Shown here piece by piece: positions 1 to 64,000 of a stretch of DNA of 64,000 bases. How positions within the stretch are numbered: the stretch's first letter is position 1; the number at the start of each line of letters is the position of its first letter. Location: contig NZ_JAAQPI010000017.1 of the NCBI RefSeq assembly GCF_011683955.1, positions 62,001 to 126,000 on the forward strand, read 5' to 3'. The translations under genes and the position numbers were made by a program. Under the pieces are notes generated by a model, which was given only the letters and a program-made list of their open reading frames with translations, searched no databases and was not told where the DNA came from. The DNA is from Pseudomaricurvus alkylphenolicus (GTDB lineage Bacteria > Pseudomonadota > Gammaproteobacteria > Pseudomonadales > Cellvibrionaceae).

Positions 1-103
1 CGTGAATGGCTTCTGCAAAGAAGTCTTCAAAGAATTGCCGATGGAATTTGCCGTGGAAGCGGGCAAGTTGCTGGAAATCAGTCTCGAAGGTTCAGTGGGT
101 TAA
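1..103 (+). CDS. sufB: SufB, Fe-S cluster scaffold subunit (3' end only)
   Basis: Partial gene: the last 33 codons and the TAA at 101-103, read from base 2. The peptide ends in a helix-rich tail ([20 protein letters not shown]) that matches the C-terminus of SufB/SufD-family scaffold proteins. SufB forms the SufBC2D complex on which a nascent cluster is assembled in the cytosol. The assignment rests mainly on context, because sufC follows after 31 bp and then sufD, sufS and sufE. The upstream part of the gene and any IscR/SufR-type regulator lie outside the window. Confidence 0.85.
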
Positions 104-134
104 TCCCAAAGTTTAGGTTGAGGAAACGTACACG

Positions 135-905
135 ATGTTATCGATTAAAAACCTGCACGCCAGTGTGGAAGACAAGCAGATTCTCAAGGGCCTCGACTTG
201 GAGATCAAACCCGGTGAAGTTCACGCCATCATGGGTCCTAATGGCGCCGGTAAAAGTACTATGGGTTATGTGCTGTCCGGTCGCGAAGGTTACAGTGTCG
301 AAGAAGGGTCCGTGACCCTGGATGGTACCGACCTGCTGGAGCTGGAAGCGGAAGAGCGCGCCCGCGCCGGTCTGTTTCTGGCATTTCAATACCCGGTGGA
401 AATCCCCGGTGTCAGCAATCTGGAATTCCTGAAAGCCGCCGTGGATGCACAGCGCGAAGCACGCGGCGAAGAGGCCGTCAGCTCCAAGGACTTTTTGAAA
501 ATGGCCCGTGAAGCCTGCAAGCAGGTTCACCTACCCGCCGAATTTCTGAAACGCGGTGTCAACGAGGGTTTTTCCGGGGGAGAGAAAAAGCGCAACGAAA
601 TCATGCAAATGCTGTTACTGCAACCCAAGCTGTGCATTCTCGATGAATCGGATTCCGGTCTCGACATTGACGCACTGCAGGTCGTCGCCGAAGGGGTAAA
701 CAGCCAGCGTTCACCGGATCGCAGTTTTGTGGTGGTTACTCACTACCAGCGGCTGTTGGATTACATCAAACCCGACTACGTACACGTCTTGTCCGAGGGC
801 AAGATTGTTAAGAGTGGCGATGCCTCGCTGGCCCAGGAGCTGGAAGATCAAGGCTACGCCTGGTTGAAAGAACAGCGTGCGGCTGACGCGGAGCAGAGTG
901 CATGA
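135..905 (+). CDS. sufC: SufC, Fe-S assembly ATPase
   Basis: ABC-type ATPase of the SufBC2D scaffold; ATP hydrolysis reshapes SufB-SufD so a cluster can be built. It has 256 residues, the usual SufC length. The Walker A motif GPNGAGKS is at residues 34-41, the signature FSGGEKKR at 146-153, and Walker B ends in ILDESDSGLD near 168-177, the SufC-specific form with ESDSGLD. There is no membrane segment, as expected for a soluble ABC protein. The start at 135 lies after a GAGGAAA ribosome site. It overlaps sufD by 4 bp (ATGA), which implies translational coupling. Confidence 0.97.
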   Translation: MLSIKNLHASVEDKQILKGLDLEIKPGEVHAIMGPNGAGKSTMGYVLSGREGYSVEEGSVTLDGTDLLELEAEERARAGLFLAFQYPVEIPGVSNLEFLKAAVDAQREARGEEAVSSKDFLKMAREACKQVHLPAEFLKRGVNEGFSGGEKKRNEIMQMLLLQPKLCILDESDSGLDIDALQVVAEGVNSQRSPDRSFVVVTHYQRLLDYIKPDYVHVLSEGKIVKSGDASLAQELEDQGYAWLKEQRAADAEQSA

Positions 906-2140
906 GTAGCTGGCTGCAGACAGCGGTCGAGCGGGCCGCAGACGTCAGTGACGGGTTGGCGCTCAAGCGCCAGGCTTCACTGGAATTATTGTGTGATGCC
1001 AAGTGGCCGACTCGCAAGACCGAAGCCTGGAAGTACGTACCCATTAATGTTTGGGAGCGGGCCGAACTGTCCGGTGCCACAAACGACACTGTCAGCGCTC
1101 CCGTTATCGATGGGTTGGACAGCCTGGATGTGGTGTTCGTTAACGGACAGCTTCAGAGCGTTGCCGCTGAATCTATTGAAGGCCTGACGCTGATATCGCT
1201 GTCGGACGCGGGTGCCCAGGCCGCTGATCTATTTGGCACAATCAAGCCCGATCGTCACCTGTTTGGCCTGGTGAATGATGTTCTGGCCACCGAGGGTGTC
1301 GTTATTGATGTCGCCGCAGGTGCAGAGATCGAAAAGCCGATTCGTATTGTCAATCTGCTGGGCGAGGGTGCCGAAGCGCATACCCGCGTGCTGGTCAGGC
1401 TTGGCGCTGGCGCCAAGGCAACTGTCATTGAACACTACAGTGGCAACAGCCTCAGCCGCAATACCGGTTTTGCAGAATACCAGGTCGGTGAGAAAGCCCA
1501 GTTGGAGCACTACCGTTTTGCTCTGCAAACCGGCGAAGCAATGAGCATTGGCGGTTGCCATGTCGAGTTGGCGGAGCATTCCGAACTGAACTCCACGCTG
1601 GTGGGTTTTGGCAGCGCCCTGTCGCGGATCGATGTGGATGTGACTCACGCCGGTTCCCATGCATTTGCCAAGATGAATGCAATCTACCTGCTGGATGGCA
1701 AAGAGCTGTTTGATCTGCACAGCACCATCGAACACGCGGTGCCCAACGGTACCACCGAGGAAAACGTGCGTGGCATTGTCGCGGACAATTCCCGCGCCGT
1801 CTTCAATGGTCGCATTCATATCCATCGCGATGCGCAAAAAACGCTGGCTGAGTTGAATAACCGCAACCTGTTGTTGTCCGATCGGGCCGAAATCAATACC
1901 AAGCCGGAGTTGGAAATCTATGCTGACGACGTGCGCTGTGCACACGGCGCCACGGTGGCAGAGATCGACCAAAAAGCGCTGTATTACATGCAGTCCCGCG
2001 GTGTCAGTCGCGCCCAGGCGCAGGTTATGCTCAACTTCGGTTTTATCAACGAGTTGGTGGACCAGATGCCCAATGAGGCACTGGCAGAGTGGCTGCGTCC
2101 GCAACTGCGCGAACGCTTTGCCAGCATGGAGGTCAAATGA
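902..2140 (+). CDS. sufD: SufD, Fe-S cluster scaffold subunit
   Basis: Partner of SufB in the SufBC2D complex. It has 412 residues, typical length, with an N-terminal helical region and then the beta-helix core shared with SufB. The conserved C-terminal block CAHGATVAEID is present, with Cys346 and His348 in the positions that contact the nascent cluster in the E. coli complex (family knowledge). The ATG overlaps the sufC stop, and its own TGA overlaps the sufS ATG, so sufC-sufD-sufS form one coupled transcript. Confidence 0.97.
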   Translation: MSSWLQTAVERAADVSDGLALKRQASLELLCDAKWPTRKTEAWKYVPINVWERAELSGATNDTVSAPVIDGLDSLDVVFVNGQLQSVAAESIEGLTLISLSDAGAQAADLFGTIKPDRHLFGLVNDVLATEGVVIDVAAGAEIEKPIRIVNLLGEGAEAHTRVLVRLGAGAKATVIEHYSGNSLSRNTGFAEYQVGEKAQLEHYRFALQTGEAMSIGGCHVELAEHSELNSTLVGFGSALSRIDVDVTHAGSHAFAKMNAIYLLDGKELFDLHSTIEHAVPNGTTEENVRGIVADNSRAVFNGRIHIHRDAQKTLAELNNRNLLLSDRAEINTKPELEIYADDVRCAHGATVAEIDQKALYYMQSRGVSRAQAQVMLNFGFINELVDQMPNEALAEWLRPQLRERFASMEVK

Positions 2141-3354
2141 CGTTTGATGTAGCGGCCATTCGCGAGCAGTTTCCGATTCTGTCCCGAGAGGTGGACGGCA
2201 AGCCTCTGGTGTATCTGGATAACGCGGCAACCACGCAAAAGCCCCAGTGTGTGATTGATGCGCTGGTAGATTACTACAGTACCTGCAACTCCAACGTGCA
2301 TCGCGGAGCCCATCGTCTCGCCGATGAGGCGACTCAACGTTACGAAGGGGCGCGTGACATTGTCGCCGGCTTTATCAACGCGGATTGTCGCGAAGAAGTT
2401 GTCTGGACCAGCGGAACCACCGAGGCCATTAATGTTGTCGCCCACGGCCTGGCCCAGTTGCTGAAAGCCGACGATGAAGTGCTGGTGACCGAGATGGAGC
2501 ATCACGCCAATCTGGTGACCTGGCAGCAGGCTTGTAAGCAAGCCGGTGCCACCCTCAAGGTGGCACCCATCTGTGACAATGGCGAGCTGCGAGTCGATGA
2601 GTTCGAAAAACTGCTCAGCGACAACACCAAGCTGGTGGCCTTTCCCCATGTATCCAATTCTCTGGGTACGATCAATCCGGTCAAGCAGCTGGTGCAGCTG
2701 GCGAAAAAAGTCGGCGCCTGGGTATTGGTGGACGGTGCCCAGGGCATCGCCCACGGTGCGGTGGATGTACGGGATCTGGGCTGCGACTTTTACGCCTTTT
2801 CCGGCCACAAAGTGTTCGGGCCAACGGGCATCGGTGTGCTCTGGGGACGCAAGTCTCTGCTGGAAGAGTGGCCGGTGTGGCAAACGGGTGGAGAAATGAT
2901 TTCCGAGGTGACCTATCAGGATGCCCGCTGGAATGAGCTGCCCTATCGTCTGGAAGCCGGCACACCACATATTGCCGGTGCCATTGGCCTGGGCGAAGCC
3001 ATTCGCTGGTTCTCTGAGCTGGATTTCGACGGCATGAAAGCCCACGAAACCGCATTGATGGAAAGTGCGACCCGTCAGGCAGAAGCCTTTGAAGGATTGA
3101 CCATCATCGGCAATTCGCCTGAGAAAACCGGCGTACTGAGTTTTGTGATGGACGCGGGCCATCCTGCCGATATCGGCTTTTTGCTCGATCGTCAGGGCAT
3201 AGCCATACGCACCGGCCACCACTGCGCCGAGCCCCTGATGAATCGCTTGGGTGTTCCTGGTACCGCCAGGGCCTCCTTCAGTATTTACAACACACTGGAA
3301 GAAGTGGATGCGCTGTTTGCAGCGCTGAAGAAAGTACAGATGATGCTGGCCTAA
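2137..3354 (+). CDS. sufS: SufS, group II cysteine desulfurase
   Basis: PLP enzyme that removes sulfur from L-cysteine and passes the persulfide to SufE. It has 405 residues. The PLP lysine is Lys225 in FSGHKVFGPTG and the catalytic cysteine is Cys363 in RTGHHCAEPLM, one residue off the E. coli numbering (226 and 364). The start is taken at 2137 (ATGACG, overlapping the sufD stop) rather than an upstream in-frame codon at 2089, because MTFDVAAIREQFPIL is the normal SufS N-terminus. Group II membership follows from the RxGHHCA motif and the sufE gene downstream. Confidence 0.97.
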   Translation: MTFDVAAIREQFPILSREVDGKPLVYLDNAATTQKPQCVIDALVDYYSTCNSNVHRGAHRLADEATQRYEGARDIVAGFINADCREEVVWTSGTTEAINVVAHGLAQLLKADDEVLVTEMEHHANLVTWQQACKQAGATLKVAPICDNGELRVDEFEKLLSDNTKLVAFPHVSNSLGTINPVKQLVQLAKKVGAWVLVDGAQGIAHGAVDVRDLGCDFYAFSGHKVFGPTGIGVLWGRKSLLEEWPVWQTGGEMISEVTYQDARWNELPYRLEAGTPHIAGAIGLGEAIRWFSELDFDGMKAHETALMESATRQAEAFEGLTIIGNSPEKTGVLSFVMDAGHPADIGFLLDRQGIAIRTGHHCAEPLMNRLGVPGTARASFSIYNTLEEVDALFAALKKVQMMLA

Positions 3355-3423
3355 AAGTGTACAAGGTACAGAGAGACCAACACTTGCCTGCATCGAGATA
3401 GCCAATGACCAAAGGGAACAACA

Positions 3424-3810
3424 ATGACCGAGACAAACTCGTCAAATGAGACGAACGCCGCCCAGGTTTTTGACCCAAACGCCCCGGCGGTAACCATGAC
3501 CGAAGCGGCCCTGCGCCACTTTGAAAAGAAGCTCGCCGGGCAGGAGGGCAAAATCATTCGCCTCAGCACCGAAACCAGCGGCTGTACCGGCTACGCCTAT
3601 GTGCTGGATTTTGCCGATGGGCCGGAACAGGACGACGAAGTGCTGCAGCCGGGTGAGCAGGTGACCCTGGCGGTTGACCCGCAAGCCCTGGCGATTCTGC
3701 GCGGTACCGAAATCGACATGGTCACCGAGGGCATTAACAAGGTGGTCAAGTTCAACAACCCCAACGTTATCGCCGAGTGTGGGTGTGGTGAGAGCTTCAG
3801 CGTGGCCTAA
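3424..3810 (+). CDS. sufA: SufA/IscA-family A-type Fe-S carrier
   Basis: Small HesB/IscA-family protein that carries clusters from the scaffold to targets. It has 128 residues with the three ligand cysteines Cys54 (SGCTGYAY), Cys119 and Cys121 (ECGCGESF). About 22 residues at the N-terminus form a low-complexity Asn/Thr/Ala-rich extension ahead of the conserved VTMTEAAL start of the fold, so it is somewhat longer than E. coli SufA. It lies 69 bp after sufS. Its final codons (SFSVA-stop) are repeated twice more downstream as a short tandem array. SufA rather than ErpA is chosen on operon context. Confidence 0.9.
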   Translation: MTETNSSNETNAAQVFDPNAPAVTMTEAALRHFEKKLAGQEGKIIRLSTETSGCTGYAYVLDFADGPEQDDEVLQPGEQVTLAVDPQALAILRGTEIDMVTEGINKVVKFNNPNVIAECGCGESFSVA

Positions 3811-3853
3811 ATTAAGAGCTTCAGCGTGGCTTAACCAATAGCTTCAGCGTGGC
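3793..3853 (+). repeat. Tandem array duplicating the sufA 3' end and stop codon
   Basis: Three copies of the 14-mer AGCTTCAGCGTGGC start at 3793, 3817 and 3840 (periods 24 and 23 bp). Each is followed by CTAA, TTAA or TTA. The first copy encodes the last residues and stop of sufA; the others repeat that end in the sufA-sufT gap. This looks like slippage or tandem duplication of the gene terminus. Confidence 0.9.
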
Positions 3854-3885
3854 TTATTTTTTAATCTGACAGGTAGTAACAGCGA

Positions 3886-4419
3886 ATGCAGCAAAACATG
3901 GTAGTCACCCGCCGCGAGTGTCCGGCGCGGCGGGTCCCCTCCGGGGAGCCGGCGATCATCCCCGAAGGGCAGTTTATTACCATCAATCAGACCCTGGGAG
4001 GCAATTTTACCGTGACCTGGCAGGGTAATATGCTGCGTATCGACGGCTCCGACGCGGATGCCATCGGGCAAGAGGTGGAACTGCCGGAATTTGAGGACGA
4101 CGGCAGCGGCCGCATCAACGAAGAGCAGGTCTGGGCTGCACTGGATTCGATCTTCGATCCCGAAATCCCCATCAGCCTGGTGTCCCTGGGGCTGGTCTAC
4201 GGTGTCGAGATTAATCAGGATTCGGGGCGGGTGGATGTGCGCATGACCTTGACGGCACCCGGTTGCGGTATGGGCCCGGTGCTGGTCAGTGATGTAGAAT
4301 ACCGCACCGCCAAGGTGCCGAACGTCAAATCGGTGCAGGTGGAGCTGGTGTTTGATCCTCCCTGGTCCAAGGACATGATGAGCGAGGAAGCACAGCTGGA
4401 AGCGGGTCTGTTTTTCTGA
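3886..4419 (+). CDS. sufT: SufT, MIP18-family Fe-S maturation factor
   Basis: SufT-type protein of the MIP18/DUF59 family, an auxiliary factor in Fe-S maturation. It has 177 residues. The N-terminal part carries the SufT hallmark ECPARRVPSGEP (residues 11-22), and the DUF59 domain occupies about 78-165 with DPEIPISLVSLGLVYG (91-106) and the conserved Cys127 in APGCGMG. The domain order is the one found in stand-alone bacterial SufT. It sits between sufA and sufE in the same direction. The ribosome site is weak; the start is chosen because only it keeps the conserved N-terminal motif close to the beginning. Confidence 0.92.
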   Translation: MQQNMVVTRRECPARRVPSGEPAIIPEGQFITINQTLGGNFTVTWQGNMLRIDGSDADAIGQEVELPEFEDDGSGRINEEQVWAALDSIFDPEIPISLVSLGLVYGVEINQDSGRVDVRMTLTAPGCGMGPVLVSDVEYRTAKVPNVKSVQVELVFDPPWSKDMMSEEAQLEAGLFF

Positions 4420-4462
4420 ACAGTCCAAAAGTCGAATTATCTGGATGCGATTGTAAAAGCCA

Positions 4463-4879
4463 ATGTCACTGCCCACACCTGAAGAAATACTCGACGATCT
4501 GACCTTCTTTGACGACTGGGAAGAGCGATACAAGTACATCATCGACCTTGGCAAAGATCTGCCGGAGCTGGAGGATGCCCTGCGCACACCGGAGCGTCTG
4601 GTCAAGGGATGCCAGAGCAATGTCTGGATCGATGTGCAGGAAGACGGTGAGCAGCTGCACTTTCGGGTCGACAGCGATGCAGTCATCGTGCGTGGCCTGT
4701 TGTCGGTGGTGATGGCCGCTTACGACAACAAAACCCCAGCACAAATCGCCGCCTTTGATGTGGATGACTACTTTGAGCAACTGGATCTGGAGCGCCATCT
4801 GAGTCCCACCCGCGGTAATGGCCTGCGGGCGATCGTGGCCCGTATTCAGGGCATCGCGCAGGCAGCTCTTGCCGCCTGA
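4463..4879 (+). CDS. sufE: SufE, cysteine desulfuration protein
   Basis: Sulfur acceptor that takes persulfide from SufS Cys363 and delivers it to SufB. It has 138 residues, the family length. The acceptor is Cys50 in the loop motif VKGCQSNVW, equivalent to E. coli Cys51. It lies 43 bp after sufT and 43 bp before the ferredoxin gene, so it is most likely on the same transcript. Confidence 0.96.
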   Translation: MSLPTPEEILDDLTFFDDWEERYKYIIDLGKDLPELEDALRTPERLVKGCQSNVWIDVQEDGEQLHFRVDSDAVIVRGLLSVVMAAYDNKTPAQIAAFDVDDYFEQLDLERHLSPTRGNGLRAIVARIQGIAQAALAA

Positions 4880-4922
4880 TCGATAGCTGCCCGTTAAATT
4901 CAGTCGATTTTCCAACAATTCC

Positions 4923-5228
4923 ATGCCAAAAATAATTGTATTGCCGCACCGGGATATTTGCCCCAAGGGCGAGGTGGTGCAGGCCCGACAGGGGGCCAGT
5001 GTCACAGAGTCCCTGGTGGCGGCCGGTGTCGATATCGAGCATTCGTGCGGTATGAACTGCGCCTGCACCACCTGCCATATCATCCTGCGCGAGGGTGCGG
5101 ATTCGGTGGCTCCGGCGGATGATCTGGAGCGCACAATTACCCGCGGCGTGATGGGATTTGGTCCCGATTCACGCCTCGGATGCCAGGTGAGGCTGGGCCG
5201 GGACGACCTGGTGGTGGAAATCCCCTGA
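4923..5228 (+). CDS. fdx: ISC-type [2Fe-2S] ferredoxin
   Basis: Adrenodoxin-like ferredoxin that supplies electrons for cluster assembly. It has 101 residues. The ligands are Cys42, Cys48, Cys51 (C-X5-C-X2-C in HSCGMNCACTTCH) and Cys87 (RLGCQV). The short MPKIIVLPH start and the EH-S-C pattern are those of Fdx from isc operons, not plant-type ferredoxins. It is placed last in the SUF operon, just before ndk, which is the position fdx (with iscX) holds in isc-containing relatives. Confidence 0.95.
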   Translation: MPKIIVLPHRDICPKGEVVQARQGASVTESLVAAGVDIEHSCGMNCACTTCHIILREGADSVAPADDLERTITRGVMGFGPDSRLGCQVRLGRDDLVVEIP

Positions 5229-5277
5229 ATTCTTGTTATTTTTCGTGAATTTTGCCTGCTATTTCTCAGTTATTTCG

Positions 5278-5306
5278 TATTAACTTCATAATATTCCGCG
5301 TATAAT
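5278..5306 (+). promoter_or_regulatory. Candidate sigma70 promoter of ndk
   Basis: A perfect TATAAT -10 box lies at 5301-5306 in the AT-rich fdx-ndk gap. The best -35 at 17 bp spacing is TATTAA (5278-5283), a poor match, so the promoter is supported mainly by its -10. Transcription would start about 75 bp before the ndk ATG. Confidence 0.5.
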
Positions 5307-5389
5307 TTGCGGGTTTAGGCTTCTGCCCATCAATGCTCCCATCCGGGGGCGAATTTTTAACCTTAATATCGACTGTTTTGGAGACCCAA

Positions 5390-5815
5390 ATGGCCGTTGA
5401 ACGTACCCTGTCTATCATCAAACCCGATGCTGTTGCCAAGAATGCCATCGGTGAAATCGCTGCCCGCTTTGAAAAAGCCGGCTTGAAGATTGTCGCCATG
5501 AAGATGCTGCATCTGGACGATGAGAAGGCCGGAGGCTTCTACGCTGAGCACAAAGAGCGTCCTTTCTTCGCGGATCTGGTTTCTTTCATGACCTCTGGCC
5601 CTGTTGTGGTACAGGTTCTGGAAGGTGAAAATGCCATCGCCGCCAACCGCGACCTGATGGGCGCCACCAACCCACAGGAAGCGGCTCCCGGCACCATCCG
5701 TGCCGATTTCGCTGAAACCATTGACGCCAACGCCGTTCATGGCTCTGACTCTGCCGAGTCTGCCGCCCGCGAAGTGGCTTACTTCTTTGGCGACGACGAG
5801 ATCTGCCCGCGCTAA
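5390..5815 (+). CDS. ndk: Nucleoside diphosphate kinase
   Basis: Transfers the gamma-phosphate of an NTP to an NDP through a phosphohistidine. It has 141 residues, standard length. The catalytic His117 lies in [12 protein letters not shown]. The ATG at 5390 ([14 protein letters not shown]) is chosen over an upstream in-frame codon at 5333 because it gives the normal Ndk N-terminus and follows a GGAG ribosome site at 5380-5383. A separate promoter lies just upstream. Confidence 0.98.
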
Positions 5816-5851
5816 GCCGGGCTTTGGTTGGTTACCCGAGGTAAAACATTC

Positions 5852-7039
5852 ATGACAGATACCGTGTCTGAAACTGTCTCAGATAAAAAGGCGAGCACGG
5901 AAGCCAATACAGAAAAGGTCAATCTGCTGGGCCTGTCTCAGGCGAAGCTGGAAGCTTTTTTTGAATCCATTGGTGAGAAGAAATTCCGCGCAACCCAGGT
6001 TCTGAAGTGGATTCACCAGATGGGCGTCGATAACTTCGACGAAATGACCAACATCAGCAAGGTTCTCCGCGAAAAGCTCAAGCGCATTGCGGAGATCCGT
6101 GCGCCCAAAGTCCTGCAGCAGCTCGACAGCGCCGACGGCACCCGCAAGTTCCTCATAGAAGTGACTGGCGGCAGTGCCATTGAGGCGGTGTTGATCCCCG
6201 ACGGCGAGCGCGGCACCCTGTGTGTCTCCTCCCAGGTGGGCTGCTCGCTCGATTGCAGCTTTTGCTCCACGGGCAAGCAGGGCTTTAACCGCGACCTGAC
6301 CGCCGCCGAGATCATCGGCCAGGTGTGGCTGGCTGCCAAATCCTACGGCCAGTTTGGCGAGAATCGCCCCCGTATCATTACCAATGTGGTGATGATGGGT
6401 ATGGGTGAACCCCTGTTGAATTTCGACAATGTTGTCGATGCCATGAATCTCATGATGCATGACAACTGTTACGGCATTTCCAAGCGCCGGGTGACTCTGA
6501 GCACCTCGGGTGTGGTACCGCAGCTCGATCGTCTCGGTGAAGTCACCGATGTGTGCCTGGCCGTGTCTCTGCACGCGCCCAACGATGAGTTGCGCAATGA
6601 ATTGGTACCTATCAACAAAAAGTACCCCATCGCAATGCTGCTGGATTCCGCCCAGCGCTATATCGAAGGCCTGCCGGACAATCACCGCAAGATCACGATT
6701 GAGTACACGCTGATCAATCAGCTCAATGACCGCCCCCATCACGCCCACGAGCTGGCGCAGTTGCTGCGGGATATACCGGTCAAGATCAACCTGATTCCCT
6801 TTAACCCCTTTGATCAGTCTGACTATCGTCGTGTCAGCAATAATGCCCTGAAGAACTTCCAGGACATATTGATCAAGGCGGGTTTTACCACCACCATTCG
6901 CACCACCCGTGGTGACGATATTGATGCGGCCTGCGGACAACTGGCCGGTGCCGTCAACGACCGCACCCGTCGCAGCGAACGCCATCGGGCCGCCCATTCG
7001 GCACGCATGGAGGCCGAACCCGTACGCATTGTTAACTGA
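5852..7039 (+). CDS. rlmN: RlmN, dual-specificity 23S rRNA/tRNA adenine-C2 methyltransferase
   Basis: Radical SAM enzyme that methylates C2 of A2503 in 23S rRNA and A37 in some tRNAs. It has 395 residues. The 4Fe-4S ligands are Cys131, Cys135 and Cys138 (CSLDCSFC). The two mechanistic cysteines are Cys124 (TLCVSSQ) and Cys361 (AACGQLAG), matching E. coli Cys118 and Cys355. The N-terminus begins with about 22 extra polar residues. The ATG at 5852 follows a GAGGT site. It stands between ndk and pilW, as in other gammaproteobacteria. Confidence 0.97.
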
Positions 7040-7049
7040 GGACGCAGAT

Positions 7050-7838
7050 ATGGCACTGAGGCCGACATTTCACCTCCCGGGGCGGGCTGCCAGGCTATCG
7101 CTTGCGCTGACTCTGGGGTTGTTGCTGAGCGCCTGTGTCACCACCACCAAGACCCCACAACAGAAGGTGGATTTGAAAAAGGCTGAACAGACCCACGTTC
7201 AGGCGGGTCTCGGTTATCTGCGACAGCGTGATAAAGAGTCGGCACGTCGACACTTTCTCAAGGCTTTGGGTATGAACGACAATTCAGCCGGTGCCCACAA
7301 TGGCATCGCGCTGGTCTATCAGCTGGAAGAAGAAGTGGAACTGGCGGACAAGCACTTCCGTCGGGCGCTGAAGCTGCAGCCGGATTTTTCCCTGGCCCGC
7401 AATAACTACGGCGTGTTTCTATTTCAGCAAAAGCGTTACCAAGAGGCTCAAAAGCAATTGGCGCAAGTCGCGCAGGACTTTGGCTATAACCGCCGTCACT
7501 TCGCTCTGGTCAATCTCGGTAAAACCCAGCGCAAGCTCGGCGAAACGGATGCTGCTGTCAAATCCTTCAAGCAGGCGCTGGGTATTAACTACCGCATCGC
7601 CGCTGCGCATCTGGAACTGGCGCAACTGTATTTCGATAAAACCGAATATACGCTGTCCAAACACTATCTCGACCAGTTCGGCAAGATGTCCCGCCAGACG
7701 CCCAAAAGCCTGTGGCTGGGTATTCGCATAGAACGAATCTTTGGCAACAAAGACAAAGAAGCCAGTTATGCCCTGGCACTAAAAAACCTGCACCCGTATT
7801 CCGAGGAGTATCTGGAATACAAGAAAACCATCGACTGA
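7050..7838 (+). CDS. pilW: PilW/PilF, type IV pilus biogenesis lipoprotein
   Basis: Pilotin-like TPR lipoprotein that helps the PilQ secretin reach and assemble in the outer membrane. It has 262 residues. The signal peptide ends in the lipobox LLSAC with Cys29 as the lipidation site. From about residue 45 onward it consists of TPR helices (for example SAGAHNGIALVYQLEEE and ARNNYGVFLFQQKRYQEA). The start at 7050 lies 11 bp after the rlmN stop. No other pilus gene is in the window; position between rlmN and rodZ is the usual one for pilF/pilW. Confidence 0.93.
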   Translation: MALRPTFHLPGRAARLSLALTLGLLLSACVTTTKTPQQKVDLKKAEQTHVQAGLGYLRQRDKESARRHFLKALGMNDNSAGAHNGIALVYQLEEEVELADKHFRRALKLQPDFSLARNNYGVFLFQQKRYQEAQKQLAQVAQDFGYNRRHFALVNLGKTQRKLGETDAAVKSFKQALGINYRIAAAHLELAQLYFDKTEYTLSKHYLDQFGKMSRQTPKSLWLGIRIERIFGNKDKEASYALALKNLHPYSEEYLEYKKTID

Positions 7839-7856
7839 TAACCTGGGTGGCTGCAC

Positions 7857-8819
7857 ATGGACCATGAAACCAAAGAGTCGCCTGTACTGGAACCGTCTCC
7901 TGGCAATATGCTGCGGGTGGCCAGAACCAAGGCGGGAATGAGCCTCGAGCAGGTAGCTGAACATCTGCGCCTGAGTCCCGGTTATATACACGCCCTCGAA
8001 AACGACGAGTACGAAAAGTTGCCCGATGAGCCCTTTGTGCTGGGTTATTTTCGTGCCTACGCCAAACTGGTGCAAATTTCGCCGGACAGTCTGGTGCATG
8101 CCTATCGCCAGTACCGGGCACAGCTGCAGCACACGGTTGATCAAGTGGTACAGCCGCGCCAGGCCAATGCGGCGATGAAGTTGGATGACAAGTCAATGGT
8201 GACGGGGGGCAACCTGCGATATGTGATCGTGGTTGTGGCGCTGCTGTTGGCAACCGCTGTGGGTTGGTTTTTGATGTCCGAGATCGGCAAAAGCACGATC
8301 CCATCGAACGAGGCTACCCAGCCCAAGGCGGTTGAGATCAATGAACCTGAACCTGAACCGGCGCCTGCGGTTGAGCCCGCAGTTGAGCCCGCGGTTGAGA
8401 CAGCCGCTGCCACTGAACAAGTGACGGCGGATACAGGGCCTGCTGCAGAATCTGCACCAGTGGAGGTTGCAGCGGGCGCAGAAGGCCCAACCACCACAAC
8501 CGTTGCCGAAGATTCATCACCCCAATCCTCGATAAAGCCAGTGGCAGCACAGCCACTGGATCGCACGGCCACTGCAGGCCTGGATGTTCTGGAGATATCC
8601 TTTTCCAGCGAATGCTGGCTGGAAGTCACCGACAGCAACGGTGACGTAGTAGCTGCCAATCTCTACCAGCCGGGTGAGCGCGCAACTCTCCAGGGTGTGG
8701 CGCCATTTTCTGTGATGTTCGGCAATGTTCGCGGCGTCAGCGTCACTCTGAATGGTGAAACCGTCGCAACCGTGCCGGATGGCGACCGCAAGACCCTGCG
8801 CACCACGATTGGCCGCTGA
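7857..8819 (+). CDS. rodZ: RodZ, cytoskeletal membrane adaptor
   Basis: Links MreB to the cell wall elongation machinery. It has 320 residues. A Cro/C1-type HTH domain occupies about 18-85, a single transmembrane helix about 121-140 (RYVIVVVALLLATAVGWFLM), a Pro/Glu/Ala-rich linker with repeated VEPA units about 158-220, and a C-terminal beta domain (DUF4115) about 238-320. The order is typical of RodZ, with the HTH domain inside the cell and the C-terminal domain in the periplasm. Confidence 0.95.
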   Translation: MDHETKESPVLEPSPGNMLRVARTKAGMSLEQVAEHLRLSPGYIHALENDEYEKLPDEPFVLGYFRAYAKLVQISPDSLVHAYRQYRAQLQHTVDQVVQPRQANAAMKLDDKSMVTGGNLRYVIVVVALLLATAVGWFLMSEIGKSTIPSNEATQPKAVEINEPEPEPAPAVEPAVEPAVETAAATEQVTADTGPAAESAPVEVAAGAEGPTTTTVAEDSSPQSSIKPVAAQPLDRTATAGLDVLEISFSSECWLEVTDSNGDVVAANLYQPGERATLQGVAPFSVMFGNVRGVSVTLNGETVATVPDGDRKTLRTTIGR

Positions 8820-8853
8820 ATCCTATTTTGAGACTTCACACAGGTAGTATCCC

Positions 8854-9966
8854 ATGCACTTTGAATCCCCGATAAAACGTCGCCGCTCGCGCCAGGTGAT
8901 GGTTGGCAATGTGCCCGTGGGGGGCGATGCACCCATTTCGGTGCAGAGCATGACCAACACCGAGACCACGGATGTCGAGGCCACAGTGGGCCAGATCCAG
9001 CGCATTCAGAACGCCGGTGCCGACATTGTGCGGGTATCGGTTCCCTCCATGGATGCCGCTGAAGCCTTTGGTGAGATCCGCAAGCGGGTGGATATTCCCC
9101 TGGTGGCGGATATCCACTTTGATTATCGAATTGCCCTGCGGGTGGCTGATCTGGGTGTCGACTGCCTGCGCATCAACCCCGGTAATATCGGCCGTGAAAA
9201 GCGTATTCGCGCCGTGGTCGACAAAGCCAGGGATTTGAATATTCCCATTCGCATTGGTGTCAATGCGGGCTCTCTGGAAAAGGATTTACAGAAAAAGTAC
9301 GGCGAACCCACACCGGATGCCCTGGTGGAATCCGCGCTGCGCCATGTTGAGATTCTCGACAGTCTGGATTTTCAGGATTTTAAAGTCAGCGTTAAGGCAT
9401 CGGATGTGTTTATGGCTGTCGCCGCCTATCGTAAGCTCGCCGAGCAAATCGAGCAGCCTCTGCACCTGGGTATTACCGAAGCCGGCGGTTTTCGCGCCGG
9501 CACCGTCAAGTCCGCGGTGGGTCTGGGCATGCTGCTGATGGATGGCATCGGCGACACTCTGCGCATCTCTCTGGCGGCCGACCCGGTGGAAGAGGTCAAG
9601 GTAGGCTGGGATCTGCTCAAGAGCCTCAAACTGCGCAGTAAGGGCATCAACTTTATTGCCTGTCCCAGCTGCTCACGCCAGAATTTCGATGTCATCAAGA
9701 CCATGAACGAGCTCGAAACCCGCCTGGAAGACATCACCACCCCGTTGGATGTGGCAGTGATCGGTTGTGTGGTTAATGGCCCTGGTGAAGCCAAAGAGGC
9801 CGATATCGGTCTGGCCGGTGGTACCCCGAACAACCTGATCTACGTCGATGGTGAGCCGGATCAGAAACTCAAAAAAGACAATCTGGTGGATGATCTGGAA
9901 CGATTGATTCGAGCCAAGGCCGATGCCAAGGCAGAAGCCGAAAAAGACATCATCGCCAAGGCCTGA
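8854..9966 (+). CDS. ispG: IspG, 4-hydroxy-3-methylbut-2-enyl diphosphate synthase
   Basis: Fe-S enzyme of the MEP isoprenoid pathway, reducing MEcPP to HMBPP. It has 370 residues. The cluster ligands Cys270 and Cys273 ([10 protein letters not shown]) and Cys305 ([10 protein letters not shown]) fall on the E. coli numbering. The C-terminus ends in a short Lys/Ala-rich tail. It lies between rodZ and hisS as in Pseudomonas. Confidence 0.98.
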
Positions 9967-10009
9967 GTGCCATTACAATATTGCCAGGTAAAAAGCTAAG
10001 GACCCCACT

Positions 10010-11287
10010 TTGAAAAAACTGCAAGCCATTCGCGGCATGAACGATCTGTTGCCTGCTGATTCCAGCATTTGGCAGTACCTGGAATCCACCGTAGCTGACG
10101 TTGTGCAGGGCTACGGTTACCGCGAAATCCGTTTTCCGATTTTGGAACCCACCGAACTGTTTAAACGCTCCATTGGTGAAGTGACCGATATCGTCGAAAA
10201 GGAAATGTACACCTTTGACGATCGCAACGGCGACAGCGTCACCATGCGCCCGGAAGGCACCGCCAGCTGTGTGCGCACCTGCGAGCAGCATGGGCTGCTG
10301 TACAACCAGACCCAGCGCCTCTGGTACCAGGGCCCCATGTTCCGTTATGAGCGTCCCCAGAAGGGGCGTTTGCGCCAGTTCCACCAGATCGGAATTGAAA
10401 CCTTTGGCATGACCGGCCCCGACATCGATGCGGAGCTGTTGTTGATGACCGCGCGTTTATGGCGCGAGTTGGGTATTGCCGATGCCGTCACTCTGCAGCT
10501 CAATACCTTGGGTTCCAGTGAGGCCCGTGCCCGGTACAAGGCGGCGTTGGTGGACTACCTCGCTGCTCGTAAGGACCAGCTTGACGAAGACAGCCAGCGC
10601 CGTCTGGACAGCAATCCGCTGCGTATTCTCGACAGTAAGGATGCCGGTACCCAGGCACTGCTGAACGATGCCCCGGCCCTGCACGACCACCTGGACGACG
10701 AGTCCCGCGAACACTTTGAGCAGCTCAAGGCCATGCTCGATGCGGCCGGCATTCGTTATGAGGTCAACCAGCGTCTGGTGCGTGGGTTGGACTACTACAG
10801 CAAAACCGTTTTTGAGTGGGTGACTGACAAGCTGGGCGCCCAGGGCACTGTCTGCGCCGGTGGCCGCTACGACGGTCTGGTGGAGCAGCTGGGCGGCAAG
10901 CCCACGCCGGCGGTGGGCTTTGCCATGGGAGTTGAGCGCCTGATTCTGATGCTGCAGGAACTAGATGTGATCCCTGCTGGTCTGAACCAGAATGTGGATG
11001 TTTACGTGGCCGCCATGGGGGGCGCCCAATCCGGTGTTCAGGCCCAGGCCTTTGCCGTGGCTGAGCGTATCCGCGATGCGCTGCCGCATCTGCGGGTGAT
11101 GAGCCACTGCGGGGGAGGTAACTTCAAGAAGCAGATGAAGAAGGCGGACGCCAGCGGCGCTGATGTGGCCGTGATTATCGGTGAGGATGAAGCCGCCAAG
11201 GGTCAGGCCAGCCTCAAATATCTGCGGGAAGATCGCCCTCAACAGACACTGACCATTGAACAATTGCTGGCAGCACTGCAAGATTAG
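10010..11287 (+). CDS. hisS: Histidyl-tRNA synthetase
   Basis: Class II synthetase charging tRNA-His. It has 425 residues. Motif 2 lies at about 111-130 ([18 protein letters not shown]), the histidine-binding block [15 protein letters not shown] near 260, motif 3 ([10 protein letters not shown]) near 304, and an anticodon-binding domain covers the last 90 residues. The start codon is TTG at 10010; [15 protein letters not shown] is the normal N-terminus and an AAGGA site lies 7 bp upstream. No in-frame ATG is available upstream before a stop. Confidence 0.97.
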
Positions 11288-11388
11288 GCCCTTAAAATTT
11301 TCGGCCGACTGGTCTTAACAACTATTTTTGACATAACTAAGGAGGCTGCCGCCAGATCGGCAGCCCAAGGATCCATCAGGAGCTTTTT

Positions 11389-12066
11389 GTGACCGCACAC
11401 CTAACAGAAGAAGAGCAGCTCGAGGCGTTAAAACGCTGGTGGGCAGAAAATGGCAAATCCACCGTCTTCGGTGTGATTCTGGCTGTAGGTGGTTATCTGG
11501 GCTGGGAGGGCTGGCAGGACCACCAGCGCACGCAGGCTGAGACGGCATCCGCCAGCTACCAGAATCTGGTGGAGGCGCTGGCTATTGATCCGGCTTCTGA
11601 ACTGACGGAAGAGCAGACAGCCACAGTCAATCACTTGGCCGAGGCATTGAAATCCGACCACGCCAACAGTCTCTATGCCAGCCAGGCGGCACTGTTCCTG
11701 GCCCGCCTGGCCGTTGAGCGGGACGATCTGGAAGGCGCGGCGGCGGAGCTGCAGTGGGTGCTGGACCAAAAACCGGATGCGGCATTGGATAAGCTCACCC
11801 GTTCCCGTCTGGCGCGCGTCAAAATGGATCTTAAGCAGTACGACCAGGCTCTGGCCCTGGTGGCAGACAAAGACAGTGGCGTGTTTAAAGCGATTTTTGC
11901 CGAAATTCGTGGCGATGCCCTGTTGGCCAAGGGTGACAGTGGCCAGGCCCGTGCAGCCTATCAGCTGGCATTGGACAATCTGACAGAGGAATCCCAGGGC
12001 CGTTCGCAGCTTTTGCAAATGAAGATCAATGACCTGAAAACGGCCGCAGAGGGAGAAAATTCATGA
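11389..12066 (+). CDS. yfgM: YfgM-like TPR membrane protein (ancillary SecYEG translocon subunit)
   Basis: Inner-membrane protein with a periplasmic TPR domain; in E. coli YfgM works with PpiD at the Sec translocon. It has 225 residues. A short cytosolic N-terminus (TEEEQLEALKRWWAENGK) precedes one transmembrane helix at about 25-41, followed by TPR helices. The start is GTG at 11389 with a CAGGAG site 6 bp upstream. It overlaps bamB by 4 bp (ATGA), matching the coupled yfgM-bamB pair of gammaproteobacteria. Confidence 0.93.
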   Translation: MTAHLTEEEQLEALKRWWAENGKSTVFGVILAVGGYLGWEGWQDHQRTQAETASASYQNLVEALAIDPASELTEEQTATVNHLAEALKSDHANSLYASQAALFLARLAVERDDLEGAAAELQWVLDQKPDAALDKLTRSRLARVKMDLKQYDQALALVADKDSGVFKAIFAEIRGDALLAKGDSGQARAAYQLALDNLTEESQGRSQLLQMKINDLKTAAEGENS

Positions 12067-13196
12067 AACGGATACTGATTCCGGCGCTGCTGGCGCTGCT
12101 GGCGGCCTGTTCCTCCAATGACGAAATCGACCTGGAACCGGCGGAGCTGGTCGATTTTGACGCAACCGTCAAAGTTGACGATGTCTGGTCGGGTGATGTC
12201 GGCATTGGCGCCGGTAAAAAATACACCTTGCTGCCCACGGCTACCACCGGCGACCAACTGTTTGCGGTGGATGCCGAAGGCCTGGTAAAGGCGTTTAACC
12301 TGGAAAGCGGCAGGGTCAACTGGGAAGTGGAGCTGGAGACCGGTGTCGCCAGTGGCGTCGGCGCCAACCAGGGCCAGGTTTTTCTGGGCACCCTCAATGG
12401 TGAACTGCTTGCTTTGGATGCCAGCGATGGCGCGGAACTCTGGCGCGCTGAGGTGGGCGGAGAAGTCCTGGCACCCCCTCAGAGCAATGGTTCCGAAGTG
12501 GTTGTTCAGACCCTGGACGGAAAGATTCATGGTTACAGCGTCGGCAGTGGCGACAAGCTGTGGATGTACGACAACACCATTCCCGCGCTGACTCTGCGCG
12601 GTACGGCTACCCCGGTGGTGACCCCGACATCAGTGTATGCGGGTTTCGCCACGGGCAAGATTCTGGCGCTGGATGTCAAAGACGGCACTCTGCAGTGGGA
12701 GCAACGCGTGGCGATTGCCCAGGGCCGTTCGGAGCTGGAGCGGGTTATCGACATCAACGCTGCGCCTCTGCTGGTGGGTGATATCTTGTATTCCGGCAGC
12801 TATCAGGGGCGTCTGGTGGCGCTTAACCGTGGTACTGGCGGTGGACTTTGGGCCAAGAGCGAATCCAGTTACAACAACCTGGCTTCCGGTATCGGCTATA
12901 TCTTTGTCACCGATGCGGACGACAAGGTTAAGGCCTATAACGCCACCAACGGTCAACTGATGTGGGAAAATGATCTGTTGGTGCGCCGCAAGCTGGGCGG
13001 CCCGCAGACCTTTGGCAGCTATGTTGCCGTGGCGGATTTTGAAGGCTATGTGCACATCATGGACCAGACCAATGGTGAGTTTGTGGCCCGCCGCAAGGTT
13101 GACGGCGATGGCGTACGTTCACCCATGCTGGGCGTGGGCGATGTGCTTTACGTCTACGGCAACAGCGGTGAGCTGGAGGCCCTGAAGGTCAGGTAG
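12063..13196 (+). CDS. bamB: BamB, outer-membrane assembly lipoprotein
   Basis: Component of the BAM complex that inserts beta-barrel proteins in the outer membrane. It has 377 residues. A lipoprotein signal peptide ends in LLAAC with Cys16 lipidated. The rest is an eight-bladed PQQ-like propeller, seen as repeated GxLxALDAxDGxxLWR-type units (for example near residues 110-125, 195-215 and 295-310). Translationally coupled to yfgM. Confidence 0.96.
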
Positions 13197-13228
13197 CCCC
13201 AGGGCCAAACCCGATTCATGTATACTGA

Positions 13229-13268
13229 GGCCAGAGTGGCACAACGCCGCTCTGGCCTTGCTGTTTTT
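13229..13268 (+). terminator. Intrinsic terminator-like hairpin between bamB and der
   Basis: GGCCAGAG (13229-13236) pairs perfectly with CTCTGGCC (13250-13257) around a 13-nt loop, followed by TTGCTGTTTTT. Its position 32 bp after the bamB stop fits the end of the ispG-hisS-yfgM-bamB transcript. The U-tract is interrupted, so some read-through into der is plausible. Confidence 0.65.
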
Positions 13269-13290
13269 ACCAAGTAGGTATTTAGACCCG

Positions 13291-14706
13291 ATGATTCCTG
13301 TAATTGCCCTGGTGGGGCGCCCCAATGTAGGCAAATCCACCCTGTTTAACCGTCTCACCAAGAGCCGCGATGCGCTGGTGGCGGACTACGCCGGTCTGAC
13401 TCGCGACCGCAAATACGGCGAGGCCGAGATGCTGGGGCATAAGTTTATGCTGATTGATACTGGCGGTATCAGTGGCGACGAGGAAGGCATTGATGAGGCG
13501 ATGGCCGAACAGTCTCTGCAGGCGGTGGATGAGGCCGATGCGGTGTTGTTTATGGTGGATTGTCGGGATGGTCTGACGGCTGCGGATGAGATGATCGCCC
13601 GACATTTGCGTATCAATGGTAAGCAAACATATATCGTTGCCAATAAGGTCGACGGCCAGAATTTTGATATGGCGGTGGCGCCGTTTTATGAGATGGGTCT
13701 GGGGGATATTTACCCCACCACGGCGACTCAGGGGCGCGGTGTTAAGAGTTTGATGCAGGCGGTGTTGGGTAAGTTTCCTCCTCAGGAAGAGGTGGAGGAA
13801 GAAGAGCATCGTGGTATCAAGATGGCGATTGTCGGGCGCCCGAACGTGGGCAAGTCGACTCTGGTGAATCGTTTGTTGGGCGAGGATCGGGTGATTGTTT
13901 ACGATATGCCTGGCACCACCCGCGATAGTATCTATATTGATTACGAGCGCGACGGTAAGCCTTATACGATTATTGATACGGCGGGGGTTCGTCGTCGTAA
14001 GAATGTGAAGTTGACGGTGGAGAAGTTTTCTATCGTTAAGACGCTGCAGGCTATTGAAGATGCGAATGTGGTGGTGTTGGTGATGGATTCCCGTGAGGGG
14101 ATTGTGGACCAGGATCTGCATTTGATGGGGCAGGTGATCGACAGTGGTCGTGCCCTGGTGGTGGCGTTAAATAAGTGGGATGGTCTGGAGAGCGAGCAGA
14201 AGGATTATATTAAGACGGAGTTGGATCGTCGGCTGCGTTTTATTGATTTTGCGGATGTGCATTTTATTTCGGCATTGCACGGTACGGGTGTGGGGCACCT
14301 GTATGAGTCGATTGAGAAGGCTTTCCACTCCGCCACGGATAAGTTGTCAACCAATCATTTGACGAAGATCTTGGAGGATGCGGTGTCGGTGCATCAGCCA
14401 CCGATGGTGAATGGTCGTCGTATCAAGCTGCGTTATGCGCATTCGGGGGGGCATAATCCACCGATTATTGTGATTCATGGTAATCAGACGGATAAGATTC
14501 CCGGGCATTATACGAAGTATTTGGAGAAGACGTTCCGGCGGGCTCTGGATTTGCACGGGACGCCGGTGCGGATTCAGTTTAAGACGACGGAGAATCCGTT
14601 TGAGGGTCGTAAAAATAAGTTGACGGATCGGCAGTTGCAGAAGAAGCAGCGGTTGACGAAGCATTATCAGAAGCAGAAGAAACAGCAGAAAAAGAAAAAA
14701 CAGTAA
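13291..14706 (+). CDS. der: Der (EngA), double-GTPase ribosome assembly factor
   Basis: Essential GTPase for 50S ribosome maturation. It has 471 residues. Two GTPase domains each start with GRPNVGKS (residues 9-16 and about 182-189), and a KH-like domain plus a very Lys/Gln-rich tail end the protein. The start at 13291 gives the normal [16 protein letters not shown]. Base use changes inside the gene: the first 250 bp look like the neighbours, while from about 13.5 kb on the coding strand is strongly C-poor (for example 5 C and 23 G in 14161-14220). Confidence 0.97.
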
Positions 14707-14820
14707 GATTCATCAAACTGGAAATGATCTTATATTCGAGATCAACAGAGAGTGATCAAGGACTGATAGACCGCTGAGTGCCATAACCGGAAGTTCGAAA
14801 CGGCAGGATTTTCTTCCCGC

Positions 14821-14860
14821 GTAGGTCGGATTAGCTCCGCTTCGCGGAGCGTAATCCGAC
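14821..14860 (+). repeat. REP-like palindrome, family 1 (GTAGGTCGGATTA type)
   Basis: Begins GTAGGTCGGATTA and ends TAATCCGAC; the central GCTCCGC/GCGGAGC arms pair around a TTC loop, giving a near-perfect hairpin. This family resembles extragenic palindromes common in gammaproteobacteria. Confidence 0.75.
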
Positions 14861-14970
14861 GGTTCCGCTGGAGCTGTTCGTTGGCTTCGGCCCGGTTTTT
14901 AACACCCTTGAATGTGCCTGCAACAGGTGATTTGTACACGGCCGCCGCCAATTTAAACCTTCGGCGGATC

Positions 14971-15010
14971 GGTGGATTACGAAGCGCAAAGCGCTTCTAA
15001 TCCACCCTAC
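14971..15010 (-). repeat. REP-like palindrome, family 1, inverted copy
   Basis: GGTGGATTA at the left pairs with TAATCCACC at the right, with GAAGCGC/GCGCTTC arms inside and an AAA loop; it ends in CCTAC, so read on the - strand it begins GTAGGGTGGATTA like the copy 110 bp upstream. The two copies form an inverted pair. Confidence 0.75.
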
Positions 15011-15089
15011 GTCGTGCGGTCGTTGCAGACATTATCGAACGCCCATGGTGCCCTGAACCAGGATTATGAACTTCCGGTTATGGCACAAA

Positions 15090-15132
15090 CCAGCCACCTT
15101 TTAGTCTGTGGTTCTCCGAGTTTGGTGCCTCA
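15090..15132 (+). repeat. 3' remnant of the dispersed 186-bp structured repeat
   Basis: Starts with CCAGCCACC, shares GTTCTCCGAGT-like sequence with the copies at 25.8 and 57.8 kb, and ends in the boundary heptamer TGCCTCA at 15126-15132. The distance from CCAGCCACC to TGCCTCA is 36 bp, against 33-36 bp in the other copies. The rest of the unit is missing; the 309-bp inverted-repeat element abuts it on the left. Confidence 0.6.
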
Positions 15133-15283
15133 TTAATATTGGTTCAATATTGTGTTTTCGCATTGTCGTTTCCAGCCATTTCTGTGACTGGGCTGTCACG
15201 AATTGCTCTTGAACGGCCTGGTGCTGCGGGGTAGGGTTTTCTTCTCTTGCTCAGCGAATCTGTCGTTTTATAAGGATGTCCCC

Positions 15284-16018
15284 GTGCCTAATGTAACCGC
15301 GTTCAACCGTATTCAATTTGCCTGCGCCGATCTCGATCAGTCGGTTTCGGAATATCAGTATTTGTTTGGCTCAGAGCCTGGTTGGCGGGGCGAAGTTTCC
15401 GTCGGTGAAGAGACGGTCTCTGCAGCATGGTTTTACCTTCAGAATACGGTGTTGGAGTTGTTGTGTTTGCCTGAGAAGAAGCCTGGGCTCTGGGGGCTGG
15501 TATTGGAGTGTGAGCAAGATTCTCTGCAGGGCGTACAGCTGGAGTCGGAGGCTAGCCGCAGCTTGCCGATCACATTGCAATCCCGTCAACTGACCTTGGA
15601 TCATGCTCCCGGTGAGTCGCAGTTGCAGGATATGTGGAGCGCAATCGCGGCGATTCCCCGGGTGGATCATTTGGTGCTCTATACGTCGGATGCGGATGAT
15701 TGTATTCGCCTTTTTGGTGATCTGGGCATGCGTCTGGCTCTGGATCAGACGGTGCCGGAATGGGGCGGTCGAATGGTGTTTTTTCGTTGCGGTAAGCTGA
15801 CGTTGGAGATTATCGAACCCGGTAAAGGTCTGAAGGGAGCAGATTATTTTTGGGGTATCGCGTACCAGGCGGAAGACATTGAGGCGGTTTGTGCGCGCTT
15901 GAGTGAGGCGACCTTGTCGGCGGTACGAGATGGCCGCAAGCCCGGTACGCGTGTGGCTACGTTAAAGAGTCATCATTTGGGTATTCCGACGCTGTTGGTT
16001 CAGCAACTCCCCCGCTAG
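15284..16018 (+). CDS. VOC-superfamily (glyoxalase/bleomycin-resistance fold) protein
   Basis: It has 244 residues with two vicinal-oxygen-chelate-like halves: FNRIQFACADLDQSVSEYQ at 6-24 and RVDHLVLYTSDADDCIRLFGDLG near 126-148. The second half ends in a PGTRVATLKSHHLGIPTLL segment typical of VOC domains. Such proteins bind metals and act as lyases, isomerases or dioxygenases; substrate unknown. GTG at 15284 is chosen because an AAGGA site lies 7 bp upstream and the VOC fold starts right after; an upstream ATG at 15203 would add 27 unrelated residues. Coding strand is C-poor like the end of der. Confidence 0.75.
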   Translation: MPNVTAFNRIQFACADLDQSVSEYQYLFGSEPGWRGEVSVGEETVSAAWFYLQNTVLELLCLPEKKPGLWGLVLECEQDSLQGVQLESEASRSLPITLQSRQLTLDHAPGESQLQDMWSAIAAIPRVDHLVLYTSDADDCIRLFGDLGMRLALDQTVPEWGGRMVFFRCGKLTLEIIEPGKGLKGADYFWGIAYQAEDIEAVCARLSEATLSAVRDGRKPGTRVATLKSHHLGIPTLLVQQLPR

Positions 16019-16044
16019 CAACACCATATGTCTAACCATCCCGG

Positions 16045-16968
16045 TTATCCCTCGAACACACGGAAGGCTTCTTCGATAACCATGGCGTGGCGCCGGACCA
16101 GGGCAGCGCGATCGTCGTCATAGCCGCCGCCGATGACGGTGGCGACCGGGAGGCCTTTTTCCCGACACAGATTGAGCACAAGGTTTTCTCGCGCTCGCAG
16201 TCCGTCCAGAGAAATATTGATCAGACCAAGCGGGTCTTCGGCATAGACATCGACGCCGGCGTCGTAGAAGACCAGTGTGGGTTTGCTTCGATCTATTGCT
16301 TTAAGGAAGGCGTTTTTTACGGTGTGCAGATATTCGTCGTCTTGTGTGCCGCGTGGCACTTCCACATCCATATCGCTGCGGGCTTTGCGGGCGGGAAAGT
16401 TTTTGTCGCAATGAACGGAGCAGGTGAATACGCGGGGTTCGTGTTCGAGGATGCGTGCGGTGCCGTCACCCTGGTGGACGTCGCAGTCAAAAATCAGAAT
16501 AGATGGGTTTGGCAGTGTGGTTCGTCGGGATTCGTGGAGCAGTCCCAGGGCGGCCACTGCCAGGTCGTTGAGTACGCAAAACCCGGAGGCGGCATCCCGA
16601 TGGGCGTGGTGCGTACCGCCGGCGAGATGGCAGGCGATGCCTTCTTGCAATGCCAGATGTCCGGCAAGGAAAGTGCCGTTGGGGGAGATCAGGGTGCGTT
16701 TGACCAGCCCCGGGGACCAGGGCAAACCCATGCGGCGAATTTCCTGCGGGGTTTGTTTATTGTGGATAAAACGGTCCAGGTATTCGGGGCAGTGGGCAAG
16801 TTGCAGCAGCTCCAGTTTGGCGCGCCCGGGTCGGAGTGTGTTTTCGTCGGTCGCCAGACCGTTTTGTTGTAAGTATTGGTGCAACAGTTTGAATTTTTCC
16901 ATCGGGAAACGATGTCGACTGGGAAAGTCGAAGCTATAGTCGGGATGGGTTATGAGTTTGATGCTCAC
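16045..16968 (-). CDS. Histone deacetylase-family amidohydrolase
   Basis: Zinc hydrolase of the HDAC/acetoin-utilisation/acetylpolyamine amidohydrolase family; deacetylates small acetylated amines or proteins in bacteria. It has 307 residues. The catalytic His pair is His120-His121 (GGTHHAH); metal ligands are Asp163 and His165 (DCDVHQGDGT) and Asp245 (VYAEDPLG). The start is GTG at 16968, overlapping the stop of the upstream TauE gene (GTGA), so the two are coupled. The natural substrate cannot be told from sequence. Confidence 0.92.
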   Translation of the reverse strand: MSIKLITHPDYSFDFPSRHRFPMEKFKLLHQYLQQNGLATDENTLRPGRAKLELLQLAHCPEYLDRFIHNKQTPQEIRRMGLPWSPGLVKRTLISPNGTFLAGHLALQEGIACHLAGGTHHAHRDAASGFCVLNDLAVAALGLLHESRRTTLPNPSILIFDCDVHQGDGTARILEHEPRVFTCSVHCDKNFPARKARSDMDVEVPRGTQDDEYLHTVKNAFLKAIDRSKPTLVFYDAGVDVYAEDPLGLINISLDGLRARENLVLNLCREKGLPVATVIGGGYDDDRAALVRRHAMVIEEAFRVFEG

Positions 16969-17756
16969 AGCGCTGAGAGTCCTTGATACAGGCCCATCAC
17001 GCTGATCAACAGCAGGACGCTACCCAGTACCCGGAAAAAGATGGGTGTTTCAGCATTCAGCATTCTATCGTGCAGACGCAGTCCGATAACGTGTCCGACG
17101 GCGGCGCAGGGCAACAGCCACAGGTGGTGGCGCAGCTGCAGGTCGACACCCACGTAGATAAAAGCAGCCAGTTTGATGGCGACCAGAATGACCCAAAGGG
17201 CGAAGAGGGTGTCGCGCAGTTGGTGTTTGGCCACGTGGTTGGCGTAAACGGCGATAATGAGTGGCGCACCTATCAGTGAGGTGCCGCTGATGTAAGCTCC
17301 CAACACCAGAAACAGGGCGTCGAGCCAGGGGTTTTGGCTTCGAAAGGGTTTGTTAAAAATATAGGTGAGCGAGTAGAGCGCCACGATTACAAAAATAATC
17401 GCGCTCATTAAGGTATTGGGCAACAAGATCAATCCGAATACCCCCACCAGCTTGGGGATAATCATGATTAACAGGGATTTTTTCAGGTACCCCCAGGCTA
17501 CGGTCCCTTCTGTTGTTGGACCGTCGTCTGTCTTTGGATGGCCCTTGTTGCGGTTGTTTTGCCATACGGTGAGAGAGGCGAATACCAACAGATGGATGGA
17601 GATGATCGGCAGGAAAACCAGCGGATCATTGTGAACCATCAGCAGGAACGGCAGTGACAGGACTGCGCCGCCAAAGCCCAGACCTGAGCGTACGAAACCA
17701 CTCCAGATAAAGATCAATCCGATCAGTGCGAGTTGTAATTCGCTGAGTTCTGCCAT
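16965..17756 (-). CDS. TauE/SafE-family membrane permease
   Basis: Predicted inner-membrane transporter of the TauE/SafE family, associated with export of sulfite or organosulfonates. It has 263 residues with about seven or eight hydrophobic helices; the conserved N-terminal GLGFGGAVLSLPFLLM (26-41) and the second half-repeat GTSLIGAPLIIAVYA are visible. It is the first gene of a two-gene unit with the HDAC-like hydrolase. Substrate is not established. Confidence 0.88.
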   Translation of the reverse strand: MAELSELQLALIGLIFIWSGFVRSGLGFGGAVLSLPFLLMVHNDPLVFLPIISIHLLVFASLTVWQNNRNKGHPKTDDGPTTEGTVAWGYLKKSLLIMIIPKLVGVFGLILLPNTLMSAIIFVIVALYSLTYIFNKPFRSQNPWLDALFLVLGAYISGTSLIGAPLIIAVYANHVAKHQLRDTLFALWVILVAIKLAAFIYVGVDLQLRHHLWLLPCAAVGHVIGLRLHDRMLNAETPIFFRVLGSVLLLISVMGLYQGLSAL

Positions 17757-17810
17757 AAAAGAGATGCGTCCGACGCTCTAGATCAATGAAAAAAGGCCAA
17801 ATTGCCGTAC

Positions 17811-18716
17811 TCAGTCGGCGAAGCGGATGCAAACTCGGGCGCTGTGATGATCACCGGGTGCCAGATCCAGGGCATTGTCAGCCGCGTCGCCCCGTTCCAG
17901 GCAGACAAAGCCAAGGTGGTTGTCTTCTCCCACGTCGGCCATGCCTGCAGCCAACTCTGTACCCGGATTCCAGACAATGGCGCTGCCGCTGTTGCTGGCC
18001 TGCACAGCCAGGCGGGGCTGTGTTTCGATGATCTGCTCATCGGGTACGGAGACATAAACCCGGTCCAATTCGCCGTTGAATCTCACGGCCCCTTGCTGGG
18101 TGGTACGAGCACGATCGCGGGTATTATCCAGATAGTGGCAGTTCTCCAGACCGGAAATCCGCACCTGTGACAGGTCGGAGACCGGGTGATAGCTGTGCAG
18201 GGCCCAGGTTACTGGCATATTGGTGTTGTCGGTGTTGGTGATCCTCAGTGCGAGGTCGATCTGGGCGCCAAGAATCATCGTTAGTTGAGCACCAAACGTG
18301 AATTCAAATTGCGGATGGGCTGTCTCGCAATAGTGATCGAAACACCAGACCAATTCGGTACGACCGTCGTCCAGGGCATTGGCGGCGCTGAGGAGCCAGT
18401 CCTGGTTACGGCAAATTCCGTGTTGAGGTTTTTCCGGATCCGAACTATGGGGTCCAAACCAGGGCAGGCAGACAGGTACACCACCTCGAATGGCTTTGCC
18501 CGGATTGAATATGGCCTGGGGGCTGAGCCATAGCAGAGGCCCCTTGGCTGTCTCGCACTCCAGTAGCTGAGCCCCCTGTTGAGCAATCACGGCTCTGCAG
18601 TGGGGGTTGTTCACCAGAACAAGCGGCATGCCTTTGCTGGCACCGTAGCATTTGGCGGTATCGCTGAGAGCCAGATGCGGGCAGGATTGGATCAGGGGTT
18701 CAAACGGGGTAGACAT
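17811..18716 (-). CDS. yeaD: D-hexose-6-phosphate mutarotase (YeaD-like)
   Basis: Galactose-mutarotase-fold enzyme that interconverts anomers of glucose-6-phosphate and related sugars. It has 301 residues. The family block IRGGVPVCLPWFGPH (about 77-91) with following HGICRNQDW, plus RAVIAQQGAQLLECE near the N-terminus, identifies the YeaD group. It stands alone on this strand, with 106 bp to the next gene. Confidence 0.9.
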   Translation of the reverse strand: MSTPFEPLIQSCPHLALSDTAKCYGASKGMPLVLVNNPHCRAVIAQQGAQLLECETAKGPLLWLSPQAIFNPGKAIRGGVPVCLPWFGPHSSDPEKPQHGICRNQDWLLSAANALDDGRTELVWCFDHYCETAHPQFEFTFGAQLTMILGAQIDLALRITNTDNTNMPVTWALHSYHPVSDLSQVRISGLENCHYLDNTRDRARTTQQGAVRFNGELDRVYVSVPDEQIIETQPRLAVQASNSGSAIVWNPGTELAAGMADVGEDNHLGFVCLERGDAADNALDLAPGDHHSARVCIRFAD

Positions 18717-18822
18717 GTTCGCTCCTTCATGAGGGCGACCATTCTAATAGCTAGGGGAATTCGAGAACAGAGACCTGTCCAGATTACGGTATTGAGTGTC
18801 TCAGACCACGGCACGCCTTCAT

Positions 18823-19248
18823 TCAGCGGTTATATACGTCCGGTTCTACGTCGGGCGAGTCTTCGGTGTAGTTCAACTTAAGTGCAAAATCCTGGCGTTT
18901 TCCCAGGTAGATAATGACGCCACTGCGACCCTGTTCCAGATTCTTGACCACCTCAAAGCGTTGTTTTTGCTCCACAGGGCGTCGCACTTTGGTAATGATC
19001 TCCGGCTGACCGAGCACCACTACTTCTTCGATATCGGAGTCGTCCTGGGCGGGGATAGAGACTTTGATCTTGACAACTTTGCCGTCCTCAATGTGCTCCA
19101 CTGACTCAATTCGGGCGCCCAGGGCCCTCCCTTGGTGGCCGACCTTGGGTTTCAGCACGTCGGTTTCCAGTGCAGTGGCTGTCTGCGCCTGGCTGAAGGC
19201 TGTAAACACTATTGCAGCCAAGGCCGCTATAAGACTCCCAAATCTCAC
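18823..19248 (-). CDS. Conserved-looking exported protein of unknown function
   Basis: Not recognised. It has 141 residues with a cleavable signal peptide (about 1-22, ending FSQAQ). The mature part is charged, with a central stretch VVKIKVSIPAQDDSDIEEVVV and a C-terminal acidic end. No cysteine, so probably periplasmic without disulfides. The start is GTG at 19248, with GGGAGA 6-11 bp upstream. It is divergent from the next gene. Confidence 0.7.
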   Translation of the reverse strand: MRFGSLIAALAAIVFTAFSQAQTATALETDVLKPKVGHQGRALGARIESVEHIEDGKVVKIKVSIPAQDDSDIEEVVVLGQPEIITKVRRPVEQKQRFEVVKNLEQGRSGVIIYLGKRQDFALKLNYTEDSPDVEPDVYNR

Positions 19249-19364
19249 CGTGTTATCTCCCGTGGGTCAAGGTCTGATAACCAGTATAGCAGCCGATCAA
19301 AAGGCTCCAGGCAGGGCTTCGGGGGTAAAAGCACAGGTTTCAAGCTAAAAACCCGGTTAACTTA

Positions 19365-19379
19365 TAGACAAATGGTCTA
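19365..19379. promoter_or_regulatory. 15-bp palindrome in a divergent gene gap
   Basis: TAGAC-AAATG-GTCTA forms a perfect dyad in the 251-bp gap between divergent genes at 19248 (-) and 19500 (+). A regulator binding site is possible; there is no other support. Confidence 0.3.
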
Positions 19380-19499
19380 AATGCCAATCGCAAAGCTTGC
19401 TTACACTTTCTAAGGATGGGCTTCACTAAGGCGAATTGGGGGTGGGGCCATAGACCAGCGCCTGTTTCGGGGCGCGATTTCATTAGCGAGGACCGTGTC

Positions 19500-19835
19500 A
19501 TGCCCAGCATCACCTTTCGTTTTACCACCGAGTGCGAAATGACCTTGGAAGGAGGCAGCTACGAGGAAATCTATCTGCGCTTCAAGGATTTTCACCACGG
19601 TGTTCAGCAAGTGCAGAGTGAGGCCAGAATCAGCGTCTGCCCACCGGAATCTGATCAGGTCTTTTTTGCCCTGGATGGCGACAGCACACTTTATGAAATT
19701 CCCTACTTCAAGGGCAGCTTCGAGGCGGATATCGCCAAAAACTGTGAGGGCCAGTCCCTCAAGGTGGACAAGACCCGGCGCGGGCCCTTTATCTCTACTC
19801 AGGTAGCCGACCAAATCCCCGACGTCTACTGGTAA
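19500..19835 (+). CDS. Small protein of unknown function
   Basis: Not recognised. It has 111 residues, no signal peptide or membrane helix, and is acidic with alternating beta-like segments (MPSITFRFTTECEMTLEGGSY). The ATG at 19500 follows GCGAGGA and is preferred to an upstream in-frame start. Codon use fits the neighbours, which supports a real gene. It is followed by 115 bp before the ABC exporter. Confidence 0.65.
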   Translation: MPSITFRFTTECEMTLEGGSYEEIYLRFKDFHHGVQQVQSEARISVCPPESDQVFFALDGDSTLYEIPYFKGSFEADIAKNCEGQSLKVDKTRRGPFISTQVADQIPDVYW

Positions 19836-19950
19836 TTCCAAGCGCGGCCCGCTTTATCGGGTACCGCGATTGAGAGTAATATTCAAATAGACGCTGACAG
19901 CCAATGGGCGTTAGCATGGGCACCCGTTTACAGCAAATTCAGCCCTTCCC

Positions 19951-21750
19951 ATGCGCAGTATGAAAACAGACGTCGCCTATGGCGACGTCAACTGGTCGAC
20001 CCTGAAAACCCTGATTCCCTTCCTGACTGAATTCAAGACCCGCATGGGTCTGGCGCTGTTGTGCCTGGTGATGGCCAAGCTCGCAAGCGTCGGCTTACCA
20101 TTTATTCTCAAGCATATTGTCGATGACCTGGATCAAAGCAGTGAGGTGGGCACGGCGTTGGCCATCCCGCTGGGCCTGCTGTTGGCCTATGGTACCGTGC
20201 GCTTCTCCAATGTGTTATTTGGTGAGCTCCGCGATACCTTATTTGGGCGCATCACCGAACGAGCCATGCGCCGGGTTGGATTGAAGGTGTTCCGGCATTT
20301 GCATGCACTGGATCTGGATTTCCACCTCAATCGTCGCACCGGTGGCCTCTCCCGCGATATTGAACGGGGCACGAATGGCATCGCCTTTCTGCTGCGGTTT
20401 ATGGTGTTCAATATCGTACCCACCTTGCTGGAAATCGTCATGGTGATCGGTCTGCTGGTGTGGAACTATTCCGTGTGGTTTGGGGTGATTGTGGCGCTGG
20501 CGGTGGTTGCCTATGTTGCCTACTCGGTGGTGGCGACTGAATGGCGTACACGATTTGTACGTCAGGCCAATCAGGCGGAATCCCAAACCAGTACCCGCTC
20601 GGTCGATAGCTTACTGAACTACGAGACCGTCAAATACTTCACTAACGAGAAGCACGAAGCAGAGCACTACGATCGGGAGCTGCAAGACTGGGAAAAGGCC
20701 AGGCGAATGAATCGTTTGTCGGTGTTTGCGCTCAATGGCGGTCAGTCTTTTGTGATTGCCGTTTCCATGACCGCAGCGATGGTATTGGCGGCCCACGAAG
20801 TGACCAATCAGCGCATGACCTTGGGTGACTTCGTTCTGATTAACGCATTTATGATGCAGATTTTTATGCCCCTGAACTTTCTCGGCTTTGTGTATCGGGA
20901 GATGAAGGGCTCGATGGCCAATATCGAAAGCATGTTTGGGTTGCTGAAAGTGGAACCCAAGGTCACGGATATTGCGGACGCGCCGGAGCTGCAGGTTCGT
21001 GAAGGAGCCATTGAATTCGAACAGGTACAGTTCGGCTACCATACGGATCGCAGTATCCTTAACGGTGTCAGCTTCAGCGTACCTGCGCGGCACAAGGTGG
21101 CGGTTGTCGGCAGCAGCGGTGCGGGCAAGTCGACGCTGGCAAAAATGTTGTTTCGTTTTTACGATGCCGATAAAGGCAGGGTGTTGATCGATGGCCAGGA
21201 TGTCAGCCAGGTCACTCAACACTCGCTGCGCGGTGCCATCGGTGTCGTGCCACAAGACACGGTGTTGTTTAATACCTCGATTTTTGAAAACGTGCGCTAT
21301 GGCCGCGTCGACGCCAGCGACGAAGAGGTTTGGGAGGCTATTCGTCTGGCGCATCTTGCAGATTTTATTCGCCAGCTACCGAAGGGCGAGGAGACGGTTG
21401 TCGGTGAGCGGGGGCTGAAATTGTCCGGCGGTGAAAAACAGCGGGTGGCGATTGCGCGGACTATTTTGAAGCGCCCGCCCATTATTGTCTTTGATGAGGC
21501 CACCTCGTCCCTCGACAGTCACTCTGAGCAAAGTATCCTGAAAGCGATTGAAGAAATTTCCCGGGAGCAAACCAGCCTGGTGATCGCCCATCGGCTATCC
21601 ACGATTGTCGATGCGGATAATATTGTTGTGCTGGATCAGGGACGGGTTGTGGAACAGGGCAATCACGAAGCGCTGCTGGCCCGCGGTGGACACTATGCCC
21701 ATCTCTGGGAATTGCAACAGCAAGAGCCGCTGTTGCCGGAAGAAGTCTGA
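19951..21750 (+). CDS. Atm1/HMT1-type ABC exporter (fused permease-ATPase)
   Basis: Inner-membrane half-transporter of the ABCB7/Atm1 group, which exports glutathione-bound compounds or metals. It has 599 residues: about six transmembrane helices (30-330) then an ATPase domain (about 360-595). The Atm1 hallmark NYETVKYFTNEKHEAEHYD is present near 222-240. Walker A is GSSGAGKST, the signature LSGGEKQRVAIART, and Walker B IIVFDEATSSLD. The start has a poor ribosome site; ATG 19960 is an alternative 3 codons in. Confidence 0.92.
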   Translation: MRSMKTDVAYGDVNWSTLKTLIPFLTEFKTRMGLALLCLVMAKLASVGLPFILKHIVDDLDQSSEVGTALAIPLGLLLAYGTVRFSNVLFGELRDTLFGRITERAMRRVGLKVFRHLHALDLDFHLNRRTGGLSRDIERGTNGIAFLLRFMVFNIVPTLLEIVMVIGLLVWNYSVWFGVIVALAVVAYVAYSVVATEWRTRFVRQANQAESQTSTRSVDSLLNYETVKYFTNEKHEAEHYDRELQDWEKARRMNRLSVFALNGGQSFVIAVSMTAAMVLAAHEVTNQRMTLGDFVLINAFMMQIFMPLNFLGFVYREMKGSMANIESMFGLLKVEPKVTDIADAPELQVREGAIEFEQVQFGYHTDRSILNGVSFSVPARHKVAVVGSSGAGKSTLAKMLFRFYDADKGRVLIDGQDVSQVTQHSLRGAIGVVPQDTVLFNTSIFENVRYGRVDASDEEVWEAIRLAHLADFIRQLPKGEETVVGERGLKLSGGEKQRVAIARTILKRPPIIVFDEATSSLDSHSEQSILKAIEEISREQTSLVIAHRLSTIVDADNIVVLDQGRVVEQGNHEALLARGGHYAHLWELQQQEPLLPEEV

Positions 21751-21791
21751 GGTACCCATCGACCCGCTACGGGCACCTCCTCTGCATTGAC

Positions 21792-21813
21792 GCGACGAGG
21801 GTTAACTCGTCGC
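21792..21813. terminator. Hairpin at the convergent exporter/tal junction
   Basis: GCGACGAG (21792-21799) and CTCGTCGC (21806-21813) pair perfectly around GGTTAA. It overlaps the last codons of tal and lies 41 bp after the exporter stop. There is no T-run on either strand, so a terminator role is only possible. Confidence 0.35.
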
Positions 21814-22737
21814 CAGCAAACGCTCCAGGTTTTCCTGATCCTTGATGAAATTGCGAATGCCTTCGGCCAGTTTTTCGGTGGCCATGGCACTGTTGTTCAT
21901 GGCCAGTCGGAAGTGGGCTTCGTCAAAGCTCTCCTTCGGCTGAGCTTCTCCGGTATTGCCCGCAGACAGGCGTTGCGCCAGTTCACCCTGATCTTCCTCG
22001 AGTTCGTGCAACAACTGTGGGCTGATGGTCAGTCGATCGCAGCCGGCCAGGCCTTCAATTTCCCCGGTATTGCGGAAGCTGGCACCCATCACAATGGTGT
22101 TGTAGCCATGCTGTTTGTAGTAGTTATAAATCCGGGTGACGGAGAGCACACCGGGATCGGTTTCTGAGGTGTATTCCTTGACATCGGTATTGGCCTTGTA
22201 CCAGTCCAGAATGCGGCCGACAAAGGGCGAAATCAGGGTCACACCCGCTTCGGCGCAAGCCACGGCCTGGGTAAAGTCAAACAGCAGGGTCAGGTTGCAG
22301 TTGATGCCTTCTTTTTCCAGCACTTCGGCAGCGCGGATACCTTCCCAGGTGGAGGCGATCTTGATCAGAATGCGCGAACGCTCCACACCGGAGGCCTCGT
22401 AGAGTTCGATCAGGTGGCGGGCCTTGTTGATGCTGGCCTCAGTGTCAAAGGAGAGACGGGCGTCCACCTCTGTGGATACGCGGCCGGGCACCAATTGCAC
22501 AATTTCACGACCGATGGCCACGGCGAGATGGTCTGCGGCCAGACCTATGTCACCCCCCCCGGCCTGACGGGCTTCGTCCAGCAGATGCTGGTACTGGGGC
22601 ATTTGGGCAGCCTTATACAGCAGGGAAGGGTTAGTGGTGGCATCCAGGGGCTTGAAGCGGGCGATCGCCTCGATGTCGCCGGTATCGGCAACCACGTCGG
22701 TAATGGCTTTCAGCTGTTCCAGCTTGCTGATGGTCAT
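21802..22737 (-). CDS. tal: Transaldolase
   Basis: Pentose-phosphate enzyme moving a dihydroxyacetone unit between sugar phosphates. It has 311 residues, near the TalB length. The Schiff-base lysine is Lys126 in [18 protein letters not shown] (32-40) is the substrate-site block. The start at 22737 ([13 protein letters not shown]) is the normal N-terminus; upstream in-frame sequence is unlike transaldolase. A run of eight G in the coding strand (22553-22560 on +) encodes Gly60-62 and could be a slippage site. Confidence 0.96.
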
Positions 22738-22882
22738 GGCAGGTGTATTCCTTCTGGGTCGATCAAATTTGCGGCAATCATTAAAGCATGTAACGCCTGA
22801 CAGGGGTAGTGATCCCGCTTGGGGGATTATGTAGAATGCTGCGACATTACTATGACTATACGATGAGCAAACAGGAGAAGAC

Positions 22883-23233
22883 ATGCGGTTTTTGAAGGGG
22901 TTGCCGTACATTAAACCGACTATTCTGGTCGCGACGGGTATGATGATGTCCGCCTGTGCCTCCATTTTGCCTGCGCCAGGATCAGAGAAACTGCTGGTCA
23001 AGAGCGCGGAAGAGGTTATCCACTGCCAGTTTCTGGGGTGGTCTACGGGTCATACTCAGGACAAAATCTCGGTTTTTCCACGCAATGCTGAACGTGTACA
23101 AAAGGAGATTCTGATTCTGGCCCGCAATGAGGCGCTGGAAATGGAGACCAATGTGCCGCCCAATGCCCTGGTTATCGAGACCAATGTCGCTGCCGGCTCA
23201 CGGACTTTTGGAGTTTACCACTGCCCGGAGTAA
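22883..23233 (+). CDS. DUF4156-like small lipoprotein
   Basis: It has 116 residues with a lipoprotein signal peptide; the lipobox is MSAC (Cys at residue 24). The mature region with two cysteines, the pattern CQFLGWSTG, the region [21 protein letters not shown] and a closing GVYHC fits the DUF4156 family of enterobacterial-type lipoproteins. Function unknown. Strong CAGGAGA ribosome site. It is 32 bp before polB, in the same direction. Confidence 0.75.
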
Positions 23234-23265
23234 CGGGCCTTGCCGAGCATTGATGTTGTTTGCAG

Positions 23266-25806
23266 ATGTCTGAAACTGGTGTGTTGATCAATCCCGATTC
23301 GCTGCAGGGTTTTATTCTGACCCGACAGTGGGAGGATGTAGCGTTTAAAACACCATTCGGGCGCTTGCGCCAGCTGCAGATGACCTTGTGGTTGATCTCC
23401 GACCGGGGGCCCGTAAAGGTGGTTGTGGAGGGGCAGACCGCCGTTTTCTTTTTACCCGCTGAAGATCTTTCGTCAGCCAGCGCCGTGCTTGATCGCTCCC
23501 TGGGGAAATCCGCAGCCCACCCCTCAGTGACTCCGGTCTGGGAGGCGCGAGCTCTGGATTTAAAGGATTTCCGCCATCGACCTGTCGTCGGTTTGTACTT
23601 TCGTGAGCAGCGAACACTCTATAAAGCCAGGGATGCGCTTAAACGTCAGGGGTTTGAGCCACTGGAAGCCGATATACATCCCACAGACCGTTACCTGATG
23701 GAGCGGTTTGTCACCGGCGCAATTCAACTGCAGGGTAACCTCGAAAACAAAGACTCCTATCTACAGGCAAATAACCCTCGTCTCGCCCCCGCAGAATTCC
23801 AACCTTATTACCGTGTTCTGTCGCTCGACATTGAGACCGACATGCGTGCCGAGCAACTCTACAGCATTGGTGCCGTGGTAACCGAGACCAAAACACCAGC
23901 GGCTGAACCGCAGCGGCGAGTGTTTATGGTGGGCGAGGGCGAACCGCCTGCGAGTCATCCATACCTGCATTATGTTGATGATGAACGGCAGTTGTTGAAT
24001 CAGTTTCTGTCCTGGTTCCAGCAAATGGACCCGGATGTCATCATCGGTTGGAACGTCATTAATTTTGACCTGCGGGCGTTGCAGCGTAAGGCGGATGAGT
24101 TGCGGGTGCCGTTTGTTTTTGGCCGTGACGGGCAACGAATTGACTGGCGTCAATCCCGCGGTGACGATGATCATTACACGTTGCTGGTGCCCGGCCGCCT
24201 GGTGATGGACGGCATTGATACGCTCCGTTCAGCCACATACAACTTCGAAAGTTTTTCATTGGAGTCTGTGGCTCGGGAGTTGTTGCAACGGGGCAAGCTC
24301 AGTGAGGATGTGGACCATCGTGGCGAGGCGATCACCGAGCAATTCCTGCATGACAAACCGGCACTGGCGGCATATAACCTGGAAGATTGCCAGCTGGTCT
24401 GGGATATTTTTGTCAAAGCCCGTCTGATCGATTTTGGCGTGGAGAGAGCGCGTTTGACAGGCTTGGCGATGGATCGCTTCGGTGGTTCGGTGGCGTCGTT
24501 TGATAACCGTTATCTTCCCCGTCTGCATCGACAGGGTTTTGTGGCTCCTGCTCTGCCGGAGAATCCGGTGGGGGTCGGCAGCCCCGGTGGTTATGTGATG
24601 GATTCACTGCCCGGGTTTTATAACCATGTGCTGGTGCTGGATTTTAAGTCGCTGTACCCGAGTATCATCCGCACCTTTCAGATTGACCCTTTGGCGCGAG
24701 TGTGTGGCTGGGAGCATGAGCGTTTGAAGGGACTGGAGCGTGAGCCCCATTGGGACAGGCATGAAACCGCAGAGGTGGACCGCGAGTTGTTGGCGCCGGG
24801 CTTTAATGGCGCGGTGTTTTTAAAGGAGCGCGCGCTGCTGCCTAATATTATCGGTGAGTTGTGGGCGGCGCGGGATCAGGCCAAACGCCTGGGCAATGGG
24901 GCGATGTCTCAGGCGATCAAGATCATCATGAATTCGTTTTACGGTGTGTTGGGCACACCGGGATGTCGCTTCTTTGATTACCGGTTGCCAAGTTCGATTA
25001 CGCTGCGTGGGCATCAGATTTTGACGCGCTCGCGGGAGTTGATTGAAGAGCAGGGGCATCGGGTGATTTATGGGGATACGGATTCTGTGTTTGTGTGTCT
25101 GGCGGGTGTGGATCAGTTGAGTCCGCCAGAGATTGATCAGGTCGGCCAGCAGTTGGCGGAGAATTTGAATCGGTGGTGGCGGGATTTTTTGCTGGCCGAG
25201 TATCAGTTAGAGAGTTTTCTGGAAATCGAGTTTGAGACCCACTATAGCCGTTTTGTGATGCCGACAATTCGTGGTGCGGATACGGGCAGTAAGAAGCGTT
25301 ATTCGGGGTTGGTGGAGAAGGCGGGAGTTGAGCCGGAGTTGGTGTTTAAGGGCCTGGAGGCGGTACGAACGGATTGGACGCCGCTGGCGCGGGAGTTTCA
25401 GCGGGAGTTGTATCGGCGGGTGTTTTTTGATGAGCCTTACCGGGAGTATCTGCTGGGGTTGTTGCAGGAGATTCGTGACGGTGAGCACGACGGTGAATTG
25501 TTTTATCGCAAGCGGCTGCGGCGGCATTTGGAGGATTATGTGCGTAATGTTCCGCCCCATGTGCAGGCAGCGCGTAAGGCGGATGAATGGCTTGAGAGAG
25601 AGGGGCTGCCGCAGCGATATAAACGGGGTTCCTGGGTACAGTATGCGTTGACAGTGAATGGACCTGAGCCGCTGGAGCATTTGCAGTCGCCGCTGGATTA
25701 TGAGTTGTTGATTGAGCGGCAAATTGTGCCGATTGCCGACGGGATTTTGCAGTTTCTGGGGACCTCGTTTGAGGAGATTGCGGATCAGCAGTTGGGGTTG
25801 TTTTAG
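23266..25806 (+). CDS. polB: DNA polymerase II (family B)
   Basis: Family B repair and translesion polymerase with 3'-5' exonuclease. It has 846 residues (E. coli 783). The exonuclease motif I DIET is at 188-191, polymerase motif A DFKSLYPSII near 459, and motif C YGDTDSV near 602. In E. coli it is SOS-controlled; no LexA box (CTGT-N8-ACAG) was seen just upstream here. The ATG at 23266 is chosen over a TTG two codons upstream. The last 800 bp are C-poor on the coding strand compared with the first half. A degenerate copy of the dispersed repeat begins 15 bp after the stop. Confidence 0.95.
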   Translation: MSETGVLINPDSLQGFILTRQWEDVAFKTPFGRLRQLQMTLWLISDRGPVKVVVEGQTAVFFLPAEDLSSASAVLDRSLGKSAAHPSVTPVWEARALDLKDFRHRPVVGLYFREQRTLYKARDALKRQGFEPLEADIHPTDRYLMERFVTGAIQLQGNLENKDSYLQANNPRLAPAEFQPYYRVLSLDIETDMRAEQLYSIGAVVTETKTPAAEPQRRVFMVGEGEPPASHPYLHYVDDERQLLNQFLSWFQQMDPDVIIGWNVINFDLRALQRKADELRVPFVFGRDGQRIDWRQSRGDDDHYTLLVPGRLVMDGIDTLRSATYNFESFSLESVARELLQRGKLSEDVDHRGEAITEQFLHDKPALAAYNLEDCQLVWDIFVKARLIDFGVERARLTGLAMDRFGGSVASFDNRYLPRLHRQGFVAPALPENPVGVGSPGGYVMDSLPGFYNHVLVLDFKSLYPSIIRTFQIDPLARVCGWEHERLKGLEREPHWDRHETAEVDRELLAPGFNGAVFLKERALLPNIIGELWAARDQAKRLGNGAMSQAIKIIMNSFYGVLGTPGCRFFDYRLPSSITLRGHQILTRSRELIEEQGHRVIYGDTDSVFVCLAGVDQLSPPEIDQVGQQLAENLNRWWRDFLLAEYQLESFLEIEFETHYSRFVMPTIRGADTGSKKRYSGLVEKAGVEPELVFKGLEAVRTDWTPLAREFQRELYRRVFFDEPYREYLLGLLQEIRDGEHDGELFYRKRLRRHLEDYVRNVPPHVQAARKADEWLEREGLPQRYKRGSWVQYALTVNGPEPLEHLQSPLDYELLIERQIVPIADGILQFLGTSFEEIADQQLGLF

Positions 25807-26179
25807 TAGGTCCCGGGTATGTGCCACTACCGGCAGCTGGGGGGTGCCTTAACCGGGCGCCTTCAGCGCTCCTCTTTTACGCTCCGAAAACACTCCCTCC
25901 AGCCGCCCTCACTCTGAGGTTCGCTGAGTGCATTGCCTCATTGGTTGGGTGGGATGACTGGGAGTTGGTTGATCTGGATCAGCGTTGGTGCCGACAATTT
26001 TAGCGATGCTGTTAGCTGGAGGCCTTATAAACTCTGATTTATGTCTATTTTTCATTAAAAATTGATTCTGTTGCTGCCTTTCGGCGCAAGTGCATAGCAG
26101 GTTCATGGGCTATAACTACTAGGCACACGTAAGAAATCTATGCCGCGCCCAGCCCCTGAGCGTAGGCAGGGAGGTGACA
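25807..26179. other. 373-bp intergenic tract after polB
   Basis: Contains an internally deleted copy of the dispersed repeat (25822-25940), then about 240 bp of AT-rich sequence with no supported gene or clear promoter, ending in the GGAGG ribosome site of the next gene. Confidence 0.75.
25822..25940 (+). repeat. Dispersed structured repeat, internally deleted copy
   Basis: 119 bp from TGCCACT (a decayed TGCCTCA) to TGCCTCA at 25934-25940. The right arm CACTCCCTCCAGCCGCC (25891-25907) pairs 11 of 13 with GGCAGCTGGGGGG (25832-25844). The CTTCAGCGCTCC...TTTACGCTCCGAAAACA block matches the 57.8-kb copy, but the inner hairpin is missing, about 67 bp shorter than full copies. Confidence 0.75.
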
Positions 26180-26440
26180 ATGACTGAAGATCAACTCAGG
26201 GCATCGATTGCTGAGGTCCGGGCGCTGATGCATACAGCTCTGGATAGCAAGGAGAAGGATTTGCTCGGGGATATTATGGAATCCATCAGCAGGGGACACG
26301 CTGAGGAACATTCTCAGGATCATGCCGATACCATCAGCCAGCAGTTGGATACGAAAGCCGTGGAGTTTGAATCCAAGCACCCAAAGCTGGCTCGAGCCAT
26401 TAGGGAGGTGATGGACTCGTTAAACAAAATGGGGGTCTAG
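26180..26440 (+). CDS. DUF4404-family small protein
   Basis: It has 86 residues, all helical and highly charged, with TEDQLRASIAEVRALMHTAL at the start and KHPKLARAIREVMDSLNKMG at the end, as in the DUF4404 family of gammaproteobacteria; function unknown. No signal or membrane segment. The ATG at 26180 is placed 5 bp after a perfect GGAGG; a GTG at 26174 overlaps that site and is rejected. Confidence 0.75.
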   Translation: MTEDQLRASIAEVRALMHTALDSKEKDLLGDIMESISRGHAEEHSQDHADTISQQLDTKAVEFESKHPKLARAIREVMDSLNKMGV

Positions 26441-26458
26441 GAGGCTCTCTAAGTCAGT

Positions 26459-26485
26459 CCGTACCTTTTTCCCACAAAGGTACGG
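26459..26485. terminator. Hairpin between convergent genes
   Basis: CCGTACCTTT (26459-26468) pairs perfectly with AAAGGTACGG (26476-26485) around a 7-nt loop, between the DUF4404 gene (+) and the CbiX-like gene (-). There is no T-run outside the stem, so a bidirectional terminator is plausible but unproven. Confidence 0.45.
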
Positions 26486-26504
26486 GCGCGCTTCACCTGA
26501 AGGG

Positions 26505-26882
26505 TCAGTCTTTTTGGGCGAATATGTGGCCCAACACCAAGTCAGCCAGTCCTTGGCTGCGTCCAAAGTATTCTAGTAATCGAATGTTTTTCTCCGGCAT
26601 GGCTTCCATCACTTCGGCCACTTGTTGGGGGATGTCTTTTTCGACGTGTCGGCCACAGTTGAAGAACAATGGGTAGACGTCGATGGCTTCGATATGTTCG
26701 GGCAGTGCCTGGCAGGCCTGCAGCAGGGTCGGCGGTGCTTGCTCGAGCAAGGCCGGGCGGCAGTGGTCGTAGTCATCGCTGGTGTGGTCGATGGTTTCGA
26801 CCAGGGCGAAGAATTCCTGGTTGGCGCTGTCGCGGCGGCTGCCGTGGGCCATGATGATCAGGGCACGGTGTTGTGGGTTCAT
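26505..26882 (-). CDS. cbiX: Short CbiX-like sirohydrochlorin chelatase
   Basis: Single-domain (CbiX-S type) chelatase that would insert cobalt or iron in sirohydrochlorin. It has 125 residues, the size of the archaeal-type short forms. The metal-binding histidines are His13 (MAHGSRRDS) and His79 (CGRHVEKDIP). No other cobalamin or siroheme genes are near, so the physiological metal and product remain open. Confidence 0.85.
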   Translation of the reverse strand: MNPQHRALIIMAHGSRRDSANQEFFALVETIDHTSDDYDHCRPALLEQAPPTLLQACQALPEHIEAIDVYPLFFNCGRHVEKDIPQQVAEVMEAMPEKNIRLLEYFGRSQGLADLVLGHIFAQKD

Positions 26883-26941
26883 GGCAAGTTTTTGGGCCGG
26901 AGTTGTCGATGGGGACTGGGTAAAGTTTATCCTATTACGTG

Positions 26942-27682
26942 TCAGGCGGGCGAATGGTTCAGGCGCCGGTTCATTTTCATGGCGACATAGTGTTCAGTAA
27001 ATCGACTGAAGTATTCAAGCAAGGCCACGGCCTGGAGGTCGGCTTTGCAGCTGGCCAGGGCGAGCGCTGTGGCCTCAGCCGTGGAGAGGTGCCCATTTGC
27101 TGCGGCTTTTCGTAAAGGGTAATGGCCGAGTGGGAATTGATGGATCGAAGAGGATTTGAGGTTTGCCATCAGTGGGGCAAGGTCCAATAGGGGCGTCGTT
27201 TGCAACCATTTTGCCTGGGCGAACATTTTGCGGGCCTGCTTCCAGGTGCCGTCCAGAATAATCAGGGTCAGCTTTTTGTCAGTGGTTCTGATGCAGCTGT
27301 CGACCAGGTCTCGCGGGCGCTGTGGGTCTGGAGGAAATACGACCCCGCATTGTCGATTGGGGTCGTTGAGAATGTCCAATAATGCCGTGTCGGGATCGAT
27401 GCGGTCCCACAGGAATGCCCGGGTGTGGGCCGGGAACAGGTCTGCGATCAGGCGCCCACTATTGGTGGGTTTGTAGACTTCGTCGCGATGCATGATCAAG
27501 ACAACGTCAACGGGATTGGCCTGTGGCCGGCGATAGTCGCAGATGCAGGTGTAATGTCCGAGCATGCAGGCAGGGCAGCGCTTAACGTCAACGCCGCGGG
27601 CATTGAATTTGCGGGTTGAGTTTTGTTCGCAGTAATGGCGCAGCTGGTCTACAGCGTGCGCAGGAAAGCGACGTGGCGTCAT
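26942..27682 (-). CDS. DTW-domain tRNA-uridine aminocarboxypropyltransferase (TapT-like)
   Basis: DTW-family enzyme; E. coli TapT uses SAM to add an aminocarboxypropyl group to U47 of tRNAs (acp3U). It has 246 residues. A zinc-like cluster Cys36, Cys39, Cys46, Cys48 (CPAC...CIC) lies near the N-terminus. The family motif appears as LDGTWKQARKM, and SIHQFPLGHYPLRK follows. It overlaps the upstream MaoC-like gene by 4 bp (ATGA), forming a coupled pair. Confidence 0.88.
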   Translation of the reverse strand: MTPRRFPAHAVDQLRHYCEQNSTRKFNARGVDVKRCPACMLGHYTCICDYRRPQANPVDVVLIMHRDEVYKPTNSGRLIADLFPAHTRAFLWDRIDPDTALLDILNDPNRQCGVVFPPDPQRPRDLVDSCIRTTDKKLTLIILDGTWKQARKMFAQAKWLQTTPLLDLAPLMANLKSSSIHQFPLGHYPLRKAAANGHLSTAEATALALASCKADLQAVALLEYFSRFTEHYVAMKMNRRLNHSPA

Positions 27683-28185
27683 GTGAGTGTATCTGTGCAG
27701 TGTTCTGAGAGTGTCTCCTCACTGTCGCAAGGATGCTTATTCAGCATGACGGTCGCTTCGAGGGAGGCGACTTTGGCGCCTTCCTGGTCAAGCACTTCCG
27801 CCCGATACTGCATGATGCCCCGGTCCCGGTTTTTCACGTCGGTCATACATTTCAGCACCGTTATTCTGGCGCTCAGGGTTTGGTCGGGCAATACGGGTTT
27901 CAAGAAACGCAGCTTGTCGACACCCATGCCAGCAACAACGGCGGTGCGGCAGTAGAGTTGATCGACGGTCAGGCGCTGCAGGATAGCGAAAGTCTGAATG
28001 CCACTGGCGCAAAGGCAGCCTATGGGGCTGTCTATGGCCTTCCCGGGGTCGATGTGAAACGGTTGGGGGTCGTAGCGGCGGGCGAATTCGATCAGCTCTT
28101 CCTGGCTCAGGTAGTAGTTACCAAGCTGGTGGGTGTCGCCGGGCTTAAAGTCGTTCCAATAGAGGATGTCGGAAGCGTTGGTCAT
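27679..28185 (-). CDS. MaoC-like (hot-dog fold) acyl dehydratase
   Basis: It has 168 residues with the MaoC/R-hydratase fold. The active-site block is FARRYDPQPFHID (Asp and His in the hydratase-2 pattern), followed by GCLCASGIQTFAI and the LRFLKPVLPDQTLSARI strand. Likely hydrates an enoyl thioester; substrate unknown. The start at 28185 (MTNASDILYW) removes 36 unrelated residues of a longer open frame. First gene of a two-gene unit with the DTW enzyme. Confidence 0.85.
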   Translation of the reverse strand: MTNASDILYWNDFKPGDTHQLGNYYLSQEELIEFARRYDPQPFHIDPGKAIDSPIGCLCASGIQTFAILQRLTVDQLYCRTAVVAGMGVDKLRFLKPVLPDQTLSARITVLKCMTDVKNRDRGIMQYRAEVLDQEGAKVASLEATVMLNKHPCDSEETLSEHCTDTLT

Positions 28186-28286
28186 GGGTTCAGGTTCTGC
28201 GTCTCGGGGGCGCCATTGTAAGGAATCGTTCCATTGCGGGTAAATAGCGATGCATATTTGGCGCGCAATGATAAATGACTGGCCGT

Positions 28287-28316
28287 TTGACACCCGATCA
28301 TCAGAGCAGTTATGGC
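28287..28316 (+). promoter_or_regulatory. Candidate promoter of the alcohol dehydrogenase gene
   Basis: A perfect TTGACA -35 lies at 28287-28292, and a weak -10, TATGGC, at 28311-28316 (18-bp spacer), in the 175-bp gap between divergent genes. It is supported mainly by the -35. Confidence 0.35.
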
Positions 28317-28360
28317 TAGAATCGGGGGGAGGTAGTCACAAGGTTTTCCGGGAGGAAGTG

Positions 28361-29569
28361 GTGTTTTCAGTTCAGGTTGTGTTTTTTAAGCTTTTGATGC
28401 TGGTCATGAAGGTGGTGTTGAAATTTATTCCCGATGCCCGCCCTACGGTGTTTTCCGGCGAGGGGTCAGCGGTGAAGCTGGCGCAAACCATCGGTCACTT
28501 TGGCCATAAAAAGGTGTTGGTGGTAACAGACGCCATGCTGGTAAAGCTGGGAGTGATCGATCCTGTGATTGAAGGTTTGAAAGCCCGGGGAATCGAGCCG
28601 GTGATTTATGACGGTATTCAGCCGGACCCCACCTTTAGTGTGGTGGAAGAGGGCTTGAAGCGGCTGCGCAGCGAAGGCTGCGACTCGGTGCTGGCCATAG
28701 GCGGGGGCTCTTCCATGGATGCCGCCAAGGTGATGGCTTTGGCGGCCAGCAATCAGCGCCCACCCCAGGATTTTGAGGGCAAGTTTGTGGCGAAGAAGCC
28801 GGCTCTGCCGCTGTTTGCCATACCCACTACCGCGGGTACCGGCTCTGAGGTGACGGCCGCTGCGGTGATTTCGGATACCGAGGAAAACGCCAAAAAGCTG
28901 GTGATGGATCCCAAAATTGTACCTTTGGCTGCGGCACTGGATCCTACTTTGATGGCGGGCCTGCCACCACAGATTACGGCAGCCACGGGTATGGATGCGC
29001 TTACCCATGCCATTGAAGCCTATATCTCGCGTCTGGCCACAGACGAAACTGATGCCTATGCCCGCGCGGCGACGCGGATGATTATCAATAATCTGGAAAC
29101 GGCCTATGAAGATGGCGGCAATATGGCCGCGCGGGAGGCGATGGCTCTGGGTTCCTTTTACGCCGGAATGGCGTTTACCCGCGCTTTTGTGGGTTATGTG
29201 CATGCCATAGCGCATCAATTTGGTGGCCTCTACCACACGCCCCATGGCTTGGCTAACGCGGTGGTATTACCCCATGTGCTTGAGTATTCCAAGGACCATA
29301 TCAACAGCCGACTGGCAGATCTGGCGCTGGAGTGCGAGCTGGGGCAACCCGGAGAGTCGGAGTCGCAACTTGCCCAGAAATTTATCGATAAGGTGTGGGC
29401 GATGAATCAGGCGATGGGTATTCCCAGAACCCTGGATGCGCTAAAAAGGGAAGACATTCCAACCATCACCAAGGCAGCGTTGTTTGAGGCGCATTTTACC
29501 TATCCTGTACCCAAATATATGGATAAGCAGCAGTGCCAGACGCTGCTCAATAATCTGCTGACCGCCTGA
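28361..29569 (+). CDS. Iron-containing (group III) alcohol dehydrogenase
   Basis: NAD(P)-dependent, metal-binding dehydrogenase oxidising alcohols or reducing aldehydes. It has 402 residues from GTG 28361. The cofactor block GGGSSMDAAKVMAL and the metal-ligand region GMDALTHAIEAYIS and HAIAHQFGGLYHTPHGLANAVVLPH are typical. GTG 28361 is preferred because GGAGG lies 5 bp upstream; the N-terminal hydrophobic segment FKLLMLVMKVVLKFIP is also seen in homologues of marine gammaproteobacteria. ATG 28397 or 28406 are alternatives. Confidence 0.9.
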   Translation: MFSVQVVFFKLLMLVMKVVLKFIPDARPTVFSGEGSAVKLAQTIGHFGHKKVLVVTDAMLVKLGVIDPVIEGLKARGIEPVIYDGIQPDPTFSVVEEGLKRLRSEGCDSVLAIGGGSSMDAAKVMALAASNQRPPQDFEGKFVAKKPALPLFAIPTTAGTGSEVTAAAVISDTEENAKKLVMDPKIVPLAAALDPTLMAGLPPQITAATGMDALTHAIEAYISRLATDETDAYARAATRMIINNLETAYEDGGNMAAREAMALGSFYAGMAFTRAFVGYVHAIAHQFGGLYHTPHGLANAVVLPHVLEYSKDHINSRLADLALECELGQPGESESQLAQKFIDKVWAMNQAMGIPRTLDALKREDIPTITKAALFEAHFTYPVPKYMDKQQCQTLLNNLLTA

Positions 29570-29697
29570 TTTTTTGCACGAATGTACAAAAATGTTTAGA
29601 AGGGTTAATTCAGGTGCGATCACCCGCCTCCCGGCGCTAAGCTAGCGACTTACAGTTTGTCTCGCTCCATTCGGAGTGAGTCGCCGGGAGACCCTTC

Positions 29698-30240
29698 ATG
29701 ATCCGCTTTCGACTTAACGGTGAGACCGTCACCACCGACGCGCCTGCCGACACCCCGTTGCTGTGGGTGATTCGCGAATACTTTCAACTGACCGGCTCCA
29801 AGTTTGGTTGCGGCAAAGGCCTGTGCGGCGCCTGCACCATGCATATGAACGGCAATGCGGTGCGCACCTGCGTGTTGCCGGTTGCAGCGGTTGCCGATGC
29901 CGAGATCACGACTATTGAGGGCCTGGGCCAGCCCGACAATCTCCATATCGTGCAGCAGGCCTGGGTCCACCACAATGTGCCCCAATGTGGCTACTGTCAG
30001 CCGGGTCAGATTATGTCGGCCAGCGCATTGCTGGCACAGAACCCCAATCCCAGCGACGAAGACATCGATCAGTTTATGAGTGGCAATATCTGCCGCTGTG
30101 GTACCTACCCCCGTATCAAATCGGCTATTAAGGCTGCTGCCAAAGCGCAATCGAGCGGCGTGGTGTTATTCGACCCCAATCAGCCTGTCAGTGCGGCTGC
30201 CAATGCCGAGAGCAATGCAATGTCCGGAGGTGCCGCATGA
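29698..30240 (+). CDS. [2Fe-2S] subunit of molybdenum hydroxylase (IorA/CoxS type)
   Basis: Electron-transfer subunit of a xanthine-oxidase-family enzyme. It has 180 residues. The plant-type cluster uses Cys38, Cys43, Cys46 and Cys58, and the second, helical-domain cluster Cys97, Cys100, Cys132 and Cys134 (QCGYCQPGQ...CRCGTY). It has no signal peptide. It overlaps the large subunit gene by 4 bp (ATGA). The C-terminal 35 residues are an Ala/Ser-rich extension beyond the core fold. Confidence 0.95.
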
Positions 30241-32444
30241 GCAAGGCGATCAGCAGCAATCGACGTGATTTTCTCAAGATGATGGGGATCACCGGTGGCG
30301 GTCTGGTGCTCGGTGTTCCCTTGAGTGGCTGTGCCAGTGCCCAATCCCGGTTCCCCTATGCCGCTGAGGATGCCTGGCAGGCTGACGCGTTTTTGCAGGT
30401 GACGCCTTCCAACCAGGTGCGTTTCTTTGTGCCTCAGGCGGAGATGGGGCAGGGCGTGAATATGGGTCTGACGACCCTGATCGCCGAAGAGTTGAATATG
30501 GATCCGGCGACTATTGAAGTGCGAACGGCCGGCATCCACAAAGACTACGGTGTGCCCGGTTACGGAATACAGGTGACCGGCGGCAGTGCCAGTATCCGGG
30601 TACGCTATGAGCCACTGCGTCAGTCGGCGGCACAAGTGCGGGAGTTATTACTGCAGGCGGCCTCTTTGCGTTGGGGCGTGAGCAAAAACCAACTGTCCAT
30701 GGCCGACGCTAAAATCAGCAGCGGTGATCGCACAGAAGGTATTGGTGCCTTTGTGGTGGATGCGGCGGAATTACCGGCACCGGAATCCGTTGAGCTGAAG
30801 CCAGACTCGGAACTGCGCTGGATAGGGCGAGACCGTGGGCCTCGAATTGATGCCCTCGCCAAGGCCACCGGCACGGCCGATTTTGGGATTGACGCCAAGA
30901 TACCGGGCATGAAAAAAGCGGCCTTGTTGCGCAGTCCGGTTGCGGGCGGCAAGGTGCTGTCTTTTGCATTGAACGGCGCGGACCAACAAGCCGGTGTTCA
31001 CAAAGTGGTTGAGATTTTTAACGGCGTGGCGGTGGTGGCGGAACACTACTGGCAGGCCCGCAAGGCGCTGGAGCAAATCGAGGTCAAGTGGGAGCTGCCG
31101 GCACTGAGTTCGGTGTCCTCAGACGCCCTGGGTGAGACCATGGCGGAGGCACTTAACGAGGAGGGGCAGGAGGCGCACAAGCAGGGTGAAGGTGCCAAAG
31201 CTCTGAGGGAGGCGGCCAGCACCCTCAGTGCCCGCTACGAGGCACCGTTTTTGGCACACGCCACCATGGAACCGATGAACTGTACGGTGCATATGCAGGG
31301 CGACAGGGCGGAAGCCTGGGTGCCGACCCAGGCCCCGGATCTGGCCGGTAACCTGGTTTCTGAGTATGGCGGCATTGACCGTGACAAGGTGCAGGTACAC
31401 AGCACCTATTTGGGCGGCGGCTTTGGGCGCCGCGCTTTTCACGATTTTGTTGCAGAAGCCACCGCTATTGCCCGCAAGGTGAAGGTGCCGGTGCAACTGA
31501 CCTGGAGTCGGGAAGACGATACCCGCAATGACTATTACCGCCCGGCGGCGACGGTGGATCTGGCCGCAGGCCTGGATGAACAGGGGCAGTTGCAAACCTG
31601 GAGCGCCAAGCGTGCCGGCGCCAATATCATGCCCTATATGCTGGATCAAAACGCCGGCGCTCTGCTGCCGGAATTTCTGCCTGATGGCATGGTCGACTGG
31701 GTCAGCAAGCGTGGCTACGGCTTGTTCAAAAACTGGTTGGTGGACCCTTCCAGTGTCGAGGGTCTCTATGAAGACTATGACGTGCCCAATAAAGAAGTTC
31801 GCCACGTCACGGTGGATGTCGGCATTCGCACCGGTTACTGGCGATCGGTTGGGCATTCCTTTACCGGGTTCTTTAAAGAATCCTTTATGGACGAACTCGC
31901 CCACGCCAGTGAACAGGATCCTCTGGCATTTCGCTTGCGTCATCTGCCGGCCGATTCGCGTCTGCGTAAAGTACTGGAAGCAGCGGCGCAAAAGGCGGGC
32001 TGGGGTCAGCCCAAAAACGGCCGTTTCCTGGGGATTGCCGCGCAAGAGAGTTTTGAGAGTTTTGTCGCCGAAGTGGCCGAGGTCTCAGTGGAAAACGGGC
32101 AGATTCGAGTGCACAAGGTCACCTGCGCAGTGGACTGCGGCAAGGTGATCAACCCGGATATCGTTCGCAGCCAGATGGAAAGCGGCGTTAATTTTGGTCT
32201 GACAGCGGCGCTCTACGGTGAAATCACTTTTGCCAATGGTGAAGTGCAACAGAGCAACTTCCACGACTACCCGATGTTGCGAATGAATGAGTCTCCCGAA
32301 ATCGACGTTGTATTGATTGATAGCGATGAGCATCCCACCGGGGTGGGCGAGCCAGGTTTGCCTCCAATCGCGCCGGCAGTTGCCAACGCGGTCTTTGCCG
32401 CCACGGGAACACGCTTGCGTTCCATGCCTTTGCGCTTGAGTTAA
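30237..32444 (+). CDS. Molybdopterin-binding large subunit of aldehyde/isoquinoline oxidoreductase type
   Basis: Catalytic subunit of a two-subunit Mo hydroxylase (IorB/aldehyde oxidoreductase group). It has 735 residues. The N-terminus has a Tat motif ([10 protein letters not shown]) followed by a hydrophobic segment and a lipobox-like LSGC, so it may be a periplasmic Tat lipoprotein. Cofactor motifs include [12 protein letters not shown] and the C-terminal [17 protein letters not shown] with the catalytic glutamate. No FAD subunit gene is adjacent, so electrons probably go to a cytochrome or quinone. The substrate is likely an aldehyde or N-heterocycle; not determinable. Confidence 0.93.
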
Positions 32445-32565
32445 GCCCGCCGTTGTTGGCAGCACCCGCGGCGTTCGGCCACATCAACAATGGGGAGGCA
32501 GGGCTTGAAACCCGTCGTCCCTGCACTCATATTGGGTGTAAGCCAACAAAAGCAGAGGTTTGAAA

Positions 32566-33534
32566 GTGCAGACTACCCAGCTGGAAGTATTGCAGGCGGC
32601 ATTGGAGGGTCTCAACCGGGGCGTCAAGGTGACGTTGGTTTCGGTGGCCCAGACCTGGGGTACGTCGCCGAGACCGGTGGGGTCGCTGCTGGTGGTTTGC
32701 AGCGATGGGCATTTTGCCGGCTCAGTGTCCGGTGGTTGTGTTGAGGAAGATCTGTTTGAACGATTGATTGAATCGCCCCCGACCCAACCCGAGGTCACCC
32801 TCTACGGCGAGACCGAAGAAGAGCGACACCGTTTTGGCCTGCCCTGTGGCGGCACTCTGGCACTGATACTGGAACCCTTCTCGGATGTTGCCGTGGTTCA
32901 GGCATTGATTGATGCCCTGCATCAGCGCCGCACCCTGACACGCACACTGTGCATTGAGACGGGCGATATTCAGTTGGGTGACTCGCAGGACGAAGATATC
33001 GCTCATCTGACCGAGACTCACTGGGTCAATATCTTTGGTCCGGTGTGGCGTTTGCTGATTATTGGTGCCGGGCAAACCTCCAGTTATCTGGCGGAGATGG
33101 CCAATGCTTTGGGCTACCGGGTACTGATCAGCGACCCCCGCCCTGAATATCGGCAGGATTGGTCGGTGGCGGATACGGAATTGCTGGAAGGCTATCCCGA
33201 CGATGTGGTGCGCGCTGTCAATCCCGATCGTCGTACCGCCATTGTGGCCCTGACCCATGACCCCAAGCTTGATGACCTGGCGTTGCTCGACGGACTGCGG
33301 TCAGAGGCGTTTTATGTGGGGGCGTTGGGTTCTCTGCGAACCACGGAAAACCGTCGTCAGCGTTTAAAAGAGCACTTCGAATTTACGGACGAGGAACTGG
33401 ACCGACTCCGAGGACCGGTGGGGCTGCCCATTGGCAGTAAAGCGCCACCAGAAATCGCCTTGGCGGTTTTGGCCGAACTGACGGCATTGCGCAACGGTAT
33501 CGATATCAAAGCGCAGCTGCAATCCCAATCATGA
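32566..33534 (+). CDS. XdhC-family Moco insertion protein
   Basis: XdhC/CoxI-type chaperone that binds and inserts the sulfurated molybdenum cofactor in Mo hydroxylases. It has 322 residues. The N-terminal domain has VTLVSVAQTWGTSPRPVGSLLVV and GSVSGGCVEEDL; the C-terminal Rossmann domain begins RLLIIGAGQTSSYLAEMA and contains TEN-RR after GALGSLR. GTG at 32566 lies 7 bp after AGAGG; the TTG at 32560 is an alternative. Its stop overlaps mocA, and it serves the Mo hydroxylase just upstream. Confidence 0.93.
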   Translation: MQTTQLEVLQAALEGLNRGVKVTLVSVAQTWGTSPRPVGSLLVVCSDGHFAGSVSGGCVEEDLFERLIESPPTQPEVTLYGETEEERHRFGLPCGGTLALILEPFSDVAVVQALIDALHQRRTLTRTLCIETGDIQLGDSQDEDIAHLTETHWVNIFGPVWRLLIIGAGQTSSYLAEMANALGYRVLISDPRPEYRQDWSVADTELLEGYPDDVVRAVNPDRRTAIVALTHDPKLDDLALLDGLRSEAFYVGALGSLRTTENRRQRLKEHFEFTDEELDRLRGPVGLPIGSKAPPEIALAVLAELTALRNGIDIKAQLQSQS

Positions 33535-34151
33535 TCGCCGGAATTCTGTTGGCGGCGGGGCGGGGCAGTCGCTTTGGCGGTGACAAACTGCTGGCGCCGC
33601 TGGCTGACGGTCGCACGATGATTGAGCATTCAGCGGAGCGTTTTTTTGGCGCATTTGACAACGCCGTGTGCGTGGTCAGGCCGCAGGACGAGGTACTGCA
33701 AACGCTGCTGGATCAAAGCGGCTACCCTTGGATAGTCGCCGAGCGTGCCCATGAGGGTATGAGCCAGAGTCTTGTCGCCGGCGTTGCTCATTGGCCGCAT
33801 GCCGATGGTTGGATGGTGGGACTGGCGGATATGCCGACGATAGAGACTGAAACAATCGTAAGCCTGCGACAGCAGCTGCAGAAGCCGATCTCCACGGATG
33901 ATTCAGCAACAATAATCGTGCCTTGGTTCCAGCAATCCCAGGTCCGGAAACGTGGCCACCCTGTAGGCTTTTCCCATCACTTTCGCGAGGAGCTTTTGGC
34001 GCTTCAAGGTGATGAAGGCGCCCGCTCAATTTTGAAATCCCACGGGGATTGCCGGGTGGATGTGGAGTGTTGGGATCCCGGCATTCTGCAGGATGTGGAT
34101 CTTCCTGAGGATATCGTCAGACTCAATTCTCAGGTTTCGCGGCAGAATTGA
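33531..34151 (+). CDS. mocA: MocA-like molybdenum cofactor cytidylyltransferase
   Basis: NTP transferase that attaches CMP to Mo-molybdopterin to give the MCD cofactor used by bacterial Mo hydroxylases. It has 206 residues. The nucleotide-binding loop LLAAGRGSRFGGDKLLAPL (about 6-24) and GLADMPTIETETI (about 100-112) place it in the MobA/MocA family; operon context with XdhC and the hydroxylase favours MocA. ATGA overlap with xdhC. Confidence 0.9.
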   Translation: MIAGILLAAGRGSRFGGDKLLAPLADGRTMIEHSAERFFGAFDNAVCVVRPQDEVLQTLLDQSGYPWIVAERAHEGMSQSLVAGVAHWPHADGWMVGLADMPTIETETIVSLRQQLQKPISTDDSATIIVPWFQQSQVRKRGHPVGFSHHFREELLALQGDEGARSILKSHGDCRVDVECWDPGILQDVDLPEDIVRLNSQVSRQN

Positions 34152-34346
34152 TGACCAGGGTTGCAGAAGATGAATGCAATCTCAGTTCAATATCACCCAT
34201 CAGCATAAACTCTATTTCCTATCAAATAGCTGGCGGCTATTAATTTGTTGCTTAAATATTACCAAATGGCATTTCAGCGTTTGGGTTTTAGCTCCTATTG
34301 TTAATTAAACGTTTCGGACAACAATCATCCACCCAGGGAGGCGGTG

Positions 34347-34424
34347 ATGTCGGACAGAGTCTTCCTGCGTGGCACTTTCATGTCGAGGAGAGAAGACCAT
34401 GCCATTCCCATTGAAAAATACTAA
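34347..34424 (+). CDS. Possible 25-codon leader peptide overlapping the TonB receptor start
   Basis: An ATG at 34347 follows a perfect GGGAGG (34336-34341) by 5 bp and opens a 25-codon frame ending at TAA 34422-34424, out of frame with and overlapping the first 26 bp of the receptor gene. The peptide is basic with no clear repeats. It may be a translational leader, or chance. Confidence 0.25.
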   Translation: MSDRVFLRGTFMSRREDHAIPIEKY

Positions 34425-36999
34425 TACAATCTGTGGGGTTTCTTTGTTTGCCGCTTTGCCGTTGGCGATTGCTGCAGCTACGGCTCAGGCACAAAATGAA
34501 GGCGAGCAAAGCGAAGAGGTGATTGAGGAAGTGGTGACCATTGGTACCCGTACCAAAGGCCGTACCGCCGAAGATTTGCCCGTTCCTGTGGATGTTCTTA
34601 ATTCGGAGGCTATGTCGAATACGGGCCACACCGAAGTCGGGCGTATGCTGCAATCGCTGGCGCCTTCCTTTAATTTTTCATCTTCCACGATCAGCGACGG
34701 CACCGATGCATTGCGGCCGGCTACGCTGCGAGGACTTGGGCCAGATCAAACTTTGGTATTGATCAATGGCAAACGTCGTCATCAGGCTTCTTTAATTCAT
34801 ATCAACACCTCTGTTGGGCGTGGCACCGCCGGGGTGGATATGAATGCCATTCCGGCCTCGGCGATCAAACGCATTGAGGTGCTCCGCGACGGTGCGGCTG
34901 CCCAATATGGGTCCGATGCGATTGCCGGTGTGATTAATATTGTACTCAAGGACGATAATGAAGCCGGTCATATCAGTACGTCTTATGGAGAATATTCAGA
35001 GGGGGATGGCGAAACCATTAATGTCGATCTCTCTAAGGGTTTTGAGCTGGGTGATTCCGGTTTTGTGAGTGCCACGCTCAACTATCGTGACCGTGAAGGT
35101 ACCAACCGGGCCGGATTACAGGGCGCTTGTGCCTATGGTGGCTGTAGCGATACAGATGGCAATGGTTTCGCTGAGGTCGGTGATCCTAGAGAAATCGATT
35201 TTGATCGCACTATTTTCCGTATCGGTGACGCGGATTCAGAGCAGTTGGCATTTGTACTCAATGCTGCGATTGAAGCTGGACAAGGCGAACTCTACGGTTT
35301 CGTAACCTATTCGAAACGAGATAATCAGTCAGGTGCCTTTTATCGTAATCCCAGCTCTGGATTCTCCGCCGCGCTTGATGACGGGGACAATGTCATTCCC
35401 AAGGGGTTTCTGCCGCTCATCGATTCCGAGATTGACGATCTTTCTGTAAATGCGGGATACCGAACAGAGTTCGACAGTGGTATGACGCTGGATCTGTCAT
35501 ACACCTATGGACGTAATGAAATCGACTACACCACCAGTAATTCTGTCAATTATTCGTTTGTAAATTTTTTGAATTTTGGAGAAGGCCTTAGTGATGAGGA
35601 AATCCGTAGCAGCATTCCCCGTAGTGCCGATGCCTATGGATTGGAGTTGGGGCTTGAGACGTTCAATCTTGACATAACTCACTCCATTGGTGATTTAGGC
35701 GTCGCTGCTGGTTTGGAATACCGAATTGATGAGTACAAAGTGATCCCTGGAGAAGCCTACTCATATCAGGATTTTGATACCGACCTGGAGAACGGTGGAG
35801 TTTCACTATTTCCTCAAGATGCGGCCGGAGGCATTCAGGCGTTTAACGGCATTGGTCCGGCGTCTACAGTGGATGAGGATCGGGATGTCACTTCGGCATA
35901 TGTTGACTTTGAGTATCAATTTTCAGACGCGCTATTAGTGAGTGCGGCGATTCGATATGACGATTATGAGGACTTTGGTGATACCACCAATTTTAAGTTG
36001 GCAGCCAATTGGGCCCTGTCGGATAGCGTGAGGTTGAGGGCAGCGGGTAGTACAGGGTTTCGCGCGCCGTCGATGCAACAGCAGTATTTCAATAACATCG
36101 GCACGCAGTTTGTATCCGATCCTGCGGACCCCGAAGGGCCGCAAATTCCAGTTCAGGTGGGTACCTTTCGAAACGATAGTGGTCTGGCCCGTGAATTGGG
36201 AATTCCGCAGCTGAAAGAGGAGGAGTCGGTTAATCTGAGTTTGGGGGTTGTTTTCACACCGACTGATCAACTTAGCATTACACTGGATTATTATTCGATT
36301 GATATTGATGACCGGATTGTGATTAGTAATCGTTTGGATGCTGATGACGATCCCACAGGGACATTAGGCGATGCATTGGCAGCGTCGGGTGCCGGTGCGG
36401 CTCAGTTTTTCTTGAACGGTGCCAATACTGAGACTCGCGGGTTTGATCTGGTGGCCACTTATCAAGGTATTGAAATTGGCGATGGTCTGTTGGATTTGAC
36501 GCTGGCGGCCAATAAAACCGAAACGGACGTGGTGGATTTGTTTACATCGGAGGGGGGTGATCTTTCAAATTTGGAGCCTGAGGTAGTGTTCAGTTCTCAG
36601 GATGTTTCTATTATTGAAGAGTGGCAGCCGGAGGACCGAGTGAGTTTGACGGGGCATTATTCGTTGGAGAATTGGCGCGCAACATTGTCGTTTAACCGCT
36701 TTGGTGAGTATACGGTTACGGATGGTGGGCGACAAACACATGGAGCCAAGACATTGACGGATTTGAATGTGACTTATGCGTTCGAAAGCGGGTTGAGTAT
36801 CAGTGTTGGTGGTAACAATATTTTTGACGAATTCCCCGATAAGAATGAAATTGGTAACAGCCGCGGCGGTGCATTGGAGACGGCGGTTGGAGGTGAGGTG
36901 ATTGTCAATAGCCCGGGAATATTTACTTATTCCCGTCGTTCGGCGCCGTTCGGTTTCAATGGGGCTTATTGGTACGGGAAGATTTCTTACGACTTCTGA
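34399..36999 (+). CDS. TonB-dependent outer-membrane receptor
   Basis: Outer-membrane barrel importing an unknown ligand with TonB energy. It has 866 residues. A signal peptide ends near AAATAQAQ, a TonB box-like EEVVTIGTR follows, the plug domain covers about 50-175 (ATLRGLGPDQTLVLINGKRR, IPASAIKRIEVLRDGAAAQYGSDAIAGVINIVL) and the barrel ends with aromatic Phe (YGKISYDF). The ATG at 34399 is placed 8 bp after GAGGAG. No adjacent substrate-specific enzymes identify the ligand. No Fur box was seen upstream. The AT-rich, C-poor coding strand differs from its 5' neighbours. Confidence 0.93.
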   Translation: MPFPLKNTNTICGVSLFAALPLAIAAATAQAQNEGEQSEEVIEEVVTIGTRTKGRTAEDLPVPVDVLNSEAMSNTGHTEVGRMLQSLAPSFNFSSSTISDGTDALRPATLRGLGPDQTLVLINGKRRHQASLIHINTSVGRGTAGVDMNAIPASAIKRIEVLRDGAAAQYGSDAIAGVINIVLKDDNEAGHISTSYGEYSEGDGETINVDLSKGFELGDSGFVSATLNYRDREGTNRAGLQGACAYGGCSDTDGNGFAEVGDPREIDFDRTIFRIGDADSEQLAFVLNAAIEAGQGELYGFVTYSKRDNQSGAFYRNPSSGFSAALDDGDNVIPKGFLPLIDSEIDDLSVNAGYRTEFDSGMTLDLSYTYGRNEIDYTTSNSVNYSFVNFLNFGEGLSDEEIRSSIPRSADAYGLELGLETFNLDITHSIGDLGVAAGLEYRIDEYKVIPGEAYSYQDFDTDLENGGVSLFPQDAAGGIQAFNGIGPASTVDEDRDVTSAYVDFEYQFSDALLVSAAIRYDDYEDFGDTTNFKLAANWALSDSVRLRAAGSTGFRAPSMQQQYFNNIGTQFVSDPADPEGPQIPVQVGTFRNDSGLARELGIPQLKEEESVNLSLGVVFTPTDQLSITLDYYSIDIDDRIVISNRLDADDDPTGTLGDALAASGAGAAQFFLNGANTETRGFDLVATYQGIEIGDGLLDLTLAANKTETDVVDLFTSEGGDLSNLEPEVVFSSQDVSIIEEWQPEDRVSLTGHYSLENWRATLSFNRFGEYTVTDGGRQTHGAKTLTDLNVTYAFESGLSISVGGNNIFDEFPDKNEIGNSRGGALETAVGGEVIVNSPGIFTYSRRSAPFGFNGAYWYGKISYDF

Positions 37000-37098
37000 T
37001 CGTTGTTATTTAAGTTGTATGGGAGACTAATCTGAACCTTTTTATTTCCGCTTCGTGCCAAAAGCTGAACTTCGGCGTGGCACAGTTTGTCTTCGTGT

Positions 37099-37125
37099 GT
37101 AGCAGCGCGCTCCGAGCGCGACCGG
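37099..37125 (+). repeat. REP-like palindrome, family 2 (GTAGCAGCGCGCTC type)
   Basis: GTAGCAGCGCGCTCCGAGCG followed by CGACCGG; CGCGCT pairs with AGCGCG. The same start recurs at 45552 with only two differences over 27 bp, defining a second REP family in this window. Confidence 0.65.
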
Positions 37126-37223
37126 GTTGGCAGCGTCTCTTTGCACCATAACCGGCCATTGGAATTAGGTGTTTTTCCCAGGTCTTTTCTTTGCGGATTG
37201 GACGAAAGCGGCTGCTGATTTTG

Positions 37224-37406
37224 TGCCACAACGGGCGGCTGGGTGTCCGTTGGAGGGGCACGCTACCGGCCCTCCCGGCTTCCCTCAGTCCCCAATGAGC
37301 CAAGCAAAAAACGCTTGTCTCATTGAATCCTTCGGCGTTCGCTCGAAATGCCCCTCCAACGAACACCCAGCCACCCTTTAGATCGAGGTACCCCGACTTT
37401 ATCTCA
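37224..37406 (+). repeat. Dispersed structured repeat, copy with divergent stems
   Basis: 183 bp between TGCCACA and TATCTCA (decayed TGCCTCA ends). Outer arms 37234-37260 and 37349-37375 pair 25 of 27. The inner hairpin is CAATGAG-C-CAAGC, loop AAAAAAC, GCTTG-T-CTCATTG (37293-37325). The stem sequences are unlike those of the 38.6- and 57.8-kb copies, yet the lengths, the loop and the C/T mismatch are the same. Confidence 0.85.
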
Positions 37407-37453
37407 CCGATTGTTATTGTCTCAATATGAAATTGAGCTCTTATCAAGAAGAC

Positions 37454-37488
37454 GTAGGGCGATGAGAAGCGCTCTGCGCTTCGTCGCC
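37454..37488 (+). repeat. REP-like palindrome, family 1
   Basis: Starts GTAGGGCGATGAGAAGCGC and ends GCGCTTCGTCGCC; GAAGCGC/GCGCTTC arms pair around a TCT loop. It matches the 14.8- and 14.97-kb palindromes in start, arms and length. Confidence 0.65.
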
Positions 37489-37677
37489 TAAAGCGCATAA
37501 TCTGCCCAAGCTTTAAGTTTGTCTATTTGTTGATCAATGACATCACGCCTTACTGCTAATTTTCTCCTGCTTTTAGCGACGACGGTGAGTCAGTTTTAGC
37601 TGTTGGTCGTATTGATATAGCAATAATACCTATATACCATGGTTTTCTATTTTTTGCCTAGACCAAGGAGGTTTTAC

Positions 37678-38583
37678 ATGTTTAAAGCTCTTATTCCCGG
37701 TGCTCTGATAATGGCGATGTTGGCGGCTTGCAGTCAGGAGGCGACGCCGCCGGCCGAGGTTTCAACTCAGGCGGTTAAGCCCACAGCCGCAGCGCCGGCC
37801 CCGGTGGTGAAGGATGTATTTGCCTCTCAGTCAGAGGAGGTGCAGGCTCGCTACGTATACCGGCATCCGCAGGAGACTCTGGAGTTTTTTGGTATTGAGC
37901 CTGGTATGACGGTGGCGGAGGCGCTGCCTGGTGGGGGTTGGTATTCGAAAATCTTGCTGCCGTTGTTGGGTGGTGAGGGTAAGTTGATTGGTATTGATTA
38001 TGCGTTGGATATGTTCCCGAAGTTTGGCTTTTTCAGCGCGGAGCGGATAGAGGCTAAGAAGACCTGGACGACGACTTGGACGGCGGATGCGAATTCCTGG
38101 CGCACCGATGACAGTGCGGTGGTATCCGCTTTTGTTTTTGGTTCGATGCCGGAGGAGAGTAAGGGGGTTGCGGATGCCTTTTTGTTTATTCGCGCGTTAC
38201 ATAATCTGAATCGCTTTGAGGGTGATGGCGGGTATCTGACAGCGGCGTTGCGGGATGCTTATGATGTGTTGAAGCCTGGCGGTATTGTGGGTGTGGTTCA
38301 GCATATGGCCCCTGAGGATAAGGCCGATGACTGGGCGGATGGCTCAAAGGGCTATTTAAAGAAATCTCTGGTGATTAAGAAATTTGAGGAGGCCGGGTTT
38401 GAGTTTGTGGCGTCGAGTGATGTGAATTTGAACCCTGATGATCAGCCTGGCGATGAAGATATTGTCTGGCGGTTGCCGCCGACCTTGGCAACCAGTCGGG
38501 ATAATCCGGAATTGAGGCAGCAGATGTTGGCAGTGGGCGAGTCCAATCGGATGACGCTCAAGTTTCGTAAGGTTGAGAGGTAA
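37678..38583 (+). CDS. Methyltransferase-like lipoprotein
   Basis: It has 301 residues. The signal peptide ends in a lipobox LAAC (Cys17), so the protein is probably anchored in the periplasm. The rest resembles a class I SAM methyltransferase: glycine-rich motif I (EPGMTVAEALPGGGWYSKIL) and a VLKPGGIVGVVQH motif near the middle. A lipidated methyltransferase-like fold outside the cytosol is unexpected, since SAM is cytosolic; it may bind another ligand. The start is at 37678 after a perfect AAGGAGG. It lies alone between two structured repeats, and its coding strand is C-poor. Confidence 0.8.
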   Translation: MFKALIPGALIMAMLAACSQEATPPAEVSTQAVKPTAAAPAPVVKDVFASQSEEVQARYVYRHPQETLEFFGIEPGMTVAEALPGGGWYSKILLPLLGGEGKLIGIDYALDMFPKFGFFSAERIEAKKTWTTTWTADANSWRTDDSAVVSAFVFGSMPEESKGVADAFLFIRALHNLNRFEGDGGYLTAALRDAYDVLKPGGIVGVVQHMAPEDKADDWADGSKGYLKKSLVIKKFEEAGFEFVASSDVNLNPDDQPGDEDIVWRLPPTLATSRDNPELRQQMLAVGESNRMTLKFRKVER

Positions 38584-38630
38584 TTAATTTGTTTCCGGGT
38601 GGGGTAGTTTGGCGATTGCTGGTCGTTGGA

Positions 38631-38816
38631 TGCCTCAATCGGCGGCTGGAGGTTCCGTTTTCCGAGCGGTCGGGCGGCCCTCCGGCCTTCCCTCAGTCGC
38701 CAAAAAGCCCGGCAAAAAGCTCCGGTCTTTTTAGCTCCTTCGGCGCCCTCTTTGATGCTCGGAAAACGGAACCACCAGCCACCTTAGTTCTGCGGTGAAT
38801 GAACTGCTGTGCCTCA
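38631..38816 (+). repeat. Dispersed structured repeat, full 186-bp copy
   Basis: Exactly 186 bp from TGCCTCA (38631-38637) to TGCCTCA (38810-38816). Outer arms 38641-38667 and 38757-38783 pair 25 of 27. The inner hairpin is AAAAAG-C-CCGG, nine-base loop, CCGG-T-CTTTTT (38702-38732). It shares the internal block GGGCGGCCCTCC-GGC-TTCCCTCAGTC with the other full copies. Confidence 0.88.
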
Positions 38817-38822
38817 ACTTTC

Positions 38823-39497
38823 TTATTTTGTTCGGTACCGTTGCAGAGGGGCTGAGAGTTTTTCGAAGGATCTTGGTGCCACGTATTGCAACAGTTCTTT
38901 GCCTTCTTGGTTGAGGACGACTTCCAGACCTCTGTCCGGGTAGAGGAAATGTTCGCTGTTTTCGTCAACTCTGATGCGTTCGCTGGGCTGGCCAAAGCGA
39001 GCGAGGATGATGTCTTCGTCGAGTGAGGCGGCGGGTATGAGGTTAAGGCTGGCGATGGGCCAGTGGCGGATGTTTTGCAGGTCGTTTTCGTTAAGCAGGA
39101 ATTTGCGTGAGCCGGAGCTGGTGAAGCTGGCGCTGCTGGCGTTCTCCTGCATTTGGATGAGTTGGGTCTGGTCGGCCTGGACCGCAATAATCAGTTTGGC
39201 CTGCAGGGGGCCGGTTTTGAAGTGGCTGTAGTAGATTTCGAGCCCGCTGTTGTCGTTGCTGTCGCTGATGATGCCGAGTTCGTGGTCTTCGCCGAGTGTC
39301 TGCAGAGCGTCAGCAACGGTGGTGTGTTCGAGGGTGAGCCCGAAGACGCTGCTGGTCTGGTCGGCGTGGGTGTCGATTTGCCAGGGCAGGTTAGCGGGAG
39401 TGCCCATTGGGCTTTGTGGGTTTTGCGGTTTCAAGACCACAAAGGCAAGGGCGCAGATTAGTGCGAAAGCACCCAGGGTCAGTAGTGTTCGAGTCAT
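38823..39497 (-). CDS. Membrane-anchored or exported protein of unknown function
   Basis: Not recognised. It has 224 residues with an N-terminal hydrophobic helix (about 4-23, TLLTLGAFALICALAFVVLK) that could be a signal anchor. The soluble part has a SVFGLTLEHTTVADALQTLGE segment and ends in a DRGLEVVLNQEGKELLQYV beta-like stretch. It is only 3 bp from the stop to the ylqF 3' side of the next gene upstream, so it is probably co-transcribed with ylqF. Confidence 0.65.
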   Translation of the reverse strand: MTRTLLTLGAFALICALAFVVLKPQNPQSPMGTPANLPWQIDTHADQTSSVFGLTLEHTTVADALQTLGEDHELGIISDSNDNSGLEIYYSHFKTGPLQAKLIIAVQADQTQLIQMQENASSASFTSSGSRKFLLNENDLQNIRHWPIASLNLIPAASLDEDIILARFGQPSERIRVDENSEHFLYPDRGLEVVLNQEGKELLQYVAPRSFEKLSAPLQRYRTK

Positions 39498-39500
39498 GGT

Positions 39501-40610
39501 TTAGCGTCGTTTTCCCGGGCGACTGGGGCTTTTACCCCGACCGCTGGATTTGCTGTTGGGTTTGCTGCGATTGAGTTGGCAGCCGCTTTTGGGGCCGGCC
39601 ACGCCGGAGGTTTTTTTGTTGGCGCTCTTAGCTTTGTTGGCCGTCTTTGGTTTGGTTTTTTTTCGGGGTTCACCATCGGGTTGCGGATCTCGGGACCCAG
39701 CCTTGAAGCGTTGTTTGCGTTCTTGTTTTTCGGCTTCTTTTTGAGCTTGGGCTTCTGCGACTTCGATCTTTTCCTGGTCAATCATCTCCGGGGTTTCCAG
39801 AGTGATGCGGCCCAGCTGTCCGGAGCGCAGTTCATTGATCAGCACTTCGCAGATTTTGTGCAGGTTGACCCGGCCGCCCGCTGCTTTGGCACCACGGCGG
39901 GCGCCGGCGAGTTCGAGGAATTCGAGTTCGGTGGCGGGGATGTGGTCGAGGTCGAATCGCTGTTTTAACAGGTCTGGGTAGGCCTTAATAAGGAATTCGG
40001 CGGTGAAGAAGCCAACGTCGTCGTATTCCATGGCGGTGTCTTTGATGGCGCCAGTGGCGGCCAGGCGGTAGCTGCTTTTTGGGTTTTCCACTTTGGGCCA
40101 GAGGATACCGGGGGTGTCCAAGAGAATGATGCCGCTGCCCAGGTTGATGCGTTGCTGGCTTTTGGTGACGGCGGGTTCGTTGCCGGTCTTGGCGATGGTT
40201 TTGCCGGCCAGGGTATTGATCAAGGTGGATTTGCCAACGTTGGGGATACCCACAATCATGGTGTGAATGGTTTTGAAGCCGGCGTCTTTTTCGGGCAGCA
40301 TTTTGCGACACAGGTCGATCAGCAACTTCATTTTGCCGGGCTGCTCGGTGGTGATGGCGAGGGTTTTCACCCCCTTTTCCTGTTCCAGGTACTGCTGCCA
40401 GGCCGCCGTGGTGTCCGGGTCGGCCAGGTCGGTTTTGCTGAGGACTTTGATGCAGGGTTTGTCACCGCGCAGTTCGGCAATGGCGGGGTTTTCGCTGGAA
40501 TAGGGAATGCGTGCGTCCAGCACTTCGATCAGCAGGTCCACTTGCGGGAGTACTTCGCGGATCTGCTTTTGGGCCTTGTGCATGTGCCCGGGGTACCACT
40601 GGATGGCCAT
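39501..40610 (-). CDS. ylqF: YlqF/RbgA-type ribosome biogenesis GTPase
   Basis: Circularly permuted GTPase acting in late 50S assembly. It has 369 residues. The G4 motif (SKTDLAD) comes before G1 (GIPNVGKST, about 117-125) and G3 (LLDTPGILWP), the order diagnostic of the YlqF/YawG group. The C-terminal 70-80 residues are a Lys/Arg/Ser-rich low-complexity tail, longer than in most relatives. It lies upstream of a small unknown gene with 3 bp between. Confidence 0.93.
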   Translation of the reverse strand: MAIQWYPGHMHKAQKQIREVLPQVDLLIEVLDARIPYSSENPAIAELRGDKPCIKVLSKTDLADPDTTAAWQQYLEQEKGVKTLAITTEQPGKMKLLIDLCRKMLPEKDAGFKTIHTMIVGIPNVGKSTLINTLAGKTIAKTGNEPAVTKSQQRINLGSGIILLDTPGILWPKVENPKSSYRLAATGAIKDTAMEYDDVGFFTAEFLIKAYPDLLKQRFDLDHIPATELEFLELAGARRGAKAAGGRVNLHKICEVLINELRSGQLGRITLETPEMIDQEKIEVAEAQAQKEAEKQERKQRFKAGSRDPQPDGEPRKKTKPKTANKAKSANKKTSGVAGPKSGCQLNRSKPNSKSSGRGKSPSRPGKRR

Positions 40611-40685
40611 GGAGTGCCTGCCCTTGTCGTTCTGGCTGTCGAAAAGGGCGCTATTGTACCTGCTGTGGCGTTGAATCCCTAATCA

Positions 40686-40777
40686 GTCGAGGACTCTATA
40701 TCCATCCGGTTGAGGACTCTATACCCAGCTAGTTGAGGACTCTCAATCCAGCTAGTTGAGGACTCTATACCCCCGAC
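40686..40777 (-). repeat. Tandem 23-bp array repeating the end of the glycine-zipper gene
   Basis: Four contiguous 23-bp units (40686-40708, 40709-40731, 40732-40754, 40755-40777) each start GTYGAGGACTCT on +. On the - strand they read TATAGAGTCCTCAAC plus a stop-like codon, i.e. the YRVLN-stop end of the adjacent gene. Only the last unit on + is inside the gene; the other three lie beyond its stop codon. Confidence 0.92.
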
Positions 40778-41144
40778 CGATCAGGCAGTTGCGGATGATA
40801 CGCTGTTGTTCGCGCTCGGCTTGACTGAATCCGCCCGCGCCGCCGGTGACGGCGCCGACCCCGGCTCCGCGGGATGCGGTGCCGCTATTGCCGATAATGG
40901 CTCCGATGGCGCCACCCAGAATCGCGCCTTTGGCGCCTTTTTCCGCCGCGCGTTCGGCGCGGGAGACTTCGGCTGCGTAGACTTTGCATTCGTCGAGGTC
41001 GTTCTGGTAGGCCTGCATGTCCACGCCTTTGCGGTCGATGATGATGCCACCGTTGTGCTGCTCGCTGGGTGCAATACAGGCGCTCAGCCCAACGGCGACG
41101 GCTGCGCAGAGGAGAGTGGTGCGAATAGGGGCGGTGACGTCCAT
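40752..41144 (-). CDS. Glycine-zipper lipoprotein
   Basis: It has 130 residues. The lipobox is GLSAC (Cys22 by the chosen start). A glycine-zipper segment GAKGAILGGAIGAIIGN (about 74-90) and a following GAGVGAVTGGAGG form a hydrophobic hairpin as in outer-membrane SlyB/YmgG-type lipoproteins. Ends in CLIGRGYRVLN. The ATG at 41144 follows GGAG by 6 bp; a TTG at 41156 is rejected. Its last codons and stop are multiplied by the adjoining 23-bp tandem array. Confidence 0.85.
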   Translation of the reverse strand: MDVTAPIRTTLLCAAVAVGLSACIAPSEQHNGGIIIDRKGVDMQAYQNDLDECKVYAAEVSRAERAAEKGAKGAILGGAIGAIIGNSGTASRGAGVGAVTGGAGGFSQAEREQQRIIRNCLIGRGYRVLN

Positions 41145-41269
41145 GGTTGGCTCCAAAGATGACTTTAGGGTCTCTACTCAACAGTATAAGCCTAGCCGGG
41201 GTATGATGAACGCAAGCTGAATGAAAAATGGTATAGTCCCCGGCCCGAATGACCCGATGAATCTGCCCT

Positions 41270-41794
41270 ATGAGTGCGTCAGACCGGGCGGTGGGGTTTG
41301 GCAGTGAGGGCTACCAGTTGGCCTTCTGTATCGCCAACCGTCCGCCCATTGATGATTACCCCCACCTCAATCTGCTCAAGCCGCTGGTGCCGGGGGAGTT
41401 GGATCACATTGTGGGCAATACCAGCAACCACTGGCGCAAGGTGTTTAATGTATATGCCAAGTTTCTGATGACGCTTGGGGACGCTCCTGTGCAGCAGTGG
41501 GGCAGTTGGCAGGAGTACCGTGATCGCCGGCTGCTGCAGGCCGATTGCCGGGAGGCGCTGTTATTCAGTCCTCCGGATACCGAAAAGGCTGAAGCCATTC
41601 ACATTGTCGCCGGTAAGACCTACGCGGCGGCACTGGGTCTCAACAATCTGGTGTGGCTGGATGCGCATTTTGCTGTCGATGCCAGTCGGCGCTTGATCGT
41701 ATGTCCTTATCTGGATTATCGCCAATTGAGTAATGAACGCATCGAACGACTGGCGGAGCTGGTTCGGCAGTTGCGCCAACAGGAACCTGTATGA
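41270..41794 (+). CDS. Protein of unknown function
   Basis: Not recognised with confidence. It has 174 residues, cytosolic in appearance, with a well-conserved-looking helical region NHWRKVFNVYAKFLMTLG and WQEYRDRRLLQADCREALLFSPP. No signal or membrane helix. It overlaps the following yigZ-type gene by 4 bp (ATGA), so it is likely to be translated together with it. Confidence 0.65.
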   Translation: MSASDRAVGFGSEGYQLAFCIANRPPIDDYPHLNLLKPLVPGELDHIVGNTSNHWRKVFNVYAKFLMTLGDAPVQQWGSWQEYRDRRLLQADCREALLFSPPDTEKAEAIHIVAGKTYAAALGLNNLVWLDAHFAVDASRRLIVCPYLDYRQLSNERIERLAELVRQLRQQEPV

Positions 41795-42402
41795 AACAGC
41801 CCCGCCCCACCTATGCCGTGCCTGCCGAAGCCGTTGCAGTGGAATACGAGATCAAGAAAAGCCGTTTTATCGCCCGCGCCGCCAGAGCGAGCAACCGCGA
41901 GGAAGCCATGGCGTTGTTGCAGCAGGCCCGATTGGATTACCCCGATGCCCGCCATCACTGTTGGGCTTATCTGATTGGAAACCCCCATTCTCCCACCACG
42001 GTGGCCATGTCCGATGACGGCGAGCCCAGTGGCACGGCTGGCAAGCCGATTCTCAATGTGTTGCAGCACAAGGGGGTCGGAGACATCATGCTGGTGGTAA
42101 TTCGCTATTTTGGGGGAATCAAGTTGGGGGCCGGTGGCCTGGTAAGGGCTTACGGCCATGCGGCTCAATTGGCAATGACAGAACTGGAAACCGAGGATCA
42201 GGTGCCCTATAGCCAGTGTCAGGTGCAAGGTGACTATGCACTGGAGCAACCTCTGCGGCACTGGTTGGGCCAGCATCAGGGGCAGGTCAGCGGAGTGGAC
42301 TACGGCGAGCGGGTCAGTTTTGAGGTGTCTTTGCCCGATAACGCTGTGCCGGAGTTGAAGGCGTTTATTGACGGCGTGGGCGCTCGCTTGCACGAGCTCT
42401 GA
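41791..42402 (+). CDS. YigZ/IMPACT-family protein
   Basis: UPF0029-fold protein; relatives in eukaryotes regulate Gcn2, while bacterial YigZ binds nucleic acid or nucleotides with unclear role. It has 203 residues. Family features are HHCWAYLIG, SDDGEPSGTAGKPIL and YFGGIKLGAGGLVRAYG. Translationally coupled to the upstream unknown gene. Confidence 0.9.
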   Translation: MKQPRPTYAVPAEAVAVEYEIKKSRFIARAARASNREEAMALLQQARLDYPDARHHCWAYLIGNPHSPTTVAMSDDGEPSGTAGKPILNVLQHKGVGDIMLVVIRYFGGIKLGAGGLVRAYGHAAQLAMTELETEDQVPYSQCQVQGDYALEQPLRHWLGQHQGQVSGVDYGERVSFEVSLPDNAVPELKAFIDGVGARLHEL

Positions 42403-42461
42403 TTGCCAATTTTTCTATGACTGGCCATACTGCGGCCATCAATTCGGTTAAGGTTGTATCT

Positions 42462-42944
42462 ATGCAGATAAGTAAAGATAAGGTTGTTTCTTTCCATTAC
42501 CGCCTAAAGGAAGAGGGTGGTGACATCTTCGAAGATTCCCACGATGGTAACCCGGTGCTCTATCTGCACGGCCACGGTGGCATGTTGCGAGGGCTGGAAA
42601 GCGCCATGGAAGAACGCTCTGCGGGGGACAGCTTTGACGTCACGGTTGACCCGGACAACGGCTATGGCCAGCGCAAGGAGCTTCCACCCCAGCGGGTGCC
42701 CAAAAAACACCTGGTGACCAAGGGCAAGATTAACGTCGGGCAGGTGGTGCATATCAATACCGAAAAGGGACCTCAGGAGGCGGTTGTGGTGAAAGTGGGG
42801 CTAAAGAATGTGGATGTGGACCCCAATCATCCGCTGGCCGGCAAGACTCTCGTGTTCGCGGTTGAGATCGTTGATGTTCGTGAGGCCACGGAAGAAGAAC
42901 TGGCCCATGGCCATGCCCACGGTGTTGGTGGTCATCAGCACTGA
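42462..42944 (+). CDS. slyD: SlyD-like FKBP peptidyl-prolyl isomerase
   Basis: Cis-trans prolyl isomerase and metallochaperone. It has 160 residues: an FKBP domain with the inserted IF loop (about 65-130) and a His-rich tail (HGHAHGVGGHQH, 149-160) shorter than in E. coli SlyD (196). The nickel-binding ability may therefore be reduced. The start at 42462 (MQISKDKVVSFHY) is the family N-terminus; upstream in-frame sequence is rejected. Confidence 0.93.
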   Translation: MQISKDKVVSFHYRLKEEGGDIFEDSHDGNPVLYLHGHGGMLRGLESAMEERSAGDSFDVTVDPDNGYGQRKELPPQRVPKKHLVTKGKINVGQVVHINTEKGPQEAVVVKVGLKNVDVDPNHPLAGKTLVFAVEIVDVREATEEELAHGHAHGVGGHQH

Positions 42945-42970
42945 TTTTCCGCAGTTGAGGAGAATCTCTG

Positions 42971-43381
42971 ATGGTTAAGCGTTATGCCTTGATCAGCCTG
43001 GGTTGGCTCAGTGTGGCGTTGGGGGTTATCGGTATCTTTCTGCCGATCCTGCCTACAACGCCGTTTATACTGCTGGCCGCCTGGTGTTTTGCCCGCTCCA
43101 GCGAGCGTTTCCATCAGTGGTTGCGCAATCATCCCCGCCTGGGGTTGATTGTGCGCTCCTGGGAGGATGGCCAGGGTATTCCGCGCAAGGTGCGCAATCG
43201 CGTGATCCTGTTGCTCTGGGTCAGTATGTTGTGTTCCTCACTGATTATTGGGCGTTTGTACGCGAGCCTCACTCTGGTGTTTATCGGCAGCTGCGTGACG
43301 ATTTATCTGCTGCGCCAACCGTTATTGGAAGAGTCAGAGGTAGCTGCAGCAGAGTCAGACAAACGGGGCGAGGAGATCTAA
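42971..43381 (+). CDS. YbaN-family (DUF454) inner-membrane protein
   Basis: Small inner-membrane protein, function unknown. It has 136 residues with three or four hydrophobic helices; the family N-terminus ISLGWLSVALGVIGIFLPILPTTPFILLAAWCFARSS-type block is present in pieces (LPTTPFILLAA, CFARSSERFHQWL). Ribosome site GAGGAGAAT precedes it. It is 26 bp after slyD and 2 bp before the LOG gene. Confidence 0.88.
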   Translation: MVKRYALISLGWLSVALGVIGIFLPILPTTPFILLAAWCFARSSERFHQWLRNHPRLGLIVRSWEDGQGIPRKVRNRVILLLWVSMLCSSLIIGRLYASLTLVFIGSCVTIYLLRQPLLEESEVAAAESDKRGEEI

Positions 43382-43383
43382 GC

Positions 43384-44097
43384 GTGCCACTACCGCATCG
43401 CCGCCGTTTGCAGCCTCGCTGGGATCAGGCACTGCTCGAAGGTGCGCAGGGGAGTTTGCAAGATCTGTTGAACTGCTGGCGCATCTCCCGGGAATTTTAC
43501 TATGGGTTCAGTCGATTGCGTCGTATCGGGCCCTGTATTACCGTTTTCGGTTCTGCGCGATTTGAGGAGCACCACCCCTATTACCAGCTGGCCAGGAACG
43601 TGGCGCGTCACTTGGGCGAAACGGGGTTTGCCATCATGACCGGCGGCGGTCCGGGTATTATGGAAGCCGCCAATCGCGGTGCCCGCGACGCTGATGTCTT
43701 ATCCGTCGGTTGCAACATTGAATTGCCCATGGAGCAGAAGCCAAATCCCTATCTGGATATCTGGACGGAGTTTAATCACTTTTTTGTGCGCAAGGTTATG
43801 TTGGTGAAGTACTCCAGCGCCTTTGTGGTGTTGCCGGGTGGTTTCGGTACTTTGGATGAGGTGTTTGAAACCCTGACGTTAATCCAGACCGCCAAGATCA
43901 AGCGCTTTCCACTGGTGGTGGTCGGTGTGGACTACTGGAAACATCTGCGGGATTTTATCGACGGGGCGATGCTCGCCCAACACACAATATCCGAACAAGA
44001 TCTGGATTCGGTATTGATTACCGACGACTGTCAACAGGCGGTTGAATTTATCCTGTCGTCGGTGCCGGTCAGGCAGGGAACCACTGCTGCCAGGTGA
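43384..44097 (+). CDS. LOG-family nucleotide phosphoribohydrolase-like protein
   Basis: LOG/TIGR00730-type protein; in bacteria such enzymes cleave nucleoside monophosphates (PpnN-like) or make cytokinins. It has 237 residues. The signature is GGGPG (87-91) in TGGGPGIMEAANRGA and PGGFGTLDE (151-159). The start is GTG at 43384 with GAGGAG 10 bp upstream, just after the ybaN stop. Its last 29 bp overlap the convergent yaeQ gene. Confidence 0.88.
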   Translation: MPLPHRRRLQPRWDQALLEGAQGSLQDLLNCWRISREFYYGFSRLRRIGPCITVFGSARFEEHHPYYQLARNVARHLGETGFAIMTGGGPGIMEAANRGARDADVLSVGCNIELPMEQKPNPYLDIWTEFNHFFVRKVMLVKYSSAFVVLPGGFGTLDEVFETLTLIQTAKIKRFPLVVVGVDYWKHLRDFIDGAMLAQHTISEQDLDSVLITDDCQQAVEFILSSVPVRQGTTAAR

Positions 44098-44611
44098 CGG
44101 TGACACTGTGTTCGCCGTCGCTGACCATCAGCTCGCCGTCCTGAATCGTGCAGTGCAACTGCATGTTGCGCTGAGCCATGTCGGTCAGCTGCTGCAGCGC
44201 TTCGTGATCAAAATTGAACACCCTTAACTCGGCGAACCGCTGCAGGGTACTGCGATTTTGTTCCCACCAGATTTCCGCGGCCTGGCCGCTGTAACAGTAT
44301 ATGCTGACCCGGTCTGAGCGGCCGCTGGCCTGTCGGATGCGTTTCTCGTCCGGTTGACCCAATTCAATCCAGTGCACGATATGGTTGCTGTAGTCCTTCA
44401 CCCACAGGTCCGGTTCATCGTCCGTACTCAGTCCCTTGGTAAAGTTCAGTTGCGGTTCAGCATTGAGCGCAAATACTGCCAGCCGAGTCATCATGCGCAG
44501 ATCGTTCTCCGATGGATGACGGGCAATGGTCAGTGAATGTTCCTCGTAATAGTGCCGGTCCATATCGGCAATATTGAGAGTGGCTTTGAATACGGTTGCT
44601 TTAAGAGCCAT
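44069..44611 (-). CDS. yaeQ: YaeQ-family protein
   Basis: YaeQ proteins have a PD-(D/E)XK nuclease-like fold and unknown role. It has 180 residues. The N-terminus MALKATVFKATLNIADMDRHYYEEHSL is split by family features HLTIARHPSEND-like and the segment ELGQPDEKRIRQASGR; these are typical. The stop lies inside the 3' end of the convergent LOG gene, a 29-bp tail-to-tail overlap. Confidence 0.92.
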   Translation of the reverse strand: MALKATVFKATLNIADMDRHYYEEHSLTIARHPSENDLRMMTRLAVFALNAEPQLNFTKGLSTDDEPDLWVKDYSNHIVHWIELGQPDEKRIRQASGRSDRVSIYCYSGQAAEIWWEQNRSTLQRFAELRVFNFDHEALQQLTDMAQRNMQLHCTIQDGELMVSDGEHSVTVTWQQWFPA

Positions 44612-44733
44612 GGTGTTGAATGCTTACATCGCTGTTTTTTCGGGGGGCGAATTGTAACCGCAGTTCATCCCGGGTTCGAATGTTTTGCTAATGTAAGAGT
44701 AGTCACAATTTCCGTAACAGGGAGGTAATACCG

Positions 44734-45435
44734 ATGAAAAACCTGATTGTGCTGGTGTGTTTATTGAGCGTCTGGAGTCTGGCCCAGGCCAAAGGGGCGC
44801 CACCGCAGGTGTCCAGTTCTGCCCGGGGTGAGGTGATGGCCAATCCCGACATCGCCATTGTCAGTGGCCGCGTGGAGGTGCTTGAGGACAGTGCCGAAAA
44901 GGCGGTCAGAAAAGCGCAAAAACAGCTTGACCGGTTGGTAGAGTACCTCCTGGATCGCGGTGTTAAATCCAAGGATCTGCAGGCGGCCCAGGTGCTGGTC
45001 AGCCCGCAGTGGCACTATCAGAGAGACAAGCCCCGCCAGTTGAGCGGCTACAAAGCACACGCCAACTTTACCGCCAAATTGCGTGAGATCAGCAAACTGT
45101 CGTCACTCTACGGTGGCCTGGTCAAGTCCGGGGCAACCACACTGCAGCCCACTCAGTTTGATTTCAGCAATCGTGATGAGCTGGAGCTGAGAGCGATCGC
45201 CAAAGCTGTGAAAATGGCCAAACGCAAGGCTCAAGCGGGTCTTGAGCCGCTGGATCAGGATGTTGGCGAGGTGCTGGTGTTGAACGTGGATACCCGCTGG
45301 CAGGCACCGTCTCCGCTCGTGATCACCGCGATGAAGCGTGAATCGGCGGCCATGTCATCTCCGGCTCCCAGAGTCAACGTGGGGCAGCACAGCATCGAGG
45401 CGACGGTTTCGGCGACGTTTTTGATCGATGACTGA
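44734..45435 (+). CDS. SIMPL-domain (YggE-like) periplasmic protein
   Basis: It has 233 residues with a signal peptide (1-19, ending LAQA). The rest is the SIMPL/DUF541 fold: SSARGEVMANPDIAIVSGRVE at the start, coiled EKAVRKAQKQLDRLVEYLL, and a C-terminal VEATVSATFLI strand pattern. YggE relatives affect oxidative stress; function here is not known. GGGAGG ribosome site 8 bp before the ATG. Confidence 0.88.
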   Translation: MKNLIVLVCLLSVWSLAQAKGAPPQVSSSARGEVMANPDIAIVSGRVEVLEDSAEKAVRKAQKQLDRLVEYLLDRGVKSKDLQAAQVLVSPQWHYQRDKPRQLSGYKAHANFTAKLREISKLSSLYGGLVKSGATTLQPTQFDFSNRDELELRAIAKAVKMAKRKAQAGLEPLDQDVGEVLVLNVDTRWQAPSPLVITAMKRESAAMSSPAPRVNVGQHSIEATVSATFLIDD

Positions 45436-45551
45436 CTAATTGGTCGTCATGTCTGCGTCGATCAGTTTCGAACAGCGGGTTTCGCAGCAGCAGGCTCCAA
45501 CCCTGTCGCCCTCAGAGATTCTATGGCAATTTTCCATGGCTCAATGCTTAC

Positions 45552-45602
45552 CGTAGCAGCGCGCTCTGAGCACGACCGGTCGCCCTCAAGCGGGCTGCTA
45601 CG
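45552..45602 (+). repeat. REP-like palindrome, family 2
   Basis: CGTAGCAGC (45552-45560) pairs with GCTGCTACG (45594-45602); the inner part GCGCTCTGAGCACGACCGG matches the 37.1-kb copy at nearly all positions. It sits in the 184-bp gap between SIMPL (+) and ferredoxin (-), which otherwise shows nothing. Confidence 0.65.
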
Positions 45603-45619
45603 AAGTACAGCGGATGGTC

Positions 45620-45940
45620 TTAGTACTGGGATTCAGGCAGGTGAACAACGAGACCGTCCATTTCCTCAGTGACGACGATCTGGCAGCTCAGGCGGCTGTT
45701 GTCTTTGGGGTCTACCACGGCATCCAGCAGATCTTTTTCCGCGTCTTCAGCGGCGGGAATCTTGCCAACCCAGGCTTCGTCCACGTAGCAATGGCAGGTG
45801 GCACAGGCACAGGCGCCGCCGCACTCGGCCAGGATGCTGTCGATCATATTGTCTACCGCGCCCTGCATCACACTGTCGCCGACGGCAACCTCAATTTCGC
45901 GTTTGTCGCCATTAGCTTCGATGTAGTTAATCACTGGCAT
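45620..45940 (-). CDS. [2Fe-2S] ferredoxin (adrenodoxin/P450-type)
   Basis: It has 106 residues. Ligands: Cys40, Cys46, Cys49 (ECGGACACATCH) and Cys86 (SCQIVV). MPVINYIEANGDKREIEV is typical of ferredoxins that serve cytochrome P450 or ring-modifying oxygenases; no such partner gene is adjacent. This is a second adrenodoxin-type ferredoxin in the window besides the ISC-type one. Confidence 0.92.
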   Translation of the reverse strand: MPVINYIEANGDKREIEVAVGDSVMQGAVDNMIDSILAECGGACACATCHCYVDEAWVGKIPAAEDAEKDLLDAVVDPKDNSRLSCQIVVTEEMDGLVVHLPESQY

Positions 45941-46101
45941 GGTAAATCCTCTTGGTTACAGGCTGGATATCACAATCTGAGCGCGCAGCACTCGTTAAAT
46001 TTTGGTGCCGAAGGATATAAAAATCTGGCCGGAAGATAAACCTCGATTCGGAGTATATCTGTATTAATGCGCACTTATTGTTCAGTTATCCAGACAGGAC
46101 A

Positions 46102-47118
46102 CTAACCCGCCATTGATTCGTCCTGGCCACCATCGACATAGGCAAATCGGCTGCGGTAGGCTCGGGGGGTCAAATCGGTCTTGCGCTGGAACAACCGGCT
46201 GAAGGAGCTGAGGTCGTTGTAGCCTACCTGCAGCATAATGGCCTCAATGGTGCTGCCACTGGTCTCCAGCAGCCTTTTGGCGGTGTCGATACGGAGGTTT
46301 TGCAGGTAGCGGTTGGGGGTGATGTCCATGGCCTGCTTGAATCGACGGATCAGGGTGCGGGAGCTGACGTTGAGATGGTCCGCCAGTTTGTCCAGGGCGC
46401 CGGGTTCGCGCATATTCACTTGCAGCCAGCTCTGGGCCTCAGCCACCAGCGAGTCATTGTGCTGCAGTTGCTGCTGCAGCGTCATATAGGGCGTCTGCTC
46501 CACATGGTTGGCGTCCACCAGCATCAGCTTGGAGGTCAGAGCGGCAATCTGCGGTCCCATATAGCGCTCGATCAGCTGCATGGCTACCAGGGAGTCGGTG
46601 TTGCCGGCGCCGCCGATGATGTAGTTTTCAGAGTTGACCAGCAGCTTGTTCACGTCCAGCTCGATCCGGGGGTAGCGTTCTCGAAACAGATTGGCCAGCC
46701 ACCAGGTGGTGGTGGCGCGCAAGCCATCCAGCAGGCCGGTCTCGGCCAGCAGGAAGGTGGCGGTACAAGAGGCGACAATGTCGGAGCCGGCTTCACCCTG
46801 TTGGCGCAACCAGCTGATCAGGCGCCGCTGCTGGTCCAGAAACTGGGGGTAGTGGTACTTGTTGGAATACTTGCCGGCAGCCACTATGACGATATCGGAA
46901 CGCCCGGCGTCCGCCAGAGAGCAGTCAGGAACCACTGGCATGCGGGTGGCGCTGGTTACGGCGCGGCCGCCAGGGGATGCCAGCTGCCATTCGAACAGGG
47001 CTTCACGGGCTTCGTACTGCTTCTGCCACTGCATATTGGCAATATCCAGGGTGTCGAGCAGGTTGCTGAAGCTGGATAGACGGGCACCGTCATAGACGGC
47101 AATGGTGACCTTGGGCAT
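46102..47118 (-). CDS. GlxA-type transcriptional regulator (DJ-1/PfpI + AraC HTH)
   Basis: Regulator with an amidotransferase-like N-terminal domain (about 1-185) and an AraC HTH domain (about 228-325). It has 338 residues. The nucleophile-elbow block is SCTATFLLAETGLLDG (cysteine retained), and the HTH end reads VGYNDLSSFSRLFQRKTDLTPRAYRSRF. Such regulators often control metabolism of choline-derived or other small compounds. A pair of 11-bp direct repeats lies 76-108 bp upstream and may be its own operator. Confidence 0.93.
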   Translation of the reverse strand: MPKVTIAVYDGARLSSFSNLLDTLDIANMQWQKQYEAREALFEWQLASPGGRAVTSATRMPVVPDCSLADAGRSDIVIVAAGKYSNKYHYPQFLDQQRRLISWLRQQGEAGSDIVASCTATFLLAETGLLDGLRATTTWWLANLFRERYPRIELDVNKLLVNSENYIIGGAGNTDSLVAMQLIERYMGPQIAALTSKLMLVDANHVEQTPYMTLQQQLQHNDSLVAEAQSWLQVNMREPGALDKLADHLNVSSRTLIRRFKQAMDITPNRYLQNLRIDTAKRLLETSGSTIEAIMLQVGYNDLSSFSRLFQRKTDLTPRAYRSRFAYVDGGQDESMAG

Positions 47119-47193
47119 ACAGCAGCTCCATCCAAAACTCAGGGTAGACCCGCATTCTAGCCGCCGCGCCCAAAGAGATATAGGTTAAAAAGG

Positions 47194-47226
47194 GTCAAAT
47201 GTGACGGTAATAACTGTCAAATGTGA
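47194..47226 (-). promoter_or_regulatory. Direct repeats upstream of the GlxA-type regulator (AraC-type site)
   Basis: GTCAAATGTGA occurs at 47194-47204 and exactly again at 47216-47226 (22-bp period, two helical turns). AraC-family dimers typically bind such repeats with about 21-bp spacing. It lies in the 137-bp gap upstream of the regulator start. Confidence 0.6.
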
Positions 47227-47255
47227 AAACTGACAGAAATTTTTACACATTGGGT

Positions 47256-48050
47256 TCAGTCAAACATATCGGGTTGTTCGTCGGTGATCACCTGCAGCAG
47301 CGGTTGAAAACTGAACCATCCGGCCAGTTCACTGCCGACGGTTTCGTGGGTAATCTTGGCGGCTTCAGGCTTAATGAGCTTGGGAGTACCCGCGGCTTCG
47401 GCCAGCAATTGAGCCTGACAGGTGCGCTCCATAGTGATAAACCACCAGGTGGCGCTTTCCACGCTTTCTCCGACCGTCAGCAGACCGTGATTCTGCAAAA
47501 TGGCGGCCTTGTTATCGCCCAGGGCGGCGGCAATTCGCTCGCCCTCACTCATTTCCAGCACCACACCGGTAAAATCATCAAACAGGACGTGATCCTCATA
47601 AAAGGCGCAGGCGTCCTGGGTGAGGGGGTCCAGTGGACGCCCGAGGCTTGACCAGCTTTTGCCGTAGAGCGAATGGGAATGGGCGGCGGCGGTAATTCGT
47701 GGGTGAGCCTTGTGGATATGAGAGTGGATGGTGAAAGCGGCGCCATTCAACAAACCGCTGCCTTCGACCACCTCACCGTCGTGATTGACAAGCAACAGCT
47801 GGGACATTTTTATTTTTTTGAAGGAAACGCCCATCGGATTGACCCAGAAGTGATCCGGGCGCTCCGGGTCGCGCACCGTAATATGCCCGGCTACGCCCTC
47901 GTCGAAGCCAAATTTACCGAACAGACGGAAGGCGGCGGTCAGCATGCGCTTGCGGTGTTGTCGCTCCTGGGCGGGGGTGCGCTCGTCGCTGCTGCCGGGA
48001 ATACCGCTCATACCGGATTCCTGATTCATGACGATGTCGTTAACACTCAT
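47256..48050 (-). CDS. Class II aldolase/adducin-family protein
   Basis: It has 264 residues, cytosolic. The metal-binding histidines of the class II aldolase fold are in FTIHSHIHKAHP and the HSHSLYGK block, with a third His in NHGLLTVG near 190. HIT-like regions FDEGVAGHITVRDPE and NPMGVSFKKI fit the family. It could be an aldolase or a decarboxylase; the substrate is not visible. It precedes the GlxA-type regulator on the same strand with a 137-bp gap. Confidence 0.9.
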   Translation of the reverse strand: MSVNDIVMNQESGMSGIPGSSDERTPAQERQHRKRMLTAAFRLFGKFGFDEGVAGHITVRDPERPDHFWVNPMGVSFKKIKMSQLLLVNHDGEVVEGSGLLNGAAFTIHSHIHKAHPRITAAAHSHSLYGKSWSSLGRPLDPLTQDACAFYEDHVLFDDFTGVVLEMSEGERIAAALGDNKAAILQNHGLLTVGESVESATWWFITMERTCQAQLLAEAAGTPKLIKPEAAKITHETVGSELAGWFSFQPLLQVITDEQPDMFD

Positions 48051-48217
48051 TGGCTTCTCCTTACTTTTTGGCGTCGGTGAAATGTCGATAGCCAGAGTTT
48101 AGTCTCCCCGAGAGGGGGCAACCGTAACCTCGGTGACATTCTCTGCAATAGTTTGCATGGATAGTGGTACCATGGCCGGCTTTTCCACAGCTGAACGTGT
48201 TAATTGAGAGGATTGCA

Positions 48218-48475
48218 ATGCAGGCGGGTGTCTATCGTCATTACAAGGGCAGCGACTATCAGGTCTTTAACGTTGCTCACCACAGCGAAACCGAAGAGGC
48301 GCTGGTGGTTTACCGCTGCCTGTATGGAGATTACAGCTGGTGGGTGCGTCCCCTGGAGATGTTCGCTGGCAGTGTAGAGTTCGAGGGAGAAAGGCGCGAA
48401 CGTTTTGCCTACCAGGGTGCCTTTGAGGCGTCTCAATATCCTGAGGCACCTGTACTGGCTTTTGAGGGGGTTTAA
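48218..48475 (+). CDS. DUF1653-family small protein
   Basis: It has 85 residues, the size of the DUF1653 family: VYRHYKGSDYQVFNVAHHSETEE and VVYRCLYGDYSWWVRPLEMF are the conserved blocks. Function unknown, cytosolic. The ATG at 48218 follows GAGAGGA and is preferred to an upstream frame. It is 4 bp upstream of the rlmA start. Confidence 0.9.
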   Translation: MQAGVYRHYKGSDYQVFNVAHHSETEEALVVYRCLYGDYSWWVRPLEMFAGSVEFEGERRERFAYQGAFEASQYPEAPVLAFEGV

Positions 48476-48479
48476 GGCT

Positions 48480-49301
48480 TTGATTTGGGCCTGTCCCCTG
48501 TGCCAGCAAGCTTTATCAGTGGAGGCATCGGTCGCCAGCTGCCCCCACGGGCACCGCTTTGATCGGGCCCGGCAGGGCTATCTGAATTTACTGCCTGCCC
48601 ACCACAAGCGTTCTCGCGCTCCCGGCGACGATCGACAGATGTTGCTGCAGCGCCGCGAATTTCTGCAGGGGGGGCACTATCAACCCCTGGCGGCGGCATT
48701 GCAGGGGATGGCGACTGACTTTGTGGCGCAGCGAGAGGCACTGACGGTGCTGGACACGGGCTGTGGAGAAGGCTACTACCTGTCCGAGCTACAGCGTGCC
48801 CTGGAGCAGACAGGAAAGGCAATGGAGCTGTACGGCTCGGATATTTCCAAGGAGGCGGCACGCCTGGCAGCGGCGCAATACAAAGACATCCGGTTTGCAG
48901 TCGCCAGCAGCTTCCAACTGCCGGTACTCACTGACAGCGTGGATCTGGTGTTGCGCATCTTTGCACCGGGAGATGTGTCGGAGGTGCTCCGAGTGCTGAA
49001 ACCCGGTGGGCAGTTCTGGCGAGTGGTGCCAGGGCCAAGGCATTTGCAGGAGCTCAAACAGGAACTCTATCAACAACCCAAGTTGCATCGTATACCAGAG
49101 GTTCCCGAGGGTATGATTGAAGTGGCGACGAGGGCGGTTAAGGCTACCATGTCACTGACCTCGGCCCAGGAGGTGGCTGCGCTCTTGCAAATGACCCCTT
49201 TCGTTTGGCGGGGCAGCCAGGAAGGTAGGGCGCGCCTGCAATCCATGCAGAGCCTGTCGGTGACAACGGAATTTGTGGTGCAGTGTTATGACGCCACCTG
49301 A
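48480..49301 (+). CDS. rlmA: RlmA-type 23S rRNA guanine-N1 methyltransferase
   Basis: Methylates G745 or G748 of 23S rRNA. It has 273 residues. A zinc knuckle occupies Cys5, Cys8, Cys21 and His25 (ACPLC, CPHGH); the SAM site is LDTGCGEGYYL; DLVLRIFAPGDVSEVLRVLKPGG follows. The start is TTG at 48480, 9 bp after GAGGGGG, because it places the zinc cysteines at the usual N-terminal position. It overlaps tadA by 14 bp. Confidence 0.92.
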   Translation: MIWACPLCQQALSVEASVASCPHGHRFDRARQGYLNLLPAHHKRSRAPGDDRQMLLQRREFLQGGHYQPLAAALQGMATDFVAQREALTVLDTGCGEGYYLSELQRALEQTGKAMELYGSDISKEAARLAAAQYKDIRFAVASSFQLPVLTDSVDLVLRIFAPGDVSEVLRVLKPGGQFWRVVPGPRHLQELKQELYQQPKLHRIPEVPEGMIEVATRAVKATMSLTSAQEVAALLQMTPFVWRGSQEGRARLQSMQSLSVTTEFVVQCYDAT

Positions 49302-49803
49302 CGTGAAGGACGACACCTACTGGATGGAGCGGGCGCTGGATTTGGCGGCCCGGGCGGAATCTCTGGGGGAGGTGCCGGTTGGCGCATTGGTGGTGCTCGA
49401 TGGCGAAATTATTGGTGAAGGCTGGAATCAGCCTATCAGCGGTTGTGATCCCACCGCTCATGCGGAAATTATTGCGCTGAGGGCGGCGGCCCGACACCAG
49501 AATAACTATCGCCTGCCGGGCGCTTTCCTCTATGTCACTATCGAGCCCTGCACCATGTGTGCTGGCGCCATCATTCACAGCCGCATTGAACGGGTGGTGT
49601 TTGCAGCCACTGAACCCAAAGCCGGGGCGGTAGTCAGTAACGGCAATCTGTTTGAGCAGCCGCAATTTAATCATCAGGTGGAATATGTCGGCGGCGTGCT
49701 GGCGGAAAAAGCCAGCGAGGGTATCCAGGCGTTTTTCAAACGACGCAGAGAAGAGCTAAAGGTGGCTCGGAAGGCCGCCAAATCAGAAGGCCAAAATGAA
49801 TAG
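49288..49803 (+). CDS. tadA: TadA, tRNA-specific adenosine deaminase
   Basis: Converts A34 to inosine in tRNA-Arg(ACG). It has 171 residues. The zinc ligands are His58 and Cys88, Cys91, with catalytic Glu60 (TAHAEII, EPCTMCAGA). The ATG at 49288 keeps the conserved YWMERALDLA start and lies inside the end of rlmA; the ribosome site is weak, which fits coupling. Confidence 0.95.
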   Translation: MTPPDVKDDTYWMERALDLAARAESLGEVPVGALVVLDGEIIGEGWNQPISGCDPTAHAEIIALRAAARHQNNYRLPGAFLYVTIEPCTMCAGAIIHSRIERVVFAATEPKAGAVVSNGNLFEQPQFNHQVEYVGGVLAEKASEGIQAFFKRRREELKVARKAAKSEGQNE

Positions 49804-49847
49804 GCCGACAGCCTGAATGCCAGCTTTCTGCGTCTCTGTCGTTCTGT

Positions 49848-51623
49848 TCAGGCCAGAGCCTCCTCAATACTGTCGCTAAATTGCAGTTCACACAATCGCC
49901 GGTACAGTGGCGAACTGTGTTGCAGGCTCTGGTGGGTTCCGATATCCACCAGCTGTCCTTGATCCAATACCGCGATAGAGTCCGCGTGCTGAATGGTTGC
50001 CAGTCGGTGCGCGATGATCAGCGTGGTGCGATTTTCCATCAATGTTGCCAGTGCCTGCTGCACATGATATTCACTCTCGGCATCCAGGGCGCTGGTGGCT
50101 TCGTCCAGTAGCAGAATGCGTGGATCTTTGAGAATGGCCCGCGCAATGGCGATGCGCTGGCGTTGGCCGCCCGAGAGCCTTACCCCCTGCTCGCCCAGTT
50201 CACTGTCATAGCCTTCAGGCAGCTGCAAAATAAAATCATGGGCGTGGGCGGCCTTGGCGGCGGCAACGATATCTTCGAAACTGGCGTCTTCACGGCCATA
50301 GGCGATATTGCGTTTAACGCTGCCCGAGAACAATGCCGGTTGCTGCGGTACCAGCGCAATTTGTCGGCGCAGGTCATTGGGGAGTAACTGGCGCAGATCG
50401 GTACCGTCGAGATCGATTTCACCGCTGCCGGGGTCGTAAAACCGCAGTAACAGTTCAAACAGGGTGGATTTGCCGGCACCTGAGGGGCCCACCAATGCCA
50501 CGGACTTTCCGGCCTCAATATTGAGATTCAGACCTCGGATGGCGGGGCGATCCGGCGCGGAGGGATAGTGAAAGGTGACGTTCCGAAACTGCAGGCGCGG
50601 GGCCAGGGCGTCTGCCTTTGAGGGTTGAGTCGGCGCAGTGATCACGCTGTCCACGTTGAGCAGTTCCAGCAGGCGCTCGGTAGCGCCTGCAGCGCGCTGC
50701 AGATCTCCGAACACTTCAGACAAGGTGGCCACGGCGGTAGCCACCATAATGGCATAGAACACAAAGGCGCCCAGATCGCCGCCACTCATGGCACCGGAGA
50801 GAACATCATTGCCGCCCACCCACAACATACCGGCAATGGCACCGAACACCAGCAATATCACAACGGCAATCAAAATGGCGCGTTGGCGGATACGCTTGCG
50901 GGCGACGTTAAAGGCGTTCTCCACTTCCTGGCCAAAGGCCTGTTTTTCACTGGATTCCCGGGTGTAGCTCTGCACGGTTTTGATATGCTGAATCGCCTCT
51001 CCGGCGTAGCTGCCCACATGGGCGATGGAGTCCTGGCTCTCGCGGGACAGGCGCCTGACCCGGCGGCCATAGAGCAGGATCGGCAACAGAACCACTGGCA
51101 CGCTGCCCAGTACAATCAGGCTCAGCTTCAGGTTGGTGACCATCAGCATGATCAGGCCGCCGCTAAACGTGAGTGCTGAACGCAGGGCCATCGATAAACT
51201 GGAACCGATGATGGTTTGCAGCAAAGTGGTGTCCGTGGTCAGCCTGGACATGATTTCGCCGCTCTTGTTGGTCTCGAAGTAACTCGGATGCAGCTCAATG
51301 ATGTGGTCGAACACGGCTCGGCGAATATCGGCGGAAACCCTTTCACCCAGCCAGGAGACCAGATAAAAGCGCGTAAAGGTGCCGATCGCCATAGCGAAGA
51401 TCAGCGCGGTGATAAAGGCGATCGCCAGGTTCAGCTGTTGTCGGGATTGCTCTACAAATCCCTGGTCGATCAGAACTTTGACCCCCTGACCGATGGCCAG
51501 GGTGGCGAGCGCCGTGAATACCAGTGCGACAGCGGCCGCCGCCAGGGTGCCTTTGTAGGGGCGCAGGTAGCCGGTGAGATGAAGTAATACAGACAGCTTC
51601 TTGTTGGGCTTATCGGTTTCCAT
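49848..51623 (-). CDS. MsbA-like lipid/multidrug ABC exporter
   Basis: Inner-membrane half-transporter with a permease and an ATPase domain in one chain, of the MsbA/ABCB group. It has 591 residues. Six helices lie in about 30-320; Walker A GPSGAGKST, signature LSGGQRQRIAIARA and Walker B ILLLDEATSALD follow. The start at 51623 (METDKPNKK) is preferred; longer ATG starts exist at 51653 and 51656. It could export lipid A, another lipid or drugs; not resolved. Confidence 0.9.
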   Translation of the reverse strand: METDKPNKKLSVLLHLTGYLRPYKGTLAAAAVALVFTALATLAIGQGVKVLIDQGFVEQSRQQLNLAIAFITALIFAMAIGTFTRFYLVSWLGERVSADIRRAVFDHIIELHPSYFETNKSGEIMSRLTTDTTLLQTIIGSSLSMALRSALTFSGGLIMLMVTNLKLSLIVLGSVPVVLLPILLYGRRVRRLSRESQDSIAHVGSYAGEAIQHIKTVQSYTRESSEKQAFGQEVENAFNVARKRIRQRAILIAVVILLVFGAIAGMLWVGGNDVLSGAMSGGDLGAFVFYAIMVATAVATLSEVFGDLQRAAGATERLLELLNVDSVITAPTQPSKADALAPRLQFRNVTFHYPSAPDRPAIRGLNLNIEAGKSVALVGPSGAGKSTLFELLLRFYDPGSGEIDLDGTDLRQLLPNDLRRQIALVPQQPALFSGSVKRNIAYGREDASFEDIVAAAKAAHAHDFILQLPEGYDSELGEQGVRLSGGQRQRIAIARAILKDPRILLLDEATSALDAESEYHVQQALATLMENRTTLIIAHRLATIQHADSIAVLDQGQLVDIGTHQSLQHSSPLYRRLCELQFSDSIEEALA

Positions 51624-51735
51624 GGATGAATCTCGGGGGCATGAGAGATTCATCATTAGGTTTGTGGGGGGCAATTAAAAGGGCAGGGAGGATAACTTTA
51701 CCCTTCCTAACGCCCGGTTATCCCTATGCGACAAA

Positions 51736-53202
51736 CTAGAGTAGCGAGGTGGAGTCCTGTTCGGCGGCGGAAAAGTGCACTGGCACCAGTTCGGCGTCTT
51801 TCTTGACCTGGGCCATGCGCCGCTGCTGCACCTGCTGGTGCCAGGCGATGGTGTTGTAGTAGCTGCGGATGCGCTGTACGTATTGCACCGGTTCCCAACC
51901 GCGCGCGTAGCCGTGTTTGGCACGGCGATAGTACTTGCGTTTGGCCAGCAGCGGCAGATGTTCGCGCACGTCGACCCATTTGTCGGGGTCCCTGCCCATG
52001 CGCTCGGTCAGCACCCGGGCGTCTTCCATATGGCCAAAGCCCACATTGTAGGCCGCCAGCGCCAGCCAGGTGCGATCCGCGCCCTGAATATCCTGGGGGA
52101 TGCGATCGAAGATCTTTTTAAAGTACTTGGCGCCGCCATAGATGCTCTGGATGGGATCGAGACGGTTTTCCACGCCCATTTCAGCCGCTGTGACTTTGGT
52201 CAGCATCATCAGTCCGCGCACACCGGTATAGGATTGGGCACGGGAGTTCCAGTGGGATTCCTGGTAGCTGATGGCGGCCAGCAGTTGCCAGTCCAGATCG
52301 AACATGTCGCCGGCAATCTGCAGGTATTCCTGCCAGCGGGGCAGGCGTGTCTGCAGGCGGCGGGCAAAGGTGAGGGCGCTACCGGCGTCCAGACCGTCCA
52401 CATGGCCATAGTAGTATTCATTCATTTCCTGCAGCATGCCCGACTCATGGGCCCTGGCGATAAAACCGTTGGCACGGTCCAGCAGGCTGTCATCCACACC
52501 TTTCGGAAACGCCCATGCCACTGCCTGGGGCTCGCTGACATCAAAAGCGACCTTGGCGCGCGGGTAGAGGGCGCGATTGAGGTCAAAGGCATTGGAGCTG
52601 ACCACCGCGAAATCAATTTCGCCTTTATGGACTTTCTCCATCAGATCGAGGATTTCCAGATCTGACTGCTCGTGCCAGCGCAGTTTGGGGTGCTGCCGCT
52701 GCATCTCCCGCAACAGTTCGGCCTGAGCGCTGTTAGAGATGACCAGCAGGCTCTTGCCGATAAGGTCCTGTACCTTTCTGGGCCTGGCAGTGCCTGTGCG
52801 GTAAATCACCTGTTGTGTGACTTCCATATAGGAAGCCGTGAAACGCACCTGGCGCTGGCGTGTATCGGTAACCGCAAGGCCTGCCGCGGCCAATTGGCCC
52901 TGGTCGCCGCCAACCTGGTGGAAGATGCGTCCCAGATTTTCTTCTTCGGAAATGTTGAGCTTCACGCCCAGGTCATCGGCAAAGGCCTTGGCCAGCGTGT
53001 ATTCATAGCCAACCATGCCGCGGCTGTCTTCATAGTAGGTGGTGGGACCATTGCGGGAGATGATGGTCAGTTCGCCACTGGCGAGAACCTGCTCAAGGGC
53101 AGTGGGGGTGTGGCTGGCAGACAGGAACAGGCCGGCCGTCACCACCAGGGTGAGGCTAAGCAGGTGTCGGATGGCACGTCCGATAAGTTGTCTCTGTCGC
53201 AT
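51736..53202 (-). CDS. mltF: MltF, membrane-bound lytic murein transglycosylase F
   Basis: Peptidoglycan lyase anchored outside the cytoplasm. It has 488 residues. A signal sequence (1-29) precedes an SBP_bac_3-like domain (about 35-265) and a SLT domain (about 290-420) with the catalytic Glu in ISYQESHWNS and AAYNVGFGH. Next to it, divergently, is purL, the same neighbourhood as in pseudomonads. The C-terminus is a Gln/Arg-rich tail. Confidence 0.95.
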   Translation of the reverse strand: MRQRQLIGRAIRHLLSLTLVVTAGLFLSASHTPTALEQVLASGELTIISRNGPTTYYEDSRGMVGYEYTLAKAFADDLGVKLNISEEENLGRIFHQVGGDQGQLAAAGLAVTDTRQRQVRFTASYMEVTQQVIYRTGTARPRKVQDLIGKSLLVISNSAQAELLREMQRQHPKLRWHEQSDLEILDLMEKVHKGEIDFAVVSSNAFDLNRALYPRAKVAFDVSEPQAVAWAFPKGVDDSLLDRANGFIARAHESGMLQEMNEYYYGHVDGLDAGSALTFARRLQTRLPRWQEYLQIAGDMFDLDWQLLAAISYQESHWNSRAQSYTGVRGLMMLTKVTAAEMGVENRLDPIQSIYGGAKYFKKIFDRIPQDIQGADRTWLALAAYNVGFGHMEDARVLTERMGRDPDKWVDVREHLPLLAKRKYYRRAKHGYARGWEPVQYVQRIRSYYNTIAWHQQVQQRRMAQVKKDAELVPVHFSAAEQDSTSLL

Positions 53203-53841
53203 TTATGGCTCCTGTCGGCGTTTTCCTGATAGGTGCACGCCTTCTGTCGGCTTGTCACCTATTCGCCCTGTGCGATTTTGACCCTGTTGTCCGGCTTCTT
53301 GCCGGCTTATCCGCGCTCTCTTACTCGGCGCCTGCTTGTTATATTCGTAGGTTGTTGGTCTGTCTGTTGTTTAACTGTGCTTGTGAGTCGGTGTTCGGTT
53401 CGATTGTCCGCGATTTCGTCCTGGCCACTAAAGACCTCAAAAATTGACGATTTCGTGCAAATTTTGCGCGATTTTACCTGCCAAATCCGAGAACCACCAG
53501 CTTGTTTTTCAATGGATATTGTAGTAGAGCTGCGCTGTTTTTACCTTCGGATGGGTGCCGATAACAATGTTTCCGGGAGGCGAAAGCCAACACTGCGGTA
53601 GCCCCAAAAGGGTGATGTATCTGCCAAAACCCGTTGAATCGGCAGAAAATCTGCACTCCGAGCGTTTTCTCACCTTATTTTTTTGCTTTCGGCCTGCGGG
53701 CAAGGGGAGCGCCCTACGGCTTGATCCGTGATCGACAAGATTTTTGCTCAATTGCTGCCACAACGGCGGATATCCAGTACAATGGCCGCCCTTTCAAGAC
53801 CGCTCCAACACACCCCAAAAACCAAGAGGTTTTAACAGACT
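53203..53841. other. 639-bp intergenic region between mltF and purL
   Basis: No gene is supported. It starts with T/C-rich sequence containing an ATAGGTG/CACCTAT dyad (53229-53235 and 53256-53262, 27 bp before the mltF start), and there are short hairpins at 53642-53654. A weak purL promoter could be TTGCTG (53752-53757) and TACAAT (53778-53783), though the spacer of 20 is long. I looked for purine, cobalamin, c-di-GMP and glycine riboswitch cores and saw none. Confidence 0.6.
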
Positions 53842-56800
53842 ATGCTGACCCTGCGTGGCGCTCCGGCTCTTTCCCAATTCCGTACCGACAAGCTCCTCGA
53901 AACCTTGCAACAGGCCGATGCCAAGGTGACCTCGGTCTACGCGGAATATGTGCACTTCGCCGACATCGACAGTGATCTCACCGACGCTGAGTCGGAGGTG
54001 CTTAAGCAGCTGCTCACCTATGGACCGAAAGCGGAGAGTCAGGAGGTGGCAGGGACCTTGTTTCTGGTGGTGCCACGTCCGGGCACCATCTCGCCCTGGT
54101 CGTCCAAGGCCACCGATATCGCCCACAATGCAGGTTTGAAGCAGATCAACCGACTGGAGCGGGGCATTGCTTATCGGGTTACCGGTGTCAGTAATCCTCA
54201 GGTTATTGTCGCTGCCCTACATGATCGTATGGTGGAAGCCGTATTCGATCGTCTCGATGCTGCCGAGCAGCTGTTCAGCCATGATGAGCCGAAGCCCCAG
54301 ACCAGTGTCGACATCCTCGGCGGTGGCCGCGCTGCTCTGGAGAAAGCCAATGTGGAGCTGGGCCTGGCGCTGGCCGAAGACGAGATCGACTATTTGGTGA
54401 CGAGCTTTACCGAGCTGGAGCGCAACCCGGTGGACGTGGAGCTGATGATGTTCGCCCAGGCGAATTCAGAGCACTGCCGCCACAAAATCTTTAACGCTTC
54501 CTGGACGCTGGACGGCAGCGACATGCCCAAGTCTTTGTTCGGCATGATCAAAAATACCTATGAGAAAGGCGGTGAGGACGTATTGTCTGCCTACGCCGAC
54601 AATGCCTCTGTGATAGTCGGCAGCAAGGCCGGGCGTTTCTACCCGGATCCGGAAACCAAGAGCTACGGATACAACCAGGAAGATATCCATATTCTGATGA
54701 AGGTGGAAACCCACAACCACCCTACCGCAATCGCTCCCTTCCCCGGAGCCGGTACCGGTGCCGGTGGTGAGATTCGTGACGAAGGTGCGGTAGGCCGTGG
54801 CTCCAAGCCTAAAGTGGGCTTGACCGGCTTTACGGTGTCGAATCTTCAGATTCCCGGTTACGGCCAGCCTTGGGAACAGGACTATGGCAAACCCGGTCGT
54901 ATTGTGACCGCTCTGGATATTATGATCGAAGGCCCAATTGGCGGCGCTGCCTTTAATAACGAGTTCGGGCGCCCCAATATCTGTGGTTACTTCCGTACCT
55001 TTGAAGAGAACTTTGACGGCGAGCGCCGCGGTTATCACAAGCCCATTATGCTGGCCGGCGGTTACGGCAACATTAAAGCCGAGCATGTGGACCAGGACGA
55101 GTTTGAACCGGGTGCCAAGCTGGTTGCCTTGGGCGGCCCTGCCATGTTGATCGGTCTGGGTGGTGGTGCGGCCTCTTCCATGGCTTCGGGTTCTTCCTCA
55201 GAAGATCTGGATTTTGCCTCGGTGCAGCGTCAAAACCCCGAGATCGAGCGTCGCTGTCAGGAGGTTATCGACCAGTGTTGGCAACTGGGCGATCAAAACC
55301 CTATTGCCTTTATTCACGATGTGGGCGCCGGTGGCTTTTCCAACGCCTTTCCCGAGCTGGCCAAAGACGGCGGTTGTGGTGCGGTATTTGAGCTGCGCAA
55401 AATCAACAATGATGAACCCGGCATGAGCCCGCTGGAAATCTGGTGTAACGAAGCGCAGGAACGCTACGTGATGGCCATCATGCCTGCGGATCTGGCGCGT
55501 TTCGAAGCCATCTGTGAGCGCGAGCGCTGCCCCTATGCGATAGTGGGTGATGCGACTGCCGAAGATCACATTGTGCTCAACGATACTCACTTCGACACCA
55601 AGCCGGTGGACCTGCCCATGTCGGTGTTGTTCGGCAAACCGCCCAAGATGCATCGCACCGCCGAGACCCGAAGCTACGAGACGCAGGCGTTCACTACCGA
55701 AGGTTTATCAATTTACGAAGCGGCGGAGCGTGTCTTGCAGCATCCTTCGGTTGCCAGCAAGAGTTTCCTGATCACCATTGGTGATCGCTCGGTAACCGGG
55801 CAGGTTGTGCGTGATCAGTTTGTCGGGCCCTGGCAGGTGCCGGTAGCCGATTGTGCGGTAACCACTCAGGCTTATGACACCTATGCCGGTGAAGCCATGA
55901 GTATGGGTGAGCGTACGCCGGTTGCGTTGCTGGACGGCCCTGCATCCGGTCGCATGGCGATCGGTGAAGCGCTGACCAATATTGCCGCCACGCGTATCGA
56001 AAAGTTGTCCGATGTTAAGTTGTCGGCCAACTGGATGTGCGCCGCGGGCCATCCCGGAGAGGACGAGAAGCTCTATCGTACGGTGGAAGCCATCGGCATG
56101 GAGCTGTGCCCACAGTTGGGTATTACCATTCCTGTGGGTAAGGATTCCATGTCCATGCGTACCGCCTGGACTGACAGTGGTGAAGACAAAGCGGTGACCG
56201 CGCCTTTATCTCTGGTGATCTCTGCCTTTGCGCCGGTGCCCGATGTTCGCAAAACGGTAACGCCTCAGTTGCGCACTGACCTCGGTTCCAGCGATCTGAT
56301 TTTGTTGGATCTGGGCAATGGTAAAAACCGTCTCGGCGGCTCTATCCTGGCGCAGGTCTATAACCAGATGGGCGATACGCCCGCGGATGTGGATAGCGCC
56401 GAAGAGCTTAAAGGTTTCTTCGCAGCCATGCAGGAGAGCCTGGAAGCGGATCAGGTGTTGGCGTATCACGATCGTGGCGATGGAGGTTTGTTCGCGACGG
56501 TGGCGGAGATGGCGTTTGCCGGTCACTGTGGTGTTGATATCAATATCGATGGTCTCGGCGACGATCATCTGGCGGCACTGTTCAATGAGGAGTTGGGTGC
56601 GGTTCTGCAAACCCGCACCAGCGAGACGGATGCGGTGATTGCGCGCTTTGCCAAAGCCGGTGTTAAGGCCTGTAAGCTGGGTTGGATCAACACGCACGAT
56701 ACGCTGCGAGTTGAGGCGGATGGCGAGATTATTTATGACGAGTCCCGTCAGGAGCTGCAGCGTCTTTGGAGTGAGACCAGTTATCAGGTTGCTGCATTGC

Positions 56801-57699
56801 GTGATAACGCAGACTGCGCCAAGTCTGAGTTTGAGTTGGTGACTCAGGTGAATCCTGGCTTGGCTGTGAGCCTGAGTTTTGACCAGGACGAAGATGTTGC
56901 CGCACCTTATATTGCCAAGGGTGTAAGACCCAAGGTGGCGGTTCTGCGTGAGCAGGGTGTGAATGGCCATGTGGAGATGGCGGCGGCGTTTGACCGGGCC
57001 GGCTTCGAGGCTGTGGATGTGCACATGAGTGATGTGCTGGCGGGCCGCACCAGACTGGCTGATTATAAGGGGCTGGTTGCCTGTGGTGGCTTCTCATACG
57101 GTGATGTGTTGGGGGCCGGTGAGGGATGGGCGAAGACGATTTTGTTCAACGCTCAGGCGCGGGATCAGTTTCAGTCGTTTTTCCACCGCCAGGATACGTT
57201 CAGTCTCGGGGTGTGTAATGGCTGTCAGATGATGTCGAATCTGAAGTCGCTGGTGCCGGGTGCGGATCACTGGCCGCATTTTGTCCGCAATCAATCTGAG
57301 CAGTTTGAGGCACGCTTCAGTCTGGTCGGGATCGAGGAGTCGCCTTCGGTGTTGTTCGCGGGTATGGCGGGCAGTTATATGCCAGTGGCGGTTGCTCACG
57401 GCGAGGGTCGCGCGGAGTTTGCTTCTGAGGAGGCGCTGGAGCAGTGTCACAACAGCGGCTTGGTGTCGATGCGTTATCTGGATAATCACCGTAAGTTGAC
57501 GGAGGATTATCCGGCTAACCCGAACGGTTCTCCCCAGGGGATTACCAGTGTGACATCTGAGGATGGCCGGGCCACGATTATGATGCCGCACCCTGAGCGG
57601 GTTTTCCGTGCGGTGAATAACTCCTGGCATCCGGATGATTGGACCGAGGATAGCGGTTGGATGCGGTTGTTCCGTAATGCCCGGGTTTTTGTTGAGTAA
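53842..57699 (+). CDS. purL: PurL, phosphoribosylformylglycinamidine synthase
   Basis: Large, single-chain FGAM synthase: converts FGAR, ATP and glutamine to FGAM in purine synthesis. It has 1285 residues. The synthetase halves each have a glycine-rich block ([19 protein letters not shown] and [23 protein letters not shown]) and the C-terminal glutaminase has the nucleophile in [13 protein letters not shown] plus [12 protein letters not shown]. This is the proteobacterial fused form, needing no PurQ/PurS. The last few hundred bp are C-poor on the coding strand, ending at the dispersed repeat. Confidence 0.97.
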
Positions 57700-57721
57700 A
57701 GCTTGTCTGTTCTGAGGCGCA

Positions 57722-57784
57722 GGGTTCTGTGCCTCATGCCGTGGTTGGTGCGTTGGTTCCGGGGCTTCGGGTTCTGTGCCTCAT
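57722..57784 (+). repeat. Duplicated 16-bp end of the dispersed repeat unit
   Basis: GGGTTCTGTGCCTCAT occurs at 57722-57737 and 57769-57784 (47-bp period). Each contains the boundary heptamer TGCCTCA. It may be a partial, flanking copy of the 5' edge of the structured repeat. Confidence 0.7.
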
Positions 57785-57962
57785 AAGGCGGTCGGGGCGT
57801 TGTTTTCGGAGCTGTCGGGCGGCCCTCCAGGCTTCCCTCAGTCCCGAAAAAGCCCGGCAAAAAACGCCGGTCTTTTTCACTCCTTCGGCGCTCCTCCTTT
57901 ACGCTCCGAAAACAACGCCCCGACCACCTCTGAAACCGCAGTTCTCCATGTCATTTGCCTCA
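57777..57962 (+). repeat. Dispersed structured repeat, full 186-bp copy
   Basis: Exactly 186 bp from TGCCTCA (57777-57783) to TGCCTCA (57956-57962). Outer arms 57786-57812 and 57903-57929 pair 26 of 27. The inner hairpin is GAAAAAG-C-CCGGC, loop AAAAAAC, GCCGG-T-CTTTTTC (57846-57878). Its A-run/T-run form resembles a bidirectional terminator, but the other copies show the fold is kept even where those runs are absent. Confidence 0.88.
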
Positions 57963-58122
57963 TTGTAATTTTATATCCCATGCGGATCACCTGCGTAATA
58001 TCATCGTAATGAGTTCAAGGTCTGAGAGGTATTGTGAAAAGGCACCATTGGTCGGATGGCGTTAGGGGGAGCCCCGGGGTCTGTGGTAAGATTGCGGCCT
58101 TTTAACCGACTGAGTAGTGCAA

Positions 58123-58740
58123 ATGTCCGATAAGTTTGAGTCGCTGGAAGCCAAAGCCAGCTACGGTGTGGGTCGCCAGCTGGGCGATCAGGTCTCTAAC
58201 CCGCCTTTCGAAGGGTTTGATATTGAGTCCGCCCTGGCCGGTTTTACCGATGCGGTTAATGGCGCCGATCTGCAGGTGAGCGCAGACGATATCAATGCTG
58301 CCTTCCGTGAAATCCAGGGTCGTTTGCAGGCTGCGGAAGCGGAGAAGGCCAAGGAGATGTCTGCCGATGGCCAGAAGTATTTGGAAGAGAATGCCAAGAA
58401 AGACGGCGTAACCGTGACTGAGTCCGGGCTGCAGTACGAAGTGCTGGTCGAGGGTGATGGCGAGCTGCCGACTCAATCTTCAACCGTTCGTACCCATTAT
58501 CACGGTACTCTGATTGACGGCACTGTGTTTGACAGCTCAGTGGATCGCGGCCAGCCTGCGGAATTCCCGGTTGGTGGGGTCATCGCCGGCTGGACCGAAG
58601 CGCTGCAGATGATGAAGGTGGGCTCCAAGTGGCGTCTGACCGTGCCCTATAACCTGGCCTACGGTGAGCGTGGCGCGGGTGGGGCGATCGGTCCATACGC
58701 CACTCTGATCTTTGAGGTGGAGCTGCTGGCTATCGTTTGA
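58123..58740 (+). CDS. fklB: FKBP-type peptidyl-prolyl isomerase (FklB-like)
   Basis: Two-part isomerase: an N-terminal dimerisation helix region (about 1-95, with KYLEENAKKDGV at its end) and an FKBP catalytic domain (about 110-205, VRTHYHGTLIDGTVFDSS, YGERGAGGAIGPYATL). It has 205 residues, with no signal peptide, so it acts in the cytosol. The ATG at 58123 is taken over an upstream GTG at 58117; the ribosome site is weak. It is convergent with the helicase gene. Confidence 0.93.
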   Translation: MSDKFESLEAKASYGVGRQLGDQVSNPPFEGFDIESALAGFTDAVNGADLQVSADDINAAFREIQGRLQAAEAEKAKEMSADGQKYLEENAKKDGVTVTESGLQYEVLVEGDGELPTQSSTVRTHYHGTLIDGTVFDSSVDRGQPAEFPVGGVIAGWTEALQMMKVGSKWRLTVPYNLAYGERGAGGAIGPYATLIFEVELLAIV

Positions 58741-58767
58741 TGCCGGTTGTTTGAAATCGACGTTTTT

Positions 58768-58793
58768 CCTGGCGGGTCAAGACGCCCGCCAGG
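58768..58793. terminator. Hairpin between fklB and the helicase gene
   Basis: CCTGGCGGG (58768-58776) pairs perfectly with CCCGCCAGG (58785-58793) around an 8-nt loop, placed between two convergent genes. T-runs are absent on the 3' sides, so termination efficiency is uncertain. Confidence 0.4.
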
Positions 58794-58802
58794 CTTGGGT
58801 GG

Positions 58803-60170
58803 CTAGTCTTCGTCTTGATCCAGCCGCGCCGGCTTTTTCTTGATCGGCGCCGGTGCAAATCCGTCTCCCCACTTGCCGGCCGCAGGCTTTGCCGATGGCG
58901 CGCGGCGCTTGCCAATGTTCTTGGTATCTCTGTGGCGTTTTTTGACTTTTTCGTTGCCCTTGCCAGCCTCTTTGCTGTTCTCCCCTGAACGTTTTTTTAC
59001 GCCGGCTTTTTTGCCCGATGCCTTGACCTTTTTCGGGCCTTTGAATTTGGCCTCCAGGCCGGGAACCTTGCGTTTTTCGAAGCGAATCTGCAGCTCGCGC
59101 TCAAACCTTACCATCAGGTCCCAGTCGCGATGGGTGATAAAGCTGATGGCCAGGCCTTCTTCTCCCGCTCGACCGGTGCGGCCGACGCGGTGCACGAAGT
59201 CTTCGCTGGAGCGGGCCAGGTCGTAGTTGATGACCAGGTCCATGCCTTTGATGTCGAGACCGCGCGCGGCGACGTCGGTGGCCACCAGCATCTTGACGCG
59301 ACCGCGCCGCAGGCGGTTCATTTCGTTGTTGCGGGCGTCCTGATCCATGTCGCCATGCAGGACCCCCACCTCCAGTTTCATATATCGCAGCCAACCCGCC
59401 AGCTTATTGGCCTGGGCCTTGGTGTTGGTGAAGATGATTGCCTTGTCGTATTCGACCTGTTCAAACAGCTTTAACAGCAGTTTGTTCTTGTGTTTCTCAT
59501 CATCGCTCAGCACTATTTGTTGCTTTACCTGACCGCTGGCCTGGCGGGGTTTGGCCAGGGCGATGGTTTGCGGGTCGCGCAGCAGGGATTCTCCGACGTA
59601 TTGTTGACCGTCGAGGGTGGCGGAAAACAGCAGGGTCTGCCGCTCGGGATTGCAGCTGGCGGCAATTTCCATCACCTCGTCCATAAAACCCATATCGAGC
59701 ATTCGGTCAGCTTCGTCGAGGATCAGCACTTCCAGGTCGTTAAAATCCGGGGAGCCGCGTTCAATGTGTTCTTTCAGGCGCCCCGGCGTGGCCACCAGGA
59801 TCTCCGGGTTCTTGCGAAAAATGGCGCGTTGATACTTAAAGTCATGGCCACCGGTAATGGCGTTGACTTCGAGGTGGGTAAAGGCAGCCAGCTGTTTGCA
59901 GTGCTTGACCACCTGACGGCAGAGCTCCCGGGTGGGGGTGAGGATCAATGCCCGGGTGCCGGCTTTGGGGGCGTCCTTTTGCAGAAGCTTGTGCAATGTA
60001 GGCAGCAGAAAGGCCGCCGTCTTGCCGCTGCCGGTTTCTGAGCTGACCTTGAGATCCTGGCCCGTCATGGCTGCCGGTATGGCCTCTCGTTGTACATCGG
60101 TGGGCTCACAGTAGCCCAGGGGTTCGAGGGCTTTTAGCAGGCGGTCGTGGAGCTGGAACTGGTCAAACAA
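58803..60170 (-). CDS. DEAD-box RNA helicase (SrmB/RhlE-like)
   Basis: ATP-dependent RNA helicase, probably in ribosome assembly or RNA decay. It has 455 residues. Motif I SETGSGKT, PTRELC, motif II LDEADRML, motif III SAT, and the C-terminal HRVGRTGRAG are all present. The C-terminal about 90 residues are a Lys-rich basic tail. The start is TTG at 60170 (MFDQFQLHDRLLKAL, the common N-terminus); no closer ATG fits. Subfamily is not settled. Confidence 0.9.
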   Translation of the reverse strand: MFDQFQLHDRLLKALEPLGYCEPTDVQREAIPAAMTGQDLKVSSETGSGKTAAFLLPTLHKLLQKDAPKAGTRALILTPTRELCRQVVKHCKQLAAFTHLEVNAITGGHDFKYQRAIFRKNPEILVATPGRLKEHIERGSPDFNDLEVLILDEADRMLDMGFMDEVMEIAASCNPERQTLLFSATLDGQQYVGESLLRDPQTIALAKPRQASGQVKQQIVLSDDEKHKNKLLLKLFEQVEYDKAIIFTNTKAQANKLAGWLRYMKLEVGVLHGDMDQDARNNEMNRLRRGRVKMLVATDVAARGLDIKGMDLVINYDLARSSEDFVHRVGRTGRAGEEGLAISFITHRDWDLMVRFERELQIRFEKRKVPGLEAKFKGPKKVKASGKKAGVKKRSGENSKEAGKGNEKVKKRHRDTKNIGKRRAPSAKPAAGKWGDGFAPAPIKKKPARLDQDED

Positions 60171-60266
60171 GGCGATATCTCTCTAGTGATTCGGGGCCAA
60201 CCAATGGCGGCCGCGCACTGTATCAAAAATCGCCCGTTTTGTCTGTGACTTGTTCGAGTACTCCTT

Positions 60267-60722
60267 CTAGGTGCGACCCGCCAGATAGGTCTCGTAGTCG
60301 GGGGCCTCCCGCTCATAGGTGCTTGAGAACAGGGGCGAGGTTACCAGCAAGTCGGCGGTACTCTGGCTGCAGGCCACGGGAATATTCCAGACAGCTGCCA
60401 GACGCAACAGCGCTTTTACATCGGGGTCGTGGGGCTGCGCGGCGAGGGGGTCCCAGAAGAAAATCAGAATATCGATCTGGTGCTCGGTAATCATGGCGCC
60501 GATTTGCTGGTCGCCGCCGAGAGGACCGCTGATGAGTTTTGTGACCGCCAGGGAGGTTTCCCGTTCGATAAGATGCCCGGTGGTGCCAGTGGCATAAAAC
60601 TGGTGATCACGCAGTCGTTCGAGGTGCTTTTGACACCAGGCCAGCAAATCCGGCTTTTTGTGGTCGTGCGCCACCAGGGCGATACGTTTGCTGGCGGTCA
60701 CCTCAATGGTCTTGGTTTCCAT
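60267..60722 (-). CDS. mgsA: Methylglyoxal synthase
   Basis: Converts dihydroxyacetone phosphate to methylglyoxal and phosphate. It has 151 residues, standard length. The active-site block [10 protein letters not shown] (66-75) with Asp71, His20, and FWDPL (Asp91) and DVKALLR are conserved. It lies upstream of the helicase gene on the same strand with a 96-bp gap. Confidence 0.96.
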
Positions 60723-60745
60723 ATCAGGCTCCTCGAGTCGGGTGC

Positions 60746-61060
60746 TTACTCACTGAACATTTGAATCGCGAAGCCGGTTTGCAGGGCCTCTCTCAGGCCC
60801 TTGTCGGCCGCCTGGATGCGTTCGTCCTGGACCTTTTCAGGGGTCAGCCACTGGCGCTTTTCTATCTCTACGTCTTTAAAACCCTCGCGCATGGTCAGCA
60901 CTTTGCAGAGCGTTTCGGCACCAAACAGGTCCTTGAAGTTGATATAGACGATAAACAGCGCCTTGTCGCCTGCTTTCAGGTCGTCAAAGTCCTTGGTGGC
61001 AATGGCGGAGGCGGAAAATACGTACATCTTGAAACCCTGGGCAAAGCGGGAATTAGGCAT
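60746..61060 (-). CDS. Small protein of unknown function
   Basis: Not recognised. About 104 residues from ATG 61060, or 94 from ATG 61030, which has a slightly better ribosome site (CAGGG). It is hydrophilic, with no signal or membrane helix, and ends in [16 protein letters not shown]. Read on the same strand as mgsA, 23 bp from its start, so the two are probably co-transcribed. Confidence 0.55.
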
Positions 61061-61161
61061 CAATTACTGCCCCAGAGCAAGGGTTAATCTGGTGGTTTGC
61101 AGCGTTTGCGGCCATGCAGTAGGCTCTTGTCTGGTTTATAGCAGGGAAAAGGAGAACTGCA

Positions 61162-62100
61162 ATGAATGACGCAAGGCGATGGGTTGGTGGCCTGTGGGCT
61201 CAGATATCAAAGGGGCTTGCCACTGCCGCAGCAAGTTTAATGCTGGTGGCGCCCTCAATGGCACAGCAGGACTTCGGTAAGGTGGAATTCAAGTCAGTGC
61301 CTGTGATCGAAGGACTGGTGATGTTGCAGGGCGCCGGTGGCAATATTGGTGTCTCCAAGGGGCGTGATGGGCTGTTGGTCATAGACAATGACTACGCTGC
61401 GCTGGAAAACAAGCTGCGGGGGGCATTGCTGCAACATGATCATCGCCCTGCACGCTTCTTGCTCAACACCCATTGGCACGGTGATCACACTGGCAATAAT
61501 GCCTCGCTGGGGCGCGAGCAGGGGGTGATTGTCGCTCACGACAATGTCCGCCGCCGACTGGCCAGTGGCGGTGAAATCAAGGCATTTGGGATGAAGATTC
61601 CCCCGGCTGAACGTGTAGCGCTGCCGGCGGTCACCTACGACAAAACCATGACGCTGCACTGGAATCGACACCGCCTGGAGCTGGTACATCCGGATCCTGC
61701 CCACACTGACGGTGACACGGTTGTCTATTTTTATCGGGGTGACATACTGGAGGCCGTCCATACGGGTGATCTGTTTTTTAATGGTATTTACCCCTTTATC
61801 GATGCCAGCAGTGGGGGATCGGCGATGGGAATGGTGGCGGCAGTGGCCGATGTTCTGTCACGTATCGACGACAAAACGCCTATTATTCCCGGCCACGGCC
61901 CACTGGCGCACAAAAAAGATCTGCAGCGTTATCACGACTTCCTGAACACCGCTGTCAGTCGAATTGCCGCGCTCAAGAGCCAGGGTAAATCCCTGCAGCA
62001 GGTGATCGATGCGAAACCGATTTCTGACTTTGAGGCTGAGTGGGGTGATGGATTTTTGAACACTCAAACCTGGGTGGGCATTGTCTACGGTGCTCTGTAA
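61162..62100 (+). CDS. Exported MBL-fold hydrolase
   Basis: Metallo-beta-lactamase-fold protein. It has 312 residues with a signal peptide (about 1-35, ending SMA). Zinc motif HWHGDHTGN, with His104, His106, Asp108 and His109, plus His173-type HPDPAHTDGDT and GDLFF, PGHGP blocks. AAGGAG lies 7 bp upstream. Relatives include periplasmic hydrolases, not necessarily beta-lactamases; antibiotic hydrolysis should not be assumed. Confidence 0.88.
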   Translation: MNDARRWVGGLWAQISKGLATAAASLMLVAPSMAQQDFGKVEFKSVPVIEGLVMLQGAGGNIGVSKGRDGLLVIDNDYAALENKLRGALLQHDHRPARFLLNTHWHGDHTGNNASLGREQGVIVAHDNVRRRLASGGEIKAFGMKIPPAERVALPAVTYDKTMTLHWNRHRLELVHPDPAHTDGDTVVYFYRGDILEAVHTGDLFFNGIYPFIDASSGGSAMGMVAAVADVLSRIDDKTPIIPGHGPLAHKKDLQRYHDFLNTAVSRIAALKSQGKSLQQVIDAKPISDFEAEWGDGFLNTQTWVGIVYGAL

Positions 62101-62175
62101 GCGCTGGCGTCTGCATGTGCTACAATCGCCGCCGCCGAAATTTGAATTGAGTGTCTATCACACAGGAGTTTGTCC

Positions 62176-63030
62176 ATGAGCCCGCACATTATCGATGTCA
62201 CCCAGGAGAACGCGCAGCAGGTCCTGATTGAGGAGTCCAACTCGCGCCCCGTGGTGGTCGATTTTTGGGCCGATTGGTGCGAGCCCTGCAAAACGTTGAT
62301 GCCGATACTGGAAAAGCTGGCCAACGAGTACGCCGGGCAGTTTCTGTTGGCCAAGGTCAATGCCGATGAGCTGCAGCCCATTGCCCAGCAGTTGGGTGTT
62401 CGCAGCTTGCCCACAGTGATGATCATGAAGAACGGTCAGCCGGTGGATGGTTTTGCGGGCGCGCAGCCGGAAACACAGATCCGTGAAATCCTGCAAAAAC
62501 ACCTGCCGGATCCCTGGGAAGGTTTGATTCAGCAGGCCAATGAACTGATGGCCGCTGAGGATTTTAACGCAGCGCTGCCCTTGTTGCTGCAGGCTTATCA
62601 GGATTCGAGTGAGAAAGCGGATATCGGTGTTGGGCTGGCCCAGGTGTATCTGCACCTGAACCGACTGGATGAAGCCGAAGCGCTGCTGGACAAGGTCACC
62701 ATGGTGGACCAGGACGCCGCTTACGAGCAGGCCATGGCCCAACTTAAGCTTAAGCGTGAGGCTTCCAGCTCTCCGGAGCTTAAAGCTTTGGAGGAAAAGG
62801 TACAGGCCAATCCCGAAGATGCTCATGCGGCCTATCAGCTAGCCATTCAATACAGTCAGAACAACCAGGCCCGGGAAGCTCTGGAGCTGCTGATGGGTGT
62901 GCTGCGCAAGGATCTGAACTTTGACGATGGTGCCGCCAAAAAAGCGTTTATGGATATTATCGCCAGCCTGGGCAAAGGTGACCCTCTTGCCGCTGAATAT
63001 CAGCGAAAGATTTACACCCTGCTCTACTGA
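62176..63030 (+). CDS. CnoX/YbbN-like thioredoxin-TPR protein
   Basis: Thioredoxin-fold domain fused to TPR helices, like the holdase/chaperedoxin CnoX (YbbN) which helps protect proteins from bleach and oxidative stress. It has 284 residues. The redox motif is WCEPC, with Cys35 and Cys38 both present, so it may be redox-active, unlike E. coli CnoX. The ATG at 62176 follows CAGGAG; a TTG at 62170 is rejected. It ends 7 bp inside the convergent thiamine gene. Confidence 0.9.
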   Translation: MSPHIIDVTQENAQQVLIEESNSRPVVVDFWADWCEPCKTLMPILEKLANEYAGQFLLAKVNADELQPIAQQLGVRSLPTVMIMKNGQPVDGFAGAQPETQIREILQKHLPDPWEGLIQQANELMAAEDFNAALPLLLQAYQDSSEKADIGVGLAQVYLHLNRLDEAEALLDKVTMVDQDAAYEQAMAQLKLKREASSSPELKALEEKVQANPEDAHAAYQLAIQYSQNNQAREALELLMGVLRKDLNFDDGAAKKAFMDIIASLGKGDPLAAEYQRKIYTLLY

Positions 63031-64000
63031 TTGGATGCCTGAGCGACGATAGTTTGTAACTCTTGCGTCGATTCGGTGTAGCATTGGGCCGCGGTGATTG
63101 CACTGATTACTGCGGCTGAGCCTACCGCACAGGCCATAACATCAGCGATGTTTCCCCGGGTAATACCGCCAATGGCAACCAGCGGAAAGTGATCGCCAAG
63201 AATCCCACTCCAGTATTTCAGATTCTCCAGCCCGATGGTCTGTACCGACTTGGTTGAGGTGGCGAACACCGAGCCTATGGCAAGATAGCTGGGCTTGAAG
63301 CTCGCTGCCCGAGCCCATTCGTATTCGCTGTGAGAACTCAGCCCCAGTCGCAACCCACTTAGCCGAATGGCTTGCAAAGGGGCGACGTCCATATCCTCCT
63401 GGCCCAGATGTACGCCGTAGGCGCCGTGTTTGATTGCCAGCTGCCAGTGGTCGTTGATAAACAAGCGTGCCTTATGTTGTTTTCCGAGCGCAACGGCCGC
63501 CCGCACCAGCGTATCAAGTTCCTTATCCGCTCGATCTTTGATGCGTAATTGCAATGTCTTAACACCTAGCGGCAGGAGTTTTTCCAGCCACTCGATCGAA
63601 TCGACGATGGGGTAAAGCCCCAGTTGGCCTGTATCGCAACCGGAAAATGCGGGAGAGTCGAAGCCATCCAGCGAAGTGGCAATATCGGGGAAGTGGTGAA
63701 AGTGTTTCGGCCAGCCGCCATTGCCCAGCAGGCCGGGACCTTTACCAACGGAGAAACCCTGCTCAATGCCTTGTTGAACATAGGCGCAGGCCAGAATCAC
63801 TGCATCGCGCAGGCTTTTGCCGTGAGCCACAAAGCTGGCCACCGCAGCGGCCAGACTGCAGCCGGTACCGCGACGATTTGGGTTGTTCTGCTTGTGGTGA
63901 CGCAACCAAAAGCCGCCCTGCTGATCACAGTAATAGTCATACACGTACTCCGGATTTACATCGCCATGTCCGCCTTTAAGCAGTACGGCTTTGGCACCCA
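63024..64000 (-). CDS. thiDE: Bifunctional ThiD-ThiE, HMP-phosphate kinase/thiamine-phosphate synthase (N-terminus missing)
   Basis: Partial: 5' end beyond the window; the visible C-terminal 325 codons run to 63024. The ThiD part ends with KGGHGDVN and RRGTGCSLAAAVASFVA (catalytic Cys). The ThiE part has TLQLRIKDRADKELD, LFINDHWQLAIKHGAYGVHLGQEDM, and AIGSVFATSTK. So one chain phosphorylates HMP-P and joins it with thiazole phosphate in thiamine synthesis. A ThiD-ThiE fusion is known in several bacteria. The last 7 bp overlap the convergent CnoX-like gene. Confidence 0.92.
   Translation of the reverse strand, partial: GAKAVLLKGGHGDVNPEYVYDYYCDQQGGFWLRHHKQNNPNRRGTGCSLAAAVASFVAHGKSLRDAVILACAYVQQGIEQGFSVGKGPGLLGNGGWPKHFHHFPDIATSLDGFDSPAFSGCDTGQLGLYPIVDSIEWLEKLLPLGVKTLQLRIKDRADKELDTLVRAAVALGKQHKARLFINDHWQLAIKHGAYGVHLGQEDMDVAPLQAIRLSGLRLGLSSHSEYEWARAASFKPSYLAIGSVFATSTKSVQTIGLENLKYWSGILGDHFPLVAIGGITRGNIADVMACAVGSAAVISAITAAQCYTESTQELQTIVAQASNQ

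Follow-up and report, generated by a model that had tools for sequence, protein, structure and literature searches.

The minus strand of a dispersed repeat in the genome of Pseudomaricurvus alkylphenolicus carries a selected fold, in which a three-way junction caps a long stem whose sequence is nearly free, and the orientation of the host copies is tied to replication, whose direction was inferred from GC skew. New here are the minus-strand fold, the replication-linked orientation and a family that extends across the order. The finding comprises no protein. The window analysed is a stretch of 64,000 nucleotides from contig NZ_JAAQPI010000017.1 (positions 62,001 to 126,000), and the following features were located in it, with positions counted from its first letter.

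38631..38816, minus strand (the strand with the selected fold): copy 1, the element between TGCCTCA repeats
38641..38667, unstranded: left arm of copy 1, outer stem P1
38757..38783, unstranded: right arm of copy 1, outer stem P1
38676..38687, minus strand: side hairpin P3 of copy 1, with a nearly invariant GGA loop and a covarying stem (limits by eye)
38702..38732, minus strand: hairpin P4 of copy 1, containing an A.G mismatch that hardly ever varies, GAC facing GGC on the minus strand (limits by eye)
57777..57962, minus strand: copy 2, flanked by a gene with an FGAR amidotransferase (PurL) domain and a gene with an FKBP isomerase domain
57730..57776, unstranded: additional TGCCTCA unit immediately upstream of copy 2
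37224..37406, minus strand: copy 3, a member of the subfamily with arm GTGTCCGTTGGAGGGGC
37055..37223, unstranded: extra left module of the copy-3 subfamily, the roughly 169 bp to the left of copy 3
about 25804-25907, minus strand: deletion remnant that lacks P3 and P4 but keeps parts of the outer stem and the core's right part

The first-pass annotation, made from the window alone, described two 186-bp copies that start and end with TGCCTCA, and both do so (38631-38816 and 57777-57962). It also reported pairing between 27-bp arms, with 25, 25 and 26 paired positions. The pairing stands, but the counts do not: the best ungapped 27-bp arms of the copies at 38631, 57777 and 37224 (copies 1, 2 and 3) pair at 25, 26 and 25 positions. 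Copy 3 is indeed 183 bp long, with TGCCACA and TATCTCA at its ends, but it is not merely a decayed copy, since it belongs to the subfamily with the left module of about 169 bp. This module is whole in six other loci (L131, L101, L090, L135, L134 and L098; 168-169 bp, 85-95% identity), with partial matches at further loci. Units similar to the one upstream of copy 2 precede three further copies (L016, L018 and L020; by eye). The deletion remnant scored an E-value of 1.2e-5 in one covariance-model search and 3.3e-5 in another, and a TGCCTCA follows it at 25934. As a general boundary, however, TGCCTCA fails: in the host genome conserved sequence runs on leftward and, weakly, rightward, and most relatives' copies do not retain the heptamer at the element ends (by eye).

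A search beyond the window showed that the three copies are part of a larger family, with 64 members in the host and others in its relatives. The core pattern, with one mismatch allowed, yields these 64 core copies across the host genome (G000; 8.88 Mb in 70 contigs), compared to 1 for a reversed-pattern control. The collection of host copies has 60 rows, of which one is a false anchor (L092 at 4419) and the other 59 are copies; L090, L101 and L114 were merged, being identical to L103 over the compared stretch, and L016 and, apparently, L014 were filtered out. Gene context and local skew were counted for 57 of the 64 copies, two copies with short flanks also being excluded. Likewise, 57 copies were aligned, and the analyses of fold stability, nearest neighbours and parsimony use 56 (L099 dropped). 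Across 41 aligned host copies the ends of the outer stem are conserved, while its middle is hypervariable. The very different arms found in genome G014 had raised the idea that every insertion acquires its arms from the DNA of the host, which was rejected because arm bases are partly common (GGTAAAAGG).

Several host loci are rearranged. One copy (L038/L080; G000:C55 near 317438-317871) carries between its P4 arms an insert of about 270 bp, whose inverted ends span about 33 bp and which is apparently another miniature element (by eye). At L128 (about 1100-1530; G000:C34:158600-159030) the usual flanks and outer arms enclose a larger, different hairpin where the conserved core would be, indicating that stem and cap are exchangeable. 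A sub-threshold Rfam match to Ysr224 (29.6 bits, gathering score 70) lies inside this foreign core. L134 and L135, which are of the copy-3 type, have apparently lost a hairpin between short CAACG repeats (by eye), as slippage across an extruded hairpin would give.

The anatomy of the fold was determined from 61 sequences, drawn from 12 genomes and aligned on the minus strand. A long stem, P1, is followed by an A-rich strand, a short stem, P2, and a three-way junction that bears hairpin P3, with its nearly invariant GGA loop, and a rod. The rod consists of a CC/GG pair, two facing GANNGA-type strands, which may form tandem G.A pairs, and hairpin P4 with its almost constant A.G mismatch. The unit is 150-190 nt long, with three helices inside the outer stem. 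For 24 pairs tested, 88.5% of cells pair, and two-sided changes occur in 243 cells, compared to 65.7 plus or minus 6.7 in shuffles and at most 100 with slid partners. When 36 predicted pairs were followed through the 41 aligned host copies, 25 were preserved in at least one sequence by changes on both sides.

The first-pass annotation had attributed the pairing of divergent arms either to selection for a fold or to copying between the arms, and had proposed a covariation analysis. Core covariation is far above both the shuffled and the slid controls and, with the nearest-neighbour test and the same internal structure across 12 genomes, bears out selection for the fold. In 44 nearest-neighbour comparisons (56 copies), we counted 156 two-sided pair changes against 24 expected, 131 of them from one Watson-Crick (WC) pair to another, and 163 one-sided changes against 426 expected. 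Stems and unpaired positions diverge equally fast in these comparisons (10.3% and 9.6%). Parsimony on the tree of the 56 host copies gives 144 WC-to-WC double events, 82 of them on terminal branches, at a cost of 1.5 steps for a joint change that biases the method toward inferring such changes.

Mismatches that remain in the stems indicate which strand folds. Wobble pairs are tolerated better than A.C in RNA and in single-stranded DNA alike, so this test identifies the strand and not the molecule. On the strand as read, host copies have 102 A.C and 13 G.T mismatches, totals that include three badly anchored rows (L080, L077 and the second L092). Minus-strand mismatches in 65 copies from relatives, some of them near-identical array members, number 119 G.U and 27 A.C; this sample combines 49 of 63 model matches (the 14 left out were mostly low-scoring) with 16 others, and A.C and G.T were scored alike in both counts. 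One-sided events on the minus strand of the host copies, as reconstructed by parsimony, comprise 45 WC-to-G.U, 9 WC-to-A.C and 49 changes to other mismatches. This excess of G.U over A.C shows that the minus strand is the selected fold. Of 56 host copies, 55 have the more stable RNA fold on this strand, and all 56 do with DNA parameters. The G.U excess is weak in G014 alone (15 vs 12 A.C) and in the 16 relatives' copies counted separately (17 vs 13). Genome G388 has copies in both replication orientations and a ratio of 38 to 2, which is therefore not explained by a replication-linked mutation bias.

The same mismatches bear on the possibility that one arm is corrected from the other, by quasipalindrome template switching or cruciform conversion, so that pairing is kept without selection for the fold. 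Such correction would account for the many two-sided stem changes, among them the 144 WC-to-WC events; the hairpin loss between CAACG repeats at L134 and L135 suits extrusion during replication (by eye), and the weak asymmetry in G014 also fits. However, arm-to-arm copying is blind to strand and would yield no strand difference in the leftover mismatches, whereas those of the host and of the pooled relatives are strongly asymmetric, as are those of G388 despite its two orientations. P3, P4 and the unpaired motifs are conserved too. We therefore disfavour copying between arms as the main cause of the pairing and consider it very improbable.

Relative to GC skew, 58 of 61 host copies lie in one orientation (p-value 3e-14, with copies treated as independent); the other 3 of the 64 are on unsampled contigs. 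Within a host contig, copies mostly face the same way. The sign of the skew agrees with the majority orientation in all 13 contigs, weakly in C45, and in contig C11 the orientation of the element switches where the skew switches. Replication direction is inferred here from GC skew in 20-kb samples, and the second sample of C45 is near zero. In the same samples, the strand of the genes matches the orientation of the element in no more than 8 of 13 contigs. A control repeat from the same genome was found in one orientation relative to skew at 18 of 36 sites (36 of its 46 perfect matches were sampled). This unrelated polar repeat, GCGTAGGGYGGRTTAGRCG, occurs in 131 places with up to 2 mismatches, about twice the number of the element, and is without replication orientation. 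Local skew agrees with orientation for 54 of 57 host copies, 10 of 12 in G014, 3 of 3 in G027 and 31 of 41 across all relatives.

The G-rich strand, on which the plus strand of the element mostly lies, is the leading strand and also the template for the lagging strand; the folded strand is thus mostly opposite the lagging-strand template. Some relatives carry close inverted pairs in which a plus copy precedes a minus copy and neither orientation prevails (six in G388, one each in G280 and G298), and alternating arrays were seen in 20-kb stretches of G147 and G120. The spacers of inverted pairs at four G388 loci (L248, L250, L251 and L253) hold short tandem repeats that vary from locus to locus, for example GGGTTT or CAGATTC units (by eye). 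A polar chromosome signal of the KOPS, Chi or fork-site kind, held in orientation by selection on replication or segregation, would explain the common orientation of the 58 host copies. We regard this as highly improbable, given that there are only 64 copies in 8.9 Mb and none in five genomes of the same genus, and that relatives have inverted pairs.

Copies are mostly extragenic, with a bias to the 3' ends of genes, and doublets and arrays exist. With flanking genes called by a simple longest-ORF rule, 21 of 57 host copies lie between convergent genes, 31 between co-directional genes and 5 between divergent genes. No clear orientation relative to the flanking genes was seen (18 copies at (+,+) and 13 at (-,-) of the 57), nor was a conserved promoter or terminator around the copies in the 41-copy host alignment (by eye).

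The main rival explanation remains a host function at the RNA level, in which the copies are minus-strand structured RNA genes or mRNA 3' elements and their spread and orientation are secondary. The strand-specific tolerance of G.U is consistent with this, as are the conserved three-way junction, with its GGA loop and purine-rich GANNGA on both sides of P4, and the preference for gene 3' ends. It is at odds with the unclear orientation to flanking genes, with the promoter and terminator result and with the failure to find the element in the five same-genus genomes. Furthermore, orientation tracks replication, so a minus-strand transcript would oppose the fork. On balance, we rate a host RNA function as rather unlikely.

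Among 37 relatives, the first covariance model detected the element in G014 (12 copies) and G027 (4 copies), and it was not found in the five genomes of the same genus. These five (G001-G005) are 4.0-5.7 Mb in size, compared to 8.9 Mb for the host. Among 390 genomes of the order, the same model found the element in 12 other genomes, and the family covers nine genera including that of the host. A second, class-wide model gave eight single matches in other genomes among 369. Only the match in G496 (E-value 1.5e-13), the one convincing member outside the order, has the whole anatomy; its arms differ in sequence yet pair, and it lies directly behind a gene resembling a restriction specificity subunit (by eye). 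The seven others, at 20-25 bits, were excluded from membership. All counts per genome are lower bounds, with up to 7 candidates scored in the order and up to 10 in the class, under stricter filters.

The loci of G027 and G070 have the core in common and different arms, and no match was found between their flanking sequences among the few loci compared, so turnover of positions is judged from few loci. Genomes G215 and G235 are identical over the 700-770 bp stretches searched and differ at two element loci (L223/L224 and L155/L227). The differences consist of a copy with arms of two subtypes and a site with and without the element; both loci are near the ends of MAG contigs, where misassembly is possible. 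They are the only strain differences seen, and no empty site with clean ends or a target duplication was found.

The first-pass annotation knew of no named element with these features, which holds for Rfam 15 and the searches made here, with an overlooked earlier description being possible. The window has no Rfam match at the gathering score, and the best match on copy 1 under a relaxed threshold reached 12.9 bits (E-value 2.8). For 12 other loci searched at E-values up to 0.1, none of the five matches fell on the conserved element. At L149:1734-1911, about 80 bp away from the copy in G255, there is a 6S RNA gene (RF00013, 101 bits). Two blastn queries against plasmids and phages gave no match at an E-value of 0.01, and viral contigs gave none with a core pattern that matches 76 of 266 collected loci and, of the three window copies, two. 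We recognised no description of the element in the literature searched, which mostly excluded subscription papers.

Chances appear evenly balanced that the element is a non-autonomous, dispersed, REP/REPIN-like repeat of very large size that is coupled to replication. Its folded minus strand, as RNA or as single-stranded DNA, would be recognised through the junction by a putative trans-acting enzyme. The stem would serve mainly as a double-stranded handle, in which pairing is needed and sequence is free. New copies would be inserted in step with the replication fork, fixing their orientation, and only copies that fold would be propagated, such that pairing is retained while the stem sequence drifts. 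The patchy spread and copy number of the family (64 in the host, none in five same-genus genomes) count for this reading, as do the share of double changes on terminal branches (82 of 144), the strand preference, the orientation of the host copies, their gene context, and the pairs and arrays. Counted against it are the lack of a clean empty site among those compared, the position of the folded strand opposite the lagging-strand template, the inverted pairs of G388, G280 and G298, the 31 of 41 agreement with skew among relatives, the weak strand asymmetry in G014 and the 16 separately counted copies, and the fact that no mobilising gene was identified for the element. More tentatively, it may represent a new class of mobile structured nucleic acid, found across the order, that is recognised by its fold, copied by an enzyme through RNA or through the strand that is not the lagging-strand template, and inserted at the fork in a fixed orientation.

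Extragenic repeats are common in bacteria, but their sequence rarely reveals the form, DNA, single-stranded DNA or RNA, in which they move. Here, three signals are readable in one family: the strand on which the fold is selected, the near freedom of the stem sequence and the position relative to replication. Combined, these signals open the route of spread to testing, and the best-studied model of single-strand transposition is disfavoured because the folded strand does not coincide with the lagging-strand template.

Sequence-variable arms that keep their pairing are also seen in integron attC sites, where it is the folded single strand that matters. The element departs from attC in its conserved junction and in the length of its arms, about 27 bp or more. 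ERIC/IRU, Correia/NEMIS, RUP and YPAL are non-autonomous intergenic repeats of about 100-160 bp. Neither a three-way junction covarying across an order nor a replication-locked orientation is a known feature of any of them. Like the element they are small repeats; they are mobile, and RNA structure motifs occur in some (PMC2229807). A survey of 40 bacterial genomes describes 92 stem-loop families that are repeated, foldable and mostly intergenic; the element resembles them by description and may be among them (PMC2267715). Hairpin and palindromic elements of mitochondria are similarly mobile hairpins by description, but are organellar (PMC4478555, PMC5910586, PMC7218506).

A more direct comparison is with a classical REP/BIME mobilised by a RAYT, or with a MITE derived from IS200/IS605. 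The element shares with these its extragenic, dispersed and foldable nature, the inverted pairs and alternating arrays, and the tie to replication. In the host, its inverted arms lie inside direct TGCCTCA repeats, and no duplication of the kind expected from a TIR/TSD arrangement was observed. IS200/IS605 transposition would place the folded strand on the lagging-strand template, but in 58 of 61 host copies the fold-selected minus strand of the element is the one opposite the G-rich strand (direction from skew), which argues against a plain IS200/IS605 route. Matches to Y1_Tnp (PF01797) were found in 10 of 13 element-bearing genomes (none in G215, G235 or G255), but also in 8 of 11 genomes with no match to the element model. 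None of the 18 Y1 loci scanned, from 23 Y1 matches in element-bearing genomes, had the element within about 1.5 kb. As a mobiliser, RAYT/Y1 was rejected for want of a consistent partner across element-bearing and element-free genomes, and this argues against a plain REP route. Therefore, we consider both classical forms improbable.

REP/BIME/REPIN sequences, for which single-strand mobility through RAYT (TnpA-REP) is suspected (PMC3733652, PMC3116915, PMC6006769), are nonetheless similar to the element in being extragenic, dispersed and palindromic, in lying downstream of genes, and in forming inverted doublets and alternating arrays. They differ from it in size, with a hairpin of 20-65 nt compared to a branched fold of 150-190 nt, and the element further departs from them in its nearly free stem sequence, its conserved cap and the selection of its fold on one strand. 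The REP foot tag, GTAG (or CGTC), is not conserved in the 41-copy alignment (by eye). Since none of the features that define REPs, namely the size, the tag and the RAYT link, was found, we do not class the element as a REP. The best reading is that it is a dispersed extragenic folding repeat, with REP/BIME/REPIN as the closest known kind.
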